Source: Lutibacter agarilyticus
GTDB lineage: Bacteria > Bacteroidota > Bacteroidia > Flavobacteriales > Flavobacteriaceae
DNA: 64,000 nucleotides
Assembly (NCBI RefSeq): GCF_900188235.1
Contig: NZ_FZNT01000002.1
Coordinates: 62,001-126,000 of the forward strand
Reading direction: 5' to 3'
Within the stretch, counting starts at the first letter, position 1. Each line of letters starts with the position of its first letter. Position numbers and translations under genes: made by a program. Shown here one piece after another: positions 1-64,000 of the stretch. The notes below the pieces were generated by a model, which was not told where the DNA came from, made no database searches, and saw only the letters and a program-made list of their open reading frames with translations.

Positions 1-303
1 AGACCTGAGTTGGTTATAAAAACACGCGAACCTAACCCTAGCGGTGAAGGTGAAGTTGAAGCTCCAATTGTTATCATTGATAAAATTGAAGCTGAACTAG
101 ATAAACTTATTATTTTAAAGGAGCATAAAAAGATTATTTTAAACACACATCCTTTTATAGCTGCTTATTTAAAAAAAGGCATACCATCCATTCAACAAAA
201 ATGGTTTGCTAAATACAAAAAGTGGATTAAAATTTTACCAAGAGATGCTTACCAATATTTAAGATTTGACTTTACCGATAATTCTGGTAAATTACTTAAA
301 TAG
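1..303 (+). CDS. Ribonuclease G/E family protein, C-terminal part (5' end outside the window)
   Basis: The reading frame is open from the first base and ends at TAG 301-303, so only the last 100 residues are seen. The stretch with VEAPIVIIDKIE, the conserved HPFIAAYL segment and the closing IPRDAYQYL segment match the C-terminus of Bacteroidota RNase G/E, an S1-domain endoribonuclease that cleaves single-stranded RNA in rRNA maturation and mRNA turnover. The catalytic domain lies upstream of the window. A TTG near position 10 is an internal codon, not a start. The gene converges on the phospholipase gene and shares a terminator hairpin with it. The family call is from recognition of the C-terminal pattern only. 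Confidence 0.8.
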   Translation, partial: RPELVIKTREPNPSGEGEVEAPIVIIDKIEAELDKLIILKEHKKIILNTHPFIAAYLKKGIPSIQQKWFAKYKKWIKILPRDAYQYLRFDFTDNSGKLLK

Positions 304-324
304 GCAATAAACAATATCTATAAA

Positions 325-353
325 AGTCCTGCTTTATTGCAGGGCTTTTTTTT
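325..353 (+). terminator. Rho-independent terminator of the RNase G/E gene, possibly bidirectional
   Basis: The stem AGTCCTGC / GCAGGGCT (one G-T pair) has a 6-nt loop and is followed by a run of eight T. On the other strand the stem is followed by four T, so it may also stop the convergent phospholipase transcript, whose stop codon touches the hairpin. Confidence 0.8.
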
Positions 354-2568
354 AAAACCAAAACCCAACATTAAAATACCAATAATTTTCTTTATGGTCT
401 GGAGACCAAGCGTAATGTATTTCAACGGGTCCTAGGAATGTTTCTACTCCGTACCCAGCCATATATCCAGATTTGGTGTTTTCAAACAACCTTCCTTCAT
501 TAAACAAATCATTCTCCACCCTTGCAAAATTTCCTACTAAGGAAATATAGTTTTTTGGTATAAACTCATACCTTGCTGTTAAACCCGATCTTAAAAAAGC
601 ATCTTCATTTAATTCAGAAAAATCGTACCCGTAAAAAGGTATAAAATTATTAATAAAATTTTCACCATAACCACCCACATTATAATCTAGCGCTCTGTTG
701 TCATTTTTCCCAATGGTAAAGCCTGCTTGAGATATAAAGTGAAAAGTTAACCTATCAAAAAAAGTAAAGGCTATACCAAAATCAGCTTTAAGCTGTGAGA
801 AAGGACTGAAATTTTTATTATAATTTGTTGACGTTACGTAATATAACATACCTGCATCTAAAAATATACCTTCCTTAGGAAAATAACTTTTATCATACGT
901 GTCAAATTTTATATATCCTAAAAAATTTAAATAACTGGACTTGTCAAAATAAAATTTCCCATTGTTACTTGTACTAGGTTGCCCAAATAATTCTGAAATA
1001 GTTTCTGTATCTGCAACCAACCTTTTAAATTCTATACCTGCACCAATTGCAAATTTTCTACTAAAAACTGTTTGCACATAAGCCTGATTGGTAAAATCTT
1101 CATAATTTAAATTAATTTTACTGGCTTCAACATCTTCAAATTTCACATTTGAATTGAAATTATTATACCTAAACCTTAAACCAAAACTCCAATAAAAACC
1201 ATTGTCAATAAAATAATTGATATTGTATCTTAAATTGTCACCTAAAATTAAATCTGCTGAAAATATATCATTCTTAAACAATAAGTGTTTAGAAGTAAAG
1301 TTTACTAAAACTCCTGTTTTATATAAATCATCATAATGAATACCTAACTTTAGATAATCCTTAATATCGGTTTCTTTTACACTAAATTTAACGGTATTCC
1401 CAGTGCCATTTTCATCAATTTCATATTGTATCAATTCAAAATTGTCTGTAGAAGATAAATTATCAATACTCTCTACTAACCGTTTATAACTTGTAGAATC
1501 TTTCTTTTTTAAATTTAACTTCCCTAAAATATAGGCTCGTGTATAGTGCTTGTTTCCTGTTATTTGTATTTCAGAAATATGAATTTTTTTAAAATAATCT
1601 TTTTTAATGGTTAAAAACTCCTTTTTAATTTGACGCTTCGCAATGGCTCTAAATACATCCATATTAGCCAAACCAACAGAGTCACCTTGTTGCATTATTT
1701 CTTCTGCTTTATCAAATGAAACTACTGCATAATTATCAAGATTAGGCTTTAACAACACATCTACTTTTTTATGTTTATCTTCCAATGTTTTATACATTTG
1801 AAAACCTACTATTTGGTTCAATATTTTTAATGCCGAATTTAACTGCTCTTTATCATTTAAACCACTTTGAATATCTACACCAATAATTATATCAGCGCCC
1901 ATGGCCTTTACCTCATCAACAGGGAAGTTATTTACAACACCTCCATCAGTTAATAACTTCCCATTAATTTCAACAGGAGCTAACAATGTTGGAAAAGACC
2001 CACTTGCTTTCATTGCCAAAGGCAAAGAACCTTTATCTAAAACCACCTGCTTACCAGTTTCTAAATCAGTTGCTATACATAAAAAAGGAATTGGAAGTTC
2101 GTTAAAATTGTGTATTTCTCCTACGTGTTGAGTTAATTTCGAAAATAAATTAAGTACATTTTGCCCTTCAGAAATTGCAACAGGAATACCAACACTTCTT
2201 TTTCTTATAGGCAAAGTTAATGCGTATTTTTCACCATCCTCCTTTTCGTAAAAAGGTTTTGATTTACGGGGAGAATCGTTAGATAAAATAGTTTCGTAAT
2301 TTATAGATTTAACAATAGAATCTAACTCTGAAGCTTTGTAGCCTGAAGCATACAAAGCCCCAACAATTGCTCCCATACTTGTTCCTCCAATATAATCAAT
2401 TCGCACACCTGCTTCTTCCAATGCCTTTAAAATCGAAATATGCGCAAAACCTTTGGCCCCACCTCCACTTAAAACCACACCAACTTTAACATCTTTTTTT
2501 TCAACAATTTCTTGTGAAAAAGCGATGTGAAAGCAGCATAAAAAGAATATGATGGCTAACCTTTTCAT
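352..2568 (-). CDS. Patatin-like phospholipase with C-terminal outer-membrane barrel (surface-antigen type)
   Basis: This 738-residue protein begins with a signal peptide (about residues 1-18, ending AFS-Q). The patatin hydrolase domain follows: oxyanion loop GGGAKG at 35-40, nucleophile Ser64 in GTSMG, and catalytic Asp208 in the DGG motif. The rest, from about residue 330, reads as a POTRA-like segment and a beta barrel of the bacterial surface antigen (BamA/Omp85-like) type, ending in an aromatic Phe. This is the PlpD-like architecture, in which the barrel carries a lipolytic domain to the outer membrane. The gene lies 2 bp after uvrC and is probably co-transcribed with it. The lipid substrate is not evident. 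Confidence 0.88.
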   Translation of the reverse strand: MKRLAIIFFLCCFHIAFSQEIVEKKDVKVGVVLSGGGAKGFAHISILKALEEAGVRIDYIGGTSMGAIVGALYASGYKASELDSIVKSINYETILSNDSPRKSKPFYEKEDGEKYALTLPIRKRSVGIPVAISEGQNVLNLFSKLTQHVGEIHNFNELPIPFLCIATDLETGKQVVLDKGSLPLAMKASGSFPTLLAPVEINGKLLTDGGVVNNFPVDEVKAMGADIIIGVDIQSGLNDKEQLNSALKILNQIVGFQMYKTLEDKHKKVDVLLKPNLDNYAVVSFDKAEEIMQQGDSVGLANMDVFRAIAKRQIKKEFLTIKKDYFKKIHISEIQITGNKHYTRAYILGKLNLKKKDSTSYKRLVESIDNLSSTDNFELIQYEIDENGTGNTVKFSVKETDIKDYLKLGIHYDDLYKTGVLVNFTSKHLLFKNDIFSADLILGDNLRYNINYFIDNGFYWSFGLRFRYNNFNSNVKFEDVEASKINLNYEDFTNQAYVQTVFSRKFAIGAGIEFKRLVADTETISELFGQPSTSNNGKFYFDKSSYLNFLGYIKFDTYDKSYFPKEGIFLDAGMLYYVTSTNYNKNFSPFSQLKADFGIAFTFFDRLTFHFISQAGFTIGKNDNRALDYNVGGYGENFINNFIPFYGYDFSELNEDAFLRSGLTARYEFIPKNYISLVGNFARVENDLFNEGRLFENTKSGYMAGYGVETFLGPVEIHYAWSPDHKENYWYFNVGFWF

Positions 2569-2570
2569 TA

Positions 2571-4358
2571 TTATTTTTTCATTTGAAAATAATTATAAAC
2601 TTTTAGTGCTCTTGAATTTCCTACTACTTTTTCTAAATCGTTAAATGAAGCTAAAGAAACTCTTTTTGTTGACTTAAAATGTTTTAATAAAGATACAACA
2701 GTTTGTTTACCAATCCCAGAAATTTGCTCTAACTCATTATTTAAAGCACTTTTACTGCGCTTATTTCTATGGTGTGTTATACCAAAACGGTGTGCTTCAT
2801 TTCTTAATTGTTGAATAATTTTTAAGCTTTCAGATTTTTTATCTAAGTACAACGGCACTGGATCATTCGGGTAAAATATTTCTTCTAAGCGTTTTGCAAT
2901 TCCAATAATTGCAATTTTATCTCTCAAGCCTAATATGTCTAAACTCTTTAATGCAGAAGATAATTGTCCTTTTCCACCGTCTATTACAATTAACTGGGGT
3001 AAGTCCTGCCCTTCTTCTTGCAAACGTTTATAACGTCTAAAAACAACTTCTTCCATAGAAGCAAAATCATCTGGACCTTCAACTGTTTTTATATTGAAAT
3101 TTCGATACTCTTTTTTACTTGGTTTTCCGTTTCTAAACACCACACAAGCAGCAACGGGGTGTGTACCTTGAATGTTTGAATTATCAAAACATTCTATATG
3201 CCGTGGTTGTTTAATTAAACCTAAATCCTTTTGCATTTGCTCCATTATACGGTTAACATGCCTTTCTGGATCTACAATTTTTATTTGCTTTAACTTATCT
3301 TGCCTAAAGTATTTTGCATTTCTAATGCTTAACTCTACAATGCGTAATTTATCGCCTAATTTTGGTACTGTAACCTTTATATTTTCACCTAAATCAACTT
3401 TAAAAGGCACATAAATTTCTTTTGACTGAGAATTAAAACGTTGCCTAATTTCAATAATTGAAAGTTCTAATAATTGCTTATCACTTTCATCTAACTTCTT
3501 TTTAATTTCAGAAGTGTGTGATTGAATAATAGATCCGTTTGAAATTTTAAAAAAGTTAACATAACTATAGCTTTCATCTGAAACAATTGAAAACACATCA
3601 ACATTTGTAATAGACGGATTTACAACCGTTGATTTTGCTTGATAATTAGCCAATAAATCTATCTTTTCTTTAATTTTTTGCGCCTCTTCAAACTCTAAAT
3701 TGTTTGCAAAACGCATCATTAATTCTTGAAAAGAAATTATGGCGTCTTTAAAATTTCCTTTTACAATATTTCGAATTGCAGCAATATCTTTATTGTAATC
3801 TTCTTCAGTTTGCAAACCTTCACAAGGTCCTTTACAGTTTCCAATATGATAATCTAAGCATACACTATATTTTCCGGTTGCAACATTTTTTTCACTTAAA
3901 TCAAAATTACAAGACCGCAATAAATACAATTCCTTAATTAAATCTAACAAGGCTTTAGCAGTTCTAACTGAGGTATACGGTCCATAATATTCTGAGCCAT
4001 CTTTGATCACATTTCGGGTTAAAAACAACCGTGGAAAACGTTCTTTTTTAATACAAATCCACGGGTAGGTTTTGTCATCTTTCAGCATCACATTATATCG
4101 TGGCTGATATTTTTTAATCAAATTATTTTCCAACAACAAGGCATCGGTTTCCGTATTTACAACAATGTGTTTTATATTGGCTATTTTTTTAACCAGCACT
4201 CTTGTTTTGCCGTCATCGTGCGTTTTGTTGAAATATGAAGCGACACGTTTTTTTAAATTTTTGGCTTTACCAACGTATATTATAACATTATCCTTATCAA
4301 AATATTGATAAACACCTGGTTGATTTGGGAGTGATTTTATTTGTACTTCTAATTCCAA
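2571..4358 (-). CDS. uvrC: Excinuclease ABC subunit C
   Basis: UvrC makes the dual incisions 3' and 5' of lesions in nucleotide excision repair, working with the UvrA/UvrB complex. The 595-residue protein starts with the GIY-YIG nuclease domain (GVYQYF at 15-20, YVGKAKNLKKR at 28-38), has a UVR motif around 205-235, the RNase H-like domain with CFDNSNIQG near residue 390, and a C-terminal helix-hairpin-helix region (ISGIGKQTVVSLL). Length and order match the family. It is first in a two-gene unit with the patatin gene and diverges from the PLP decarboxylase. Confidence 0.97.
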   Translation of the reverse strand: MELEVQIKSLPNQPGVYQYFDKDNVIIYVGKAKNLKKRVASYFNKTHDDGKTRVLVKKIANIKHIVVNTETDALLLENNLIKKYQPRYNVMLKDDKTYPWICIKKERFPRLFLTRNVIKDGSEYYGPYTSVRTAKALLDLIKELYLLRSCNFDLSEKNVATGKYSVCLDYHIGNCKGPCEGLQTEEDYNKDIAAIRNIVKGNFKDAIISFQELMMRFANNLEFEEAQKIKEKIDLLANYQAKSTVVNPSITNVDVFSIVSDESYSYVNFFKISNGSIIQSHTSEIKKKLDESDKQLLELSIIEIRQRFNSQSKEIYVPFKVDLGENIKVTVPKLGDKLRIVELSIRNAKYFRQDKLKQIKIVDPERHVNRIMEQMQKDLGLIKQPRHIECFDNSNIQGTHPVAACVVFRNGKPSKKEYRNFNIKTVEGPDDFASMEEVVFRRYKRLQEEGQDLPQLIVIDGGKGQLSSALKSLDILGLRDKIAIIGIAKRLEEIFYPNDPVPLYLDKKSESLKIIQQLRNEAHRFGITHHRNKRSKSALNNELEQISGIGKQTVVSLLKHFKSTKRVSLASFNDLEKVVGNSRALKVYNYFQMKK

Positions 4359-4455
4359 TGTAAATTTCTATTTAAAGAATAAAAATAATCTTTTTATTTA
4401 ACTTATTATTATACAAACCAGACGTTTAAAAACTATTATTCTAACAAAAATTATG

Positions 4456-4463
4456 TAATTTTG
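4456..4463 (+). promoter_or_regulatory. Bacteroidota -7 box for the PLP decarboxylase gene
   Basis: TAATTTTG fits TAnnTTTG and lies 62 nt before the ATG. I see no convincing -33 TTTG at 19-21 bp upstream, so the call rests on the -7 box and position. Confidence 0.5.
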
Positions 4464-4525
4464 CGAAAAACTTAAAAAACACACTTTTTAAACGGTTATT
4501 TTATATATAATACAAAATAAGACAC

Positions 4526-5773
4526 ATGAAATATTGGAAAAAATTATCGAGACCCCAATTAATAAAAAAAATTGATACCGCTTTAGAATCAACAGTAGAC
4601 TTTGAAAGCAGTAGGTATTTAGGGTATCCGGTTTCTCATTTAGATGAAAACGTTTTTAATACTAGCGGAACTTCTTTAGACAATGCCCCTATTTTAAAAT
4701 CTTTTATTGCCAATCCAAATAATATTGGCTGCCATACTTTAGGTAAAAGTGAAGAGGCTTTTAAAGGTTCACAAGAATTAGAAAAAGAGGTAATTCGAGT
4801 GTTAGCTGTTGATATTTTTAAAGCCAAAGAAGATGAATATGATGGGTATATTGCTACCGGTGGAACTGAAGCAAATATTCAAGCATTATGGGTTTATAGA
4901 AATTTATTCAAAAAAGAATTCAATGCTAGCTTAGATGAAATGGTGATTTTATCTTCTGAAGATACACACTACTCAGTTCATAAAGGTTCAAATTTATTAA
5001 GTGTAGAAAATGTTTCAATTCCTGTAGATTTTAATTCGAGAGAAATCATTGCTTCAGCATTAGATACCATTGTTGGTAAATTAGCTTCCGAAGGAAAAAA
5101 ATACTTTATGGTGATTTCAAATATGGCAACTACCATGTTTGGATCTGTTGATAATCCAGATGTGTATGCTGAAATTCTAACAAAACACAACGTTAACTTT
5201 AAAATTCATGTAGATGGTGCTTTTGGCGGATTTATTTACCCAATTACCAATAAACAATCTACCATTAATTTTGAAAATCCAAATGTAACATCCATCACTA
5301 TTGATGCACATAAAATGCTACAAGCACCTTACGGAACTGGTGTATTTTTATGCCGAAAAGGTTACATTGAAAATGTATTAACAAAGGAAGCTCAATACGT
5401 TGACGGAATGGATTTAACACTCTCTGGAAGCCGATCAGGTGCAAACGCCATTGCTGTTTGGATGATTTTATTTAGTTACGGGTATTATGGTTGGTTCGAA
5501 AAAATAAACACTTTAATACTAAGAACCGAGTGGCTTTGTGATCAATTAAACACTTTAAATGTAGCCTACTTTAGAGACCCTTTTATGAATATTGTAACGA
5601 TAAAATCAAGCTATGTTCCTGAAGATTTAGCACATCAATTTGGATTGGTGCCTGATACGCACGACGGTGAAAATAGCTGGTACAAAGTAATTGTAATGGA
5701 TCACGTTGAAATTGATGATTTATTAAAATTTGTGGAAGAGTTAAAAGTTTCTCAATTGCAAAAGATTAATTAA
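4526..5773 (+). CDS. Pyridoxal-phosphate-dependent decarboxylase (group II amino acid decarboxylase family)
   Basis: The 415-residue protein has the fold-type I PLP pattern: TGGTEAN near residue 112, the DGAFGG segment near 230, and the Schiff-base lysine Lys263 in DAHKM followed by PYGTG. Group II decarboxylases remove the alpha-carboxyl of an amino acid such as histidine, glutamate, tyrosine or a diamine. Flavobacterial members are often annotated only as aspartate aminotransferase-family or histidine-decarboxylase-like proteins, and the substrate cannot be read from sequence. It stands alone between divergent uvrC and the convergent arsenic operon and ends in a strong hairpin. Confidence 0.82.
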   Translation: MKYWKKLSRPQLIKKIDTALESTVDFESSRYLGYPVSHLDENVFNTSGTSLDNAPILKSFIANPNNIGCHTLGKSEEAFKGSQELEKEVIRVLAVDIFKAKEDEYDGYIATGGTEANIQALWVYRNLFKKEFNASLDEMVILSSEDTHYSVHKGSNLLSVENVSIPVDFNSREIIASALDTIVGKLASEGKKYFMVISNMATTMFGSVDNPDVYAEILTKHNVNFKIHVDGAFGGFIYPITNKQSTINFENPNVTSITIDAHKMLQAPYGTGVFLCRKGYIENVLTKEAQYVDGMDLTLSGSRSGANAIAVWMILFSYGYYGWFEKINTLILRTEWLCDQLNTLNVAYFRDPFMNIVTIKSSYVPEDLAHQFGLVPDTHDGENSWYKVIVMDHVEIDDLLKFVEELKVSQLQKIN

Positions 5774-5779
5774 AAATTT

Positions 5780-5833
5780 AATTTATATCCTAAAAAAGCC
5801 CGCTTTAAAGCGGGCTTTTTTAGGATATAAATT
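5780..5833. terminator. Perfect 54-nt palindromic bidirectional terminator
   Basis: Two 27-nt arms (5780-5806 and 5807-5833) are exact reverse complements with no spacer. The core GCCCGC/GCGGGC is flanked by A6 and T6 tracts, so both strands show a GC stem followed by U6. It separates the converging PLP decarboxylase and the last ars operon gene. Confidence 0.92.
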
Positions 5834-5851
5834 CCTATATTTTCAAACTCA

Positions 5852-6565
5852 CTATTTACTATAAACCCCAGAAAATATGAGCACATAATACATTCCTGTT
5901 AAAATAAACACAATACCTGCAACCATTCGCATCCACTTTTCAATGGTTTTTATTTTATTATAAAACAAACCAATGCTACCGGTAGCAAAAGCTAATAAAT
6001 AGGTAAAAAGTAGTACCGGTAAACCGGTTCCAACAGCAAACACAATAGGTAAATACAATCCTTCAACGCTAGAGATTGTCATTGGAATTAACATTCCAAA
6101 ATACAAAGCACCACTATACGGACAAAAAGCCAACGCAAATATTGCTCCTATAACAAATGAACCTAAGATACCTTTGTCAGAAAATTTATGCGATAGTTTT
6201 TCAGTAAAATTACTTTTTCCTAGAAAGTTTAGTTTAATAACGTTCAACATAATTAAACCAATAACAATTAATAAAGGACCTAAATATTTTTCTCCATTTT
6301 GTTGAAAAAACTTCGCAATATGAAATTTACTCACTCCAAAATATAAAATCAGCCCAATTAAAGTATAGCTAAAAGCTCTTCCCAAGGAATACATAATTCC
6401 GCTTAAAAAAACTTTCTTTTTACTACTTATATTTTTTGAAATAAATGCTGTTGCCGTAATATTTGTAGCCAAAGGACACGGACTAATAGCCGTCATTAAT
6501 CCCAAAACAAAAGCTGACAAAATTGGAATGTTATAATTTTCTAGAAGTGCTTTTAGAAATTCCAT
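5852..6565 (-). CDS. arsG: ArsG-family aromatic arsenical efflux permease (DsbD/CcdA-like membrane protein)
   Basis: The 237-residue protein is almost entirely hydrophobic, with about six membrane segments. It has two Cys-Pro motifs, Cys30-Pro31 (AISPCPL) and Cys148-Pro149 (AFCPYSG), the arrangement of the DsbD/CcdA transmembrane family. In arsEFG-type operons a protein of this type exports aromatic aminobenzyl-arsenicals after nitro-group reduction. The start ATG directly follows the TAA of the ArsF-like gene with no spacer, so the two are coupled. It is the last gene of the operon. A plain DsbD/CcdA electron-transfer role is the alternative; context favours arsenical export. Confidence 0.75.
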   Translation of the reverse strand: MEFLKALLENYNIPILSAFVLGLMTAISPCPLATNITATAFISKNISSKKKVFLSGIMYSLGRAFSYTLIGLILYFGVSKFHIAKFFQQNGEKYLGPLLIVIGLIMLNVIKLNFLGKSNFTEKLSHKFSDKGILGSFVIGAIFALAFCPYSGALYFGMLIPMTISSVEGLYLPIVFAVGTGLPVLLFTYLLAFATGSIGLFYNKIKTIEKWMRMVAGIVFILTGMYYVLIFSGVYSK

Positions 6566-6997
6566 TTAGATTTTTGCTAACTCAGCTTCAAGTTTAGATT
6601 TCAATTCGGCAGAAAATTCTTCTTGGTTATTTCCGCTCATAAAGGCAAATTCAGTTAAATCAATTTGAGTTTCTTTTCCTTCAACTATTACATTTAAAAA
6701 CAACGATGTACCAGTTGCTTCAAACTTTTCAGCAATTTTAACGTTTTCTTCCTCATCAACATTCACTGTTTTAAAAGTAATTTTTTGAGCTGTTAATTCC
6801 TTTGAAAAATAAGTATCTAATGTATATTTTGTATTTGCTTCAATGGCGTTGCAAGTCATACAACGATGTGTTGAGTGAAAATCAATCACTTCAATTTGAT
6901 TGGATAACTGTTCAACTTTTTTGGTTTCTTTTTGAGCTTTTTCTTTACACGAAAACAATAACCCAATTACTAAAACTAATAAACTTAACTTTTTCAT
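6566..6997 (-). CDS. arsF: ArsF-like thioredoxin-fold lipoprotein (nitroreductase subunit family)
   Basis: The 143-residue protein has a lipoprotein signal with the lipobox LLFSC (Cys17), a short linker and one thioredoxin-fold domain with a CMTC redox motif (Cys46, Cys49). It resembles ArsF-family proteins, which with ArsE support reduction of nitro groups on aromatic arsenicals such as roxarsone. It is expected on the periplasmic face of the inner membrane or in the outer membrane. It is adjacent to the ArsG-like gene and 16 nt after the permease gene. The family assignment is from recognition; the activity is inferred. Confidence 0.7.
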   Translation of the reverse strand: MKKLSLLVLVIGLLFSCKEKAQKETKKVEQLSNQIEVIDFHSTHRCMTCNAIEANTKYTLDTYFSKELTAQKITFKTVNVDEEENVKIAEKFEATGTSLFLNVIVEGKETQIDLTEFAFMSGNNQEEFSAELKSKLEAELAKI

Positions 6998-7013
6998 TTT
7001 TACTTTATTTATA

Positions 7014-7991
7014 TTAAAAAATTATATTAAAAACATAACCTGAAATTATAATGCACACGGTGACTACCGAAAAAAAGATTCCGATCAACTTAACGGTCAT
7101 TACTTTTTTTAACAACATAGCTTCAGGTAACGAAAGCCCTACAACTCCCATCATAAAAGCAATGGCTGTACCTAACGGAATTCCTTTTGCAACCAACACC
7201 TGAACAACGGGCAAAACACCTGAAGCTCCTGAATACATTGGCACTGCCAACAAAGCTGCTATGGGCACTGCAAACCAATTATCTTTACTTAAATACTGTT
7301 CAAAAAAACCTTCAGGAATATACCCGTGCATCAATCCACCAATAGCAATACCAACTATTACATACGGTAAAATTCCTTTTAAAATAGTTTTTGTTTCATT
7401 CCAAATTGAAGGTAATTTATCTTTAAATGAAGTGTGTTCAATTTCAAATTTTTGAGTTTCTTTTTTACTGTTTTCCAACACTTGTTGTACCCAAGGCGAC
7501 AGATATTTCTCCAATTTTAATTTTTGAAGAATAGCTCCTGAAATTGTTCCTAACAAAATACCACTCACCACATAAATTATGGTTGTTTTTATACCAAACA
7601 AACCTATAAACAAGCCAATTGCTACTTCATTTACCAAAGGTGAAGTTACCAAAAACGCAAAAGTAACTCCTAATGGAATTCCTCCTTTTACAAAACCAAT
7701 AAATAATGGAACAGATGAACACGAACAAAACGGAGTTACTACTCCAAATAAAGAAGCCATTAAATATTCAAATCCGTATAGTTTTTTACGCGATAAATAA
7801 TTACGGACTTTTTCAACCGGAAAGTAACTATTTACAATTCCCATAAAGAAAATAATTACAAACACCAACAGTACTATTTTAATAGTATCGTAAATAAAAA
7901 AGTTAAGTGCTTCGGTTAAATGTTTTCCTTCTTCTAGCTTGAAAACACTAAAAACCAACCAATCTGCTAACTGTTGAATCCAATCGAACAT
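7014..7991 (-). CDS. ArsP-like permease (DUF318 family)
   Basis: The 325-residue membrane protein carries the family signature TPFCSCSSVPLF (CSCSS near residues 88-92) and a second glycine/proline-rich repeat with PMYSGASGVLPV. DUF318 permeases include ArsP, which exports trivalent methylated and aromatic arsenicals, and a related branch proposed to export copper or zinc. Its place inside an ars operon supports an organoarsenical substrate. The cytoplasmic loop around residues 160-195 is charged. It starts 166 bp after acr3, and that spacer holds inverted repeats. Confidence 0.8.
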   Translation of the reverse strand: MFDWIQQLADWLVFSVFKLEEGKHLTEALNFFIYDTIKIVLLVFVIIFFMGIVNSYFPVEKVRNYLSRKKLYGFEYLMASLFGVVTPFCSCSSVPLFIGFVKGGIPLGVTFAFLVTSPLVNEVAIGLFIGLFGIKTTIIYVVSGILLGTISGAILQKLKLEKYLSPWVQQVLENSKKETQKFEIEHTSFKDKLPSIWNETKTILKGILPYVIVGIAIGGLMHGYIPEGFFEQYLSKDNWFAVPIAALLAVPMYSGASGVLPVVQVLVAKGIPLGTAIAFMMGVVGLSLPEAMLLKKVMTVKLIGIFFSVVTVCIIISGYVFNIIF

Positions 7992-8013
7992 TATTTTTTA
8001 TTTTTTTATGTTC

Positions 8014-8151
8014 CGTCACTTCGAGTGAAATTATTAAAACTACGTTTCTCGAAGTGATTCATAATTTAGTATCGAGAAGTCATTGTAGCAATCAATAAGT
8101 TCTCGATACAATTTTTCTACATTTCATTTTGAAAAATCACTCGAACTGACG
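8014..8151. repeat. Nested imperfect inverted repeat (REP-like) in the acr3/permease spacer
   Basis: Outer arms 8014-8028 (CGTCACTTCGAGTGA) and 8137-8151 match in 14 of 15 positions as reverse complements. An inner pair, GTATCGAGAA at 8069-8078 and its exact complement at 8100-8109, lies between them. TTCGAG-containing palindromes of this style are common mobile-repeat debris in Bacteroidota intergenic DNA. No coding frame is seen. Confidence 0.7.
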
Positions 8152-8157
8152 TAAAAA

Positions 8158-9192
8158 TTATTTAGAGTAATATTTTTTCTTCAACCACAATGAAATATGC
8201 ACCAAACCAATTAACACAGGCACCTCAACCAATGGCCCAATAACACCTGTAAATGCTTGTTGCGAATTAATTCCGAAGACTGCAATAGCAACAGCAATAG
8301 CTAACTCAAAATTGTTTCCTGTAGCTGTAAAAGCAACAGCTGCGTTTCGTTTATAATCTATTCCCATAACTTTCCCTGTAAAGAAACTCACAAAGAACAT
8401 TATCACAAAATAAATTACCAACGGTACCGCTATTTTAATTACATCAAAAGGAATTTCAACTATTAAATCGCCTTTTAAACTAAACATTAGCACAATAGTT
8501 GCTAATAATGCAATTAAAGTAATTGGCGAAATAAATGGAATAAATTTTCTGTTATACCAATCAATCCCTTTAAATTTCACCAAGTATTTTCTACTTAAAA
8601 AACCAGCTAAGAACGGAATTCCTAAATAAATAGCCACACTTTTTGCGACTTCGTAAATAGAAATTTGTACATCAAAACCTTCTAAACCAAAATAACCTGG
8701 CAACACTGTAATAAACAACCAAGCATAAAAACTATAGGTGAATATTTGAAAAACACTATTTAAGGCAACCAACGTAGCTGTATATTCTCTACTTGCACCA
8801 CCTAAATCGCTCCAAACAATAACCATTGCAATACACCTAGCCAAGCCAATTAAAATTAAACCCGACATATAACCTGGTTCATCTTTTAAAAAAACTACCG
8901 CCAATACAAACATTAAAATGGGCCCAACAATCCAATTTAAAAACAAGGAAATAGACATTAATTTAGTGTCTTTAAAAACCGTTGGAATTAAACTGTAATC
9001 AACTTTTGCTAGTGGCGGATACATCATTAAAATCAAGCCAATTGCTAGCGGAATATTTGTTGTACCAACCGAAAATGAATCGGTTACAGTAGCAATTTGT
9101 GGAAAAAAATAGCCCAAACTAACACCAATTGCCATTGCAAGAAATATCCAAAGAGTTAGAAAGCGGTCTAAAAATTTAAGTCTTTTTTTCAT
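8158..9192 (-). CDS. acr3: Arsenite efflux permease Acr3
   Basis: Acr3 exports arsenite from the cytoplasm. The 344-residue protein has about ten membrane helices and the conserved cysteine in GLARCIAMV (Cys120), essential in characterised Acr3 proteins, plus the conserved [12 protein letters not shown] segment near the C-terminus. It lies downstream of the arsenate reductase that supplies its substrate. Length is normal for the family. Confidence 0.93.
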
Positions 9193-9229
9193 TATGTATA
9201 TTTTATAGTATGATAAGATTCTGAAATAA

Positions 9230-9249
9230 CACTTCGACTTTGCTAAGTG
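9230..9249. repeat. Short TTCGAC-type palindromic repeat fragment
   Basis: The 20-nt segment begins CACTTCGAC and ends TAAGTG, with CACTT/AAGTG ends that can pair. It resembles fragments of the same repeat family as those in the neighbouring ars spacers. It lies between the arsenate reductase and acr3 genes. Confidence 0.4.
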
Positions 9250-9291
9250 ACCAATTCAAAATAATGTTTTCTAGCTTTTTTGAGTACTTAT

Positions 9292-9906
9292 TTACTTTTT
9301 AATTTGAGAAAATACATATAACATTTCTGAAGCTATTTGATTACTTCGTTCTGTATATTTTTCAGCCTGCTGAGGCGTATTATCGTAAACTTTTGGGTCG
9401 TTATATCTAACAGCAATTCTACTTTCACAACCAGAAATAAACGGACAATTTTCATCCGCGTGATCGCAAGTCATTAACGCAGCAAATTCACTTTTTGGAT
9501 TGAAAGCATTATCATACGTTTTTGAAAAACCAATAATTGGATGTTCGTTATCAGCATATTTAATACTGTAAACTGGGTTTTCGGCTTCAGCTAATTTCAC
9601 AATTTGAAATCCGGCAGCCGCCAATGCTTTAGCTGCCATAGGAAACATAGCTGTAGCTTCGGTTCCACCTGAATAGCAATACACATTTTTAACACCGTGA
9701 TAATGTGCCGCTGCTTGCGCCCAAACTTGTGACAAATGGCTTCTACGTGAATTATGCGTGCATATAAAATTTAGATTTATAGATGCATTTTCAGAAACTT
9801 TGGCTTGAATAAAATCTATAAAAGGTTGTAGCTCTAACTTTCGTTCAGCTGAAATTTGTAGATTTTTTACTACATTTATTGTGTTGGTTATTTCTTGATA
9901 TACCAT
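9292..9906 (-). CDS. Low-molecular-weight protein-tyrosine-phosphatase-like arsenate reductase
   Basis: The 204-residue protein has the LMW-PTP phosphate-binding loop C-X5-R: Cys49-THNSR-Arg55, followed by SHLSQVW. Enzymes of this type reduce arsenate to arsenite using the nucleophilic cysteine. Additional cysteines in the MTCDHADENCPFISGC segment (about residues 144-160) are typical of this Bacteroidota ArsC-like group and may relay electrons. The partner could be the thioredoxin-like protein encoded just upstream. True protein-tyrosine phosphatase activity is the alternative; the operon makes arsenate reduction far more likely. Confidence 0.85.
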   Translation of the reverse strand: MVYQEITNTINVVKNLQISAERKLELQPFIDFIQAKVSENASINLNFICTHNSRRSHLSQVWAQAAAHYHGVKNVYCYSGGTEATAMFPMAAKALAAAGFQIVKLAEAENPVYSIKYADNEHPIIGFSKTYDNAFNPKSEFAALMTCDHADENCPFISGCESRIAVRYNDPKVYDNTPQQAEKYTERSNQIASEMLYVFSQIKK

Positions 9907-9930
9907 ATTTTAAATATTATTTATATAAGT

Positions 9931-9973
9931 ACCTAAAACCACGCTTCGACTCCGCTCAGCAACTAGTTTAGGT
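9931..9973. repeat. Palindromic repeat in the thioredoxin/arsenate-reductase spacer
   Basis: ACCTAAA (9931-9937) and TTTAGGT (9967-9973) are exact inverted repeats. They enclose GCTTCGACTCCGCTCAGC (9943-9960), a motif I recognise as a recurrent Bacteroidota intergenic repeat. It sits inside the operon, so if transcribed it would form a hairpin in the mRNA. Confidence 0.55.
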
Positions 9974-9987
9974 TAACAGGGAAAAAT

Positions 9988-10335
9988 TTAACAACAACCT
10001 GAAGTTTTATCTTCAGAAGAACAACAAGCATCTGAACTATCATCAGAACAACATGAATCACCTGCACTTTCTTCAGAACAGCAAGCATTATTTGCAAAAT
10101 TATCTATTAAAAGTGCCTGCATTTCATCTTTGCTTGGCACCCTACCTTTTAAAACCACTTTTTCATCAATAACAATAGCTGGTGTAATCATTACATCGTA
10201 CATCATAATCTCAGTAATTTCAGTTACTTTAATTATTTTAGCTTCAATATTTAATTCGTTTACAACATCAACCACTACTTTTTCTGCGCTTACGCAACTT
10301 GGGCAACCTGTACCTAATACTTTAATTATTTTCAT
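9988..10335 (-). CDS. Thioredoxin-like protein with Cys-Cys-rich C-terminal tail (ars operon)
   Basis: The first about 77 residues form a small thioredoxin/glutaredoxin-like domain of the redox-active disulfide protein 2 (MTH895-like) type, with active site CPSC (Cys11, Cys14) and the cis-proline segment MITPAI. The tail is acidic and serine-rich and carries four Cys-Cys pairs at 85-86, 95-96, 104-105 and 114-115, the last at the C-terminus. Vicinal thiols bind As(III) well, so the tail may hold arsenite or receive it from the reductase, but this is inference. By position the protein could stand in for ArsE beside the ArsF and ArsG homologues. It is the second gene of the operon, after arsR. 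Confidence 0.8.
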   Translation of the reverse strand: MKIIKVLGTGCPSCVSAEKVVVDVVNELNIEAKIIKVTEITEIMMYDVMITPAIVIDEKVVLKGRVPSKDEMQALLIDNFANNACCSEESAGDSCCSDDSSDACCSSEDKTSGCC

Positions 10336-10355
10336 AATTTTTAATTTTATATTTT

Positions 10356-10688
10356 TTACTTACACGAAATTTCATTCATATTTCTACTGAAAAATTCATT
10401 GAATAAAGCCTTCGCTTTTATCCAGTTTTGTTGATTTATACAGTACTTAATTTTTGGTGGATTCACTGTTCCTTGTATCAAACCTGCATCTTTCAACTCT
10501 TTTAAATGTTGTGAAATTGTAGATTGTGCCAAAGGCAAAACCTCTAACAAATCACCTGTATAACAACAACTTGCATTATCTAAATGATTTAAAATTTTAA
10601 TACGAGTAGGATGTCCTAAAGCTTTAGCAAATTTTGCTAATTCCTCGGTTTCAACTTGGTAAACAATATCTTCTTTTGTTCTTTTCAT
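10356..10688 (-). CDS. arsR: ArsR-family arsenic-responsive repressor
   Basis: The 110-residue winged-helix protein is the first gene of the ars operon. The DNA-binding region reads LAQSTISQHLKELKDAGL (about residues 53-70). Candidate As(III) ligands are the vicinal pair Cys41-Cys42 and Cys109 near the C-terminus, with Cys83 in the wing. This is not the classical ELCVCDL arrangement and looks more like variants that use a separate cysteine set. On binding arsenite the protein should leave the operator and derepress the operon. A candidate operator overlaps its promoter. Confidence 0.88.
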   Translation of the reverse strand: MKRTKEDIVYQVETEELAKFAKALGHPTRIKILNHLDNASCCYTGDLLEVLPLAQSTISQHLKELKDAGLIQGTVNPPKIKYCINQQNWIKAKALFNEFFSRNMNEISCK

Positions 10689-10694
10689 AAGTTC

Positions 10695-10710
10695 ATCGCA
10701 AATATACGAT
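10695..10710. promoter_or_regulatory. Candidate ArsR operator overlapping the -7 box
   Basis: ATCG (10695-10698) and CGAT (10707-10710) are inverted repeats flanking the eight bases of the -7 box exactly. Two of the four inner position pairs are also complementary. A repressor bound here would block polymerase directly. The palindrome is short, so the call is tentative. Confidence 0.4.
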
Positions 10711-10729
10711 TAGTATTTAAACTTCCAAA
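10699..10729 (-). promoter_or_regulatory. Promoter of the ars operon (-33 TTTG, -7 TATATTTG)
   Basis: On the minus strand TTTG (10729-10726), a 19-bp spacer and TATATTTG (10706-10699) form a full-consensus Bacteroidota promoter. The -7 box ends only 10 nt before the arsR ATG, so the mRNA leader should be just a few nucleotides. Confidence 0.8.
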
Positions 10730-10785
10730 TATTATTAAACCTTTCCTTTTTATTGAAGTCATACTAACAACCTTAAATAACTAAA

Positions 10786-12021
10786 ATGCTAAAAATTAAC
10801 AAAATGAATTGGACCTTCATGTTTCTATTAATTATTACCGCCTGTAGCAATAACGATAATCTTTTAAATGAAGACGATGAAGATAATGCAACCCTACCAA
10901 CTCCAGATAAACCTTACGCAATTGTTGATACTGGAGTTACAGATTTTTATAGTGATGTTGCGCTAATTTCAAAACCAAGCACAAGTAATGCTTTTTATGG
11001 TCAAGATGCTTCCTATGCTGGAAATCAACCTTCATACACAAATAACAATAACGGAACTATAACCGATAATGTAACCGGTTTAATATGGGAACAAAATATG
11101 GAAGAAAAAATAACTTTTGAAGAGGCTTTTTTAAAAGCTGAAAATTCAACTTTAGGCGGTTATACCGATTGGCGTGTACCAACTATTAAAGAGCTATATT
11201 CACTAATTTTATTTACAGGTAAGGTAAAAGGCGAAGTTGCTATTGAGTTTTTTATTAACACCAATTACTTTGATCAACCACTTGGAAACACATCCATAGG
11301 AGAACGAGAAATTGATGCTCAAACTTGGTCATCTACCGAATATGTTTCTACTACAATGAATTCAGACGCAACAGTTTTTGGAGTAAATTTTGTTGATGGC
11401 AGAATTAAAGGGTATCCAAAATACCATCCTCGAACAAAAGCTGCAAACACTATGTATTTTAGAATGGTTAGAGGAAATACTAATTATGGAAAAAATAATT
11501 TTATAGATAATGGAGATGGAACCATCAGCGATTTAGCAACGGGTTTAATGTGGCAAAAATCTGACGATGGAACTTCAAGAGATTGGGAGGAATCTTTAAC
11601 TTATGCCGAAGGTTTAACACTTAGAAATAAAACTGACTGGAGATTACCAAATGCTAAAGAACTACAAAGTATTGTAGATTATTCTAGGTCTCCAAAAACT
11701 ACCAATTCACCAGCCATTGACCCACTTTTTGATTGTACTGAAATTTCAGATCCAGAAGGTAATACAGGTCATTATCCATTTTATTGGACAGGAACAAGCC
11801 ATTTAGATGGCGCAAACCCATATTCAAGCGGTGTTTATATTGCTTTTGGAGAAGGACAAGGTGAAATGAACGGTACGTTAATGGATGTGCACGGAGCCGG
11901 TTGTCAACGTAGTGATCCAAAAAGTGGAAATATAAATGATTACCCTCAGTTTTTTGGCCCTCAAGGAGATGTAAGATATGTATATAATTATGTTCGTTGT
12001 GTTAGAACAATCCAACAATAA
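10786..12021 (+). CDS. DUF1566 (Lcl-domain) lipoprotein
   Basis: The 411-residue protein has a lipoprotein signal with lipobox ITAC (Cys20). Two DUF1566/Lcl repeats follow, each with the pattern DGTIsDxaTGLmWqk ... tDWRlPtaKEL: the first around residues 85-145, the second around 245-305. Such domains occur in secreted or surface proteins and are often linked to carbohydrate contact or adhesion, but no enzyme activity is established. ATG codons at residues 1 and 7 are both possible starts; either gives a working signal. The sulfatase gene follows 13 nt later, so the two are probably co-transcribed. Confidence 0.85.
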   Translation: MLKINKMNWTFMFLLIITACSNNDNLLNEDDEDNATLPTPDKPYAIVDTGVTDFYSDVALISKPSTSNAFYGQDASYAGNQPSYTNNNNGTITDNVTGLIWEQNMEEKITFEEAFLKAENSTLGGYTDWRVPTIKELYSLILFTGKVKGEVAIEFFINTNYFDQPLGNTSIGEREIDAQTWSSTEYVSTTMNSDATVFGVNFVDGRIKGYPKYHPRTKAANTMYFRMVRGNTNYGKNNFIDNGDGTISDLATGLMWQKSDDGTSRDWEESLTYAEGLTLRNKTDWRLPNAKELQSIVDYSRSPKTTNSPAIDPLFDCTEISDPEGNTGHYPFYWTGTSHLDGANPYSSGVYIAFGEGQGEMNGTLMDVHGAGCQRSDPKSGNINDYPQFFGPQGDVRYVYNYVRCVRTIQQ

Positions 12022-12034
12022 ACCCTAAATCAAG

Positions 12035-13366
12035 ATGCTTCATATTAAAAACAGTAAGTTTTTCACGTTTCTAACAACCATAATTATCATTTTTTCTTGT
12101 TCTGAAAAGAATGATGATTTGATTGATTCGGAAATAGAAGACGAAACCAATACTGAAATAGTAAACAAAAAACCAAACATACTATTAGTAATTGCAGATG
12201 ACATGGGTTTAGATGCTTCTCCTGGATATTCCATAGGAGCTATAAAACCAGCAATGCCAAACCTTCAAACTTTAATAAACACGGGAGTCACCTATAATAA
12301 CGTTTGGTCTAACCCAACTTGCTCTCCAACTAGAGCAACTATTTTAACAGGAAAATACGGTATTAATAATGGCGTGTTGGCTGTAAATAATATTTTAAGC
12401 ACTACTGAAATAGCACTTCAAACATATATAGATACCAATTTAAATGGTGAATATGCTTCAGCAGTAATAGGAAAATGGCATTTATCAAACAATAAAAATC
12501 ACCCCGAAAATATGGGGATTAAATATTATTCGGGCTTTTTATCGGGTGCATTAACCGATTATTGGAATTGGAAATTTACCGAGAATGGTATACAAACAAC
12601 GGTAACAACTTACAACACTACCGCATATACAAATACAGCCATTGATTGGATTGAAAACCAAACAAAACCTTGGTTTGTTTGGTTAGCCTATAATGCCCCT
12701 CACGATCCTTTTCATTTACCACCTACAGATTTACACACACAAGGTAGTTTACCAACTGACCAAACAAGTATTGATGCAAATCCGCTACCCTATTATTTAG
12801 CTTCATTAGAAGCTGTAGATGCTGAATTTGGAAGACTTTTAAGTTCATTAAACAAAGAAGAAAAAGAAAACACTGTAATTATTTTTATTGGCGACAATGG
12901 CACACCAAATAAAGTTGCACAAGAATACAATACTAGAAGAGTTAAAGGTTCTTTATATCAAGGTGGAATAAACGTTCCAATGGTAATTGCAGGTAAAAAT
13001 GTAACTAGAGTACAGGCTGTAGAAAATGCGTTAATTAATACAACCGATTTATTTGCTACCATAGCAACCATTTCAGGTATAGAAGTTGATAAAATTAACG
13101 ATAGTAAGAGCTTTTATGAAACCTTCTCAAATTCAACTGCGCAAACAAGAGCGTATGCTTATGCGGAAGATGAATTAAATGTAACCATTAGAAACAATAC
13201 TCATAAATATATGCTATTTAGTGATGGTTCTGAAGCTTTTTACAATTTAAAAGAAGATACTTTTGAAACCACCAATTTACTTAATGCAAGTAAGTTACCT
13301 TTAAGTAGTTTAGATGAAGAAATTAAAACACTTTTGATTGAAAAATTAAAAGAGATTAGGCCGTAA
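12035..13366 (+). CDS. Sulfatase family lipoprotein
   Basis: The 443-residue protein has a lipobox (FSC, Cys22) and an alkaline-phosphatase-fold sulfatase domain. The metal-binding IADDMG lies near residue 54, the formylglycine site is Cys96 in CSPTR (fits C-x-P-x-R; Ser is more usual at position 4), GKWHLS is near residue 148, and GDNGTP is near 287. It should hydrolyse sulfate esters, probably of an algal or marine glycan, at the cell surface after Cys96 is converted by an FGE/anSME enzyme not encoded here. Its end overlaps the convergent lspA gene by 11 nt. The substrate is unknown. Confidence 0.9.
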   Translation: MLHIKNSKFFTFLTTIIIIFSCSEKNDDLIDSEIEDETNTEIVNKKPNILLVIADDMGLDASPGYSIGAIKPAMPNLQTLINTGVTYNNVWSNPTCSPTRATILTGKYGINNGVLAVNNILSTTEIALQTYIDTNLNGEYASAVIGKWHLSNNKNHPENMGIKYYSGFLSGALTDYWNWKFTENGIQTTVTTYNTTAYTNTAIDWIENQTKPWFVWLAYNAPHDPFHLPPTDLHTQGSLPTDQTSIDANPLPYYLASLEAVDAEFGRLLSSLNKEEKENTVIIFIGDNGTPNKVAQEYNTRRVKGSLYQGGINVPMVIAGKNVTRVQAVENALINTTDLFATIATISGIEVDKINDSKSFYETFSNSTAQTRAYAYAEDELNVTIRNNTHKYMLFSDGSEAFYNLKEDTFETTNLLNASKLPLSSLDEEIKTLLIEKLKEIRP

Positions 13367-13958
13367 CTTCCTCTTTTGGAAATGCTTTTTTATTAAAAAT
13401 TATCAATAGTCCAACACCTATAGAAATAGCTGAATCGGCAACATTAAAAATAGCGTTAAAGAAAGTAAATGGTTTTCCACCCCAAAAAGGCAACCAACTT
13501 GGTAAATCTCCACTCCAAATGGGAAAATAAAGCATATCAACTACTTTCCCAAAGAATAACTCACCGTAAGGTTTTTCAGCAAATAGAGTAGCCGTTGCAT
13601 TGTAAGGTGTATCAAATAGTACTCCGTAAAAAACAGAATCTATAATATTCCCCATAGCGCCAGCAAAAATTAATGAAATAGCTACCAATAATACTGTGTG
13701 TGCTTCATTTTTTATTGACTTATACAACCAGTAACCGATTCCTGAAATTGCAAATAACCTGAATATTGTTAAAAATAATTTCCCTGTTCTACCTCCAAAT
13801 TCGGCACCCCAAGCCATTCCGTTATTTTCAATAAAGTGAATTCTAAACCAATCAAAAACCACCACTTCTTCACCATATAAAAAATTGGTTTTAATGTAAA
13901 TTTTACTAATTTGATCAATAATTAAAATTAGAACAATAAGGAAGATTGATTTTTTCAA
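13356..13958 (-). CDS. lspA: Lipoprotein signal peptidase (signal peptidase II)
   Basis: LspA cleaves prolipoproteins before the lipid-modified cysteine in the inner membrane. The 200-residue protein has four membrane helices and the catalytic aspartate motifs GNIID (Asp107) and NVADS (Asp175). It is longer than the about 165-residue proteobacterial enzyme because of an insert between the two motifs (about 112-160), usual in Bacteroidota. Several predicted substrates lie in this window. The final 11 nt overlap the sulfatase gene. Confidence 0.95.
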   Translation of the reverse strand: MKKSIFLIVLILIIDQISKIYIKTNFLYGEEVVVFDWFRIHFIENNGMAWGAEFGGRTGKLFLTIFRLFAISGIGYWLYKSIKNEAHTVLLVAISLIFAGAMGNIIDSVFYGVLFDTPYNATATLFAEKPYGELFFGKVVDMLYFPIWSGDLPSWLPFWGGKPFTFFNAIFNVADSAISIGVGLLIIFNKKAFPKEEVTA

Positions 13959-13986
13959 TGGAATAAATTTTAAAAAATTTTTTATT

Positions 13987-14129
13987 AAAAAAGAGACGTT
14001 CTAAAAAGTAAATTCAAGTCAACCTGAACTTATTTTAGGGTATCACAAACATTGAAAGCCTATAAACATGATATTCTGAAACAAGTTCAGGACGAGGTTT
14101 ATAATTTCACTTTAGCAAGTCTCTTTTTT
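13987..14129. repeat. Large nested imperfect palindrome between the DksA-like gene and lspA
   Basis: Exact outer arms AAAAAAGAGAC (13987-13997) and GTCTCTTTTTT (14119-14129) enclose an inner pair, 14023-14044 and 14070-14091, matching in 18 of 22 positions around CCTGAACTT. The whole region can fold into one long hairpin. It fills most of this intergenic gap, has no coding frame, and looks like a non-autonomous repeat of the CCTGAACTTGTTTCAG type seen in flavobacteria. Confidence 0.7.
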
Positions 14130-14153
14130 ATAAATAAGTTACTTATTTTGTAA

Positions 14154-14528
14154 TTACTGCATTCTTTTAGCTTCAATACTTAAAGTTGCATGTGGAACCA
14201 ATTTTAAACGTTCCTTTTGAATTAATTTACCTGTAACACGGCAAATTCCATAGGTTTTATTTTCAATACGCAAGATGGCATTTTTTAAATCTCTAATGAA
14301 TTTTTCTTGACGGATAGCCAACTGTACATTTGCTTCTTTTGACATGGTTTCAGAACCTTCTTCAAAAGCTTTAAACGTAGGCGAAGTATCATCCGTACCG
14401 TTATTACTGTCGTTTTTAAAAGCACTTTTTATCAATGCTAAATCTTCTTCAGCATGGGCTATTTTTTTCTGAATTAACTCTTTAAATTCTGCTAAGTCTT
14501 TATCTGAGTATCTATTATTTTCATTCAT
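14154..14528 (-). CDS. TraR/DksA-family regulator lacking the zinc-finger cysteines
   Basis: The 124-residue protein has the DksA-like coiled coil (about residues 8-90) and the globular C-terminal motif YGICRVTGKLIQKERL. DksA-type proteins enter the RNA polymerase secondary channel and tune transcription with ppGpp. Only one cysteine is present (Cys96); the other three ligands of the C4 zinc site are replaced (Thr99, and Leu/Ala in the last part). The fold must therefore hold without zinc, which I believe is common in flavobacterial homologues. It starts 3 nt after the ileS stop and is probably co-transcribed. Confidence 0.85.
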   Translation of the reverse strand: MNENNRYSDKDLAEFKELIQKKIAHAEEDLALIKSAFKNDSNNGTDDTSPTFKAFEEGSETMSKEANVQLAIRQEKFIRDLKNAILRIENKTYGICRVTGKLIQKERLKLVPHATLSIEAKRMQ

Positions 14529-14531
14529 AAC

Positions 14532-17500
14532 TCACATTTTTTCAATTAATATTTTGGTCTGTACATCATCAAAGGTAATTTCAACACCTTTTTCTATTTC
14601 TTCAAGAAACACTAATTCGTTTGTTAGGGTTTCAGATTTTATATATGCTTCATTCGCTTTAATCGAACGCTCTAATATATCATTTTTTTGGACAATTAGC
14701 TTAATTCTGTCATTAACTTCTAAACCAGATTCTTTACGTAAATTTTGAACTCGGTTTATCAGCTCACGTGCATTACCTTCATTTCGTAAATCTTCAGTAA
14801 TTGTAACGTCTAAAGCAACGGTTAAACCACCTTGATTTGCTACCAACCACCCTTCAATATCTTGTGAAGTAATTTCAACTTCTGCCTGAGTTAAATCTAC
14901 AACTTTTCCATTAATTTCTAAAGAAATTTGTCCTTCTTTTTCAACAATTGCAATGTCTTCTTGTGTTAGTTTTTGAATCGCTTGTCCAACAAATTTCATG
15001 TCTTTTCCAAACTTAGGCCCAAGTACCTTAAAATTAGGCTTTATGGTTTTCACAAGAATCCCCGAAGCGTCATCAATCAACTCAATTTCCTTCACATTTA
15101 CTTCCGATTTTATTAAGTTTTCAACAGCTAAAATTTCTTCTCTGTCTTTTTCATCTAAAACAGGAATCATAATACGTTGTAATGGCTGACGTACTTTTAT
15201 CATCTCTTTTTTACGCAATGATAATACCATTGATGATATTTTTTGCGCTTGTTGCATTTTGTGCTCTAAAACACTATCAACCAAAGATTCGTTATACCCA
15301 GGGAATTCACCTAAATGTACAGATTCAAAGTTTTCCTTTCCTGAAACTGAAATTAAATCTTTGTACAAATTGTCCATAAAAAATGGAGCTATTGGCGCAC
15401 CTAACTTTGCCACTGTTAATAAACAATTATACAATGTTTGGTAAGCTGAAATTTTATCTTGCCCGTACTCACCTTTCCAAAAACGTCTTCTACTTAAACG
15501 AACAAACCAGTTACTTAAATTTTCACCTACAAATTCTTGAATAGCTCTGGCTGCTTTTGTTGGTTCGTATTCTTCATAGAATTTTTCTACATTTTTCACC
15601 AATGTATTTAATTCAGAAAGCACCCAACGATCAATTTCAGGTCTATCTTCAATAGCTATATCATCTTCAGCATAGGTAAAACTGTCTAAGTTTGCATATA
15701 AAGAGAAGAATGAATAAGTATTGTACAATGTTCCAAAGAATTTTCTACGAACTTCATCAATTCCTTCAATATCAAATTTTAAGTTATCCCAAGGATTTGC
15801 GTTTGAAATCATATACCAACGTGTAGCATCAGCACCATATTTATCCATTGTTTCAAACGGATCAATAGCATTTCCTAAACGCTTACTCATTTTTTTACCT
15901 TCTTTATCTAACACCAATCCGTTAGATACTACATTTTTATAGGCAACAGAATCAAACACCATAGTTCCAATGGCGTGCAATGTATAAAACCATCCACGAG
16001 TTTGGTCAACACCTTCCGCTATAAAATCTGCTGGGAAGAATATCTTCTCGTCGATTAATTCTTTATTTTCAAACGGGTAGTGCCATTGTGCGTAAGGCAT
16101 TGAACCAGAATCAAACCAAACATCAATTAAATCGCTTTCACGTTTCATTGGTTGTCCTTTTGGAGAAACCAACGTTACTCCATCAACTACATTTTTATGA
16201 AGATCTATTTTATCATAGTTTTCTTCACTCATATTTCCTACTTCAAACTCAGCAAAGATATCAGCTTCCATAACACCTGCTTCCACAGATTTTTTCATTT
16301 CAGCTTTTAGCTCTTCTACAGAACCAATCATAATTTCTTCGGCACCATCTTCAGTTCTCCAAATTGGCAAAGGAATTCCCCAGTAACGAGAACGAGATAA
16401 ATTCCAATCGTTTGCATTTTTTAACCAGTTTCCAAAACGCCCTTCTCCGGTAGATTTTGGTTTCCAGTTAATTGTGTTATTCAACTCAAACATACGATCA
16501 CGTTTATCTGTAACCTTTACAAACCAAGAATCTAATGGATAGTATAAAATTGGCTTGTCAGTTCTCCAACAATGTGGGTAGCTGTGACGGTATTTTTCTA
16601 CGTGAAATGCTTTATTTTCTTCTTTTAATTGAATTGAAATTTCAACATCTAATGAGCGTTCTGGTGCATCACCATCAGTATAATATTCATTTTTAACATA
16701 CTTACCTGCTAAATCGCCCATATGCTTGGTGAATTTACCTTGTAAATCTACCAAAGGAACTGGGTTTCCGTTGTCATCTAACACCAACATTGGCGGTACT
16801 TCAGGTGAAGCTTGCTTTGCAACTAGTGCATCATCTGCACCAAAAGTTGGAGCGGTATGTACAATACCTGTACCATCTTCAGTAGTAACAAAATCTCCAG
16901 CAATTACTCTAAATGCATTCTCAGGATTTTGATAAGGTAATGCATACTGCATTAATTGCTCATATCTTGATTCTAAAATATCAGCTCCTTTAAATTCTTG
17001 AACTATTATAAATGGAATTTTCTTATCGTTTGCTTTGTATTCTGAAAGTTGTGCTTCATTTTCAACAGCAAAGAATTTTTTCCCAAATTGTTTTCCAACT
17101 AAATTTTTAGCTAATACAACACTAATTGGTTCAAAAGTGTATTGGTTGAATGATTTTACCAATACGTAATCTATTTTTTTACCAACCGTTAAAGCTGTGT
17201 TTGAAGGCAATGTCCAAGGTGTGGTTGTCCAAGCTAGAAAGTGTACATCTCCATCAACTTTTTGTAAAAATGCTGGTAATGTATTTTTTATTGCTTTGAA
17301 CTGCGCAACTGCTGTTGTATCTGTTACATCCTGGTAAGTTCCTGGCTGATTTAGCTCGTGAGAACTTAAACCAGTACCTGCTTTTGGCGAATATGGCTGA
17401 ATGGTATAGCCTTTATAAATAAGCCCTTTTTTATACATTTGAGCTAGCAACCACCAAACAGTTTCCATGTATTTTGGTTTGTAAGTTACATATGGGTCTT

Positions 17501-17939
17501 CCATATCAACCCAATAACCAACACGTTTTGTTAGGTCGTTCCAAACATCAGTATAACGCATAACTGCCTTTTTACAAGCTTCATTATACTCTTCAACCGA
17601 TATTTTTTTACCAATATCTTCTTTTGTAATTCCTAATTCTTTTTCAACACCTAATTCAATTGGCAATCCGTGTGTATCCCAACCTGCCTTACGTTTTACC
17701 TGAAACCCTTGTAAGGTTTTATAACGACAAAAAATATCTTTAATAGCTCTCGCCATTACGTGATGTATCCCTGGTAAACCATTTGCTGAAGGAGGTCCTT
17801 CAAAAAACACATAAGGTTTATTTTCATCTCGAGTAGTTATACTTTTTTCGAAAATATGCTCTGCTTCCCAAAACGCTAAAGTTTCATCTGCTACCTTAGT
17901 GAGGTTCAAACCCTTATATTCTCTAAATTTTTTGCTCAT
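14532..17939 (-). CDS. ileS: Isoleucine--tRNA ligase
   Basis: This class I aminoacyl-tRNA synthetase charges tRNA-Ile and edits valine. The 1135-residue protein has the HIGH-type motif GIHH (57-60), the editing-domain segments TTPWTLPSN and GTGIVHTAPTFG, the tungsten-like DVWFDSG segment, and KMSKR (about 683-688). Size and order match the long Bacteroidota form. It heads a unit with the DksA-like gene downstream. Confidence 0.97.
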   Translation of the reverse strand: MSKKFREYKGLNLTKVADETLAFWEAEHIFEKSITTRDENKPYVFFEGPPSANGLPGIHHVMARAIKDIFCRYKTLQGFQVKRKAGWDTHGLPIELGVEKELGITKEDIGKKISVEEYNEACKKAVMRYTDVWNDLTKRVGYWVDMEDPYVTYKPKYMETVWWLLAQMYKKGLIYKGYTIQPYSPKAGTGLSSHELNQPGTYQDVTDTTAVAQFKAIKNTLPAFLQKVDGDVHFLAWTTTPWTLPSNTALTVGKKIDYVLVKSFNQYTFEPISVVLAKNLVGKQFGKKFFAVENEAQLSEYKANDKKIPFIIVQEFKGADILESRYEQLMQYALPYQNPENAFRVIAGDFVTTEDGTGIVHTAPTFGADDALVAKQASPEVPPMLVLDDNGNPVPLVDLQGKFTKHMGDLAGKYVKNEYYTDGDAPERSLDVEISIQLKEENKAFHVEKYRHSYPHCWRTDKPILYYPLDSWFVKVTDKRDRMFELNNTINWKPKSTGEGRFGNWLKNANDWNLSRSRYWGIPLPIWRTEDGAEEIMIGSVEELKAEMKKSVEAGVMEADIFAEFEVGNMSEENYDKIDLHKNVVDGVTLVSPKGQPMKRESDLIDVWFDSGSMPYAQWHYPFENKELIDEKIFFPADFIAEGVDQTRGWFYTLHAIGTMVFDSVAYKNVVSNGLVLDKEGKKMSKRLGNAIDPFETMDKYGADATRWYMISNANPWDNLKFDIEGIDEVRRKFFGTLYNTYSFFSLYANLDSFTYAEDDIAIEDRPEIDRWVLSELNTLVKNVEKFYEEYEPTKAARAIQEFVGENLSNWFVRLSRRRFWKGEYGQDKISAYQTLYNCLLTVAKLGAPIAPFFMDNLYKDLISVSGKENFESVHLGEFPGYNESLVDSVLEHKMQQAQKISSMVLSLRKKEMIKVRQPLQRIMIPVLDEKDREEILAVENLIKSEVNVKEIELIDDASGILVKTIKPNFKVLGPKFGKDMKFVGQAIQKLTQEDIAIVEKEGQISLEINGKVVDLTQAEVEITSQDIEGWLVANQGGLTVALDVTITEDLRNEGNARELINRVQNLRKESGLEVNDRIKLIVQKNDILERSIKANEAYIKSETLTNELVFLEEIEKGVEITFDDVQTKILIEKM

Positions 17940-18131
17940 TTTTACCTTAAATTCAATTAGGACGCGAAATTACGTATTTTCTTGAAAATATCATTGCTAT
18001 AAATGGCAAAAAATTATTAGGCTAAAGTGTTGTGTTTTGTAGTTTTATGTGCAATTTTTTGAAATCTTAAAAACCCTCTTTCAAAGTTTAAAAAATTGTT
18101 AGAAATATTGACTGTAAAATTCAATCAATAA

Positions 18132-18779
18132 TTATAAAATATCTATTAAATCTAAGGGTTTGCATAATATATAATTTGCCCCGCTTAAAATTAATTCTTC
18201 TTTTGATCTATACCCCCACAATACCCCTACAGCAATCATATTTGCATTTTTTGCTGTTTGCATATCAACATCTGTATCTCCAACATAAAGTACTTCTTCA
18301 GCCTTTAGGTCTAAGTTTTTACATATTTCTAAGGCTCCAAATGGATGTGGTTTTTTAAGTGCTTCATCAGTTAAACCAAGTACTGGATTAAAATAATTTG
18401 GAAAAATAGCAGCTACAATTTTCTTAGTAAATTCATCGGCTTTGTTTGACAATACACTTAGTTTTAGATTGTGCGAAACCAAGCTATCAAGCAATTCACC
18501 AATTCCTTCATAAGGTGTTGTTTTATGCGTACAATTATCACGATACACTTCAATCATTGCATCAAAATATTTTTCAATTTGTGATTCATTTTGATGAGTT
18601 GATGGTAACGATTTAACAACAAGACTTCTAATTCCACTACCTATAAAATTCTGATAGTCTTTATAACTATGCGTAGGAAAATTAGCTCTTTCAAGCACCA
18701 TATTCATTGCATCTGAAATATCATAAAGTGAATCTACTAGTGTTCCGTCTAAATCAAAAATAACTGCTTTATACTTCAT
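18132..18779 (-). CDS. HAD-family phosphatase (phosphoglycolate phosphatase-like)
   Basis: The 215-residue protein has HAD motif I FDLDGTLVDS (Asp9, Asp11), motif II near LSNKAD (about 115), motif III Lys in KKPHP, and motif IV YVGDTDVDM. The helical cap lies between motifs I and II. Close families are phosphoglycolate phosphatase (Gph) and pyrophosphatase PpaX, and sequence alone does not choose between them. It is cytosolic. The 190 bp between it and ileS contain no further gene that I can see. Confidence 0.85.
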   Translation of the reverse strand: MKYKAVIFDLDGTLVDSLYDISDAMNMVLERANFPTHSYKDYQNFIGSGIRSLVVKSLPSTHQNESQIEKYFDAMIEVYRDNCTHKTTPYEGIGELLDSLVSHNLKLSVLSNKADEFTKKIVAAIFPNYFNPVLGLTDEALKKPHPFGALEICKNLDLKAEEVLYVGDTDVDMQTAKNANMIAVGVLWGYRSKEELILSGANYILCKPLDLIDIL

Positions 18780-18832
18780 CTTTTTCTTTTTTTATTTTAT
18801 TGAAACAATATACTTACAGGTTGTTATAAACC

Positions 18833-19573
18833 TTACATACCTCTTTCCTTCTGAATTTGCTCGTAGGCTTTTTGAACTTGCTTAAATTTTTCTTCGGCGC
18901 CTTTTACATGCTCATCTCCCAAATGTTGTAATTTATCTGGATGGTATTTTTTAACCATTTTTCTGTAGGCTTTCTTCACCTCATCATTAGATGCTGTTTT
19001 TTCAATCTCTAAAATTTTATACGCGCTATCTGAGCTATCATAAAACATGGCTTTAATAGATTCAAAATCGTGCTGATTTACATATAAATACCCTGCAATG
19101 GTTTTAATTATATTTACTTCAGCTTCATTTACATTTCCATCGGCATTGGCAATTCCAAACAAAAAATGCACCAACTGCAAACGCGATGCATGCGTTAAAT
19201 TTTGTCTAATTTGAACACATACTTGTCGTGTTGAAATTTTATTATTCTTAATAAATCCTTTGAATAATTTAAACGCATGATTGGCTCTTTCTTCACCATA
19301 CATTTTTTTAAAATAATCTCTAACAAAGGCTAATTCTCGTTGATCAACTTTTCCATCAGCCTTAATAACTGTTGAAGACAGCAGCAATAAACTTATCTCA
19401 AAATCGCCCGACTGCACATTTCCTGCGGAAGAACTATACTGTTTTGCTTGCACGATATCTTCTTTTGAAAACCCATCAATAAAATTTCCAACAACAAATC
19501 CTAAAATACTTCCTATTGGTCCTGCAACTGCAAAACCTAATCCGGCACCTAACCACTTTATAAAATTCCCCAT
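18833..19573 (-). CDS. DjlA-like protein: TerB domain plus C-terminal J domain
   Basis: The 246-residue protein begins with a glycine-rich hydrophobic segment (about 5-30) that can insert in the membrane, has a TerB-like helical domain (about 55-160; [12 protein letters not shown] and [13 protein letters not shown]), and ends in a J domain with the HPD tripeptide at 211-213. J domains stimulate DnaK ATPase, so this is a membrane-associated DnaK co-chaperone of DjlA type. A TAnnTTTG box lies upstream. Confidence 0.88.
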
Positions 19574-19590
19574 ATTTTTTTAATAATTTT

Positions 19591-19598
19591 CAAAGATA
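19591..19598 (-). promoter_or_regulatory. -7 box of the DjlA-like gene
   Basis: The minus strand reads TATCTTTG, 17 nt before the ATG. No -33 TTTG is clear at the right distance. Confidence 0.5.
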
Positions 19599-19725
19599 CA
19601 TGTAATTGTTAGTATACCTAAATTGGGTTGTTGTTACAGCTGTTAAAATATTTATAAACTTTAATTTCTACTTCGCTATAAATAATACATATCAACTCAT
19701 TTAAAAATCCTATAAAAACTAGCAA

Positions 19726-19753
19726 TTTGAAAACAAAAAAATATGTAGGTTTG
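19726..19753 (+). promoter_or_regulatory. Promoter of the bacilliredoxin gene
   Basis: TTTG at 19726-19729 and TAGGTTTG at 19746-19753 are separated by 16 bp, slightly shorter than usual. The ATG is 35 nt downstream of the -7 box. Confidence 0.55.
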
Positions 19754-19788
19754 CATAACTAAATACGTCTAACAAAAAAAATAAAAAT

Positions 19789-20199
19789 ATGTATCCACCA
19801 GAATTAGTAAAACCAATGCAATTAGAATTAGAAAATGCAGGTTTTTCATCGTTACACACAGCACAAGAAGTTGAAGAAGCATTGCAAAAAGAAGGGACAA
19901 CTTTAGTAGTTGTAAATTCAGTTTGCGGATGTGCTGCAGGAACTTGTAGACCAGGTGCTGTAGCTTCATTAGAATTTGACAAAACACCAACTAACTTAGT
20001 AACTGTTTTTGCAGGTGTTGATGCTGAGGCAACTCAAAAAGCACGCGAACATATGATTCCGTTTCCTCCATCGTCACCAGCAATTGCTTTATTTAAAGAT
20101 GGGGTTTTAGTTCATATGCTGGAACGCCACCATATTGAAGGAAGACCTGCTGAAGCTATTGCTTCAAATTTAGCAGGAGCTTACGATGAGTATTGTTAA
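19789..20199 (+). CDS. BrxA/BrxB-family bacilliredoxin
   Basis: The 136-residue thioredoxin-fold protein of the YphP/YqiW family has the CGC motif Cys46-Gly-Cys48 within VNSVCGCAAGTCRPG and a further Cys53. In Firmicutes, bacilliredoxins remove bacillithiol from protein thiols; Bacteroidota homologues are assumed to act in thiol redox repair. A terminator follows directly, so it is probably a single-gene unit. Confidence 0.92.
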   Translation: MYPPELVKPMQLELENAGFSSLHTAQEVEEALQKEGTTLVVVNSVCGCAAGTCRPGAVASLEFDKTPTNLVTVFAGVDAEATQKAREHMIPFPPSSPAIALFKDGVLVHMLERHHIEGRPAEAIASNLAGAYDEYC

Positions 20200-20234
20200 A
20201 AAATAGTATTGAAATTTCAGTACAAAGTATTGAG

Positions 20235-20264
20235 AAAAATCCATTCATTATTGAATGGATTTTT
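20235..20264 (+). terminator. Terminator of the bacilliredoxin gene
   Basis: A 13-bp perfect stem (20235-20247 with 20252-20264) around GATCC-like core ATCCATTCA, with loop TTAT, ends in a T run. Confidence 0.85.
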
Positions 20265-20276
20265 TATTTTTAGCCT

Positions 20277-20930
20277 ATGAATAAAACAGCGATTATTGCC
20301 AATACTGAAGAATTTGTAAAGAAAAGATTAAAAAATGCCGAAGGTGGTCACGATTGGTTTCATATTTTACGCGTTTGGAACAATGCCAAATTAATTGCAA
20401 AAAACGAACGTGTTGATAAGTTTGTTGTTGAACTTGGTGCTTTACTTCACGATATAGCTGATTCTAAATTTCACAATGGAGATGAATCTATTGGACCTAA
20501 AGTAGCGCGTGAATTTTTAGAAAGCGAAAAAGTTGAAACAGCTGTAATTATTCATGTGGAACAAATTATTTCTAACATTTCTTACAAAGGTGGAAATTTC
20601 AACCAAACTTTTACTTCACCTGAATTAGATGTAGTTCAAGATGCAGACAGATTAGATGCTATTGGAGCCATTGGAATTGCACGCTGTTTTAATTATGGTG
20701 GATTCAAAAACAGAGCGTTATACGACCCAGAAATTCAACCAAATTTAAATATGACGAAAGAGGAATATAAAAAGTCTGATGCACCAACCATCAATCATTT
20801 TTATGAAAAATTACTATTGCTAAAAGATAAAATGAACACCTCAACCGGAAAAAAAATTGCTGAAGAACGCCACCAATATATGGAAACATTTCTTCAGCAA
20901 TTTTATAATGAATGGGAGGGTTTAAAATAA
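20277..20930 (+). CDS. HD-domain phosphohydrolase
   Basis: The 217-residue protein has the HD-superfamily metal ligands: His29 in DWFHILRV, His58-Asp59 in ALLHDIADSKF, and Asp in VQDADRLDAIGAIG (about residues 121-134). It resembles the YedJ/YpgQ group, which hydrolyse nucleoside phosphates or diphosphates. It is cytosolic. The start lies 12 nt after the upstream terminator. Confidence 0.88.
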   Translation: MNKTAIIANTEEFVKKRLKNAEGGHDWFHILRVWNNAKLIAKNERVDKFVVELGALLHDIADSKFHNGDESIGPKVAREFLESEKVETAVIIHVEQIISNISYKGGNFNQTFTSPELDVVQDADRLDAIGAIGIARCFNYGGFKNRALYDPEIQPNLNMTKEEYKKSDAPTINHFYEKLLLLKDKMNTSTGKKIAEERHQYMETFLQQFYNEWEGLK

Positions 20931-20960
20931 AACCTCATCCAATTTATTTTATTGAATTCA

Positions 20961-21539
20961 TTAAAATTCTAAATCTACTACTAAGTCAAAATCATCGTAA
21001 ATAGCTTTGTCTTTTAGACCATCAAAAAAACTAGCAGAACCATATTTTACATCGTATTTAGTTCTATCAATTTTTAAAGAAGCGTTGGCTTTATTTCCAT
21101 ATACAGACATTGTAAAAACAATTGGGTTTGTTTTACCTTTAATAATTAAATCTCCTGTTACTTCATAAGAATTTTTACCTGTAGCTTTTACATTTTTAAA
21201 ATCTAACGTTGCTGTTGGATTGTTTTCAACACCAAAAAAATCATCAGATTTTAAATGTCCTTCAAGCTTTCCTTTGTATTCACCTTCTAAATCTGTACAA
21301 ATAATTGTATTCATATCAATTTCAAATTCACCACCCACTAATTTTTCATCACTAAATGTTAACGAACCTGATTTTAGAGCAATAACACCTTCATGCGAAC
21401 CTGTTACTTTGTAACCTTTCCATACAACTTTACTACTTTCAAGTTTTACATTTTTTTTCTCTTCATCTAAAGATTTAAAAGAAAAAGCAACAACTGCTAT
21501 CAAAACTACAACTGCTAAATTTTTAATTTTATTTTTCAT
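20961..21539 (-). CDS. YceI-family periplasmic lipid-binding-like protein
   Basis: The 192-residue protein has a signal peptide (hydrophobic core LAVVVLIAVVAFSF) and the YceI lipocalin-like barrel: VVWKGYKVTGSHEG near 40, then GGEFEIDMNTI, and TATLDFKNV with VTGDLIIKGKTNPI. YceI proteins bind polyisoprenoid or other amphiphilic lipids in the periplasm. It converges on the HD hydrolase and shows no operon partner. Confidence 0.9.
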   Translation of the reverse strand: MKNKIKNLAVVVLIAVVAFSFKSLDEEKKNVKLESSKVVWKGYKVTGSHEGVIALKSGSLTFSDEKLVGGEFEIDMNTIICTDLEGEYKGKLEGHLKSDDFFGVENNPTATLDFKNVKATGKNSYEVTGDLIIKGKTNPIVFTMSVYGNKANASLKIDRTKYDVKYGSASFFDGLKDKAIYDDFDLVVDLEF

Positions 21540-21634
21540 TATACTATGTTTTTAAATTATAATACAAATATGCGTAGATATATACCTTAAAAAAATAAGG
21601 TAGTTTATGAAATGAAGTTAAACTAGTTTAACTT

Positions 21635-22228
21635 TTACGATTCTAAAGCTAACTGACTTTTTATTTTACTTAAGAATTCCTTTGTAATTCCGAGATATGA
21701 AGCAACCATATATTGAGGAACACGTTGCTCTATTGTTGGGTACTGCTTTTTAAATTGCAAGTATTGTTCTTTAGCTGAAAGGCTAAAATTACCAACAATT
21801 CTTTTTTGTGATGAAACCAATGCCTTCTCCAGCATTTTTCTAAATAATCGTTCTAGCTTTGGAATTTCTTTGTACAATTCTTCTTCATAATCATATTGAA
21901 ACTGTATTACCTCAGTATCTTCAATACATTGCACATTAAAATCGGAACCTGACTGAGTTATATAACTTCCAATATCTGATGTCCACCAATCTTCAATTGC
22001 AAATAACACAATATGTTCCTGACCTTTATCATCCAAAAAAAATGTTTTTGTACAACCCGAAATTAGAAAATTAATTTGTTTGCAAACATCTCCCTGCTGA
22101 ACAACATATTGCCCTTTCAAGTATTTTCGATAATTTAATTTTGAAAGTAAAAAAGCCTCCTCTTCATTAGTTAAACTAATGTATTTTTTTATATACTTTA
22201 ATAATGGCGCTGCTTTTATTTCCAACAT
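21635..22228 (-). CDS. Crp/Fnr-family transcriptional regulator
   Basis: The 197-residue protein has a cyclic-nucleotide-binding-type beta roll (about residues 20-120, with LKGQYVVQQGDVC) and a short C-terminal helix-turn-helix (VASYLGITKEFLSKIKSQL, about 175-193). No Fnr-type cysteine cluster is seen. The effector is unknown; Bacteroidota members of this type rarely bind cAMP in a proven way. It lies 15 nt after the enoyl-CoA hydratase gene, likely in one transcript. Confidence 0.87.
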   Translation of the reverse strand: MLEIKAAPLLKYIKKYISLTNEEEAFLLSKLNYRKYLKGQYVVQQGDVCKQINFLISGCTKTFFLDDKGQEHIVLFAIEDWWTSDIGSYITQSGSDFNVQCIEDTEVIQFQYDYEEELYKEIPKLERLFRKMLEKALVSSQKRIVGNFSLSAKEQYLQFKKQYPTIEQRVPQYMVASYLGITKEFLSKIKSQLALES

Positions 22229-22243
22229 AACTTTTTCGTAATT

Positions 22244-23020
22244 TTATTCAAAATTTGGCTTTCGTTTCTCTAAAAATGCTGTGGTACCTTCCTTAAAGTC
22301 TTCGGTTCCAAAACTCAATCCAAAATTTTCTATTTCAACAGCAAAGCCATTTACACAATTGGTAAAATTTGCATTCACCGATTTAATTGCAGCTGAAATT
22401 GCCACAGGTGAATTTTGCATAATTTTACCTGCTAACTTTTCACATAAAGGCAACAATTCAGCTTGTTCAACTACGTAATTTACCAAGCCCCATTCTTTAG
22501 CTTCATCAGCTGAAATCATTCCGGCAGTCATAATCATTTCCATTGCTTTTCCTTTCCCTACTAATTGAGACAAACGCTGCGTACCTCCATACCCTGGAAT
22601 TACACCCAAACTCACTTCAGGTAATCCCATTTTGGCATTGGTACTTGCTACTCTAAAATGAGATGCCATTGCCAATTCTAATCCGCCACCAAGTGCAAAA
22701 CCATTTACGGCTGCAATCACTGGAGTTCCTAAATTTTGAACAAAATCAAATAGTATTACTTGACCTTTTCTTGAAAGTTCAGTCCCTTCTTCAACAGAGA
22801 AATCTGAAAATTCTTTAATATCAGCACCTGCAACAAATGCTTTTTCACCGCTACCCGTAACTATAATTACTTTTATGGTTGAATTTTCATCTAAACTTTT
22901 AAAAGCCACATGTAACTCTTTAATAGTTTGTTTGTTTAAGGCATTTAACTTTGAAGGTCTATTAATAGTTATAATTGCTAAGTGCTCTTTTTCCTCAATT
23001 AATACGTTTTCTAAATTCAT
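22244..23020 (-). CDS. Enoyl-CoA hydratase/isomerase (crotonase family)
   Basis: The 258-residue protein has the crotonase oxyanion segment AFVAGADIKEF (61-71), AAVNGFALGGGLELAMA (103-119) with Glu115, and GLPEVSLGVIPGYGGTQRL with Glu135. Both catalytic glutamates of hydratases are present, so it should hydrate 2-enoyl-CoA in fatty-acid or related beta-oxidation. Short-chain crotonase is the nearest named type. It lies 4 nt after the sensor-kinase gene. Confidence 0.93.
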   Translation of the reverse strand: MNLENVLIEEKEHLAIITINRPSKLNALNKQTIKELHVAFKSLDENSTIKVIIVTGSGEKAFVAGADIKEFSDFSVEEGTELSRKGQVILFDFVQNLGTPVIAAVNGFALGGGLELAMASHFRVASTNAKMGLPEVSLGVIPGYGGTQRLSQLVGKGKAMEMIMTAGMISADEAKEWGLVNYVVEQAELLPLCEKLAGKIMQNSPVAISAAIKSVNANFTNCVNGFAVEIENFGLSFGTEDFKEGTTAFLEKRKPNFE

Positions 23021-23024
23021 GGTC

Positions 23025-24479
23025 TTATTTTTTTGGTAAAATTATTTTAAAAACTGTTCCTTTATCAGTTTCTGTTGTATAAGTTATACTGCCATTATAG
23101 GTTTCAACAATGTTTTTAACCATTGGCAATCCTAAGCCCATACCACTTGATTTTGTGGTAAATCTAGGTTCAAATATTTTAGCTCTATCTTCTTCTAAAA
23201 TTCCTTTCCCATTATCAGCTACCAAAATTACTACACTATTATTTTCTTCTAATACTGAAACTTCAATTTTCTTAAATTCAACATCTTCTAACGCCTGGGT
23301 TGCATTTTTAACCAAATTTGTAACTACTCTTATTAACTGTGTTTTATCTAATTCGGCAATAATTTCTTCTTCTTTTGAAAAAAAGGAAATATAATCTTCC
23401 GTAAAAATATCTAAGGCGTGATTTACAACATCAACCACATTTAATGCTTCTTTGTTTTGAGTTGGCATTTTAGCAAAATTCGAAAATGCTGAAGCAATGG
23501 AACTCATAATATCTATTTGCTGAATTAATGTCTCACTAAACTCATTCAATTTATCATAAATTTTTGGGTCGTTCGCATCAAATCTACGTTGAAAACTTTG
23601 CACCGTTAACCGCATTGGTGTTAGTGGGTTTTTAATTTCATGCGCCACTTGTTTTGCCATTTCACGCCAAGCCTGCTCACGCTCACTTTTCGCCAATTTT
23701 AAAGCACTCTCCTCCAACTCATTAACCATTTCATTGTAGGCGTTTACTAAGGTAAAAATCTCGGTACTAGCATTGTTTAAAATAATTTTTTCGTTGCGTT
23801 TATTCAAACGGGTATGCGCCATTTTATCTGTTACTTCTTTTATAGAACGCGTAATGTAACTTGAAATAAAATACGCCAATGCTATTGCCAATAAAAACAT
23901 TAAAGCATACACAAAGCCCATTCTAACTAAAAACTCTTCCAAATCTTTATCTTGAGCGGTATTGTCCTGCACATACTGTAAATTTAAAATTCCAATTGGC
24001 TTGAACTTTGTATCGGTAATGTAGGTATATGAGGATTGAAAACTATTTCCTTTTACAACCTTCGTATTTATATACCTGTGCTTATAATTTGAAGAAATCT
24101 TTTCTAAAATAGTATCTGATAAAACTACTGGCGCATCATTTTTCACAAAACCTGCATGGGAGCTAATAGTTAACCTTCCACTTAATTCATAAATATTAAT
24201 TTCTAAATTTTCAATATCTGAAATTTCATAAATTTTATCTTTAAAAATATAGGCCAGATTTTTAGTTTCTAAAGGGTAGGTATTTCCTGTATTAAACCAA
24301 TAATTAATAGCTGCTTTTACAGAATCCTCTTTTCTTTCTAATCGACCTTGATTGTACTCGTCATTCTGTTCTTTGTATTGGTAAATTGTAACTGCCGCAA
24401 TTAAAACGGAAGCCAGTAATATTAACAATATCATGGCTAAGAATATTCTGTGACGAAGAGATAGCTGCTTAATTTTCAT
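23025..24479 (-). CDS. Membrane sensor histidine kinase (NtrY-like)
   Basis: The 484-residue protein has two membrane helices (about 12-32 and 190-210) around a periplasmic sensor region, a HAMP-like segment, a dimerisation/phosphoacceptor helix with His280 in QVAHEIKNPLTPMRL, and a HATPase domain (NLVKNATQAL, DNGKGI, GMGLGL). The HEIKNPLTP pattern is that of NtrY-type kinases. No response-regulator gene is adjacent, so the partner is encoded elsewhere. It is first in the unit with enoyl-CoA hydratase and the Crp-like gene. Confidence 0.92.
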   Translation of the reverse strand: MKIKQLSLRHRIFLAMILLILLASVLIAAVTIYQYKEQNDEYNQGRLERKEDSVKAAINYWFNTGNTYPLETKNLAYIFKDKIYEISDIENLEINIYELSGRLTISSHAGFVKNDAPVVLSDTILEKISSNYKHRYINTKVVKGNSFQSSYTYITDTKFKPIGILNLQYVQDNTAQDKDLEEFLVRMGFVYALMFLLAIALAYFISSYITRSIKEVTDKMAHTRLNKRNEKIILNNASTEIFTLVNAYNEMVNELEESALKLAKSEREQAWREMAKQVAHEIKNPLTPMRLTVQSFQRRFDANDPKIYDKLNEFSETLIQQIDIMSSIASAFSNFAKMPTQNKEALNVVDVVNHALDIFTEDYISFFSKEEEIIAELDKTQLIRVVTNLVKNATQALEDVEFKKIEVSVLEENNSVVILVADNGKGILEEDRAKIFEPRFTTKSSGMGLGLPMVKNIVETYNGSITYTTETDKGTVFKIILPKK

Positions 24480-24542
24480 GGTTTATTTTGAAGTAAATAT
24501 ACTGATAATTTTACAGCCTATTCACAATAAACATACCAAAAC

Positions 24543-24800
24543 CTATTTGTAGCGAAGTTTAAAAAACAGGATAATTAAAGTTAAAATTGCAGTAATACTA
24601 TTGGCAACAATCATAGCAAAGCTATTTAAGTGAATACCATACAACAACCACAATATAATACCCACAAACATGGCAATATACATTGTTAAAGAAATATTAC
24701 CGGCCGATTTTGTTTTCCAAGTTTTATACACCTGCGGAATATAAGCCGAAGTTGTTAAAAAGGCAGCTACTAAACCTACTATTTCAAATTTATCTATCAT
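24543..24800 (-). CDS. SemiSWEET-type sugar transporter
   Basis: The 85-residue protein has three membrane helices and the PQ-loop signature TSAYIPQVYKTWKTKSAGNIS. SemiSWEETs dimerise to pass sugars by facilitated diffusion. I chose the ATG at 24800 (MIDKFEIVG). An upstream in-frame ATG at 24845 would add 15 residues, but it lies inside the terminator hairpin that ends the alanine dehydrogenase transcript, so it is unlikely to be used. Confidence 0.9.
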   Translation of the reverse strand: MIDKFEIVGLVAAFLTTSAYIPQVYKTWKTKSAGNISLTMYIAMFVGIILWLLYGIHLNSFAMIVANSITAILTLIILFFKLRYK

Positions 24801-24824
24801 TGTTATATATAAAGTAGGCTGTAA

Positions 24825-24871
24825 AATTAAACAAAAAGCTTTCATAAAATATGAAAGCTTTTTGTTTAATT
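24825..24871 (-). terminator. Terminator after alanine dehydrogenase, nearly palindromic
   Basis: Arms 24825-24846 and 24850-24871 are exact 22-bp inverted repeats with loop AAA and core AAAGCTTTCATA. T-rich arm ends on both strands suit an intrinsic terminator. It separates ald from the SemiSWEET gene. Confidence 0.85.
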
Positions 24872-24892
24872 GAATATTTATTTAAAAGAATT

Positions 24893-25963
24893 TTATAAAA
24901 TTTCTTTACAAACTATTTCTCCTTTAACAATATTTAATCCTTTTTTTAGATATGAATTTGAATCACAAGCATTTGCCCAGCCTTTATTTGCTATTTGCAA
25001 TACATAAGGCAATGTAACATTGGTTAATGCAATTGTTGATGTATAAGGAACTGCACCTGGCATATTAGCTACACAATAATGTACTACATCATCAATTATA
25101 TAAATTGGATCTTCGTGTGTAGTTGGTTTTGTAGTTTCAATACAACCCCCTTGATCTACAGCAACATCAACTATTACAGTCCCTGGCTGCATTTCTTTCA
25201 ACATATCACGTGTAATTAATTTTGGTGCTTTTGCTCCTGGAATTAATACCCCACCAACAATTAAATCGGCATCTTTAATATGTCTTCTAATATTATATTC
25301 ACTTGAAAACTCTGTAATTACATTGTTCGGCATTATATCATTAATATAACGCAATCTATCCATATTAATATCTAAAATATTAACAATAGCACCCAATCCG
25401 GCCGCCATTTTTGCAGCCTGCACACCTACAACTCCACCTCCTAAAATTAATACTTTCCCTGGTCGAACACCCGGTACACCACCTAGTAAAACCCCTTTTC
25501 CTTTAATTGGTTTTTCTAAATATTTAGCACCTTGTTGAATAGCCATTCTACCAGCTACTTCAGACATTGGAGTTAATAAAGGCAAAGTACCTTTATTATC
25601 ATCAACAGTTTCATAAGCAATACAAACTGCCTTACTTGCAACCATTGCATCTGTTAATGTTTGATTTGAAGCAAAATGAAAATATGTAAATATAATTTGA
25701 CCTTCTTTAGCCAAGCTATACTCTTCTTCAATTGGTTCTTTCACTTTCACAATCATATCAGCAATTGCATACACCTCTTCAATTGTAGGAAGTATGTTAG
25801 CACCAGCATTTATATAATCACTATCACCAAAACCACTATCAAATCCTGCTCCTTTTTGAACATAAACTGTATGGTTATTTTTGGTAAGTTCAAAAACTCC
25901 TCCAGGAGTAATTGCCACTCTACTTTCGTTGTTTTTTATTTCCTTAGGAAGTCCTACAATCAT
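24893..25963 (-). CDS. ald: Alanine dehydrogenase
   Basis: Ald interconverts L-alanine and pyruvate plus ammonia with NAD. The 356-residue protein has the N-terminal MIVGLPKEIKNNESRVAITP pattern with the conserved early Lys and Arg, His in YFHFAS (about 96), and the NAD-binding GGGVVGVQAAKMA (about 175-187). Length is close to the usual 370. Lysine-oxoglutarate-reductase-like relatives are ruled out by the overall match. It is probably monocistronic, with a terminator directly downstream. Confidence 0.94.
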   Translation of the reverse strand: MIVGLPKEIKNNESRVAITPGGVFELTKNNHTVYVQKGAGFDSGFGDSDYINAGANILPTIEEVYAIADMIVKVKEPIEEEYSLAKEGQIIFTYFHFASNQTLTDAMVASKAVCIAYETVDDNKGTLPLLTPMSEVAGRMAIQQGAKYLEKPIKGKGVLLGGVPGVRPGKVLILGGGVVGVQAAKMAAGLGAIVNILDINMDRLRYINDIMPNNVITEFSSEYNIRRHIKDADLIVGGVLIPGAKAPKLITRDMLKEMQPGTVIVDVAVDQGGCIETTKPTTHEDPIYIIDDVVHYCVANMPGAVPYTSTIALTNVTLPYVLQIANKGWANACDSNSYLKKGLNIVKGEIVCKEIL

Positions 25964-26053
25964 TTTTATTGAAGTTTTAAATATTCTACAAAAAAATCAA
26001 AAAAAATCAAATATAAACACTACAATATTAGTAGCATTACATATTATATTATC

Positions 26054-29000
26054 CTAACCAACTATGTTAATTATCTTCCCTGGAACTACAATTACTTTTT
26101 TAGGTGTTCTACCTTGTAATTGTTCTATTGTTTTTTCGTGTGCCATTGCCGCAGCTTCAATTTCATCTTTACTTAAATCTAAAGATAACTCCATAGTAAA
26201 ACGCATTTTACCATTAAATGAAACAGGATATACTTTACTACTCTCCACCAAATATTTAGGCTCAAAAATTGGAAAATCAGCCGTTGAAACCGAAGTTTTA
26301 TGTCCTAATTTAGCCCACAATTCTTCAGCAATATGCGGTGCATACGGTTCAATAATTATAGCTAAAGGTTCTAAAATAGCTCGCTTGTTACATTTTAACG
26401 CTGTTAACTCGTTAACGGCAATCATAAATGTTGAAACCGAAGTATTGAAAGAGAAATATGCAATATCTTCTTCAACCTTTTTAATGGTTTTATGTAAGGT
26501 TTTAAACTCTTCTTTTGTTGGCTCATCATCTGAAACTGAAAATTCACCATCAACAACATATAATTTCCACAGTTTTTTTAAGAAACTATACACTCCTGAA
26601 ATACCTGAAGTTTTCCAAGGTTTAGATTGCTCTAAAGGGCCTAAAAACATCTCAAACAAACGTAAACTATCAGCGCCGTATTCTTCACAAATTTGATCAG
26701 GATTTACCACATTGTATTTAGATTTCGACATTTTCTCTACCTCTCTACCAACAATGTATTTTCCGTCTTCCAACACAAACTCAGCATCTTTATATTCTGC
26801 TCGCCAGTTTTTAAACGCTTCAATATCTAATTCATCAGAAGTGTTTACAAAAGCAACATCTGAATGAATTGGATGTACTTTTAAATCTCCAATTAATCCT
26901 TTGGAAACAAATTTATTTTCACCTTCTACTCTATAAACAAAAGCAGAAGTTCCTGTAATCATCCCTTGGTTGATTAACTTTTTAGCATATTCATCAACAG
27001 GTACAATACCTTTATCAAATAAGAATTTTTGCCAAAAACGTGAATACAATAAATGCCCCGTTGCGTGCTCGCTACCACCAATATACAAATCTACATCTTG
27101 CCAATATTCAACCGCTTCTTTACTTACAAATTCCTCTGTATTTGTAGGATCCATATAACGGTTAAAGTAAGAAGAACTTCCTGCCCAACCTGGCATGGTA
27201 TTTAGTTCTAACGGACACACAGTTTCATTATCTATTAAATCGTTGCTAACAATTGTATTGGTTTTAGTATCCCAAGCCCAAACAGTTGCATTTCCTAAAG
27301 GTGGTTTTCCATCTTCAGTAGGTAAATATTTTTCAACTTCTGGTAACACAATTGGCAAATACGCTTTGTCAATCATTTGTGGCAATCCGTTTTTATAATA
27401 CACAGGAAAAGGTTCTCCCCAATAACGTTGACGACTAAAAACAGCATCACGTAAACGGTAGTTTATTTTCCCGTAACCAATTCCTTTCTCTTCAATTTCA
27501 TAAATGATTCTTTTCATCGCTTTTTTATACGTTAAGCCATTTAAAAAATCAGAATTTGCTATTTTAACACCTTCTTTTGCAGAACAAGCTTCTTCAGAAA
27601 TATCAACACCTTCAAAAATGTTTGGTATTTCCAATCCGAAATGATTTGCAAATGCATAATCACGTTCATCTCCACAAGGAACCGCCATTACAGCACCTGT
27701 TCCGTAACCTGCCAACACATAATCTCCAATCCATATTTGTACTTTTTTACCCGTAAAAGGGTGCAAAGCATACGCACCTGTAAACACACCCGAAATGGTT
27801 TTAACATCGGCCATACGCTCTAATTCACTACGTTTTGCAGTTGCTTTCTGGTATGCTTCAACCGCATCTTTTTGTGCTGCAGTCGTAATTTTTGAAACTA
27901 GTTCGTGTTCTGGAGCTAAGGTCATAAAACTTACCCCGTAAATGGTATCAGGGCGTGTTGTGAAAACTGAAATTTCATATTCCGAACTATTTGCAGAAAT
28001 TGTTTCATTTTTCCTTTCAACCTTTGGTGGTACTGTTGGAAATTGCAAGGCATAATCTATATTAGACATTACAATATTTATGTTTTCTAAAACTTCTTCT
28101 TTAGAAAAACGCTTTACACTAAAACCTTCACTTTCAAAATATGCAGTTCTTACAGCTTCATCCTCTTTTCCTGAAAATTCAATAATTATTTTTTTAGTCA
28201 AGCATACAAAATCTACCAAAAAAGTACCAATGGTATATTTTGCTCTAAACTTCGATTTTGTTTTTTTCTTTCTTAATTCGTTCCATAACAACTCTTCTTC
28301 TTTAGTTGAAGTTGCACGTTTTTCTTTCAGCGCTTCAATTTCTTTTAATGAAAAACTTACTTTTTTACTTTCAGAAATAGCCTCTGACAACACTTTAAAA
28401 GAAACCATTGCACCTTCTGAACGACCAATCCAGTAGGTTTGCGAATCTTTCAACGGTTGTGGCCAATCAATTTTATCTAACCCGTCTAATAAACGTTGCG
28501 CGTACGCAGTAATTCGCATACTCCATTGCATCATTTTTTTACGAACCACAGGATGACCTCCACGTTCTGAAACACCATTTACAATTTCATCGTTTGCCAA
28601 TACGGTTCCTAAAGCAGGGCACCAATTTACCTCAGTTTCTGATAAAAAAGTCAAACGGTATTTTAACAATATATGTTGTTGCGCTTCTTCTGAAAAACCA
28701 TTCCATTCTTCCGCAGAAAAAACAGTAATTTCATCGTCACAAACAGCCTGCATCGTTGCATTTCCTTCTACTTCAAAAATTGAAATTAAGGTTGAAATAT
28801 CTTCAGCTTTATCGCTTGTTTTATTGTACCAAGAATTGAACAATTGAATAAAAATCCACTGTGTCCATTTATAATAACTAGGATCAGAAGTTCGCACTTC
28901 ACGAGACCAATCAAACGAAAAACCAATTTTATCCAATTGTTTTCTGTAAGTTTTAATATTGGAAGCCGTAGTAATTGCTGGGTGTTGCCCTGTTTGAATA

Positions 29001-29266
29001 GCATATTGCTCTGCAGGCAATCCAAAAGAATCGTACCCTTGTGGATGCATTACATTAAAACCTTTATGACGTTTGTAACGCGCATAAATATCAGAAGCAA
29101 TATAACCTAGCGGATGCCCAACATGTAGCCCGGCACCTGACGGGTAAGGAAACATATCTAACACAAAAAACTTTGGTTTATCTGATTTATTTTCGGCTTT
29201 AAACGTTTGGTTATCTGCCCAATATTGTTGCCATTTGGCTTCTATCTCTCTAAAATTATAATCCAT
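26054..29266 (-). CDS. leuS: Leucine--tRNA ligase with an embedded DUF559 domain
   Basis: LeuS charges tRNA-Leu and edits mischarged amino acids. From ATG 29266 the protein has 1070 residues, over 100 more than the about 930-950 I expect in this phylum. Motifs: HVGH (48-51), VNWCPALGTVLANDE (about 213-227), FTTRPDTIYG of the CP1 editing domain (about 435-444), and KMSKS in the C-terminal third. The excess is an insert at about residues 293-430, between the GRSEGA segment and the editing domain, containing a DUF559-like domain. A longer frame could start at a TTG at 29293, but that codon overlaps the -7 promoter box. Confidence 0.96.
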   Translation of the reverse strand: MDYNFREIEAKWQQYWADNQTFKAENKSDKPKFFVLDMFPYPSGAGLHVGHPLGYIASDIYARYKRHKGFNVMHPQGYDSFGLPAEQYAIQTGQHPAITTASNIKTYRKQLDKIGFSFDWSREVRTSDPSYYKWTQWIFIQLFNSWYNKTSDKAEDISTLISIFEVEGNATMQAVCDDEITVFSAEEWNGFSEEAQQHILLKYRLTFLSETEVNWCPALGTVLANDEIVNGVSERGGHPVVRKKMMQWSMRITAYAQRLLDGLDKIDWPQPLKDSQTYWIGRSEGAMVSFKVLSEAISESKKVSFSLKEIEALKEKRATSTKEEELLWNELRKKKTKSKFRAKYTIGTFLVDFVCLTKKIIIEFSGKEDEAVRTAYFESEGFSVKRFSKEEVLENINIVMSNIDYALQFPTVPPKVERKNETISANSSEYEISVFTTRPDTIYGVSFMTLAPEHELVSKITTAAQKDAVEAYQKATAKRSELERMADVKTISGVFTGAYALHPFTGKKVQIWIGDYVLAGYGTGAVMAVPCGDERDYAFANHFGLEIPNIFEGVDISEEACSAKEGVKIANSDFLNGLTYKKAMKRIIYEIEEKGIGYGKINYRLRDAVFSRQRYWGEPFPVYYKNGLPQMIDKAYLPIVLPEVEKYLPTEDGKPPLGNATVWAWDTKTNTIVSNDLIDNETVCPLELNTMPGWAGSSSYFNRYMDPTNTEEFVSKEAVEYWQDVDLYIGGSEHATGHLLYSRFWQKFLFDKGIVPVDEYAKKLINQGMITGTSAFVYRVEGENKFVSKGLIGDLKVHPIHSDVAFVNTSDELDIEAFKNWRAEYKDAEFVLEDGKYIVGREVEKMSKSKYNVVNPDQICEEYGADSLRLFEMFLGPLEQSKPWKTSGISGVYSFLKKLWKLYVVDGEFSVSDDEPTKEEFKTLHKTIKKVEEDIAYFSFNTSVSTFMIAVNELTALKCNKRAILEPLAIIIEPYAPHIAEELWAKLGHKTSVSTADFPIFEPKYLVESSKVYPVSFNGKMRFTMELSLDLSKDEIEAAAMAHEKTIEQLQGRTPKKVIVVPGKIINIVG
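27977..28390 (-). other. DUF559 (Vsr-like nuclease fold) insert inside leuS
   Basis: The core (28058-28297, about 80 residues) reads LLWNELRKKK, KFRAKYTIGTFLVDFVCL, KKIIIEFSG, then FESEGFSVKRFSKEEVL, the recognisable DUF559 order. The Asp of VDF and the Glu of IIEF are kept. The usual DG after the Glu is SG and the expected His is absent, so nuclease activity is doubtful. A lysine/glutamate-rich linker precedes it. The frame is open and continuous with LeuS on both sides. Confidence 0.8.
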
Positions 29267-29290
29267 GGTCGCTTTCAAATTTTGAAAGCG

Positions 29291-29298
29291 CAAAGTTA
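29291..29298 (-). promoter_or_regulatory. -7 box of leuS
   Basis: The minus strand reads TAACTTTG, 24 nt before the chosen ATG. It contains the alternative TTG start, which supports the shorter LeuS. No -33 box is clear. Confidence 0.55.
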
Positions 29299-29344
29299 CG
29301 GTTAATCTACAAAAGAATAAAGTCTAATTTTAAGTAATAACATT

Positions 29345-29382
29345 TCAAAAAAAAGGTCTATAAACCGAGATTTATAGACCTT
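29345..29382 (-). terminator. Terminator of the DUF2911 gene
   Basis: A perfect 12-bp stem AAGGTCTATAAA / TTTATAGACCTT (29353-29364, 29371-29382) has a 6-nt loop and is followed on the minus strand by a run of T. Confidence 0.87.
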
Positions 29383-29400
29383 AAATTGAAAAAGAACAAA

Positions 29401-29943
29401 TTATCCTTTTACAGGCACGGTAACAATAACATTTCCAAAACCTAAATACATAGTAGCATTAGTATCTTTTCCATCAAAAGCAATTGAAAAGGCTTCAACC
29501 AACTCGTTTGACTTTGATACAGTTCCCATTACTCTAACAACATCTTCGCTTTCATTGTAAAAATAAGATCCCCAAACATTTTCAGCAGTACTTAAAATAA
29601 CAGTCCATTCCTTTTCTCCTGGAATTGTAAATAATGTGTATTTACCCGCTTTTACAGCTTCACCACCAAAGGTTACATCTTTATAAAATGTAATTTCAAC
29701 AGCTTCATTTGCACCCGTTCTCCAAACCTTACCGCTTGGCGCCAATTCTTCAACAGTTCTTCCTTTTAACTGCGGTCGACTGTATATAACTTTCACCATT
29801 TTATTAGATTCCTTATAGCTTGCTGGGTATGCAGCTGCGTCCATTGGACTTTTATCTAATTTCGCGAATTTCTGAGCAGTTATCTCGTTAGAAAACATTA
29901 ATACGATTGCCAAAACAGCAACAAATAATACATTTTTTTTCAT
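29401..29943 (-). CDS. DUF2911 domain exported protein
   Basis: The 180-residue protein has a signal peptide (about 1-23, ending ITA-Q) and a DUF2911 domain: VIYSRPQLKGRTVEELAPSGKVWRTGANEA pattern near 50-80, then AGKYTLFTIPGEKEW and SYFYNESEDVVRV. This beta-rich family is common in Bacteroidota and has no established function. It is bounded by its own terminator and stands as a single gene. Confidence 0.9.
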   Translation of the reverse strand: MKKNVLFVAVLAIVLMFSNEITAQKFAKLDKSPMDAAAYPASYKESNKMVKVIYSRPQLKGRTVEELAPSGKVWRTGANEAVEITFYKDVTFGGEAVKAGKYTLFTIPGEKEWTVILSTAENVWGSYFYNESEDVVRVMGTVSKSNELVEAFSIAFDGKDTNATMYLGFGNVIVTVPVKG

Positions 29944-30133
29944 TTTAATAATTTGAGTTAATAGTTAAAAATTTTACGCTTTGTCTTGTAAAAGTAACTT
30001 TCCATACAAAAAACAGTATTAATTTTTTGTTAAAGCCAAAAACAGGTTGTTTTAAAGGGGTATTCTAGTTGCATTTCATTGTTCTAGATTGGTAATAATG
30101 CTTAATTTCGCCAATCAATAATTTTCAGTTTTT

Positions 30134-31033
30134 TTGAATAAAAACACATACAAAGCGCACTTAGCCTTATTAGGCGCAAATGTTATTTATGGTATGAACC
30201 ATATTATAGCAAAAGATGTAATGCCTGAAAAATTAGGTCCAACAGCCTTTATTTTTCTTAGAATTTTAGGTGCTAGCTTACTGTTTTGGACGATTAAAAG
30301 CTTTATTAAAGAAAAAATTGACAAAGAAGATTATTTTAGATTGATAGTTTGCGGTATTTTAGGAATTGCCATTAATCAGCTGTTATATTTTCACGGACTC
30401 AATTTAACTTCACCTATTGATGCTTCTATTATTTATACTTCTGTACCGGTTTTAGTATTAATTTTCAGTTATTTTTTATTGAAAGAACAAATAACTCGAA
30501 CCAAAATATTAGGCATTGCTATTGGTGGAACAGGCGCATTGTTACTTATTTTATATGGAAACAAAAATGAAGGAACAAGTACACTCTTAGGAAATGGATT
30601 GATTTTTTCAAATGCTATTTTTTATGCTTTTTACTTGGTGTATGTAAAACCATTAATGAAAAAATATCAACCTATAACAGTAATTAGTTGGGTATTTTTA
30701 ATTGGATTTCTATTTATGATTCCGTTTGGATTAAACAGTGTAATCAACACGAATTTTAGCGCATTTACACTAAATACCTATTTAATAATTGCTTTTGTAA
30801 TTATAGGAACCACATTTTTAACCTATTTATTTAACATTTATGCCCTCACCAAAGTACCTCCATCAGTTAATGGAAGTTATATTTATTTACAGCCTGTTGT
30901 TAGTTTTGTAATGGTGAGTATTTATGCTTTTGTTTTAGGTAAAAATGAATATGCACAAGACATAAATCTTACAAAAATTATTAGTTCTATACTGGTAATT
31001 GCAGGTGTTTATTTAATTAGCAAAAAAGAGTAA
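30134..31033 (+). CDS. EamA/DMT-family transporter
   Basis: The 299-residue protein has ten membrane helices in two EamA repeats, the first with NVIYGMNHIIAKD and PIDASIIYTSVPVL, the second with PPSVNGSYIYLQPV. DMT proteins export metabolites or amino acids; the substrate is not evident. The start is a TTG (30134-30136); no in-frame ATG exists before residue 19, and that Met (YGMNH) lies within the first helix, so a shorter start would cut it. It converges on panE. Confidence 0.88.
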   Translation: MNKNTYKAHLALLGANVIYGMNHIIAKDVMPEKLGPTAFIFLRILGASLLFWTIKSFIKEKIDKEDYFRLIVCGILGIAINQLLYFHGLNLTSPIDASIIYTSVPVLVLIFSYFLLKEQITRTKILGIAIGGTGALLLILYGNKNEGTSTLLGNGLIFSNAIFYAFYLVYVKPLMKKYQPITVISWVFLIGFLFMIPFGLNSVINTNFSAFTLNTYLIIAFVIIGTTFLTYLFNIYALTKVPPSVNGSYIYLQPVVSFVMVSIYAFVLGKNEYAQDINLTKIISSILVIAGVYLISKKE

Positions 31034-31034
31034 A

Positions 31035-31127
31035 TATTTAATTACGAATGCCAAATGACCGATTCAATAATTAAGAAATGGATTTATAATTAAAATTTCG
31101 TAATTTATAATTGCCAATTCTTAATTA
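31035..31127. repeat. Imperfect inverted repeats between EamA gene and panE
   Basis: TAATTAAGAAATGG (31068-31081) pairs with 31114-31127 in 13 of 14 positions. AATTACGAA-type half-sites occur further out. The panE stop codon lies inside the right arm. It may act as a weak terminator between the two converging genes; AT-rich slippage debris is the alternative. Confidence 0.45.
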
Positions 31128-32050
31128 CCCGCTCTTGCTTTATTTTCCTGCGGAAGTAAGGCGTAATAAATTAAATCGTTGGTTGGAGTTGGCACACCCA
31201 ACTCTTTTCCTAAACGCACAATTGTACCGTTTTGCGCTTCTAATTCTGAAGGTTTTCCTTCCATAATATCACGTTGTAACGATGCTGTTGTTTCATAAGG
31301 CAACGACTCAATAATTTCAAATTGCTTCGCTATTATATTTTCTGGTAAAGAAACTCCTTTAGCTTTTGCAATAGCATAAATTTCTTCAGCAGCTTTTAGC
31401 ATCATATTTTTAATATATGGCGAAGCTAACATTTCGCCATGCGTTGCTCTTGTTAAAGCACCCAACGCACTTACGGTAGTAATGTATAAATATTTTGTCC
31501 AAATTTCTTTTTGAATATCTTCGGCTAATTTATTGGTTATTTTAGCTTTATTTAATACTTTTTCTAATTGAAGTACTCTTGCTGTTTTTTCGTTATTTAG
31601 CTCTCCAAAAACAATGGTTGGTTCATAAGCAACGTGATTTATAACACCATAATCTTCAACAAAACTAACCACTTTACACAAACCTCCTAACACATGCTTT
31701 TTATCAATTACTGAGCTTAAAACTTCAGCATTTTCGCAACCATTTAGTAATGAAATAACCGTGGTATTTGCATTTAAAACGGGCTTAATAATTTCTGCAA
31801 CTTCTTTAACTTGCCACGTTTTTACACACACTAAAATTAAATCTATGTTTTCAACTTCTGCAATATTAGCAGTTGCATTTGCAGGGTTCACCAAATAATC
31901 TCCGTTTACACTTTTAAGCTGTAAGCCATTGTTTTTAATTGCTTCTAAATGTTTGCCACGTGCTATAAAAGTGACATTATTTCCTGCCTGAGCTAAACGT
32001 GCTCCAAAATATCCTCCAACTCCTCCTGTACCGTAAACTACTATATTCAT
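31121..32050 (-). CDS. panE: 2-dehydropantoate 2-reductase
   Basis: The 309-residue protein starts with a Rossmann motif YGTGGVGGYFGARLA (6-20) and contains the ketopantoate-reductase pattern VKTWQV (about 97), SLLNGCEN (about 121), and K-x-x-x-N-region KEIWTKYLYIT (about 185). It reduces ketopantoate to pantoate with NADPH in pantothenate/CoA synthesis. No other pan gene is nearby. Some family members reduce other 2-ketoacids. Confidence 0.9.
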   Translation of the reverse strand: MNIVVYGTGGVGGYFGARLAQAGNNVTFIARGKHLEAIKNNGLQLKSVNGDYLVNPANATANIAEVENIDLILVCVKTWQVKEVAEIIKPVLNANTTVISLLNGCENAEVLSSVIDKKHVLGGLCKVVSFVEDYGVINHVAYEPTIVFGELNNEKTARVLQLEKVLNKAKITNKLAEDIQKEIWTKYLYITTVSALGALTRATHGEMLASPYIKNMMLKAAEEIYAIAKAKGVSLPENIIAKQFEIIESLPYETTASLQRDIMEGKPSELEAQNGTIVRLGKELGVPTPTNDLIYYALLPQENKARAGN

Positions 32051-32083
32051 TTTTGAAATTTTAACTTCAAAAATAATGATTTA

Positions 32084-34399
32084 TTATAAAGACATAAGCT
32101 TTAAACCTAAAAAATAAGTTCTAGGCATGGATGGGCCATAAATATAATTACTATCTCGATTTTTACCTGAGTCAAAATCTGATTGATAGTCATCGAACAT
32201 ATTTTTAACACCACCATACAACTCGATTCCTGTTTTTAGCTTTTCAATATTAAACGTATAAGTGGATTTGAAACCTAATTCTGCGAAACTTTTAGACTTC
32301 ACAAATTCATCTGTTAATAGTTCTGGAGCTCCAGCTAAGTGCAAAACATCCATTTCTCCAGTATATAGAAAGTTAATTGCAGTATTAAACTTTTTTGAAA
32401 AAGTAAACGTCATGGTAGCATAACCATACGCTTCAGGGGTCCTTAAAAATTCATTTTTTGAAGGTAAATTTTCTGAGTAAACTACAGCTTCACTAAACTT
32501 ACTAGATTGTAACGTAAACCCTGTTTCTAATTGAACTTTTTTATTATAATTTGCTCGTAATTCTAAAGTAACCCCTTTTACAGTTGCTTCATCTCCGTTT
32601 CGTTTCTCATAAACTTCTCCAAATTCATCTTCTCCTAATGGATGCTGATAAAATGCATCGGTTAAATTGGTGTAAAAGCCTTCTAAAGTAAAACCTGCAA
32701 TAAAATTTTCTGAAGCTTTATCGTAATTAATAGATGTAGTTAAACTTTGAGATCTTTCTTCCTTTAAGTTATCTGCTAATCGGATTCTTGAAATTCCTCC
32801 ACCTGCAAAAGCAATGTGTAAATCAGCATCAAAAGCTTGTGGAGCTTTAAAACCAGTTCCATAAGTAAATCTTAACTGAGTTCTTTCTAAAGGTTTATAT
32901 AACAAAGAAACTCTTGGACTAAACACAAAGTAATTTAAAAAATTATGTTTATCTGCTCTTATTCCAGCTAGTATATTCCACTTTTCAGAAACTTCCCAAT
33001 CGCTTTGAGCAAACAACCCTAAATTAGTTGTTTTTTGATCTATTAAATAATTATAAGCTTCAATTTCATCATAAACTTTATCTTCTACAAATTCAGTTCC
33101 AATAGATATTGTATTAAAGCCATTCAAAAAACTTAAGAACTTATGGTTGAATTGCATTCCTCCTTGATACGTTTTCACATCTGAAATTCCATACGGAGGG
33201 TTTTCTAAATGGTTTTGAATTTCATTTTCTTCATCTGGAAATATACCTGTATAATGATCTCTATTTGTTTTTTGAGCTGAAAAATAAGTTATTAATGAAG
33301 TATTATCGTTATTAAAGTTAATTTGATAATCTAAAGTTCCCATTAAAACATGATGTGTTCTTTCTTCAGATTGTTGTGTTAAAAAAGCTGGTTTATTAAC
33401 CATTTCGCCTCCATATCTATACTCGTTTAAATAACCAAAACTCATTTCAATTTTTTGATTATAAGAAGGCATAAAAAATGAATTTATGCCAAATGATGTA
33501 TTTTTTAGTTTTGGTAATTCTGAAAAATTATCATCATTCGCATCATACATTGTTCTATTTCTATGATTCAAAAACACAGACAACCCAGCATTTTCACTCA
33601 TATTTACAACCGTAGTATTTGCGTTTAATATATTTTCAAAAGCAGCATTTTTAATACTTTGATGCGTATAACTTACTTCAAAACTATCATTTTTAGGTGT
33701 TTTTGTAATTACATTCACAGTACCTCCTATTGCTCCAGAACCATACAAAGCAGAACCACCACCACGAACAACTTCAACCCTATCTATCATATTTGCAGGT
33801 ATTTGCTCTAAACCATACAACCCTGTAAGTGGACTAAAAATTGGCCGACCATTAATTAATATTTGGGAATAACCACCTGCAAGTCCATTCATTCTTAATT
33901 GTGTGTAATTACATGTTTGGCAATCGGTCTCTACCCGTAAACCAGTTTGAAAACGCAAACCTTCAGATAAACTACAAGCCTGTACATCATTTAGTAATTT
34001 ACTATCAATCACATTTACAATTACTGGTGAATTGGTTTGTTTTTTAAATGTTCTTGTTCCTGTAACAACAACCTGTTCTAATCCAAACAAATCTTCTTCT
34101 AACTCAAAGTTTAAAATTTTTGTTTCATTTATATTAATTGAAACCTTAAGCTCCCTTGATTTGAACCCAATAGCGCTTGCTACAACTATAAAATTTCCTT
34201 TAGGAACAGTAAATTTAAATTCCCCATTCATATCTGCTGAAGACCCTATTGTTGAATTTTTTATATAAACTGTTGCTCCTGGTATTGGATTATCACCTCC
34301 AGACACAATACCTTTAATAATTGACCCGCCATTAGTGTTTTTTTTTGCAAATACCGCTATACAAAATAGCAATATTACTATATTAATAGATGTTTTCAA
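32084..34399 (-). CDS. TonB-dependent outer-membrane receptor, probably for a metal or metal chelate
   Basis: The 771-residue protein has a signal peptide (1-18), a carboxypeptidase-regulatory-like domain (about 28-105, IKGIVSGGDNPIPGATVYI), a plug domain (VVVTGTRTFKKQTNSPVIVNVID, QILINGRPIFSP, VEVVRGGGSALYGSGAIGGTVNVITK) and a 22-strand barrel ending in LGLKLMSL. A DCQTCNYTQLRMNG segment in the plug has two cysteines that could form a disulfide or touch metal. It diverges from a DtxR/MntR-type regulator with a shared operator-like palindrome, so metal-dependent repression and metal uptake are inferred. Confidence 0.9.
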   Translation of the reverse strand: MKTSINIVILLFCIAVFAKKNTNGGSIIKGIVSGGDNPIPGATVYIKNSTIGSSADMNGEFKFTVPKGNFIVVASAIGFKSRELKVSININETKILNFELEEDLFGLEQVVVTGTRTFKKQTNSPVIVNVIDSKLLNDVQACSLSEGLRFQTGLRVETDCQTCNYTQLRMNGLAGGYSQILINGRPIFSPLTGLYGLEQIPANMIDRVEVVRGGGSALYGSGAIGGTVNVITKTPKNDSFEVSYTHQSIKNAAFENILNANTTVVNMSENAGLSVFLNHRNRTMYDANDDNFSELPKLKNTSFGINSFFMPSYNQKIEMSFGYLNEYRYGGEMVNKPAFLTQQSEERTHHVLMGTLDYQINFNNDNTSLITYFSAQKTNRDHYTGIFPDEENEIQNHLENPPYGISDVKTYQGGMQFNHKFLSFLNGFNTISIGTEFVEDKVYDEIEAYNYLIDQKTTNLGLFAQSDWEVSEKWNILAGIRADKHNFLNYFVFSPRVSLLYKPLERTQLRFTYGTGFKAPQAFDADLHIAFAGGGISRIRLADNLKEERSQSLTTSINYDKASENFIAGFTLEGFYTNLTDAFYQHPLGEDEFGEVYEKRNGDEATVKGVTLELRANYNKKVQLETGFTLQSSKFSEAVVYSENLPSKNEFLRTPEAYGYATMTFTFSKKFNTAINFLYTGEMDVLHLAGAPELLTDEFVKSKSFAELGFKSTYTFNIEKLKTGIELYGGVKNMFDDYQSDFDSGKNRDSNYIYGPSMPRTYFLGLKLMSL

Positions 34400-34416
34400 T
34401 GTTTTTAATTTTTTGG

Positions 34417-34424
34417 CAAATCTA
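34417..34424 (-). promoter_or_regulatory. -7 box of the TonB receptor gene
   Basis: The minus strand reads TAGATTTG, 17 nt before the ATG. The -33 region overlaps the palindrome at 34433-34448. Confidence 0.6.
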
Positions 34425-34432
34425 TAATTATT

Positions 34433-34448
34433 TTTAGACTTGTCTAAA
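34433..34448. promoter_or_regulatory. Candidate DtxR/MntR-type operator between divergent promoters
   Basis: TTTAGACTTGTCTAAA is a perfect inverted repeat of 7-bp arms with a 2-bp centre. It covers the -33 region of the TonB receptor promoter and lies just upstream of the regulator promoter, so one bound dimer could control both. Binding by the adjacent DtxR-like protein is inference. Confidence 0.6.
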
Positions 34449-34473
34449 TATTTATTTATATTATTAAAAAATG

Positions 34474-34481
34474 TATATTTG
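34474..34481 (+). promoter_or_regulatory. -7 box of the DtxR-like regulator gene
   Basis: TATATTTG ends 6 nt before the chosen ATG at 34488, so the transcript should be leaderless or nearly so. It excludes the upstream in-frame start at 34440. Confidence 0.65.
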
Positions 34482-34487
34482 CATTTA

Positions 34488-35153
34488 ATGGAATTAAAAT
34501 TATCACAAACCGAAGAAAACTACATAAAAGCAATCTACAGTATTGAGGTACATACTGGTAAAAGTGTTAGCACTAATAAGATTGCCGAGAAACTAAAAAC
34601 CAAAGCTTCTTCAGTATCTGATATGATTAAAAAATTATCAGATAAAAAATTAGTTTATTACAAAAAATATCAAGGAACTAAATTAACTTCTGAAGGAAAA
34701 TCAATTGCTGTAAAAATTGTACGTAAACATAGAATTTGGGAAGTTTTTTTAGTAAATAACCTAGATTATACCTGGGATGAAGTACACGATTTAGCTGAAC
34801 AACTTGAGCATATAAAGTCTAATACTCTAATTAACAAGTTAGAAGCTTATTTAAATTTCCCTACACACGACCCACACGGAGATCCAATTCCAGATAAAGA
34901 TGGAAATATTGAGCACCACAAAAACATTATGCTATCATCAGCTAAAGTTGGAGAGAATTGCACTGTTATTGGCGTAAAAGATTCATCTTCTTCATTTTTA
35001 AAGTTTTTGGACAATACCAAAATTAAGCTAGGATCTCAATTAAAAATAATTTCAATTGAAGAGTTTGACAATTCTATGATTATAGAAAATAACAACTCTC
35101 AGAAATCAATATCTCATCAAATTTCAAAAAATTTATTTGTAAAAAAATTATAA
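34488..35153 (+). CDS. DtxR/MntR-family metal-dependent transcriptional repressor
   Basis: The 221-residue protein has the family winged helix (LSQTEENYIKAIYSI, then KASSVSDMIKKLSDKKLV), the dimerisation/metal-binding region with HRIWEVFLV, DLAEQLEHI and the HDPHGDPIPD motif, and a C-terminal FeoA/SH3-like domain (about 145-220). Fe(II) or Mn(II) should drive DNA binding. I chose ATG 34488 (MELKLSQTEEN) because the earlier in-frame start at 34440 precedes the promoter box. A ZIP transporter gene follows after 1 nt, and a TonB receptor and feoAB are close, all plausible targets. Confidence 0.9.
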   Translation: MELKLSQTEENYIKAIYSIEVHTGKSVSTNKIAEKLKTKASSVSDMIKKLSDKKLVYYKKYQGTKLTSEGKSIAVKIVRKHRIWEVFLVNNLDYTWDEVHDLAEQLEHIKSNTLINKLEAYLNFPTHDPHGDPIPDKDGNIEHHKNIMLSSAKVGENCTVIGVKDSSSSFLKFLDNTKIKLGSQLKIISIEEFDNSMIIENNNSQKSISHQISKNLFVKKL

Positions 35154-35154
35154 A

Positions 35155-35976
35155 ATGGAACAAATCATCACCTATTTCGAAAGTATAGACCCAATTTTAG
35201 CGGCATTTTACGCAACCCTTTTTACATGGGGATTAACAGCTGCTGGTGCAGCATTGGTATTTTTATTTAAAGGGTACAACAGAGCCGTTTTTGATGGAAT
35301 GCTAGGTTTTACTGGCGGTGTAATGGTAGCTGCAAGTTTTTGGAGTTTATTGGCTCCTGGAATTGAAATGAGCCCTGGAGATGGATTTGTAAAAGTGATT
35401 CCTGCTGTAGTTGGTTTTGCATTGGGTGCGCTCTTTTTATATGGATTGGATAAAGTATTGCCACATTTACATATCAACTTTAAAGAAAGTGAAAAAGAAG
35501 GAGTTAAAACACCTTGGCACAAAACTACCTTATTAGTATTGGCCATTACTTTACATAACATTCCTGAAGGGTTAGCTGTTGGTGTATTGTTTGGTGGAGT
35601 TGCTGCTGGTTTTGATGGTGCCACAATAGGAGGTGCAGTTGCATTGGCAATTGGTATTGGCTTGCAAAATTTTCCTGAAGGTTTTGCTGTTTCTATGCCC
35701 ATTAGAAGACAAGGCGCTAGTAAATGGAAAAGTTTTATGTACGGACAATCATCTGCTTTAGTTGAACCTATTGCCGCTGTTATTGGTGCTTGGGCGGTAA
35801 TGACTTTTCAACCTGTATTACCTTACGCACTTTCATTTGCTGCTGGCGCAATGATATTTGTGGTTGTTGAAGAAGTTATTCCTGAAACACAACAAGATAA
35901 ATACACCGATATTGCAACGCTTGGATTTATAGGTGGATTTATTGTAATGATGACTTTGGATGTTGGTCTTGGATAA
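35155..35976 (+). CDS. ZIP-family divalent metal transporter
   Basis: The 273-residue protein has eight membrane helices and the two ZIP signature segments: TLHNIPEGLAVG (about 141-152) and GLQNFPEGFAV (about 169-179), with the His, Asn, Pro and Glu metal-site residues. ZIP proteins import Zn, Fe or Mn. It starts 1 nt after the DtxR-like gene stop, so the regulator and transporter are co-expressed, which favours Fe, Mn or Zn homeostasis. ZupT is the nearest named type. Confidence 0.9.
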   Translation: MEQIITYFESIDPILAAFYATLFTWGLTAAGAALVFLFKGYNRAVFDGMLGFTGGVMVAASFWSLLAPGIEMSPGDGFVKVIPAVVGFALGALFLYGLDKVLPHLHINFKESEKEGVKTPWHKTTLLVLAITLHNIPEGLAVGVLFGGVAAGFDGATIGGAVALAIGIGLQNFPEGFAVSMPIRRQGASKWKSFMYGQSSALVEPIAAVIGAWAVMTFQPVLPYALSFAAGAMIFVVVEEVIPETQQDKYTDIATLGFIGGFIVMMTLDVGLG

Positions 35977-35984
35977 ATTATAAA

Positions 35985-36098
35985 CTAGCAACTGCAATTT
36001 GTATTGCAATTCCCTTTCTTTTTAGATTTAAAGAAATACTTCTTTATTAAAAAAGCTATGGCTAACCCTAACGCTATGTAAACTAAAATATCTTGCAT
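35985..36098 (-). CDS. FeoB-associated Cys-rich small membrane protein
   Basis: This 37-residue ORF has one membrane helix (about 2-19, ILVYIALGLAIAFLI), a basic stretch KKYFFKSKKK and a Cys-rich end GNCNTNCSC. It matches the small FeoB-associated proteins often encoded after feoB in Bacteroidota. Its ATG overlaps the feoB stop by one base (TAATG), showing translational coupling. A role as a partner or metal relay for FeoB is inferred. It ends 8 nt from the convergent ZIP gene. Confidence 0.88.
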   Translation of the reverse strand: MQDILVYIALGLAIAFLIKKYFFKSKKKGNCNTNCSC

Positions 36099-38206
36099 TA
36101 ACTTAAAATATTAAACGCTATTATCGCTGATAAACAAGCCAAAATTCCCATACCAACTAATTGCAATATTGGCCATTTCCAAGTATTGGTTTCTTTTTTT
36201 ACAATAGCTAAAGTACCTATACATTGCATTGCAAAAGCATAAAAAAGCAATAACGATATTCCTGTTGGAAAATCAAATACTTTTTTACCTGTTGTTGGAT
36301 TTACTTCGGCAGCCATACGCTGTTTAATGGTGCTTTCATCTCCATCGCTATCTACATTGTAAATAGTTGCTAAAGCACCTACAAACACCTCTCTTGCAGC
36401 AAATGAACTTATTAAAGCAATTCCTATTTTCCAATCATACCCCATTGGCTTTATAGCTGGCTCAATTGTTTTACCCATATAACCTATATAGGAATGTTCT
36501 AATTTATACGAAGCTATTTTCTTTTGAAGTTCTTCTTTTGAAATGGTACTATTTTCTTCTTGAGCAGCAACCGTTTGTTCTGCATTTTTAAAAGATTCAG
36601 GCCCGTTAGAAGCTAAAAACCATAAAACTATTGAAATAGCTAAAATTATTTTTCCAGCACCAAAAACAAATGCTTTTGTTTTTTCGACAACTTCATAAAA
36701 AATATTTTTAATTGAAGGGATTTTATAGTTAGGCATTTCAATTACAAACAATGTTTTGTTTTTAATTTTCAATACATGATGTAATAAAATTGCCGATAAA
36801 ATTGCAGCTGCAAAACCAAGTAAATACAAGGCCATCATTGTTAATCCTTGTAAATTAAGAAATCCAAATATTTTTTTATCAGGAATAATTAACGCAATTA
36901 AAATTGCATAAACGGGCAACCTTGCTGAACATGTTGTAAACGGAATAACTAAAATGGTGATTAAACGCTCTTTCCAACTGCTTATATTTCGTGAAGCCAT
37001 AATGGCTGGAATAGCACAGGCTGTTCCTGAAATTAATGGAATCACACTTTTCCCACTCATTCCAAATCTTCTCATTATTTTATCCATTAAAAAAACAACA
37101 CGACTCATATAGCCTGTTTCTTCTAAAACGGCAATAAATGTAAATAAAATGGCTATTTGAGGAATAAAAATAATGATCCCTCCTATTCCTGGAATAATAC
37201 CTTCAGCAACTAAATTGGTAAAAGTACCTGGTGGTAAAACTGATTTTGCCCACGAACTTAAACTTGCAAATGCACTATCAATTAAATCCATTGGGTAACT
37301 TGCCCAGTCAAAAATTCCTTGAAAAATAAATAATAAAATTGCCGCGAAAATTACATAACCAAATATTTTATGCGTTAAAACTCTATCTAAAACCCCTCTT
37401 AAATCGCTTGCTTTAGATGCATCAACGTTAAAAGTGTTTTTTAAAATTTCATTAATAATTTGATACCTTAAAATTGTTTCTTTATGCTGATATCTTCTTA
37501 TACAAGCGGCATCCTCTCTAAATTTTAAAACTAAAACTCTTTCTTCATCTGTTAAAAAATCAAACTCTTCATCTTGTGTAATTAATAACCAAGATTTATA
37601 CAATGGAAAGTTTGGAAATGCCTGTTTTAATTTTGTGAAATAGTCTTTATCAATTCTATCAGTAATATTTGCAATTGGTGTTTTATCTAAATTTTTATAG
37701 TCTAAAATTTTAGCTTTTAACTCTTCAATCCCAATTTTTTTTCTAGCACTAGCTAAAACAATCTTTGTTTTTAATTGTTTTTCTAATTTTTCAACATTTA
37801 GATTTATCCCTTTACGTTTCATTTGATCAATCATATTGATGACCAAAATTGTTGGGATTTTTAAATCTTTTATTTGCGTAAATAAAAGTAAATTTCTTTT
37901 AATATTTTCAACATCTATTACTACAACTACAACATCAGGATAAGTACTATTATTCTCGTTCAACAAAGTATCTAACACCAAAGTTTCATCCATAGATGTT
38001 GGGTTGATACTATATGTTCCTGGTAAATCGGTTATTTCAGCTTTTTTTGTACTATTTAATTTACAAATACCTTGTTTTTTATCCACGGTAATACCTGGAT
38101 AATTTCCAACCTTTTGTTTTAACCCTGTTAATTGATTAAATAATGATGTTTTTCCTGTGTTTGGATTACCTATTAAAGCAACTTTTACAACCCTATCATC
38201 GCTCAT
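36098..38206 (-). CDS. feoB: Ferrous iron transporter FeoB
   Basis: FeoB imports Fe(II) across the inner membrane. The 702-residue protein has the GTPase domain (G1 GNPNTGKT 13-20, G3 DLPGTYS about 59-65, G4 NMID about 123-126), the helical guanine-dissociation-inhibitor-like region, and two Gate domains with cysteines in SGTACAIPA and FTTCSARLPVY. It is 15 nt after feoA and coupled to the Cys-rich peptide gene. The length is normal for the family. Confidence 0.97.
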   Translation of the reverse strand: MSDDRVVKVALIGNPNTGKTSLFNQLTGLKQKVGNYPGITVDKKQGICKLNSTKKAEITDLPGTYSINPTSMDETLVLDTLLNENNSTYPDVVVVVIDVENIKRNLLLFTQIKDLKIPTILVINMIDQMKRKGINLNVEKLEKQLKTKIVLASARKKIGIEELKAKILDYKNLDKTPIANITDRIDKDYFTKLKQAFPNFPLYKSWLLITQDEEFDFLTDEERVLVLKFREDAACIRRYQHKETILRYQIINEILKNTFNVDASKASDLRGVLDRVLTHKIFGYVIFAAILLFIFQGIFDWASYPMDLIDSAFASLSSWAKSVLPPGTFTNLVAEGIIPGIGGIIIFIPQIAILFTFIAVLEETGYMSRVVFLMDKIMRRFGMSGKSVIPLISGTACAIPAIMASRNISSWKERLITILVIPFTTCSARLPVYAILIALIIPDKKIFGFLNLQGLTMMALYLLGFAAAILSAILLHHVLKIKNKTLFVIEMPNYKIPSIKNIFYEVVEKTKAFVFGAGKIILAISIVLWFLASNGPESFKNAEQTVAAQEENSTISKEELQKKIASYKLEHSYIGYMGKTIEPAIKPMGYDWKIGIALISSFAAREVFVGALATIYNVDSDGDESTIKQRMAAEVNPTTGKKVFDFPTGISLLLFYAFAMQCIGTLAIVKKETNTWKWPILQLVGMGILACLSAIIAFNILS

Positions 38207-38221
38207 TCGTTGTACCGTTTG

Positions 38222-38446
38222 TTACTTAACTAAAGTTATTTTTTCTGCAGTTTCTTTTCGAATAGCCAAATGGCTGCCATTGACTTTAATATACAAAGGA
38301 TCGTGCATAGGTGCTTTTTGAATTAATTGCACTTCAATACCAGGTAAACATCCCATTTCCAATAATTTTAAAGGGATATTCTCTAAACAAAGTCTTTCAA
38401 TAAAAGCCTTTTCTCCTATTTGTAAATTTGCAATGGTTTTAAACAT
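38222..38446 (-). CDS. feoA: FeoA family protein
   Basis: The 74-residue SH3-like protein has the FeoA pattern ERLCLENIPLKLLEMGCLPGIEV and HDPLYIKVNGSHLAIRKETAEKI. FeoA interacts with FeoB and is needed for Fe(II) uptake. It heads the feoA-feoB unit. The promoter just upstream contains an inverted repeat like the one in the dtxR/TonB region. Confidence 0.94.
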   Translation of the reverse strand: MFKTIANLQIGEKAFIERLCLENIPLKLLEMGCLPGIEVQLIQKAPMHDPLYIKVNGSHLAIRKETAEKITLVK

Positions 38447-38475
38447 TATTAAGAATTATTATAAATAATATATAG

Positions 38476-38507
38476 CAAATATACTAAATTAGAATGATTC
38501 TAAACAA
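38476..38507 (-). promoter_or_regulatory. Promoter of the feo operon
   Basis: On the minus strand TTG (38507-38505), a 21-bp spacer and TATATTTG (38483-38476) fit the Bacteroidota consensus. The feoA ATG is 30 nt from the -7 box. Confidence 0.65.
38489..38503. promoter_or_regulatory. Candidate metal-regulator operator in the feo promoter
   Basis: TTAGAATGATTCTAA is a perfect inverted repeat with 7-bp arms, inside the promoter spacer. It shares the half-site TTAGA/TCTAA with the palindrome at 34433-34448, though with 5 rather than 4 bp between these half-sites. Control by the DtxR-like protein is inferred. Confidence 0.5.
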
Positions 38508-38521
38508 TGATAATTGTCACT

Positions 38522-39196
38522 TTAATTTGATTCAGCCTGCAATATCCTGATATCAGCGGTTAAACGCTCAATGTCTTTTAAATCTGTACCGTCATAAAAA
38601 CCTCTAATTTGCTTCTTTTTATCTACCAACACAAAGTTTTCAGTATGTACAAAATCCTGCAAACCTCCATCTCCTTCATCCAAAACAGCAAAATAACTTT
38701 TTCTGGCCAGCTTGTAAATATGCTTTTTTGAACCTGTTGTAATATTCCATTTTGAATCAATAACACCTTTTACATTTGCATAAGCTCTTAAAACTGAAAC
38801 ACTATCAATTACAGGAGTTACAGAATGCGATAAAAACATCACATCATCATCGTTTTTAAAAGTTTCTTGTAAAACACCCATATTGGTAGTCATAACTGGG
38901 CAAATAGTTAAGCAACGCGTAAAAAAGAAATCTGCCACATATATTTTACCTTCATAATTTGCTTGAGTAATAGTATCCCCATTTTGATTGATTAATTGAA
39001 AATCGGATACTTTGTGGTTACTTCTAATATGCACTAAAGATTCATCCACCAACCTTGGATTCACATCTGCAGGGTTAAAAACAGGTAATTTTTTTTCAGG
39101 GGTTAATAACGTATAGATTGCATAAATCATGATTACCGAGAAAACACCCATAATAGCCAATGTAGGTATTGACTTTTTAAAAAATTTTAAATCCAT
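38522..39196 (-). CDS. SCO1/SenC-family copper chaperone
   Basis: The 224-residue protein has an N-terminal membrane anchor (about 11-31) and a thioredoxin-fold SCO domain with the copper-binding CxxxC (CLTIC within FTRCLTICPVM) and a later His in VHTENFVLVD. SCO proteins deliver copper to the CuA site of cytochrome oxidase and face the periplasm. A -7 box lies upstream. It sits beside the iron genes, but no cytochrome oxidase gene is in view. Confidence 0.92.
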   Translation of the reverse strand: MDLKFFKKSIPTLAIMGVFSVIMIYAIYTLLTPEKKLPVFNPADVNPRLVDESLVHIRSNHKVSDFQLINQNGDTITQANYEGKIYVADFFFTRCLTICPVMTTNMGVLQETFKNDDDVMFLSHSVTPVIDSVSVLRAYANVKGVIDSKWNITTGSKKHIYKLARKSYFAVLDEGDGGLQDFVHTENFVLVDKKKQIRGFYDGTDLKDIERLTADIRILQAESN

Positions 39197-39216
39197 TTTT
39201 CTATAAAATTAGAAAA

Positions 39217-39224
39217 CAAATTTA
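39217..39224 (-). promoter_or_regulatory. -7 box of the SCO gene
   Basis: The minus strand reads TAAATTTG, 20 nt before the ATG. No matching -33 box is seen. Confidence 0.5.
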
Positions 39225-39319
39225 GCACAATTAGCAAACATACTTACTTTACTCTTCTAAAACTTTGTTAAAAGGAGGTGAACTTTATTTTTAGACTTTT
39301 TCAACTGTATTTAAAAACG

Positions 39320-39327
39320 TACATTTG
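39320..39327 (+). promoter_or_regulatory. -7 box of rseP
   Basis: TACATTTG lies 26 nt before the ATG at 39354. The alternative GTG start at 39327 overlaps this box and is therefore unlikely. Confidence 0.6.
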
Positions 39328-39353
39328 TGCGATTTTATTTTGAAAAAACATAT

Positions 39354-40667
39354 ATGGAAATATTAATTAAGGCATCACAATTTATTTTAAGCTTATCTTT
39401 TTTAATTGTTTTGCACGAATTAGGACACTTTATTCCTGCTAAATTATTTAAAACACGTGTAGAAAAATTCTACTTATTTTTTGATTATAAATTCTCTTTA
39501 TTTAAAAAGAAAATTGGAGATACTGTTTACGGTATTGGTTGGATTCCACTAGGAGGTTATGTAAAAATCTCGGGAATGATTGACGAAAGTATGGATACCG
39601 AGCAGTTAAAACAACCTGCTCAACCTTGGGAATTTAGATCTAAACCAGCTTGGCAACGTTTAATTATTATGTTGGGTGGTGTAACCGTGAATTTTATTTT
39701 AGGTATTGTAATTTATATTATGATTGCTTTTACTTGGGGAATAGATTACGTAAGCCCTGAAGGCGTAAAAGATGGTTTTGCTGTTAATGAACTATTTAAA
39801 GAATACGGATTTAAAGACGGTGATAAAATCACAAAATTTAATGGAGAAATTCCTTTAGATGTTACAGATGTTAACAAACATTTATTTTTAAGAGGATTAA
39901 CTTCTCTTGAAGTAATTCACGAAGACGGAAATACAGAAACAATAGCCATTCCTGAAAACATTGGCAGTATTATGTGGGAAAATGGCGTATTGGAGCCATT
40001 CACAGCAAGAACACTTCCTGTAATTGACACCGTTGTAGTTGATACTCCTGCTGAAAAAGCGGGCTTGTTAAAAGGTGATCGTATTATTTCTGTAAATAAT
40101 ACACCTATTGCATATTGGCAAGATTTTACAACAAAAATACGAACTTCTGAAGGCGAAGTTGCCATTGTTGTTGAACGAAATGGTATCAATAAAAATATTG
40201 CTATTTCTCCTACTGAAGACAGAACTATTGGGGTTTCAAATTTCAGACAAAACTCTGTAGATTATCAACATAAAGATTACACTTTTTTAGAAAGTATTCC
40301 TGTAGGTAACAATATTGCAGTTTGGCAATTGAAAGATTACATTACTCAGTTCAAATATGTTTTTACTAAAAAAGGAGCAACTAGTATTGGAGGTTTTATA
40401 GCCATTGGAAATATTTTCCCTGCAACTTGGAGCTGGCAAGCTTTTTGGAGCATTACAGCCTTTCTATCTATTATGCTTGGTTTTATGAATTTACTACCAA
40501 TACCCGCACTTGATGGAGGACACGTAATGTTTACTTTATACGAAATGATTACAGGTAGAAAACCTAACGATAAGTTTTTAGAATACGCTCAAATAACTGG
40601 ATTTATAATTTTAGTTGCGCTACTTCTTTTAGCGAACGGAAATGATATTGTGAAGTTATTTTCATAA
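39354..40667 (+). CDS. rseP: RIP metalloprotease RseP (site-2 protease family)
   Basis: The 437-residue inner-membrane protein has the zinc site HELGH (21-25), a PDZ domain (about 200-285, TPAEKAGLLKGDRIISVNN) and the second metal motif LLPIPALDGGH near residue 390. RseP cleaves anti-sigma factors or remnant signal peptides in the membrane. I chose ATG 39354 because the longer frame begins inside the promoter box. It ends in a strong terminator shared with mgtE. Confidence 0.94.
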   Translation: MEILIKASQFILSLSFLIVLHELGHFIPAKLFKTRVEKFYLFFDYKFSLFKKKIGDTVYGIGWIPLGGYVKISGMIDESMDTEQLKQPAQPWEFRSKPAWQRLIIMLGGVTVNFILGIVIYIMIAFTWGIDYVSPEGVKDGFAVNELFKEYGFKDGDKITKFNGEIPLDVTDVNKHLFLRGLTSLEVIHEDGNTETIAIPENIGSIMWENGVLEPFTARTLPVIDTVVVDTPAEKAGLLKGDRIISVNNTPIAYWQDFTTKIRTSEGEVAIVVERNGINKNIAISPTEDRTIGVSNFRQNSVDYQHKDYTFLESIPVGNNIAVWQLKDYITQFKYVFTKKGATSIGGFIAIGNIFPATWSWQAFWSITAFLSIMLGFMNLLPIPALDGGHVMFTLYEMITGRKPNDKFLEYAQITGFIILVALLLLANGNDIVKLFS

Positions 40668-40682
40668 GAAATATAACACTTA

Positions 40683-40720
40683 AAAAAAATGCCGAACAAA
40701 AATTTGTTCGGCATTTTTTT
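40683..40720. terminator. Bidirectional terminator between rseP and mgtE
   Basis: Exact 18-bp arms (40683-40700 and 40703-40720) with core ATGCCGAACAAA and a 2-nt loop have A7 and T7 ends, so both converging transcripts see a stem followed by U. Confidence 0.9.
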
Positions 40721-40763
40721 TACTCATATTTTAATGTTGTTACTTTATTGAAATAATTTCGAA

Positions 40764-42116
40764 TTAAAATCCTAAAATAAGCTTTGCTATTAAAAAGTAG
40801 ATTAAAATACCAAAAATATCATTACTAGTTGTTATAAATGGCCCTGTAGCAAGCGCAGGATCTATACCTCTTTTATCTAAAATTATAGGAACAAACGTTC
40901 CAATAATAGAAGCAATAATTATTACTGAAATTAAAGAAATAGCAACTGTCAATCCAACCTTAAATTGAAAACCTAAGAAAAACATTCCGGCAGACATTAA
41001 AAGAGCTGCAAGTACAAAACCGTTTAATAAACTTTGTAAAACTTCTTTAATAAGCCTTTTAAATAAAGAACCTCTTAAGCTATCATTTGCTAAACCTTGC
41101 ACAATAATTGCTGAAGATTGCACACCTACATTTCCTGCCATTGCAGCAATTAATGGTGTAAAGAAAAATAACACAGGATAATTGTCCATAGCCTCTGAAA
41201 AGCCACCCAAAATTGAAACACTTACAAACCCTCCAAACAGCGCTAAAACAAGCCAAGGTAAACGTGCTTTTGTTAATTCCAAAATAGTATCATCAGCTTC
41301 AACATCCTTTGAAATACCCGCAGCCATTTGGTAATCCTTTTCGGCTTCTTCTTTTATAACATCAACAATATCATCAATGGTAATTCTACCCACTAAACGC
41401 CCAATTTCATCAACAACAGGAATAGCTTCTAAATCGTACTTTTGCATAATTTTAGCAACCTCGTCTGCTGCTTCATGCACATTTACAGAATCTACGTTTT
41501 TAATAAAAACATCTGTAATTGGAGATCTGGTAGAAGTTGTTAATAAATCTTTGAGCGACAAACGACCTTTTAAAATATCATTGTCATCAACAACATAAAT
41601 AGAATGAACGCGTGTAACTTCTTCAGCTTGGGCTCGCATCTCTTTAACACAAGTTAGCACATTCCAATTTTCGTTCACTTTCACCAATTCCTTTGCCATT
41701 AAACCACCGGCAGTATCTTCATCGTAACGTAAAAGTTCAACAATTTCTTTGGCGTGCTCAACATCATCAAGATGTGCAATTACTTCTTCTTTTTGTTTTT
41801 CAGAAAGCTCTCCAATAATATCTGCTGCATCATCGGTATCTAACTCATCAAGCTCTTCTGCAATTTCTTTTGAAGAAAGTCCTTTTAATATATTTTCACG
41901 ATCATCTTCATCAAGTTCTGCAATTACATCAGAAGAAACATCATTTTCAAGTAACTTAATTAAATAAATTGCTTCGTCTGTTTCTAACTCTGTAATTAAT
42001 TCAGCTACATCGGCATAATGAACTTCTTCTAAAAGATGTTGAAGTGTTTCATTTTTTCCTTCAGTAATTAACTGTTGAATTTTTTCAATGTACTCTTTGG
42101 TAATTTCAAACTGCAT
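40764..42116 (-). CDS. mgtE: Magnesium transporter MgtE
   Basis: The 450-residue protein has an acidic helical N domain (1-130, many Glu/Asp), two CBS domains (about 135-255, [15 protein letters not shown] and [13 protein letters not shown]) and five membrane helices (about 285-450) with the conserved AGNVGVQSS pore segment. MgtE is a Mg2+-gated Mg2+ channel. The first 11 nt overlap the end of rsmA, so the two genes are coupled. Confidence 0.95.
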
Positions 42117-42882
42117 CTTTTTCTATTTTAGAAGTCAAACTAATGAATTCTTGAACTGATAATTGTTCAGGACGTTTGCCAAAGATACTATCTTCTCTTA
42201 GATTATCAGATAAATTCATAGTTTTTAAACTATTTCGCAATGTTTTTCTACGTTGCTGAAAGGCTGTTTTTACTACTCGAAAAAATAATTTTTCATTTAC
42301 CGGAAGTGTGTAATTTTCTTTTCTAATTAAACGTATTACTCCCGAATCAACTTTAGGAGGCGGGTTAAAAACAGTTGGCGGAACAGTAAATAAATATTCA
42401 ACATCATAAAAGGCCTGTGTTAAAACAGATAGAATCCCGTACACTTTACTACCTTCTTTTTCGGCAATTCTTTGCGCGACTTCCTTTTGAAACATTCCTG
42501 AAAATTCAGGTATTTGATGGCGATTTTCTAAGGTTTTAAAAACTATTTGTGTTGAAATATTATAAGGGAAATTCCCAATAATTGCCACCTGTTCTTCACC
42601 AAAAAACTCGGTTAAATCAATTTTCAAAAAATCTTCTGAAATAATTCTGTTAGCTAAGTTTAAGTAATGCGCTTGTAAATACTCAACCGACTCTGTATCG
42701 ATTTCAATAACATGTGTAATCAATGGTTTTTTGAGCAAATATTTGGTTAAAACACCCATACCAGGACCAATTTCTAACACATTTTTGTATCCTGTTTCTG
42801 TTAAGCTATCAGCAATTTGCTGTGCAATTAATTCATCTTTTAAAAAATGTTGCCCTAGGTGTTTTTTTGCTCTTACGCTCAT
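42106..42882 (-). CDS. rsmA: 16S rRNA dimethyladenosine transferase (KsgA)
   Basis: RsmA dimethylates two adjacent adenosines near the 3' end of 16S rRNA late in 30S assembly. The 258-residue protein has the SAM motif [11 protein letters not shown] (36-46), the target-base motif NFPYNIST, and the C-terminal RRKTLRNSL. The spacing to the DUF4286 gene is 4 nt and to mgtE an 11-nt overlap, so three genes form one unit. Confidence 0.96.
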
Positions 42883-42886
42883 AAAT

Positions 42887-43219
42887 TTAGTTTTTTGTAG
42901 CCATGCTAAACTGCTCGCTAATTACTTTTAATTCGGTTCTAAAAGCCAAAATTTGATCTTTAAACAAACTCACAGCCTCATTTCTAAGCCTTGAAGCATC
43001 ATCTTGGTAATATTCTTCTAGCGTATCTAAACTATCTGTTGTGTATTGTACAGCATAAGTTGTACCTCCCATTTCCTCTTCAACCAACACTTGACTCATT
43101 TTAGCGTTGCTAAATTTACCTGTATTTAACATATCAGGAATGTGTTTTGATTTCATCCATTGAAGCCACTGGTCATGCACCTGTTCAGACACATTTGTTG
43201 TTACGTTGTATATATACAT
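42887..43219 (-). CDS. DUF4286 family protein
   Basis: The 110-residue protein is a small alpha/beta protein with [20 protein letters not shown] and a C-terminal helix. It has no signal peptide and resembles the DUF4286 family of ferredoxin-like/dimeric barrel shape. No function is established. It precedes rsmA by 4 nt and follows the TPR gene by 21 nt. Confidence 0.85.
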
Positions 43220-43240
43220 TTTAAAATTGTTTTATTATTT

Positions 43241-45016
43241 TTAATTGATATTATCTCCCCTTAAATTTCTGAATTTTTTCCGAGCATCTACTAAAAATAT
43301 ACTCGATGGATATTCAAAAATTATAAGTTGATAATATATTATTGCTTTTTCAGTATCATTTAATTTGTTCACATACAATTCAGCTAAATTGTAAATGGCA
43401 TTGTCAACTAAAATATCATCTTTATTTAATTCAATAATTGCCAAATAATTAGTTTCAGCTTTTGTAAAATTAGCTGTTTTTTCAAACAATGTTGCTTGTA
43501 AAAACAAAGCTTCGTCTACTATAGAATGTTCTTTATAATTATCTAAAACTACCTGCAACGTATCAATAGCTTGTTTGTTTTTATGTTGGTAAGCCAACAA
43601 TTCAGCAGTTGCATATTTTTGCAAAGCCACTCTTAAACTATCTTTTACAACATTATCGGTAATTAATAAATTTAAACCTAAGGCATCATTAGAAATTAAT
43701 TGTGATGTTGAATTTTTCAACACTTTTAATTGTGATTGCGCCCATTCAAAATCGCCTTTAAAATAAGATGTTTGCGCTATTTTAAAACGTGCAGTTTGCC
43801 CAATCTCATGATTCTTTAAACTATTTTGAACTTGTGTATAATAAATTAAAGCAGTGCTGAACTGATTTGTAAATACTAAAATATCGGCTAATTTGGTTTT
43901 TACATAACCGTTTTGAAATTCATTTAAAGGTAATTTCAATATTTTTTTTAATTCGGAAATAGCCTTTTTAGGTTCATTCTTTTTAAAGGCTACAAATTCA
44001 GCATGAGTTACTTGAATATTTAAAGTAGCAATACTAGTTCCGTACTGTACAAATATTTCTTGAAATTGCGCTTCAATCTCGGTAAGTTCAGTATCAGAAT
44101 CCATACTAATTTGAAGCAGGTACAACTTCGCTGTTAGCTCTACTTCAACATCGTTTGTGTTTTCTAACACATAGTTAAAACAACTTTTAGATACTTCAAA
44201 ATCTTTATTTTCATAAGCAATTCTTCCAACTTCAATAATTGGATTTAAATCTTCAGAAACTCTTTTATAAACTGCTTTTTCTTGAATAAAAGCCTTTAAA
44301 TACTCTTTTTGCTGCAAAAACAACCAACTTAACAATTGATTCCAACTATTTTTAGGATTGTTTTGAGAGCGCTTCAACAATAGTTTTTTTAAAGAAACAT
44401 TATGTTCATTTTCAGGATCATCGCTTAAAAAACTACCCATATAATTTTTTGCTCTTGGCAAATAAGCCTCATCACGTTCAATCATATCTAAATAGGTATT
44501 GAACATATTTGGAATGTCGGCTTTTTCACCATAAATAGCAGCAATTTGGAAATTATAATTCGCCGAAGGATTTAATTGCATTGTTTTTTTATAAGCCACC
44601 AACGCATAATCTAATAAATGATTACCTTGAAATGTTCTTCCTACTGAATAGCCAATTGTTGGTTTCTCATCAATAGCATTTAATGCTTTTTCATAAAAAG
44701 GAATCGCCAATTCATTTTTGTATTGAAGTTCTAAATTATATCCTAAATCAACATACAAATATTCCTGATTAGGTAATTTATTTAATTGTGAATACATTAA
44801 TTTTTCAGCAGTTTCAAACTCTTCTAACAACTGATAACAATCAATTAAATAATTGGTATAGCTTGTATTGTACGGATTTTTTTCTTGTAATTTTTTATAA
44901 ATAGAAGCTGCTTTTTCGTACTCGCCATTTCTAAAATACTGATACGCCAATTGCTGTTCTTGTGCAACTATTTGCAAAGAAAAACAACAGATAATTATGA
45001 GTATTATTAGACGCAT
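43241..45016 (-). CDS. Exported tetratricopeptide-repeat protein
   Basis: The 591-residue protein has a signal peptide (1-18, ending VAQ) and many TPR-like helical pairs (e.g. AYQYFRNGEYEKAASIYKKL at about 24-43, and YNLAELYVNKLNDTEKAIIYYQ near the end). It has no enzymatic domain and probably acts as a periplasmic or outer-membrane-side scaffold. The partner is unknown. The -7 box TATCTTTG lies at 45043-45036. Confidence 0.85.
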   Translation of the reverse strand: MRLIILIIICCFSLQIVAQEQQLAYQYFRNGEYEKAASIYKKLQEKNPYNTSYTNYLIDCYQLLEEFETAEKLMYSQLNKLPNQEYLYVDLGYNLELQYKNELAIPFYEKALNAIDEKPTIGYSVGRTFQGNHLLDYALVAYKKTMQLNPSANYNFQIAAIYGEKADIPNMFNTYLDMIERDEAYLPRAKNYMGSFLSDDPENEHNVSLKKLLLKRSQNNPKNSWNQLLSWLFLQQKEYLKAFIQEKAVYKRVSEDLNPIIEVGRIAYENKDFEVSKSCFNYVLENTNDVEVELTAKLYLLQISMDSDTELTEIEAQFQEIFVQYGTSIATLNIQVTHAEFVAFKKNEPKKAISELKKILKLPLNEFQNGYVKTKLADILVFTNQFSTALIYYTQVQNSLKNHEIGQTARFKIAQTSYFKGDFEWAQSQLKVLKNSTSQLISNDALGLNLLITDNVVKDSLRVALQKYATAELLAYQHKNKQAIDTLQVVLDNYKEHSIVDEALFLQATLFEKTANFTKAETNYLAIIELNKDDILVDNAIYNLAELYVNKLNDTEKAIIYYQLIIFEYPSSIFLVDARKKFRNLRGDNIN

Positions 45017-45035
45017 TTACGCTTTATTATAGATT

Positions 45036-45043
45036 CAAAGATA
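45036..45043 (-). promoter_or_regulatory. -7 box of the TPR gene
   Basis: The minus strand reads TATCTTTG, 19 nt before the ATG. No -33 box is clear at the usual spacing. Confidence 0.5.
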
Positions 45044-45104
45044 ACCAAACAAGTGTTAAAGTTTTTATAAAATCGGCTTATTTTGAAACCTCAATTGTAA
45101 CATT

Positions 45105-45120
45105 TTGGCACAAAATTTGT
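45105..45120 (+). promoter_or_regulatory. Candidate sigma-54 (RpoN) promoter
   Basis: TTGGCAC (45105-45111), 5 bp, then TTGT (45117-45120) match the -24/-12 consensus TGGCAC-N5-TTGC except for T in place of the last C. The G at -24 and the G at -13 are 11 bp apart, as required. Transcription would begin near 45132, 19 nt before the small ORF. Confidence 0.5.
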
Positions 45121-45150
45121 CTTCATTATAAAAACAAACAAACTTTTATT

Positions 45151-45294
45151 ATGAAAGAACTAATTAAACAATACGAAGCAGCAAAAGAAAAAGCATTAAC
45201 ATTTATGAATAACGGTCAATTACACGCCTATTTTGAAGCGTTGGTAGAAATGAACCACTATAAAAGATTAATGATTGCTGTAAGAGCTAATTAA
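45151..45294 (+). CDS. Small hypothetical protein, 47 residues
   Basis: The frame starts ATGAAAGAAC and ends TAA 45292-45294. The product is highly charged and helical: KQYEAAKEKALTFMNNGQL followed by ALVEMNHYKRLMIAV. No signal peptide or known motif is seen. The balanced composition, the sigma-54-like promoter 30 nt upstream and the clean ATG support a real gene. It overlaps the convergent serS end by 8 nt. I do not recognise a function. Confidence 0.65.
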   Translation: MKELIKQYEAAKEKALTFMNNGQLHAYFEALVEMNHYKRLMIAVRAN

Positions 45295-46561
45295 TTATAT
45301 CAAATCCGCAATACGGCACTAAAACTTTAGGTATTTTTATTCCTTCAGGTGTTTGGCAATTTTCTAATAAACCTGCTAAAACCCTAGGTAATGCTAAAGA
45401 ACTACCATTAAGTGTATGTGCTAATTCGCTTTTACCTTCGCTATTTTTAAAACGAAGTTTTAATCGGTTTGCTTGGAAATTTTCAAAGTTTGAAACTGAA
45501 CTAATTTCTAACCAACGATCTTGCGCGGTTGAGAATAGCTCAAAATCATACGTTAAGGCTGATGTAAATCCTATATCTCCACCACACAAACGTAAAATAC
45601 GGTAAGGCATTTTTAATTCTTGTAAAATATCTTTTACATGTGCTACCATACCTTCTAATGCTTCGTAAGATTTTGAAGGGTGTTCAATACGTACAATTTC
45701 AACTTTATCAAATTGGTGCAATCTATTCAACCCACGAACGTGTGCTCCGTAAGAACCTGCTTCACGTCTAAAACAAGGTGTATAAGCTGTTTTACAAATA
45801 GGAAATTCACTTTCTTTTAAAATAACATCTCTAAAAATATTGGTTACAGGAACCTCAGCCGTGGGAATTAAATATAAATCGTCCTGCGCATCATGGTACA
45901 TTTGTCCTTCTTTATCTGGCAATTGACCTGTGGCTATACCAGAAGCTTCGTTCACCAAATGCGGCACTTGAACCTCATCATAACCTGCAGCAGCATTTTT
46001 ATCTAAAAAGTAATTGATTAATGCTCTCTGCAATTTGGCACCTTTGCCTTTATACACAGGAAAACCGGCACCTGCAATTTTATTTCCTAACTCAAAATCA
46101 ATAATATCGTATTTTTTGGCTAATTCCCAGTGAGGCAAAGCACCTTCGTGCAATACAGGAATAGTACCTTCTTCAAAAATGTTTACATTATCTTCTTCTG
46201 AAGTTCCCCCTGGAACAATTTCATTAGGAATGTTTGGAATTAAATATAATAAGTCTTGTAACTCCGTTGCTTTATTTTGAAGTGTTTCGGTTAACTCTTT
46301 TGATTTTTCTTTAAGTTGAACCGTTTTTTGTTTTAAAATTTCTGCTTTTTGGCGTTCACCAGTTTTGAAAAGCATTCCAATATCTTTCGATAATTTGTTG
46401 GATTCGGCTAATACTGCATCTAATTCAGTTTGTGTTGCTCTTCTTATTTCATCGGCTGAAATGGTTTTTTCAACTAATTCTTCTGCATTTTTTAAATTCC
46501 TTTTTGCTAAACCTTTTAAAACAGCTTCCTTGTTTTCTCTAATAAACGCTACTTGTAACAT
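45287..46561 (-). CDS. serS: Serine--tRNA ligase
   Basis: This class II synthetase charges tRNA-Ser and tRNA-Sec. The 424-residue protein has the N-terminal tRNA-binding coiled coil (about 30-105), motif 2 FRREAGSYGAHVRGLNRLHQFDKVE (about 264-288) and motif 3 LNGSSLALPRVLAGLLENCQ near 382-401. Length and motifs are normal. A TAnnTTTG box precedes it. Confidence 0.97.
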   Translation of the reverse strand: MLQVAFIRENKEAVLKGLAKRNLKNAEELVEKTISADEIRRATQTELDAVLAESNKLSKDIGMLFKTGERQKAEILKQKTVQLKEKSKELTETLQNKATELQDLLYLIPNIPNEIVPGGTSEEDNVNIFEEGTIPVLHEGALPHWELAKKYDIIDFELGNKIAGAGFPVYKGKGAKLQRALINYFLDKNAAAGYDEVQVPHLVNEASGIATGQLPDKEGQMYHDAQDDLYLIPTAEVPVTNIFRDVILKESEFPICKTAYTPCFRREAGSYGAHVRGLNRLHQFDKVEIVRIEHPSKSYEALEGMVAHVKDILQELKMPYRILRLCGGDIGFTSALTYDFELFSTAQDRWLEISSVSNFENFQANRLKLRFKNSEGKSELAHTLNGSSLALPRVLAGLLENCQTPEGIKIPKVLVPYCGFDIIN

Positions 46562-46584
46562 TGTTTTCTCCTTTAATTAGTCCG

Positions 46585-46592
46585 CAAATTTA
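46585..46592 (-). promoter_or_regulatory. -7 box of serS
   Basis: The minus strand reads TAAATTTG, 23 nt before the ATG. Confidence 0.5.
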
Positions 46593-46613
46593 AGAAATTG
46601 CGATTAAAAGAAG

Positions 46614-47159
46614 CTAATTAGTTGTATTTGATTTTAAAGAAACCGTTTCATGAATTTCCGAAACTAGTTGAGGTATTTTTTTCATTATAAAATCTACGTC
46701 AATTTTCACTAAATCTCCTTCCATTTTTGTGAGATTAAAAACACCTCTTTCAATAGGAAAATAACCACTTTCACCTTTACAAAAACACAACCTACCGTAA
46801 TGCATTTTTATATTTTTTAAGGCTTCATTTTGCAATTTAAGATCTTCATTTAAATTTAATTCTGCATAAACAATTTCCGTATAATTGCTATCTTCAGTTT
46901 CTGAAATAGGATTTTTTGTGAACGTATATTTAAAGAGCGTTTTGCTGCCTTCAGAAATAACAGGATACAAATTTCCAAATTCATCTTTTTTGAAAGTAAT
47001 GGTTTTATTCGGAATTAATTCCAACACACAATTACCATTTTCAGGACAATTTTCACTTTGAACAAAAATTGTTTCGCTTGCAGTAATTACTGAATTTACA
47101 GGTTTTGAAGTTTTGCAAGACACTAAAACTACAACGCAAATAATTAAAAGGTTTTTCAT
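46614..47159 (-). CDS. Hypothetical lipoprotein
   Basis: The 181-residue protein has a lipoprotein signal with lipobox LVSC (Cys15). The mature part is beta-rich and has further cysteines in SENCPENGNCVLEL and GRLCFCKGESGYFP. I do not recognise a domain. It lies 21 nt after ribF and 52 nt before serS in the direction of transcription, so it may share the ribF transcript. Confidence 0.7.
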   Translation of the reverse strand: MKNLLIICVVVLVSCKTSKPVNSVITASETIFVQSENCPENGNCVLELIPNKTITFKKDEFGNLYPVISEGSKTLFKYTFTKNPISETEDSNYTEIVYAELNLNEDLKLQNEALKNIKMHYGRLCFCKGESGYFPIERGVFNLTKMEGDLVKIDVDFIMKKIPQLVSEIHETVSLKSNTTN

Positions 47160-47180
47160 ATAATGAATTTACAAAAATTT

Positions 47181-48119
47181 CTATTCAAAAAAAGTGCCAT
47201 TGATTAATTCTAATGATTTTTCTTTATCTTTCTTTAATTGTTGTTGTAATGCCTCAACCGATTCAAATTTTTGCTCGTCGCGTAAAAAAGTAAGGACTTC
47301 TATTTGAATTCTTTTTCCGTATAAGTTATCATTAAAATTAAAAAAATGAATTTCTATGGTTTGATTTTTCCCACTTACGGTTGGTCTAAAACCAATATTC
47401 ATCATTCCAAAAACCTGTTCATTATTTAATGTAGATTTCACCAAGTAAGCACCTGTTTTTGGTATTAATTTATAGGTTTCTTTTATACATAAATTTGCTG
47501 TTGGAAAACCTATTTTTTCGCCTAAATTATTACCTTTTACAACTTCACCGGTCAACATAAAACAATATCCTAAAAAGTTATTTGCTTTTTCAATAGCTCC
47601 ATTTTCAAGCGCTTTTCTAATTTTTGTAGAACTCACTGCAATGTTATCAATATCTTTTTGTGAAATTTCATTTACTTGAAAATCGTAGGTATGCCCATAC
47701 TCTTCTAACTGTTCAAAATTACCTTCTCTATTTTTTCCGAAGTGATGATCGTAACCAATAATTAATTTTGAAATATTTAAGGTATTTACAAGTATTTTTC
47801 GAACAAAATCTAATGCCGTTAATTTTGAAAACTCCTCGGTAAATGGTTGAATAACTAGTGCTTCTAACCCAATTTTTTCTAATAATTGTATGCGCTCATC
47901 AATGGTGTTAATTAACTTAATGTCAATATCTTTTTGTAAAACCATTCTTGGATGAGGAAAAAAAGTAAGTAACAACGATATGGCATCTTTTTTTTGAGCA
48001 CTTTTCACTAATTTTTTAATTACTTTTTGATGCCCCACGTGTACACCATCAAAAGTACCAATGGTAACAAACGTTTTCTTAGTTGAATTGTATTGGGATA
48101 AATCGTTGAAAATTTTCAA
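47181..48119 (-). CDS. ribF: Bifunctional riboflavin kinase / FAD synthetase
   Basis: RibF makes FMN from riboflavin and then FAD. The 312-residue protein has the nucleotidyltransferase motif TIGTFDGVHVGHQ near the N-terminus, YDHHFGKNREG and SSTKIRKAL, then the flavokinase domain with GEKIGFPTANL and IEIHFFNF. I chose a TTG start at 48119 (reading M-KIFNDLSQYN), which gives the usual length. A longer frame from ATG 48182 would add 21 residues that do not look like the family. Confidence 0.92.
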   Translation of the reverse strand: MKIFNDLSQYNSTKKTFVTIGTFDGVHVGHQKVIKKLVKSAQKKDAISLLLTFFPHPRMVLQKDIDIKLINTIDERIQLLEKIGLEALVIQPFTEEFSKLTALDFVRKILVNTLNISKLIIGYDHHFGKNREGNFEQLEEYGHTYDFQVNEISQKDIDNIAVSSTKIRKALENGAIEKANNFLGYCFMLTGEVVKGNNLGEKIGFPTANLCIKETYKLIPKTGAYLVKSTLNNEQVFGMMNIGFRPTVSGKNQTIEIHFFNFNDNLYGKRIQIEVLTFLRDEQKFESVEALQQQLKKDKEKSLELINGTFFE

Positions 48120-48210
48120 TGTTGAAAAATATAGGTTATTTGAAGTTGTAAAAATACTGTAATTAATTAAAAAAGAATACAATCAAATTAATTAATATTG
48201 GTATTATAAT

Positions 48211-48239
48211 TGTATAAGAATAATATCTGTTATCTTTGT
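48211..48239 (+). promoter_or_regulatory. Promoter of the T9SS metallopeptidase gene
   Basis: TTG (48211-48213), an 18-bp spacer and TATCTTTG (48232-48239) match the consensus. The ATG is 35 nt downstream. Confidence 0.65.
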
Positions 48240-48274
48240 TAATCTAAAAAATTTCTTCGACTAGATCTTTACTA

Positions 48275-51200
48275 ATGAAACTAATACATCATAAATTACT
48301 ATTTTCAACCCTGTTATTCTTTGGTTTGGTTGTCAATATTTCGGCACAGACACCTGATAAACTTTGGTTTAAAAGTACTGATTTTCAAAACAATTCTAAA
48401 ACTAAAGTTGAAAGAAGAAGCACTCCAAACAATTACAAAGTGTATAATTTAGATCTTGAATCTTTAACCGATAAGCTTAAAAACACACCACAAAGAAAAG
48501 ATAAAAAAGCAACATCGAATCTAATTATAGACTTCCCTTCTGCTTCAGGAGAAATAGAAAATTATGAGATTTTTGAAGCTTCTGTTTTAGATGAAGTTTT
48601 ACAAAAAAAATATCCTTCTATTAAATCATATGTTGGAAAAAACACAACTAATTCTGCTGAAACCATTCGATTTAGTGTTTCTAAAATAGGGTTGCACGCT
48701 ATGATTTTACAAAACAAAGAAGGTGCTGTATTTATTGACCCGTTTACAACAGACCATAAATCTTATATGGTTTATTCAAAAAAAGAGGTTCCATCTATAA
48801 ATCCTTTTGTTTGTATGTTTGATGATGTGAACGATAAAACTACAACAGCTAAAACGGTTCTAAGTTCAAAAAGTTTAAACGCTAACGACAGCCAAATGAG
48901 ATCTTACAGATTGGCAATTGCAACCACTGGAGAATATTCCCAATTTCAATTAACCTACCACGGAATAAGTTCAACAGCAACCGAAACCGAAAAAAAAGAA
49001 GCCATTCTTTCAGCAATAAACGTAACTATGACACGTGTTAATGCGATTTTTGAGCGTGATGTTTCTTTAACTATGAAATTAGTGACCGATACTGATAAAG
49101 TTATTTTTTTAGACCCAAATACTGATAACCTTACCAACGATGATGGTAGTGTTTTAATTAATGAAAGTCAAACAGTAATTGACGCTAACATTGGCTTTAA
49201 TAATTATGATATTGGACACACCTTTAGCACCGGAGGTGGTGGTTTAGCGCAATTAAACTCACCTTGTACTTCATCAAAAGCTAGAGGTATTACAGGTTCA
49301 AGCTTCCCTATTGGAGATACCTATGATATTGATTTTGTAGCCCATGAAATGGGACATCAATTTGGCGCAAATCATACTTTCAACAGTAATGAAGGTAGTT
49401 GTAGCGGAAATAAAAACGACATTACATCTATCGAGCCTGGAAGTGGTTCAACAATTATGGCGTATGCAGGCTTATGCGCTCCTGACAATGTTCAATCACA
49501 GAGCGATGATTATTTTCACTTGGTTAGTATTCAAGAAATGTGGGCAAATATTAGTGCTGGAAATAGCAGTAGCTGTGCCACTTTAACAAACACAGGAAAT
49601 TCTGCACCTGTAGTAAATGCTTTAAACACATATACTATTCCAATCTCAACTCCCTTTGCTTTAACTGCAGAAGCTAGTGACCCTGATAGTGATACCTTAA
49701 CCTATACTTGGGAACAGTTAGATCCTGAAAATGCTGTTGCACCACCAGTTGCAACTTCTATTGAAGGTCCATCATTTAGATCTATTACTCCTAGTACTTC
49801 TCCAACTCGATATTTCCCCAATCAAAATACGGTAATAGCTGGCAAATTATTCGATACTTGGGAAGTATTGCCTAGTGTTAGTAGAACTATGAAATTTAGT
49901 GTAAATGTTAGAGATAATAATTTAAGTGGAGGTCAGTCATCCAGTCAAGAAACTACCATTACATTTGATGGTACTACAGGACCTTTTAATGTAACATCTC
50001 AAACAAGTTCAGAATCTTGGAATTCAAATGAATCACAAACCATTACTTGGAATATCGCAAACACCAATAATGCTCCTGTAAATTGCTCAACAGTTAATAT
50101 ATTACTTTCTACTGATGGCGGTTATACTTTTCCTTTTGAATTAGCAACTAACATACCTAACAATGGTACATATACATTTTCTGTGCCAAATATTACTACT
50201 AATTTAGGTAGAATTAAAGTTGAAAGTGTGGGCAATATATTTTACGCTATTAACAAAGCCAACCTTAGTATTCAAGCCAAAGAGTTCCAACTAGACTTTA
50301 GCAATTCAACAGCTAAAGTTTGTAAACCATCTAGTGCTGTTTATAATTTTACCTATACTACTTTTTTAGGTTTTAATGAAGAAACTACATTTTCGGCTAC
50401 AGGTAATCCTGCAGGATCAACTGTCACTTTTAGTCCTACAACAGCAACTTCAAACAACACAAATATTGAAGTAACTGTTAGCGGCATTAGCAACCTTACT
50501 ATAGGAACCTATGAAATTAATTTGAAAGGAGTTTCAGCAACAAGTGCTATGGAAAAATCTGAACTTGTAACGTTAACCGTGTTCGACAGTACAATTACTA
50601 CACCTACTTTAACAAGCCCGGAAAATAATACTGTAGATTTATTAAATCCGTTTGTATTTGAATGGAGTGCAGATGAAAATGCCGAATCGTATCAAATTCA
50701 ATTAGCGACAGATGCTAGTTTTAATTCAATTGTTGAAGAAAACAATACATTAACAACAAATACCTTTACAGCAAACTCTTTAGACTTTAATACCACTTAT
50801 TATTGGAGAGTAAAAAGCAGCAACAACTGTGGTGAAAGTGCTTTTTCAGAAGTATTTAATTTTTCTACTGCTAATGTTATTTGTAATACATACAATTCAA
50901 CAGATAAATCGTTAGAAATTCCAGATAATGATCCTAATGGTGTAAACTCAATTATTACGGTAATAAATAATCAAACTATAACCGACATAAATGTAACTGT
51001 AAATATAACGCATCCTTATGTTGAAGATTTAACCTTAACATTAACAAGCCCAAACGGAATTGCAATTTTACTGTCTGTTAGTAATGGAGGTGCCGGAGAC
51101 AATTATACAAATACCGTTTTTGATGATGATGCAACTATAAAAATTAGCGATGGCTTTGCGCCTTTTACAGGAAGCTTTATTCCACAGTTACCATTAGCTA

Positions 51201-52105
51201 ACCTAAACAACATTGAATCTAAAGGTGATTGGACTTTAAATGTTGCCGATAATGGTGAAGCTGATACTGGTACTATTTTAAATTGGAGTCTAGAAATTTG
51301 TGGTCTCAACATTGAAGTAATTAATGATGATGATAATGATGGTATTACAAATGATATTGACCAATGCCCAAATTCTACACCAGGTTCAAAAGTTAATTCT
51401 GTAGGTTGCTTTACTGTTGCTGAAGGTAATTTTAATATTGAAGGTACAGGAGAAACTTGCCTAGGAAAAGCGAATGGCCAAATCGTAATTTCTACTACAG
51501 AAACACATAATTACACAGCAACAATAAACGGAACAGATTACAGTTTTACAAACTTCCAAACAATCAATGACCTTCCTGCAGGAACGTATGATTTTTGTAT
51601 TTCAATAAATGAAGAAAACTACGAACAATGCTTTACTGTTGTTATTGAAACTGGAGCAACTATTGCTGCAAAAGCAACCATATCATCTAATAAAGCTGCC
51701 ATAATTATTTCAGAAGGAACAGCGCCTTTTAATATTTTAGTAAATGGAAAGCAAGTATTTAAAACTTCTAATACTTCGTTTGAAATTGATGTGACTCATG
51801 GCGATTTAGTAGAAGTAAAAACAGCCATTGAATGTGAAGGAGTTTTCTCTAAAAACATTGACTTAATTGAAGGTGTTTTAGCATATCCAAATCCTTCAAA
51901 AGGAAGATTCCAAATAACAGTTCCTTATAGTAAAAAAGACATTACGGTTAAAGTTTACAATGTGCAATCTCAATTAATTTCAACTAAAAACTACTCGGTT
52001 TACAACGGTAAAATTCTATTAAATATTGAAGCAGTACCTACTGGTGTTTATTTTGCAAAAATTATGTTAGATGAACCTGTTTCTTTAAAATTAATAAAAC
52101 AGTAA
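48275..52105 (+). CDS. Secreted reprolysin-type zinc metallopeptidase with P domain and T9SS sorting domain
   Basis: The 1276-residue protein has a signal peptide (1-25), a propeptide-like region and a metzincin domain with HEMGHQFGANH (His357, Glu358, His361, His367). A beta-sandwich and FN3-like segment (NYYWRVKSSN-type pattern near 840) follow, then a proprotein-convertase P domain (about 890-1010), a calcium-binding DDDNDGITNDIDQCP thrombospondin-3-like loop, and a T9SS type A C-terminal domain (VLAYPNPSKGRF to the end). It is exported by the type IX system and anchored or released as a protease. The YwbE gene follows 15 nt later. Confidence 0.92.
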   Translation: MKLIHHKLLFSTLLFFGLVVNISAQTPDKLWFKSTDFQNNSKTKVERRSTPNNYKVYNLDLESLTDKLKNTPQRKDKKATSNLIIDFPSASGEIENYEIFEASVLDEVLQKKYPSIKSYVGKNTTNSAETIRFSVSKIGLHAMILQNKEGAVFIDPFTTDHKSYMVYSKKEVPSINPFVCMFDDVNDKTTTAKTVLSSKSLNANDSQMRSYRLAIATTGEYSQFQLTYHGISSTATETEKKEAILSAINVTMTRVNAIFERDVSLTMKLVTDTDKVIFLDPNTDNLTNDDGSVLINESQTVIDANIGFNNYDIGHTFSTGGGGLAQLNSPCTSSKARGITGSSFPIGDTYDIDFVAHEMGHQFGANHTFNSNEGSCSGNKNDITSIEPGSGSTIMAYAGLCAPDNVQSQSDDYFHLVSIQEMWANISAGNSSSCATLTNTGNSAPVVNALNTYTIPISTPFALTAEASDPDSDTLTYTWEQLDPENAVAPPVATSIEGPSFRSITPSTSPTRYFPNQNTVIAGKLFDTWEVLPSVSRTMKFSVNVRDNNLSGGQSSSQETTITFDGTTGPFNVTSQTSSESWNSNESQTITWNIANTNNAPVNCSTVNILLSTDGGYTFPFELATNIPNNGTYTFSVPNITTNLGRIKVESVGNIFYAINKANLSIQAKEFQLDFSNSTAKVCKPSSAVYNFTYTTFLGFNEETTFSATGNPAGSTVTFSPTTATSNNTNIEVTVSGISNLTIGTYEINLKGVSATSAMEKSELVTLTVFDSTITTPTLTSPENNTVDLLNPFVFEWSADENAESYQIQLATDASFNSIVEENNTLTTNTFTANSLDFNTTYYWRVKSSNNCGESAFSEVFNFSTANVICNTYNSTDKSLEIPDNDPNGVNSIITVINNQTITDINVTVNITHPYVEDLTLTLTSPNGIAILLSVSNGGAGDNYTNTVFDDDATIKISDGFAPFTGSFIPQLPLANLNNIESKGDWTLNVADNGEADTGTILNWSLEICGLNIEVINDDDNDGITNDIDQCPNSTPGSKVNSVGCFTVAEGNFNIEGTGETCLGKANGQIVISTTETHNYTATINGTDYSFTNFQTINDLPAGTYDFCISINEENYEQCFTVVIETGATIAAKATISSNKAAIIISEGTAPFNILVNGKQVFKTSNTSFEIDVTHGDLVEVKTAIECEGVFSKNIDLIEGVLAYPNPSKGRFQITVPYSKKDITVKVYNVQSQLISTKNYSVYNGKILLNIEAVPTGVYFAKIMLDEPVSLKLIKQ

Positions 52106-52120
52106 CAGTTAAAATTATAT

Positions 52121-52330
52121 ATGGATTCTAAAAAAATAGACGGTAAACAACGAAGTAATATTAAAATTGGAAGTACTGTTGATGTGGTACAAAAAAACCA
52201 CCAAAGAACTGGTGAATTAACCGAAGGAATTGTAAAGCGTTTTTTAACAAAATCTCCTAATCATCCTCATGGAATTAAAGTTCAGCTAGAAGATGGAATA
52301 GTTGGTCGTGTAAAATGGGTGCATAGTTAA
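52121..52330 (+). CDS. YwbE family protein
   Basis: The 69-residue basic protein matches YwbE: RSNIKIGSTVDVVQKNHQRTG, then EGIVKRFLTKSPNHPHGIKVQLEDG and GRVKWV. The fold is SH3/KOW-like. The function is unknown, with a nucleic-acid or ribosome role suspected from fold only. It is 15 nt after the metallopeptidase gene but may be transcribed separately. Confidence 0.9.
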   Translation: MDSKKIDGKQRSNIKIGSTVDVVQKNHQRTGELTEGIVKRFLTKSPNHPHGIKVQLEDGIVGRVKWVHS

Positions 52331-52390
52331 TTGTTAAATATTGCTTTTAAAAATAAAGCAGTTGCTGTTACATCTGAATTAAATCCCAAC

Positions 52391-52425
52391 TAAAAAACCC
52401 ACCTAACTTTTCAGCTAAGTGAGTT
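52391..52425 (-). terminator. Terminator of the fasciclin gene
   Basis: On the minus strand AACTCACTTAG pairs with the segment ending GGTGGGTT using two G-U pairs, and is followed by T6. The loop is about 8 nt. Confidence 0.65.
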
Positions 52426-52462
52426 TTAAAATCAACTAAAACCAAACCTTTAAGGTTCATTT

Positions 52463-53026
52463 TTATGGTGTTACTACAGTATCTATGGCGTGAATTACCC
52501 CGTTAGAAGCGTCAACATCTGCAATAATAACTGTAGAAACTTTTCCTTTTTCGTCAGTTAAATTAACTTTTCCATCCTTTAAAGTAGCCGTTAATTTACC
52601 TCCTTGTACAGTTGTAATTACAAAGCTTCCATTATTAGCGTTTATAGCTTCAACCACATCTTTAGCTCTAAACTCACCTGCAACCACATGATAGGTTAAA
52701 ATTGAAGTAAGAATTTCTTTATTTTCAGGTTTTAGTAAATCACCAACAACGCCCTCAGGCAATTTGTCAAAGGCAGCATTTACCGGTGCAAATACAGTAA
52801 AAGGTCCTGCGCTACTTAAAGTTTCTACTAAATTAGCAGCTTTTAAGGCAGCAACCAGTGTTGTGAAGTTTTCATTTCCCAGTGCTACTTCAACAATGGT
52901 TTGTTTGCTTTCCTCTTCTATTTCAGAAAAAGGGATTATTTCAATTTCACTTTTATCTATAGCAAATACAGTTGTAATTGTCATAAACATTAATACGAGT
53001 ACAGATATTTTTTTTATAGTTTTCAT
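52463..53026 (-). CDS. Fasciclin (FAS1) domain exported protein
   Basis: The 187-residue protein has a signal peptide (1-22) and one FAS1 domain (about 45-187) with FTTLVAALKAANLVETL, the GPFTVFAPVNAAFDKLP motif, LTYHVVAGEF and NGVIHAIDTVVTP. FAS1 domains mediate adhesion or extracellular contacts. It is periplasmic or secreted and a single-gene unit. Confidence 0.93.
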   Translation of the reverse strand: MKTIKKISVLVLMFMTITTVFAIDKSEIEIIPFSEIEEESKQTIVEVALGNENFTTLVAALKAANLVETLSSAGPFTVFAPVNAAFDKLPEGVVGDLLKPENKEILTSILTYHVVAGEFRAKDVVEAINANNGSFVITTVQGGKLTATLKDGKVNLTDEKGKVSTVIIADVDASNGVIHAIDTVVTP

Positions 53027-53049
53027 AAGATATATTGTTTAATTATTTT

Positions 53050-53057
53050 CAAATATA
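53050..53057 (-). promoter_or_regulatory. -7 box of the fasciclin gene
   Basis: The minus strand reads TATATTTG, 23 nt before the ATG. No -33 TTTG is evident. The remaining 158 bp to the M1 peptidase gene show no gene or hairpin. Confidence 0.55.
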
Positions 53058-53215
53058 CTTAAACATTTTAATATATTGTTCATTTTTCTTAATTATTTAT
53101 TAAACAAAAAGTTAAAATTTAAATTATGAAATTAACAAACGGGTATTTAAACTCAATAAAACACTGTACTACAGCATATTAAAGATGTGTTAAGAAAATG
53201 ATTTCAAAACAGGAA

Positions 53216-55051
53216 CTATTTCTTTGAATAAGTATTATTGGTTTTATCAATATCAGCCATGAAGCCTAAAGGGTCAATTTCAACTTTAGCAACTTCTTTT
53301 TTAGTTGTAAAAGTATATGTTGGGTAAGCCCAAGCCCAATCTTTTAAAATTATAGCAGTTGTTGGTTTTGTTCCTCGCATCATACGCAATGGAATATTAA
53401 AATCTTCTGAAGTTCCGTCTATATACGTTACTGTAACATCTATTGGCATTGGCATTTTTCCTGCTCTAGCCAATGTAATTGAAGTTCCTTCAACTTTTAC
53501 AACAGCATAATCAATGGTATGTTTGGTTTCTGTCCATTCATTTAAATACCAATCTAAATGTATTCCAGAAACTTTTTCGGCAATACGTTTAAAATCGTTA
53601 GGTGTTGGATGCTTAAATTTAAAATCGGCGTAATACTGTTTCAAGGCTGCTTTCACATTTTCCTCGCCAATAATATAATTTAACTGTGTAAGAAACATAC
53701 TTCCTTTTGTATAACTAGCAATACCAAAAGCCGTATTGGTATGAAATCTATCTGAATGGGTTGTTAGCGGTTCTTCAAAATCGTTTTTAACAATATAATA
53801 GTAACCTCTGTAACCGTTTGAATTTGGTGTATCATTACCTCCTTCTACTATTTTATTAGAAGCCAATGTTGATATATAGGTTGTAAAACCTTCATCCATC
53901 CAAGAATGCTTACTTTCATTTGTAGCTAATAAATGTTGAAACCACGCATGGGCAAATTCATGAAAAACGGTTCCTGCAATTTCGTTTAAGTTTTTACCTC
54001 CAGCTACAAAAGTACACATGGCATATTCCATTCCTCCATCTCCTGCTTGTATTACTGAATATTGTTCCCAAGGGTACGGACCAATAGCTGAGTTAAAATA
54101 CTCCAAGGCTTTTTCAGTTAACGGTTGTACCTCTTTCCAAGCTTTTTTATACGTATCGATATTTTTGTAAAAGAAATGAAGTTTAGTGCCGCTTGCAGTT
54201 TGCAAAACATCATGTGCAAAATTAGCATCTGCTGCCCAAGAATAATCATGAACGTTTTTAGCTTTAAAATGCCACGCTAGTTTTTTTCCTTTTTGAAGGT
54301 TTAATTTCTGACTTTTAGTTGCATAACCATGACCTATTTCTTGTGGATTTTGAAGTACTCCTGTACCTCCAATTGTATACGTTTTATCAATATGAATTGT
54401 AACATCAAAATTTCCCCAAACTCCGTGAAATTCACGTGCAATGTAAGGATCGTCGTGCCACCCTTCAAAATCATATTCAGCCATTTTTGGATACCATTGC
54501 GCCATAGAAAGCGCAACACCATCTTCATTATTTCTTCCAGCTCTTCTAATATGCACAGGAACTTGTCCTTCAAAAGTCAACTCAAAAACCGCTTTTTTTC
54601 CTGGCGGAATTGGCGAAACTAAATCGACCACAAGAATAGTACCTTCAACATTAGTTTGTACTTTTTTTCCATTTTGGGTTAACGAAAGTACGTTTAAATA
54701 TCCTATTTCATTTGGTTTCAGTGTTGCAATTCTACTTTCATTTTTAGGATTTTCACGAGTTCCTTTATTTACAACCATTCTTCCATCTGGATCTATAATA
54801 TCCTCTAAACGACTATCCATTTCACTTCCAGGTTGAAAAGCATTGAAATATAAATGATAAAAAACACGATTTAAAACATCTGGTGAATTGTTAGCGTACA
54901 CTAATTTTTGAGTTCCAGTATATTGATATTTTTCAACATCCACATCAACATCCATGGTATAATCAACATGTTGTTGCCAATACGAAGTATTATTTTGAGC
55001 ATTTACTAATAAAGAACTCGTTAAAAAAAGGAGTGTAAATAAATTTTTCAT
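53216..55051 (-). CDS. M1-family metallopeptidase
   Basis: The 611-residue protein has a signal peptide (1-18), a beta-sandwich N domain, a GAMEN-like segment GGMEYA (about 332), and zinc ligands HEFAH (His364, His368) with Glu387 18 residues later. M1 enzymes are mainly aminopeptidases; this exported form probably trims peptides in the periplasm. It lies upstream of no obvious partner. Confidence 0.92.
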   Translation of the reverse strand: MKNLFTLLFLTSSLLVNAQNNTSYWQQHVDYTMDVDVDVEKYQYTGTQKLVYANNSPDVLNRVFYHLYFNAFQPGSEMDSRLEDIIDPDGRMVVNKGTRENPKNESRIATLKPNEIGYLNVLSLTQNGKKVQTNVEGTILVVDLVSPIPPGKKAVFELTFEGQVPVHIRRAGRNNEDGVALSMAQWYPKMAEYDFEGWHDDPYIAREFHGVWGNFDVTIHIDKTYTIGGTGVLQNPQEIGHGYATKSQKLNLQKGKKLAWHFKAKNVHDYSWAADANFAHDVLQTASGTKLHFFYKNIDTYKKAWKEVQPLTEKALEYFNSAIGPYPWEQYSVIQAGDGGMEYAMCTFVAGGKNLNEIAGTVFHEFAHAWFQHLLATNESKHSWMDEGFTTYISTLASNKIVEGGNDTPNSNGYRGYYYIVKNDFEEPLTTHSDRFHTNTAFGIASYTKGSMFLTQLNYIIGEENVKAALKQYYADFKFKHPTPNDFKRIAEKVSGIHLDWYLNEWTETKHTIDYAVVKVEGTSITLARAGKMPMPIDVTVTYIDGTSEDFNIPLRMMRGTKPTTAIILKDWAWAYPTYTFTTKKEVAKVEIDPLGFMADIDKTNNTYSKK

Positions 55052-55095
55052 GAGGGTATTTTTCGAAACTGCAATATAGCCATTACTATATAAAC

Positions 55096-55123
55096 TAAAA
55101 AAGCACCTTCAAATGAAGGTGCT
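55096..55123 (-). terminator. Terminator of the S8 peptidase gene
   Basis: A perfect 10-bp stem AGCACCTTCA / TGAAGGTGCT (55102-55111, 55114-55123) with loop AA is followed on the minus strand by T6. Confidence 0.87.
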
Positions 55124-55146
55124 CTTTTAACAGAAAATTATAATTC

Positions 55147-56787
55147 TTATTTTTTGTTTACCATTTTATCGGCTAAAACCAATGCATTGTAAGCATTTAA
55201 AACTTTTCCTGAAACTGATAAAGTAGAAAAATTAGCTTTTTCACCTTTCTTACCAGGAATTAAAACATCCATATCAACTTCAGTACCTGAATTCATAATA
55301 ATGTGTTTTACCTGACTAGCAGATAATTCAGGGTAATATGATCTTACCAAAGCAGCAACACCAGCAACTTCTGGAGAAGCCATTGAAGTTCCATTATATC
55401 TTGCGTATTCATTTTTTGGCACTGTTGAATAAATTTGTACTCCAGGAGCAAAAACATCTACATTCTTTTGTCCGTAGTTTGAGAAAGTTGCTGGAATATT
55501 TTCATCATAATTTGAACTCATTGCACCAACAGTTAACACATTGTCACAAAGTTCATTTATTTTATCAGCAGTATCATTCGGCCAGTTTTCACTAACATCA
55601 ATATCTTTACCATCGTTACCAGCAGCGTGTACTAATAAAACGTCATGTTTTTCGGCATATTTAAAAGCTTCAAAAACCCATTCTGGATTTGGAGACCAGC
55701 TTTTACCAAAACTCATATTGATAACTTTTGCACCATTATCAACTGCATATCTAATTGCTAAAGCAACATCTTTATCGCGCTCATCACCATCAGGAACGGC
55801 TCTAACTGACATTAATATTGCATTGTCTGCAACACCTTTCATTCCTAAGTCATTCGTACGATTTGCTAAAATAATTCCAGAAACATGTGTTCCGTGCGAC
55901 TCAATATCTTTAGAACCAATTACAGCTCCATTTCCGTAATTTAAATCGGTAATATCTTCAGGGTTATCTCCAACAATTGCTCTACCATCGTACTCTAAAT
56001 CGTAACTTTTATTTTTAGCTTGAGAATCATAGTATTCTTTAAAATCTTCGTATGTAGCACCTCTTCCATATAAAGCAACCAAACCTGCAACTTGTGCCGA
56101 AATAACTTCATCATCTGTTTTAAAAGCTTGTAGGGATTCTAATGAAATTTTATCAGTTTCCATAGCTTTCATTACATTATCAAACGTTGCATTTATTTGA
56201 TTTAAACGCTCCATTGTTGCAATATAAGTTCCTGCAGAAGCATTGTATGCTTTTTCATACTTTTGAAATAATTCAAATGCTGCTTTATCTTCAGCACTAA
56301 CAGTTTCTGCTGTTTTACCTTCAAATTTAGATTTAGATTTAGCGTATAAACGTGTAATTTCTAATTGTTCAGGAGCATCAACACCATATCCTCCTAAGAA
56401 ATTCCATCCATAAATATCATCAACATACCCATTTTTATCATCATCAATTCCGTTTGCAGGAATTTCTTTTGTGTTCACCCAAAGTACATCTTTTAAATCT
56501 TCATGCTCAATATCAATACCTGAATCAATAACACCAACAATAACCGTTGTACTTTCTTTACCTTCAACAAATTTGTAAGCTTTATCTAAACTCATTCCTG
56601 GTATAGAATCAGTAGCTAAATCGGCATGTGCCCAATGATTGAAATCTTCATCATTGATAGTTCCTTTTTTTGCAGTAGCATTAACAGCTGTATCCATAGT
56701 AGGAACTGCCATGTTTTTAAGAGAGCTACAACTTGCTAATGTAATGGCTGCAATGGCTACTACATACATTGGTTTTAATATTCTCAT
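55147..56787 (-). CDS. S8 family serine peptidase (subtilase) lipoprotein
   Basis: The 546-residue protein has a lipobox LASC (Cys20). The catalytic triad is Asp88 (VGVIDSGID), His298 (ESHGTHVSG) and Ser468 (NGTSMASPEVAG). The Asp-His distance is 210 residues, against about 40 in ordinary subtilases, because of a charged helical insert at about 125-285. It is probably anchored in the outer or inner membrane facing the periplasm or outside. The gene is followed by its own terminator. Confidence 0.93.
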   Translation of the reverse strand: MRILKPMYVVAIAAITLASCSSLKNMAVPTMDTAVNATAKKGTINDEDFNHWAHADLATDSIPGMSLDKAYKFVEGKESTTVIVGVIDSGIDIEHEDLKDVLWVNTKEIPANGIDDDKNGYVDDIYGWNFLGGYGVDAPEQLEITRLYAKSKSKFEGKTAETVSAEDKAAFELFQKYEKAYNASAGTYIATMERLNQINATFDNVMKAMETDKISLESLQAFKTDDEVISAQVAGLVALYGRGATYEDFKEYYDSQAKNKSYDLEYDGRAIVGDNPEDITDLNYGNGAVIGSKDIESHGTHVSGIILANRTNDLGMKGVADNAILMSVRAVPDGDERDKDVALAIRYAVDNGAKVINMSFGKSWSPNPEWVFEAFKYAEKHDVLLVHAAGNDGKDIDVSENWPNDTADKINELCDNVLTVGAMSSNYDENIPATFSNYGQKNVDVFAPGVQIYSTVPKNEYARYNGTSMASPEVAGVAALVRSYYPELSASQVKHIIMNSGTEVDMDVLIPGKKGEKANFSTLSVSGKVLNAYNALVLADKMVNKK

Positions 56788-56803
56788 TTTTTATTTTGAT
56801 TGT

Positions 56804-57673
56804 TTAATTAAATACTTCGTTAAATTTATAGGTTTCGTTTAATCGAACTCCTTTTTCAGTGTGTTCTACTGTACATAACTGGTTTTCAGCATCGTGTTCC
56901 AAAAATAATAGGTATTCTTTATCTGCTGCTTCGTTTAAAAATTTTGCTTTTTCATCCATCGTTAATAACGGACGTGTATCATAACCCATCACATACGGTA
57001 ATGGTATATGTCCAACTGTTGGCAATAAATCTGCCATAAAAACAATGGTCTTTCCTTTGTATTGAATATGAGGAATCATTTGCTTTTCGGTATGTCCGTC
57101 AGCAAATAAAATATCAAAGCCTAGTTCGGTGTTTTTGGCAAAATCTCCCGAAGGGATGTTTACAAAATTTAATTGGCCGCTAGCTTCAATTGGGTTGATA
57201 TTTTCTTTTAAAAAGGATGCTTTTTCACGAACATTAGGCTCAATAGCCCATTGCCAATGGTTTTTGTTAGACCAAAATTTGGCATTTTTAAAAGCAGGTT
57301 CGTAACCAGTTCTATCTTTATTCCATTGAATTGCACCACCGCAATGGTCAAAATGCAAATGTGTTAAAAAAACATCAGTAATGTCATCTCTATGAAATCC
57401 GTGTTGTGCTAATGAACCATCTAGAGAAAAATCTCCAAAAAAGTAATAATAGCCAAAAAATTTATCAGATTGTTTGTTACCTGTTCCAGTATCAATTAAA
57501 ATAAGTCGCTCTCCATCTTCAATAAGCATGCTACGCATACTCATATCAATTAAATTATTACTGTCTGCAGGATTGGTTTTTTGCCATAACGTTTTTGGAA
57601 CTACACCAAACATTGCACCACCATCTAACTTAAAGTTTCCTGTTTCAATAGGATAAATTGTCATACTTTTCAA
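56804..57673 (-). CDS. MBL-fold metallo-hydrolase
   Basis: The 289-residue protein has the metallo-beta-lactamase motif HLHFDH (His105, His107, Asp109, His110), then metal ligands in the DGHTEK segment (about 195) and a C-terminal LEHDAENQ. It lacks a signal peptide and is cytosolic. Quorum-quenching lactonases and other hydrolases share this layout; the substrate is not determinable. An ATG at residue 4 (MTIYPIE) is an alternative start. Confidence 0.87.
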   Translation of the reverse strand: MKSMTIYPIETGNFKLDGGAMFGVVPKTLWQKTNPADSNNLIDMSMRSMLIEDGERLILIDTGTGNKQSDKFFGYYYFFGDFSLDGSLAQHGFHRDDITDVFLTHLHFDHCGGAIQWNKDRTGYEPAFKNAKFWSNKNHWQWAIEPNVREKASFLKENINPIEASGQLNFVNIPSGDFAKNTELGFDILFADGHTEKQMIPHIQYKGKTIVFMADLLPTVGHIPLPYVMGYDTRPLLTMDEKAKFLNEAADKEYLLFLEHDAENQLCTVEHTEKGVRLNETYKFNEVFN

Positions 57674-57737
57674 AATTTCAATATAAAAAACCGTTGTTTT
57701 AGTAGTACTTTACTTTCAGTTTTTCATATTTAATGCA

Positions 57738-57766
57738 CAAATATACATTAAATTATACTTAACAAA
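57738..57766 (-). promoter_or_regulatory. Promoter of the MBL hydrolase gene
   Basis: The minus strand reads TTTG (57766-57763), 17 bp, TATATTTG (57745-57738). The 5' leader would be about 58 nt, long for this genome. Confidence 0.6.
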
Positions 57767-57778
57767 ATGTTAAGAAAT

Positions 57779-57808
57779 TAAAAAACCTAAGCTACGAGCT
57801 TAGGTTTT
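57779..57808 (-). terminator. Terminator of tRNA-Cys
   Basis: A perfect 12-bp stem around CCTAAGCT / AGCTTAGG (57782-57793, 57797-57808), with a 3-nt loop, is followed on the minus strand by T5. It starts 5 nt after the tRNA 3' end. Confidence 0.85.
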
Positions 57809-57812
57809 ATTG

Positions 57813-57883
57813 AGGCGTCGAGCGGATTCGAACCGCTGTAGGAGCTTTTGCAGAGCCCAGCCTAGCCACTCGGCCACGACGCC
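57813..57883 (-). tRNA. tRNA-Cys (GCA)
   Basis: The minus strand folds as a tRNA: acceptor stem GGCGTCG / CGACGCC, T-arm with GGTTCGAATCC, and anticodon loop CTGCAAA giving anticodon GCA. The discriminator base is U, as expected for tRNA-Cys. CCA is not encoded. Confidence 0.95.
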
Positions 57884-57957
57884 TTATTTAGGATTGCAAA
57901 TTTAATTATTTTTCATAAGCTGGCAACATTTTTTATACTTAATGTTACTTAAACTCA

Positions 57958-58317
57958 TTATTTTCTTTTTTTTGACATTTCAATAGTTACCATTGCAACA
58001 TTGCCTCCTATTGGCGGGTTTAATTTTGAAACGGCTACTTTTGAAAATTTAACAATTGGTATTTCAACTAAAATACGATCTAAAATGCGTTTGGCAACTT
58101 CTTCTAACAATTTTGAACGTACTGACATTTCTTCTTTTACAATTTTATTCAAATGTACATAATCAACTGTATCAGCTAAATTATCAGAAATTGCAGAGGT
58201 TGATAAATCGGCCTTTACAGTAACATCTACTCTATAATCAGAACCTATTTTACCTTCTTCAATTAAACAACCGTGATAGGCATAAACTCTTATATTTTTA
58301 ATTTTAATTGTTCCCAT
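57958..58317 (-). CDS. folB: Dihydroneopterin aldolase
   Basis: FolB converts dihydroneopterin to 6-hydroxymethyl-dihydropterin in folate synthesis. The 119-residue protein has the family segments IRVYAYHGCLIEE (with the conserved Tyr and His-Gly), DYVHLNKIVKEE and KLNPPIGGNV. Length is normal. It is not next to other fol genes. Confidence 0.93.
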   Translation of the reverse strand: MGTIKIKNIRVYAYHGCLIEEGKIGSDYRVDVTVKADLSTSAISDNLADTVDYVHLNKIVKEEMSVRSKLLEEVAKRILDRILVEIPIVKFSKVAVSKLNPPIGGNVAMVTIEMSKKRK

Positions 58318-58342
58318 TGCGCTACTTACTAATTTTGAATTG

Positions 58343-58350
58343 CAAAGGTA
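58343..58350 (-). promoter_or_regulatory. -7 box of folB
   Basis: The minus strand reads TACCTTTG, 25 nt before the folB ATG. No -33 box is seen. Confidence 0.5.
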
Positions 58351-58385
58351 GAATTATGAAATGGATTTTATAGTATAAAAATTAC

Positions 58386-58479
58386 GCGTTAGGGATAGAA
58401 CGGTTTGTTTGAGCTCTTTTTAACGTTTTTTTTAACGTTAAAAAAGCGAGTAGTGATAGCCCGACCTGAAAGGAAACGC
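58386..58479 (+). ncRNA. Candidate structured RNA or conserved intergenic element
   Basis: The segment begins GCGTTAGGGATAG and ends GATAGCCCGACC ... AACGC. The ends GCGTT (58386-58390) and AACGC (58475-58479) pair. A central hairpin has arms TTTTTAACGTT and AACGTTAAAAA (58417-58427, 58434-58444) with a T6 loop, extended by GCTC/GAG ends. A small CCT-GAA-AGG hairpin precedes the 3' end. I recall GCGTTAGGG ... AGCCCGACC elements in other Bacteroidota intergenic regions, but could not check. No ORF is present. The strand is taken from that orientation. Confidence 0.4.
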
Positions 58480-58532
58480 ACAAAAAATTATTATTATTAC
58501 AAACTTGGCGATTCTTTTAGTACTTATACAAG

Positions 58533-58562
58533 TTGATTTGACAAAAAAAAACAATATTTTTG
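58533..58562 (+). promoter_or_regulatory. Promoter of glnS
   Basis: TTG (58533-58535), a 19-bp spacer and TATTTTTG (58555-58562) fit the consensus. The ATG is 20 nt after the -7 box. Confidence 0.6.
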
Positions 58563-58582
58563 CCTCTCATTAGTTTTTTATT

Positions 58583-60262
58583 ATGATTGAAGAAAAAAAA
58601 TCACTCAATTTTATTGAGCAAATTATTGAAGAAGATTTGGCAAATGGATTGCCAAAAGAGAAGTTAAGGTTTCGTTTTCCGCCTGAACCAAATGGGTATT
58701 TACACATTGGTCATGCTGCGTCTATTTGCTTAAACTTTGGACTAGGTTTAAAGTATAATGCGCCTGTAAATTTGCGTTTTGACGATACAAACCCTGCAAA
58801 AGAAGAGCAGGAATATGTAGATTCTATTAAACAGGACGTTCAATGGCTTGGCTTTGAATGGGATAAAGAATTGTATTCTTCGGACTATTTTCAGCAATTA
58901 TTTGATTGGACTATTGAATTGATTAAAGAAGGAAAGGCGTATGTTGACAATCAATCATCAGAAGAAATGGCGCAGCAAAAAGGTACGCCTACTGAAGTTG
59001 GTACTAACAGCCCTAATAGAGATAGAAGTGTTGAAGAAAACTTGGATTTGTTCATGAAAATGAAAAATGGTGAGTTTGAAGAAGGTTCTCATGTGTTGCG
59101 TGCAAAAATTGATATGGAGCATGTTAATATGCATATGCGTGACCCTATTATGTACCGTATTTTGAAAAAACACCACCATAGAACTGGCAACGATTGGTGT
59201 ATTTACCCAATGTACGACTGGACGCATGGTGAAAGTGATTATTTAGAACAAATTTCGCACTCTATTTGTACTTTAGAATTTAAGAGTCATAGAGATTTAT
59301 ACGACTGGTATGTTGATCAAGTATACGATCCTAGTTTATTAAGACCTAAACAGCGTGAGTTTGCACGTAGAAATTTAAGCTATACAGTAATGAGCAAGCG
59401 TAAATTATTGCAGTTGGTTGAAGAAGGAATTGTAAATGGCTGGGATGATCCAAGAATGCCTACAATTTCGGGTTTACGAAGAAGAGGTTATACGCCAAAT
59501 TCTATTAGAAAATTTAGTGAAACTGCAGGAATTTCAAAGCGTGATAATGTTACGGATGTTGCTTTATTGGAGCATTGTATTAAAGATGATTTAAACAAAA
59601 CTGCACCACGTGTAATGGCTGTTTTAAATCCGGTAAAAGTGGTAATTACTAATTACCCTGAGGGGAAAGATGAAATTTTAACTGCTGAAAACAACCAGGA
59701 AGATGAAAATGCAGGGTTTAGAGATGTGCCTTTTAGTAGAGAAATTTATATTGAAAAAGAAGATTTTAGAGAAGAGGCTAATAAAAAGTTTTTTAGATTG
59801 AAACTTGGTAAAGAAGTGCGTTTAAAAAATGCTTATATTATTAAAGCTGAAACTTGCATAAAAGATGAAAATGGTGAAGTTATTGAAATTCACTGTACTT
59901 ATGACGAAGATTCTTTAAGCGGAAGCGGTACTGAAGCCAGCAAACGTAAAGTGAAAGGTACTTTACACTGGGTTTCTATTAAACACGCCGTACCTGCTAA
60001 GGTAAACGTGTACGATCGATTATTTACTGACGAGGCTCCTGATGGACATAAAGACAAAGATTTTAAAGAATTTATCAATCCGAATTCTTTACAGGTAATT
60101 AATGCTTTTGTTGAGCCAAGTTTAAAAGAAGCAGCTATTTTAGATCGTTTTCAATTTCAACGTATGGGTTATTTTTGTGTTGACACTGAGTCAACCGCTG
60201 ATAGCTTAGTTTTTAATAGAACAGTGCCTTTACGTGATAGTTGGGCTAAAATGGGGGAGTAA
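58583..60262 (+). CDS. glnS: Glutamine--tRNA ligase
   Basis: This class I synthetase charges tRNA-Gln directly. The 559-residue protein has FPPEPNGYLHIGHA (HIGH at 41-44), DDTNPAKEE, and the second signature VMSKR (about 271-275), followed by the GlnRS anticodon-binding beta barrels. The PPEPNG form and overall match favour GlnRS over GluRS. It is followed by a strong terminator. Confidence 0.95.
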   Translation: MIEEKKSLNFIEQIIEEDLANGLPKEKLRFRFPPEPNGYLHIGHAASICLNFGLGLKYNAPVNLRFDDTNPAKEEQEYVDSIKQDVQWLGFEWDKELYSSDYFQQLFDWTIELIKEGKAYVDNQSSEEMAQQKGTPTEVGTNSPNRDRSVEENLDLFMKMKNGEFEEGSHVLRAKIDMEHVNMHMRDPIMYRILKKHHHRTGNDWCIYPMYDWTHGESDYLEQISHSICTLEFKSHRDLYDWYVDQVYDPSLLRPKQREFARRNLSYTVMSKRKLLQLVEEGIVNGWDDPRMPTISGLRRRGYTPNSIRKFSETAGISKRDNVTDVALLEHCIKDDLNKTAPRVMAVLNPVKVVITNYPEGKDEILTAENNQEDENAGFRDVPFSREIYIEKEDFREEANKKFFRLKLGKEVRLKNAYIIKAETCIKDENGEVIEIHCTYDEDSLSGSGTEASKRKVKGTLHWVSIKHAVPAKVNVYDRLFTDEAPDGHKDKDFKEFINPNSLQVINAFVEPSLKEAAILDRFQFQRMGYFCVDTESTADSLVFNRTVPLRDSWAKMGE

Positions 60263-60280
60263 ATAACTTATATACACATA

Positions 60281-60321
60281 AAAAAAGGGCATTTTCATTT
60301 AATATGAAAATGCCCTTTTTT
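60281..60321. terminator. Terminator of glnS, bidirectional
   Basis: Exact 18-bp arms (60281-60298, 60304-60321) with GGGCATTTTCAT core end in T6. The other strand shows an equally good stem and T run. Confidence 0.9.
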
Positions 60322-60339
60322 ATATACTTAAATCTCAAC

Positions 60340-60403
60340 TTACTCAATCTTCAAAGTCTTCAATATAGCTTCTAATTCAAACATATAATCGAGCTTGTTA
60401 ATT
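60340..60403 (-). pseudogene. Possible 3' gene remnant cut by the IS256-family insertion
   Basis: On the minus strand the frame reads INKLDYMFELEAILKTLKIE and stops at TAA. The insertion interrupts it. In the rebuilt empty site only about 10 more codons are open before a TGA, with no good start. So it is at most a decayed C-terminal fragment, and chance is possible. Confidence 0.25.
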
Positions 60404-61742
60404 GATACCGTCCAAAAAAGTGTGTCTGTGATTACTTAAAAAATCATCTCAACTTATAAATTTGAAGTTAACAAAAACAATAAAAATATAAGAGAGATGA
60501 TTGAATTAACAAAAGTACAATTACAAAGTAGTTTAAACAAACTATTAGAACATGAAAGAGGTCTTACTACTGTTTTAGAAATGACTTTGAATAGCTTAAT
60601 GTATAGTGAGCGCAAAAATTATTTAGAAAATTGTGAATTAAACAAAGGTAATGGATATCGTAAAGCATTTGCTGTAGGTATGGGCAAACAAATAGAACTA
60701 CGTATTCCAAGAGATCGACTAGGAATGTTTCAGCCAATGGTTTTAGCCTTAATTCGGGATCAAAAACAGCAATTAGAAGATTTATCATTTGAGCTTTATG
60801 GAAATGGTTTAACGACTTCTCAGATAGGAAGTCTGATGGGTAAGATTTATGGTAAATATTATTCCAAGAGTGCCATTTCTAATATTACAGCTACTTTTTA
60901 TGAACAAATGCAACAATGGAGAGAACGTCCATTAGATTCAAATTATTTAGCAGTATATATAGATGCTATTCATCTTAAAATTAGAAGAGAAACCGTTAGC
61001 TCAGAGGCTTTCTATATTTTGCTAGGTGTTAAAGAGGATTATACCAGGGAAGTGTTAGGAATTATTAATATTCCCTGTGAATCAGCCTCAGGTTGGAGTG
61101 ATGTTTTAAAATCAATAAAACAACGAGGCGTAGAAAAAATTGGGATTATTATCTCTGATAATTTAACAGCATTAGATACGGTAATTCCGCTGGTATTCAA
61201 AAATTCAGCACATCAAAAATGTGTTGTTCACTTAAAACGAAACATTTTAAACAAAGTAGCTTCAAAACACAAAACAGAAATTGCCACAGATTTAGAAGAA
61301 GTATTTAACTTAAACCTAATGAATGATACTGTAACTAAAGCTTTTGATAGATTAGATAGCTTTGCTCAAAAGTGGAGAAAAAATTATAAACACATTGGAA
61401 ACTTACCATTTAACCCAATGAATGAATTGTATTTTACATATACAAACTATCACCCACAAATCAGAAGAATGATTTACACAACAAATTGGATAGAACGCTT
61501 AAATAAAGAGTTTAAAAGAACTTTTAAGATTAGAAATTCAATGCCAAATTTTGAGGCCGCTTTAACATTATTATCTAAAGTGGCTATGGATAAAGAAGAA
61601 GGGTATTTTGGATATCCAATTTATAATTTTAAATTTGATGAAAAACTGAATAAATTAGTTTAATTTTTAACAAAATTAAACGCTTCAAATCTTATAAGTT
61701 GAGATGAGGCAGACACACAAAGTTGGACGCTACCTGTTAATT
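60396..61742 (+). mobile_element. IS256-family insertion sequence with 8-bp target duplication
   Basis: The element spans 60404-61734 (1331 bp), flanked by the direct repeat TGTTAATT at 60396-60403 and 61735-61742. Terminal inverted repeats of 25 bp match in 19 positions (left GATACCGTCC..., right complement GGTAGCGTCC..., both ending GTGTGTCTG). Inner repeats TCATCTCAACTTATAA (60444 onward; complement to 61707) also match. One transposase gene fills the element. The intact duplication points to recent insertion. Confidence 0.95.
60497..61663 (+). CDS. IS256-family transposase
   Basis: The 388-residue protein is a full-length mutator-type DDE transposase. Acidic candidates are the Asp in AVYIDAIHLKI (about 157), the Asp in IISDNLTALD (about 218) and the Glu in NWIERLNKEFKRTFKIR (about 333). 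It binds the terminal repeats and catalyses copy or cut transposition. The frame is intact. It is the only gene of the element. Confidence 0.95.
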   Translation: MIELTKVQLQSSLNKLLEHERGLTTVLEMTLNSLMYSERKNYLENCELNKGNGYRKAFAVGMGKQIELRIPRDRLGMFQPMVLALIRDQKQQLEDLSFELYGNGLTTSQIGSLMGKIYGKYYSKSAISNITATFYEQMQQWRERPLDSNYLAVYIDAIHLKIRRETVSSEAFYILLGVKEDYTREVLGIINIPCESASGWSDVLKSIKQRGVEKIGIIISDNLTALDTVIPLVFKNSAHQKCVVHLKRNILNKVASKHKTEIATDLEEVFNLNLMNDTVTKAFDRLDSFAQKWRKNYKHIGNLPFNPMNELYFTYTNYHPQIRRMIYTTNWIERLNKEFKRTFKIRNSMPNFEAALTLLSKVAMDKEEGYFGYPIYNFKFDEKLNKLV

Positions 61743-61938
61743 CCTGGCACAAAGGTTAAACTTCAACCCCTAAATTCGATTATTTTTTTATCAACTACTG
61801 AATAACTTAAAAATGGACAATGCCAATTCACAACTGGAGACTCATTTTAAACCAATTTATGACCCTATTTAGAAACAGGGTTCAACTTTGATAAATTGAA
61901 CCCAATATATAAGTTTACAGACTTTAAGGTATAGTGTT
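61743..61938. other. Intergenic stretch right of the insertion, no gene seen
   Basis: Every frame is broken by stops. One inverted repeat is present: GGGTTCAA (61878-61885) and TTGAACCC (61896-61903). It lacks a following T run, so it is not called a terminator. Confidence 0.5.
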
Positions 61939-62352
61939 TTAATTAATTTTTCTTTTTGATTTTCTTTTTTTACTGTTTTTCTTTAGGTATGCAGTAAATA
62001 ATTCTTGCTGTTCTTCGGTTAAAACAGCTTTTACTTCATTTTCAAAATCTTCTTTTAATTCTTCCATTTCATTTCTATCAGGTCTTCCCGATTTTGTTTT
62101 ATTTTCAACCTCTTCAAAATGTAAAGTGTATAATTCTAGCACTTGTTCCTCTTGTTCGTCTGATAATAAAAGTTCACCTGATAGATTACTAACCATTGTT
62201 TTAATTTCTTTGGAAGTTGGTAATTCTGGCGGAGCTTGTTTACCTCCACCTCGTTGACCACCTTGTTGCCCTCTTTGCTGTGCGAAAGCACTTGTTGTTA
62301 TTACTAATGCAACCACAACTAATTTCCATATTTTCCTCATTTTTAATTTCAT
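61939..62352 (-). CDS. Spy/CpxP-like periplasmic protein
   Basis: The 137-residue protein has a signal peptide (about 1-24, ending FAQ), a Gly/Gln-rich segment QQRGQQGGQRGGGKQ, then a charged helical domain with LLLSDEQEEQVLELY and AVLTEEQQELF, the LTxxQ-type motif of Spy/CpxP. Such proteins act as envelope chaperones or stress sensors. ATG codons at residues 1 and 5 are both possible. The C-terminus is very basic (KKNSKKRKSKRK). Confidence 0.75.
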   Translation of the reverse strand: MKLKMRKIWKLVVVALVITTSAFAQQRGQQGGQRGGGKQAPPELPTSKEIKTMVSNLSGELLLSDEQEEQVLELYTLHFEEVENKTKSGRPDRNEMEELKEDFENEVKAVLTEEQQELFTAYLKKNSKKRKSKRKIN

Positions 62353-62481
62353 AATTTGAAGTTTTTGAAAGTGTTATTTTATTGATTTTTAAATCTTTAT
62401 TCAAATAAACGCAAGTTAATAGAAGTTAAAAATTAGAATCAATGAACTACCATATTTTATCTACGAATACTGTTTTAAAAT

Positions 62482-62517
62482 AAAAAGAACCAACTTTTTT
62501 AAGAATTGGTTCTTTTT
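62482..62517 (-). terminator. Terminator of the CNNM-PepSY unit
   Basis: A 12-bp stem AAAAAGAACCAA / TTGGTTCTTTTT (62482-62493, 62506-62517) has T-rich ends on both strands. It lies downstream of the PepSY gene and upstream of the Spy-like gene. Confidence 0.8.
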
Positions 62518-62598
62518 TGATAAATAAAATAAGGTGTGTTTTTTATGCCTAAAAGAATTATTGAATTCAATGATGCATGAAAATATAGATTCTATAAA

Positions 62599-63114
62599 CT
62601 AAATAAATAGTAAAATAATAGTTAAAATAATACCGGAAATTCCTATGTAAATACCTTCTTTAAATATTTTGTTTTTTGGTTTAAACATAATAAATGAAGA
62701 AATTACAAAAAATAACAACGACACTCCAAAAAAGATATTTAAGAAATATAAAGGTGATGATGAGGTAGCTTTATGTAAATCTGTAAATTTTTTAATAACA
62801 AAAGGTAATTCTTTGGCGGTGTACTTAACGTCTCCTGTTAAAGTATTGTAAGTCCCATTTTTAAAATATACCAAATCGTTTTCAGTTTTTTCAACTTTAA
62901 AATTTTTAAAACGAAGAGTTTTACCTAATACCTCAGTTTCTAAATTTGGTTTTAATTTTTTTTCAACAACTTTTTCAGTTTTTAAAAAATCGGTATCTCT
63001 ATAAATAAGTATTACACCACTAAATGCGTAAACTGCCATTATTCCGGCTAAGAAAAAGCCTAAATAACGGTGAAAGATTCTCATGTAAAACTGGGTAGAT
63101 TTATTCTTACTCAT
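62599..63114 (-). CDS. PepSY-associated membrane protein
   Basis: The 171-residue protein has an N-terminal membrane helix with FHRYLGFFLAGIMAVYAFSGVIL, a PepSY-like periplasmic domain (about 45-115) and two C-terminal helices. PepSY-TM proteins are often linked to iron or siderophore reduction or to protease inhibition. Its start overlaps the CNNM-type gene end by 8 nt, so they are co-transcribed. Confidence 0.82.
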   Translation of the reverse strand: MSKNKSTQFYMRIFHRYLGFFLAGIMAVYAFSGVILIYRDTDFLKTEKVVEKKLKPNLETEVLGKTLRFKNFKVEKTENDLVYFKNGTYNTLTGDVKYTAKELPFVIKKFTDLHKATSSSPLYFLNIFFGVSLLFFVISSFIMFKPKNKIFKEGIYIGISGIILTIILLFI

Positions 63115-64000
63115 TGCTATTTTCTTTCTTTTTTTCTTGAATTAACCCAATTTTTTTGGCTCTTGTTTCCCAGCTATTTCTGGCTAGTTGTTGTAAATCG
63201 GCAACATTATCACTTTCATCCATAATTTCTAAACCAAGTAATGTTTCAATAACATCTTCCATAGTTACTAAACCGCTTGTTGTACCATATTCATCAGTAA
63301 CTAGTGCAATATGTTCGCGTTTTGAAATAAATTTTTCAAACAAATCAGGAATTGGAATATTTCGATTGGTGACTGATATTTCTCTTTTTATAGAAGATAA
63401 AGGTTGGTTGCCATTTCCTTTAATAATTTCTTCCATTACTTCATCTTTCAAAATCAAACCCGTAATTGTGTCAGAATCATTTTTGAAAATTGGGATTCTT
63501 GAAAAACGTAATTTTGGATGTTCATTATAAAAAGCTTGGATTGTCATTTCTTCAGAAGCAACTAGCATCACAGTTCTTGGTGTCATAATATCCTTTGCTT
63601 CTACATCTTTAAACGATAATAAGTTTTTAATAATTGCACTTTCACTTTCTTCAAAAACACCTTCTTCGTGGGCTATATCGGTCATTGCATGAAAGTCTTC
63701 TCTACTTAAAATGGAACCGTGTGCACTTTTACCTCCAATTAGTTTTGTTGTTAATTGAAGTAGCCACAAAATTCCGCTCCATTTTAAAGGAAAAATTAAT
63801 AATGTAAGTGTTTTGGCGGTAAAGTTTGCAAGTTGTTTCCAATAAGTTGCTCCAATAGTTTTTGGGATAATTTCAGAAACTACCAATATTAAAAAAGTCA
63901 TGATTGCTGAAACTATACCAACAATGTTAATTCCTAAAAAATTAACATCAAAATCCAAATTTTCAGCCTGTACTCCCACTAAAATAGCTCCAACGGTATG
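63107..64000 (-). CDS. CNNM/CorC-type transport protein (DUF21, CBS pair, CorC domain), 5' end outside the window
   Basis: The frame is open to the window edge (reading HTVGAILVGVQAE), so the start is upstream. The visible part has the last DUF21 membrane helices, a CBS pair (DIMTPRTVMLVA, SRIPIFKND, ITGLILKDEVM, and EHIALVTDEYGTTSGLVTMEDVIETLLG) and the beginning of the linker. Such proteins export Mg2+ or Co2+, or are annotated as hemolysin-like. The short C-terminus (LIQEKKKENSNE) suggests no full CorC_HlyC domain. Confidence 0.9.
   Translation of the reverse strand, partial: HTVGAILVGVQAENLDFDVNFLGINIVGIVSAIMTFLILVVSEIIPKTIGATYWKQLANFTAKTLTLLIFPLKWSGILWLLQLTTKLIGGKSAHGSILSREDFHAMTDIAHEEGVFEESESAIIKNLLSFKDVEAKDIMTPRTVMLVASEEMTIQAFYNEHPKLRFSRIPIFKNDSDTITGLILKDEVMEEIIKGNGNQPLSSIKREISVTNRNIPIPDLFEKFISKREHIALVTDEYGTTSGLVTMEDVIETLLGLEIMDESDNVADLQQLARNSWETRAKKIGLIQEKKKENSNE

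What the first reader, a model, noticed from the sequence alone, without database searches (positions are those of the whole stretch)
27977..28390. DUF559 nuclease-fold domain embedded in leucyl-tRNA synthetase
LeuS is about 1070 residues from its likely start, and the excess is an insert of about 138 residues between the GRSEGA segment and the CP1 editing domain. Its core follows the DUF559 pattern (LLWNELRKKK, VDFVCL, KKIIIEFSG, ESEGF..KRFSKEEVL). The Asp and Glu of the fold are kept, but the DG and His positions are changed (SG, no His). An essential enzyme has absorbed a nuclease-like module at the root of its editing domain. It could be a neutral relic of a mobile domain, or a new tRNA contact.
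Basis: partly seen in the sequence, partly recalled or inferred. Interest (0 to 1): 0.75.

Follow-up and report, generated by a model that had tools for sequence, protein, structure and literature searches.

The report
Domesticated mobile nuclease inside leucyl-tRNA synthetase
The leucine-charging enzyme of this marine bacterium carries a dead but conserved nuclease domain that looks like the tamed descendant of a mobile DNA element, whose intact relatives sit in frame inside many important proteins of the same phylum.

Summary
In detail: an unbroken LeuRS frame (26054-29293, -) carries a 138-residue insert that matches Pfam DUF559 (E 1e-18; 3.5e-20 alone) at the root of the CP1 editing domain. 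It is not a one-off. Related Bacteroidota have DUF559 in frame at the same LeuRS site with the nuclease motif kept, and also inside IleRS, MetH (two copies in one gene), RecG, chorismate synthase, a mutase, helicases and restriction enzymes. Intact LeuRS copies tend to be bounded by hairpin-forming terminal inverted repeats that are translated with the host (32 of 43 intact copies, 0 of 30 decayed). The hairpin core is clearly dispersed in 4 of 9 carrier genomes checked, also as solo in-frame copies. The window's copy belongs to one clade (seen in Lutibacter, Polaribacter, Tenacibaculum) that lost four otherwise invariant residues and the repeats but stays under purifying selection (median dN/dS 0.28, 248 of 248 pairs below 1). 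Best reading: a domesticated, nuclease-dead descendant of a non-splicing mobile element that lands in frame in important genes. Mobility and function are inferred; no structure model was obtained. My paper searches listed no description.

The parts
26054..29266 (-). leuS, leucyl-tRNA synthetase, 1070 aa from the likely ATG start
   Evidence: open frame and Pfam tRNA-synt_1, tRNA-synt_1_2, Anticodon_1
27977..28390 (-). in-frame insert, 138 residues, between the catalytic core and the CP1 editing domain
   Evidence: empty relatives have a 14-16 aa linker here; T. thermophilus LeuRS 1h3n aligns around residues 237-239
28046..28327 (-). DUF559 domain, decayed type
   Evidence: PF04480 E 1.1e-18; one clade with decayed inserts of other genera
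28361..28390 (-). LSEAISESKK: possible eroded remnant of the 5' terminal repeat (LSPALSEGKG in intact relatives)
   Evidence: by-eye comparison with L061-L065 and L070; no inverted repeat is statistically detectable in the decayed type
28235..28237 (-). Y353, where all 43 intact LeuRS inserts have His
28211..28213 (-). D361, Asp kept in all 43 intact and 30 decayed inserts compared
28178..28180 (-). E372, Glu kept (100% of intact, 96% of decayed)
28172..28174 (-). S374, where the intact inserts have Asp (EVDG); the His that follows in 97% of them is absent here (this motif was also the criterion for calling a copy intact)
28157..28159 (-). E379, where all 43 intact inserts have Asp
27497..27994 (-). 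CP1 editing domain (Pfam match; it overlaps the last residues of the insert as bounded here)
   Evidence: PF13603 residues 434-599, E 2.8e-51

Best explanation
The insert is the domesticated descendant of a small mobile element. The intact element is a DUF559 nuclease coding stretch without a stop in the host frame, bounded by two inverted copies of a GC-rich hairpin repeat. It lies in frame in linkers of important proteins and is translated as an extra domain of the host enzyme, with no splicing domain (an additional internal start was not excluded). I infer that its nuclease cuts alleles or repeat sites that lack it and that the element is copied in by repair (homing), with rare jumps to new genes. 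In an ancestor of the lineage now seen in Lutibacter, Polaribacter and Tenacibaculum the nuclease lost its presumed active site and the repeats decayed. The fold stayed as a conserved accessory domain of LeuRS at the hinge of the editing domain, most likely a structural or RNA-contacting part. Shown: in-frame intact relatives, repeats, dispersal in some genomes, loss of invariant residues, purifying selection. Inferred: cutting, homing, and the present role.
For: Pfam match and open frame. Same-site relatives with EVDG..H. Hosts named by NCBIfam/Pfam: IleRS, RecG, UvrD/RecB-like helicase, chorismate synthase, mutase, MetH, HemD, HisD, restriction enzymes. Terminal inverted repeats: 32 of 43 intact inserts beat their shuffles at p<0.05, 0 of 30 decayed. 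Hairpin core against the reversed-pattern control: 50 v 0 (G310), 44 v 0 (G023), 44 v 2 (G050), 27 v 0 (G125); 1 v 0 in the window's genome. In G125, 13 of 23 hairpin hits read lie in open frames of 100 codons or more. Two sister copies in one MetH. Inserts largely cluster by host gene and site. Presence needs at least 23 changes on the LeuRS tree. Intact Lutibacter inserts: mean dS 0.40 against 0.60-0.77 in flanking windows. Decayed type: median dN/dS 0.28, below 1 in 248 of 248 pairs.
Against: No cutting or mobility is shown by experiment. Target-site duplications were not tested. The hairpin pattern is near its control in G176 (14 v 11) and weak in G215 (16 v 6), G248 (6 v 2), G134 (7 v 3) and G131 (4 v 0). 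Six of those ten genomes hold Y1 transposases that could move such repeats. The dS contrast holds in 12 of 15 pairs that are not independent, and in the decayed Lutibacter type the insert dS is also below the flank mean in 16 of 21 pairs. Eleven of 43 intact inserts show no significant inverted repeat. The DUF559 tree has few columns and most forks are weak: 22 of 134 inner branches starred. Purifying selection may reflect only the need to fold. No structure model was obtained.
Confidence: 0.7

Rival explanations
1. The repeats are ordinary REP-like elements moved by a Y1 (RAYT) transposase; DUF559 genes merely hitch-hike between two such repeats, so the nuclease has no part in movement.
For: Six of ten genomes checked hold Y1 transposases, G125 ten matches. 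REPs inside genes are known: PMC3733652, passages read.
Against: G023, G131 and G176 carry intact DUF559 inserts and no PF01797 match; G023 has 44 hairpin hits, though a transposase may have been lost. A bare hitch-hiker should not be kept intact: median dN/dS of intact inserts is 0.20 (17 pairs, 15 of them among six Lutibacter rows). Inserts largely cluster by site, as homing endonucleases do (the comparison is recalled).
Confidence: 0.15
2. Old fusion of a cellular nuclease domain with LeuRS, inherited vertically as an accessory domain, with nothing mobile about it.
For: The decayed clade is one group with support 100 and is seen in at least three genera.
Against: Sporadic presence: a match covers the DUF559 part in at least 5 of 73 family genomes with a LeuRS match; at least 23 changes on the tree; many unrelated hosts; terminal repeats; remnants L191 and L199 that keep both ends but lack the middle.
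Confidence: 0.06
3. The fused nuclease is a guard: an important enzyme carries a nuclease that acts against phages or against damage to the enzyme.
For: DUF559 has an endonuclease-like solved relative and some hosts are restriction enzymes.
Against: No PADLOC match for window LeuRS or its insert. Many metabolic hosts, different sites, solo repeats without nuclease at the same sites. The window's copy has lost the nuclease motif.
Confidence: 0.05
4. Same origin, but the window's copy is a passively decaying passenger: it is kept only because precise removal is rare and an unfolded insert would be harmful. (Not exclusive with the mobile origin.)
For: The insert evolves faster than the LeuRS core (0.28 v 0.11). 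Relatives with an empty linker exist, 13 of 30 Lutibacter loci.
Against: Residues are conserved in the decayed type that are not those of the intact type: Y58 and F91 (insert numbering) replace other invariant residues, and K81, Q122 and F123 are conserved in the decayed type only.
Confidence: 0.25

Closest known systems
DUF559 / PF04480 proteins (NCBIfam PRK09767; PDB 3hrl; the Vsr-like PD-(D/E)XK fold class is recalled)
   Same: profile match, conserved Asp and Glu, solved relative named endonuclease-like
   Different: four residues invariant or nearly so in the intact inserts are changed or absent; the domain is embedded in LeuRS instead of free-standing
ShiLan domain and similar non-splicing homing inserts in phage methylases (PMC11855218; abstract and section list seen)
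   Same: in-frame passable insert in a protein gene, a nuclease gene inside, no known intein or intron
   Different: ShiLan hides an HNH nuclease in another frame; here a DUF559 nuclease is read in the host's own frame, with hairpin terminal repeats, in cellular genes
Rickettsia palindromic elements and other in-frame REPs (RPE recalled; REPs in genes in PMC3733652, passages read)
   Same: hairpin repeats that land in frame in housekeeping genes and are translated
   Different: the family here also has a long form with a nuclease between two inverted copies; sequence relation to RPE was not tested
Inteins with homing endonucleases (general knowledge, recalled)
   Same: site-specific clustering, essential hosts; a DUF559 in an intein-like stretch is seen in L123
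   Different: no splicing domain found in the LeuRS insert, so the insert should stay in the mature enzyme
REP with RAYT (Y1 transposase) systems, REPtrons (PMC3733652, passages)
   Same: gene flanked by hairpin repeats, solo repeats dispersed in the genome
   Different: DUF559 in place of Y1_Tnp; carriers without any Y1_Tnp match exist

Membership tests
DUF559 (PF04480) | profile match over the curated cut-off | tested here: met
   67.5 bits (whole protein) and 72.3 bits (insert) v 20.6
DUF559 (PF04480) | presumed active-site residues as in the 43 intact LeuRS inserts | tested here: not met
   H to Y353, D to S374, following His absent, D to E379; D361 and E372 kept. 'Intact' was defined by the motif E-[VILF]-D-[GE] followed by H or Y, so the second and third of these are partly by construction; the first and fourth are not
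mobile DUF559 element (as described here) | terminal inverted hairpin repeats | tested here: not met
   0 of 30 decayed inserts, the window's among them, significant v 32 of 43 intact: a descendant, not an intact member
mobile DUF559 element (as described here) | empty alleles in close relatives | tested here: met
   14-15 aa linker in 13 of 30 Lutibacter loci; 15 aa in 21 of 28 family linkers read
mobile DUF559 element (as described here) | nuclease-dependent movement | not testable with these tools
   needs experiment
intein | splicing domain | tested here: not met
   no intein family in the Pfam scan of LeuRS or of the insert at E up to 1
ShiLan-type hidden homing gene | nuclease in another frame of the insert | tested here: not met
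   the one other listed frame of 80 aa or more over the insert, 28080-28436 (+), has no Pfam match at E up to 0.01
REP with RAYT system | Y1_Tnp in the genome | tested here: not met
   0 in the window's genome; also 0 in carriers G131, G023 and G176; present in the other 6 of 10 genomes
insertion sequence / MITE | target-site duplication | not tested
   junctions were listed but duplications were not scored
bacterial LeuRS | catalytic, editing and anticodon-binding domains in order | tested here: met
   Pfam PF00133, PF13603, PF08264

The most novel reading that the evidence does not exclude
Bacteroidota carry a previously undescribed class of selfish element: a nuclease coding stretch bounded by hairpin repeats that spreads by inserting in frame into linkers of essential enzymes and is expressed as a part of them, with no splicing. 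Dead copies have at least once become a fixed, selected domain of an aminoacyl-tRNA synthetase, so the element is a source of new domains in essential proteins.
Probability: 0.55. Interest if true: 0.92.

Novelty: new variant of a known kind. Interest (0 to 1): 0.8.

Why it matters
Mobile elements are expected to avoid essential genes or to splice out of them. Here a nuclease element seems to live in frame inside LeuRS, IleRS, MetH, RecG and others, so that careless loss is costly and expression is guaranteed by the host. The window's LeuRS shows a possible end point: the nuclease dies, the fold stays and becomes a conserved domain at the hinge of the editing domain. This makes domain gain in essential enzymes directly testable, with intact, decayed and empty alleles in one genus.

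Tried and rejected
Considered and rejected: a frameshifted or separate gene (one open frame); an intein (no splicing family); a hidden gene in another frame; an anti-phage system (no PADLOC match); a Lutibacter-only or LeuRS-only oddity.

Led nowhere: a first hairpin pattern was badly placed and a second too loose (hits above control in all ten genomes but only modestly, for example 43 v 40 in G176); the result used is. The inverted-repeat test against mismatched pairs was only moderately strong, 24 of 113 at or above the control's 99th percentile, median 15 v 10, because the control flanks hold the same kind of repeat; the shuffle test on LeuRS inserts was added.

Rows dropped or limited: L120 (an independently decayed copy) was left out of the decayed set; L003, L128, L129 (duplicates) and ten duplicate intact rows were left out; identical inserts were merged; L060 failed the text pattern that collects LeuRS rows and is missing, but falls in the decayed clade. 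'Intact' and 'decayed' were assigned by a motif.

Full report
Observation. The LeuRS frame 26054-29293 (-) is unbroken. Pfam DUF559 (PF04480) matches residues 323-416 with E 1.1e-18 in the whole protein and 3.5e-20 for the 138-residue insert alone, far over the cut-off, and lies between the catalytic core and the editing domain PF13603. The only solved relative found by sequence at E up to 1 is 3hrl_A, an endonuclease-like protein (E 3e-12). In T. thermophilus LeuRS (1h3n) the insertion point falls around residues 237-239, just before the editing domain. The window's genome has three DUF559 matches: this one and two short genes on another contig. The genus is taken as Lutibacter: the best named match is L. 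flavus (85%), and its insert is the same as that of L055, from a genome that flags as same genus.

Not alone. In 299 genomes of the family, 143 have DUF559, and many listed matches lie in frames above 1000 codons. Those read are LeuRS with the insert at the same site, MetH, RecG, IleRS and others. NCBIfam and Pfam name the hosts: IleRS (L045; L109 by Pfam), RecG (L049), a UvrD-type helicase nearest RecB-like models but under their cut-offs (L111), chorismate synthase (L119), a methylmalonyl-CoA-mutase-type enzyme nearest IcmF (L235, a cut frame just under that model's cut-off), MetH between its two B12-binding domains (L010), type ISP enzymes (L112, L122), HsdR (L084, L115, L257), an Eco57I-type methylase (L117), fusions with HisD (L127), HemD (L038) and peptidase M23 (L250), and an intein-like stretch (L123, under its cut-off). 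A profile of LeuRS inserts matches 162 of 395 genomes of the phylum at E <= 1e-12, free-standing genes included. Some relatives in the same class carry DUF559 at a second LeuRS site, before ELSTMPGWAG or ELTTMPGWAG (L233, L244, L247); Flavobacteriaceae L009, L022 and L031 have a solo repeat there. One MetH (L006) holds two copies that are sisters in the tree (support 95).

Sporadic in LeuRS. In 38 Lutibacter genomes, loci of 30 were classed: 8 decayed inserts (L060 by the tree), 7 intact, 13 empty (14-15 residues), 2 with unrelated short insertions. Of 28 linkers read among the new loci of that draw, 3 hold DUF559 and 21 are 15 residues long; one of the 3, from G002, has the decayed motif. On a FastTree tree of 118 LeuRS cores without the insert, presence or absence needs at least 23 changes (a biased sample).

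Element anatomy. The ends of many intact inserts encode peptides such as LSPTLSEGKG, FPKGEE, PPSGARG and LPSGEG. At DNA level the ends are GC-rich hairpins with a pyrimidine tail, and the two ends are inverted copies; L118 reads CTCACCCCCAACCCCTCTCCAGTGGAGAGGGGAG at its 5' end. In 43 distinct intact LeuRS inserts the inverted-repeat score beats shuffles at p<0.05 in 32; in 30 decayed ones in 0. End hairpins behave alike: 31 and 27 of 43 against 1 and 4 of 30 for the 5' and 3' ends. Remnants L191 and L199 keep both ends and lack the middle (read by eye). The core CCCCNAAGGGG occurs 50, 44, 44 and 27 times in G310, G023, G050 and G125 (reversed-pattern control 0, 0, 2, 0), but is near or little above control in G176, G215, G248 and G134, is rare in G131 (4 v 0), and occurs once in the window's genome (control 0). 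Twenty stretches from G125 and G023 were read. In G125, 13 of 23 hits lie in open frames of 100 codons or more, among them a pair in an IleRS frame (L214; identified by its likeness to L045); four inverted pairs lie 60-120 bases apart; ten hits are outside such frames, as are all six read in G023. Some of the 13 sit near frame starts and may lie upstream of the true start. My names for the other hosts rest on recognition by eye.

Evolution. DUF559 domains (137 rows, 116 columns, most forks weak) largely cluster by host gene and site. There are exceptions: the IleRS copy L045 groups with RecG, the other IleRS copy (L086, the same place as L109) with HisD, and one LeuRS copy with MetH, which suggests rare jumps. 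All decayed LeuRS inserts in that tree except L120 form one clade with support 100. Intact Lutibacter inserts have mean dS 0.40 while six flanking windows have 0.60-0.77, lower in 12 of 15 pairs. In the decayed Polaribacter group the insert (0.98) is not lower, but in decayed Lutibacter it is slightly so, 0.76 v 0.72-1.00 and 16 of 21 pairs. This hints at recent exchange of intact inserts and is not proof.

State of the window's copy. The 43 intact inserts share Gln-His, Asp, Glu-x-Asp-Gly, a nearly invariant His (97%) and a further Asp; the EVDG..H part was also the criterion for 'intact'. The decayed clade keeps the first Asp and the Glu but has Tyr for the first His, mostly Ser (80%) for the second Asp, no second His, and Glu for the last Asp. 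It is nevertheless under purifying selection: median dN/dS 0.28 over 248 pairs of 30 rows, all below 1, against 0.11 for the LeuRS core; intact inserts give 0.20 against 0.08, but from 17 pairs only. It is also more basic (mean net charge +1.5 v -2.3). Hence most likely dead as a nuclease, maintained as a fold.

Mechanism. Inferred: the intact nuclease, made as part of its host, cuts sites that lack the element and is copied in; solo repeats are remnants or landing sites. A Y1 transposase could move the repeats instead, but G023, G131 and G176 carry intact inserts without one. The window's domain most likely serves as a structural or RNA-contacting addition at the editing hinge. No structure could be computed.

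Literature (open-licence PubMed Central papers; no bioRxiv, most subscription papers missing). DUF559 with leucyl-tRNA synthetase: 0 papers. DUF559 alone: 14 papers, of which I saw titles and abstract starts, none of which points to this. PF04480: 1. LeuRS with CP1, Bacteroidetes and inserted domain: 0. Other searches showed no description of the element in the listed titles and abstract starts. Closest concepts: ShiLan (PMC11855218, abstract and section list) and REPs inside genes (PMC3733652, passages). Rickettsia palindromic elements and Vsr-like homing nucleases in inteins are recalled.

Noticed in passing
window LeuRS, from LINQGM (residue 773) towards KMSKS; relatives in many loci: A second stretch of LeuRS is hypervariable between species: 86 distinct versions, 33 short (43 aa or less, mostly 23) and 53 long ones in 21 sequence clusters (E <= 1e-4).
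   Followed up: partly
LeuRS linker of L082, L083, L190, L194, L198, L206, L275, L278: Other short repeat-like insertions at the same linker (peptides like VIASETKQS, VIPAEAGIS, VTSSAVEK, HSELVSES), so the site seems to accept several repeat families (the repeat labels are recalled).
   Followed up: partly
   Followed up: partly
Described only.
   Followed up: no
   Followed up: no
L001 and L002 (window genome, contig C16): Two free-standing DUF559 genes about 3 kb apart; the frame of L002 ends with a repeat-like peptide HTPNPSQEGT and its flanks share an inverted repeat.
   Followed up: partly
L008, L018, L020, L026, L036, L037, L038, L040, L044: HemD-like proteins with an N-terminal DUF559 fusion in several genera; only L038 was named by Pfam, the others by likeness; the nine DUF559 domains group together (support 99).
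   Followed up: partly
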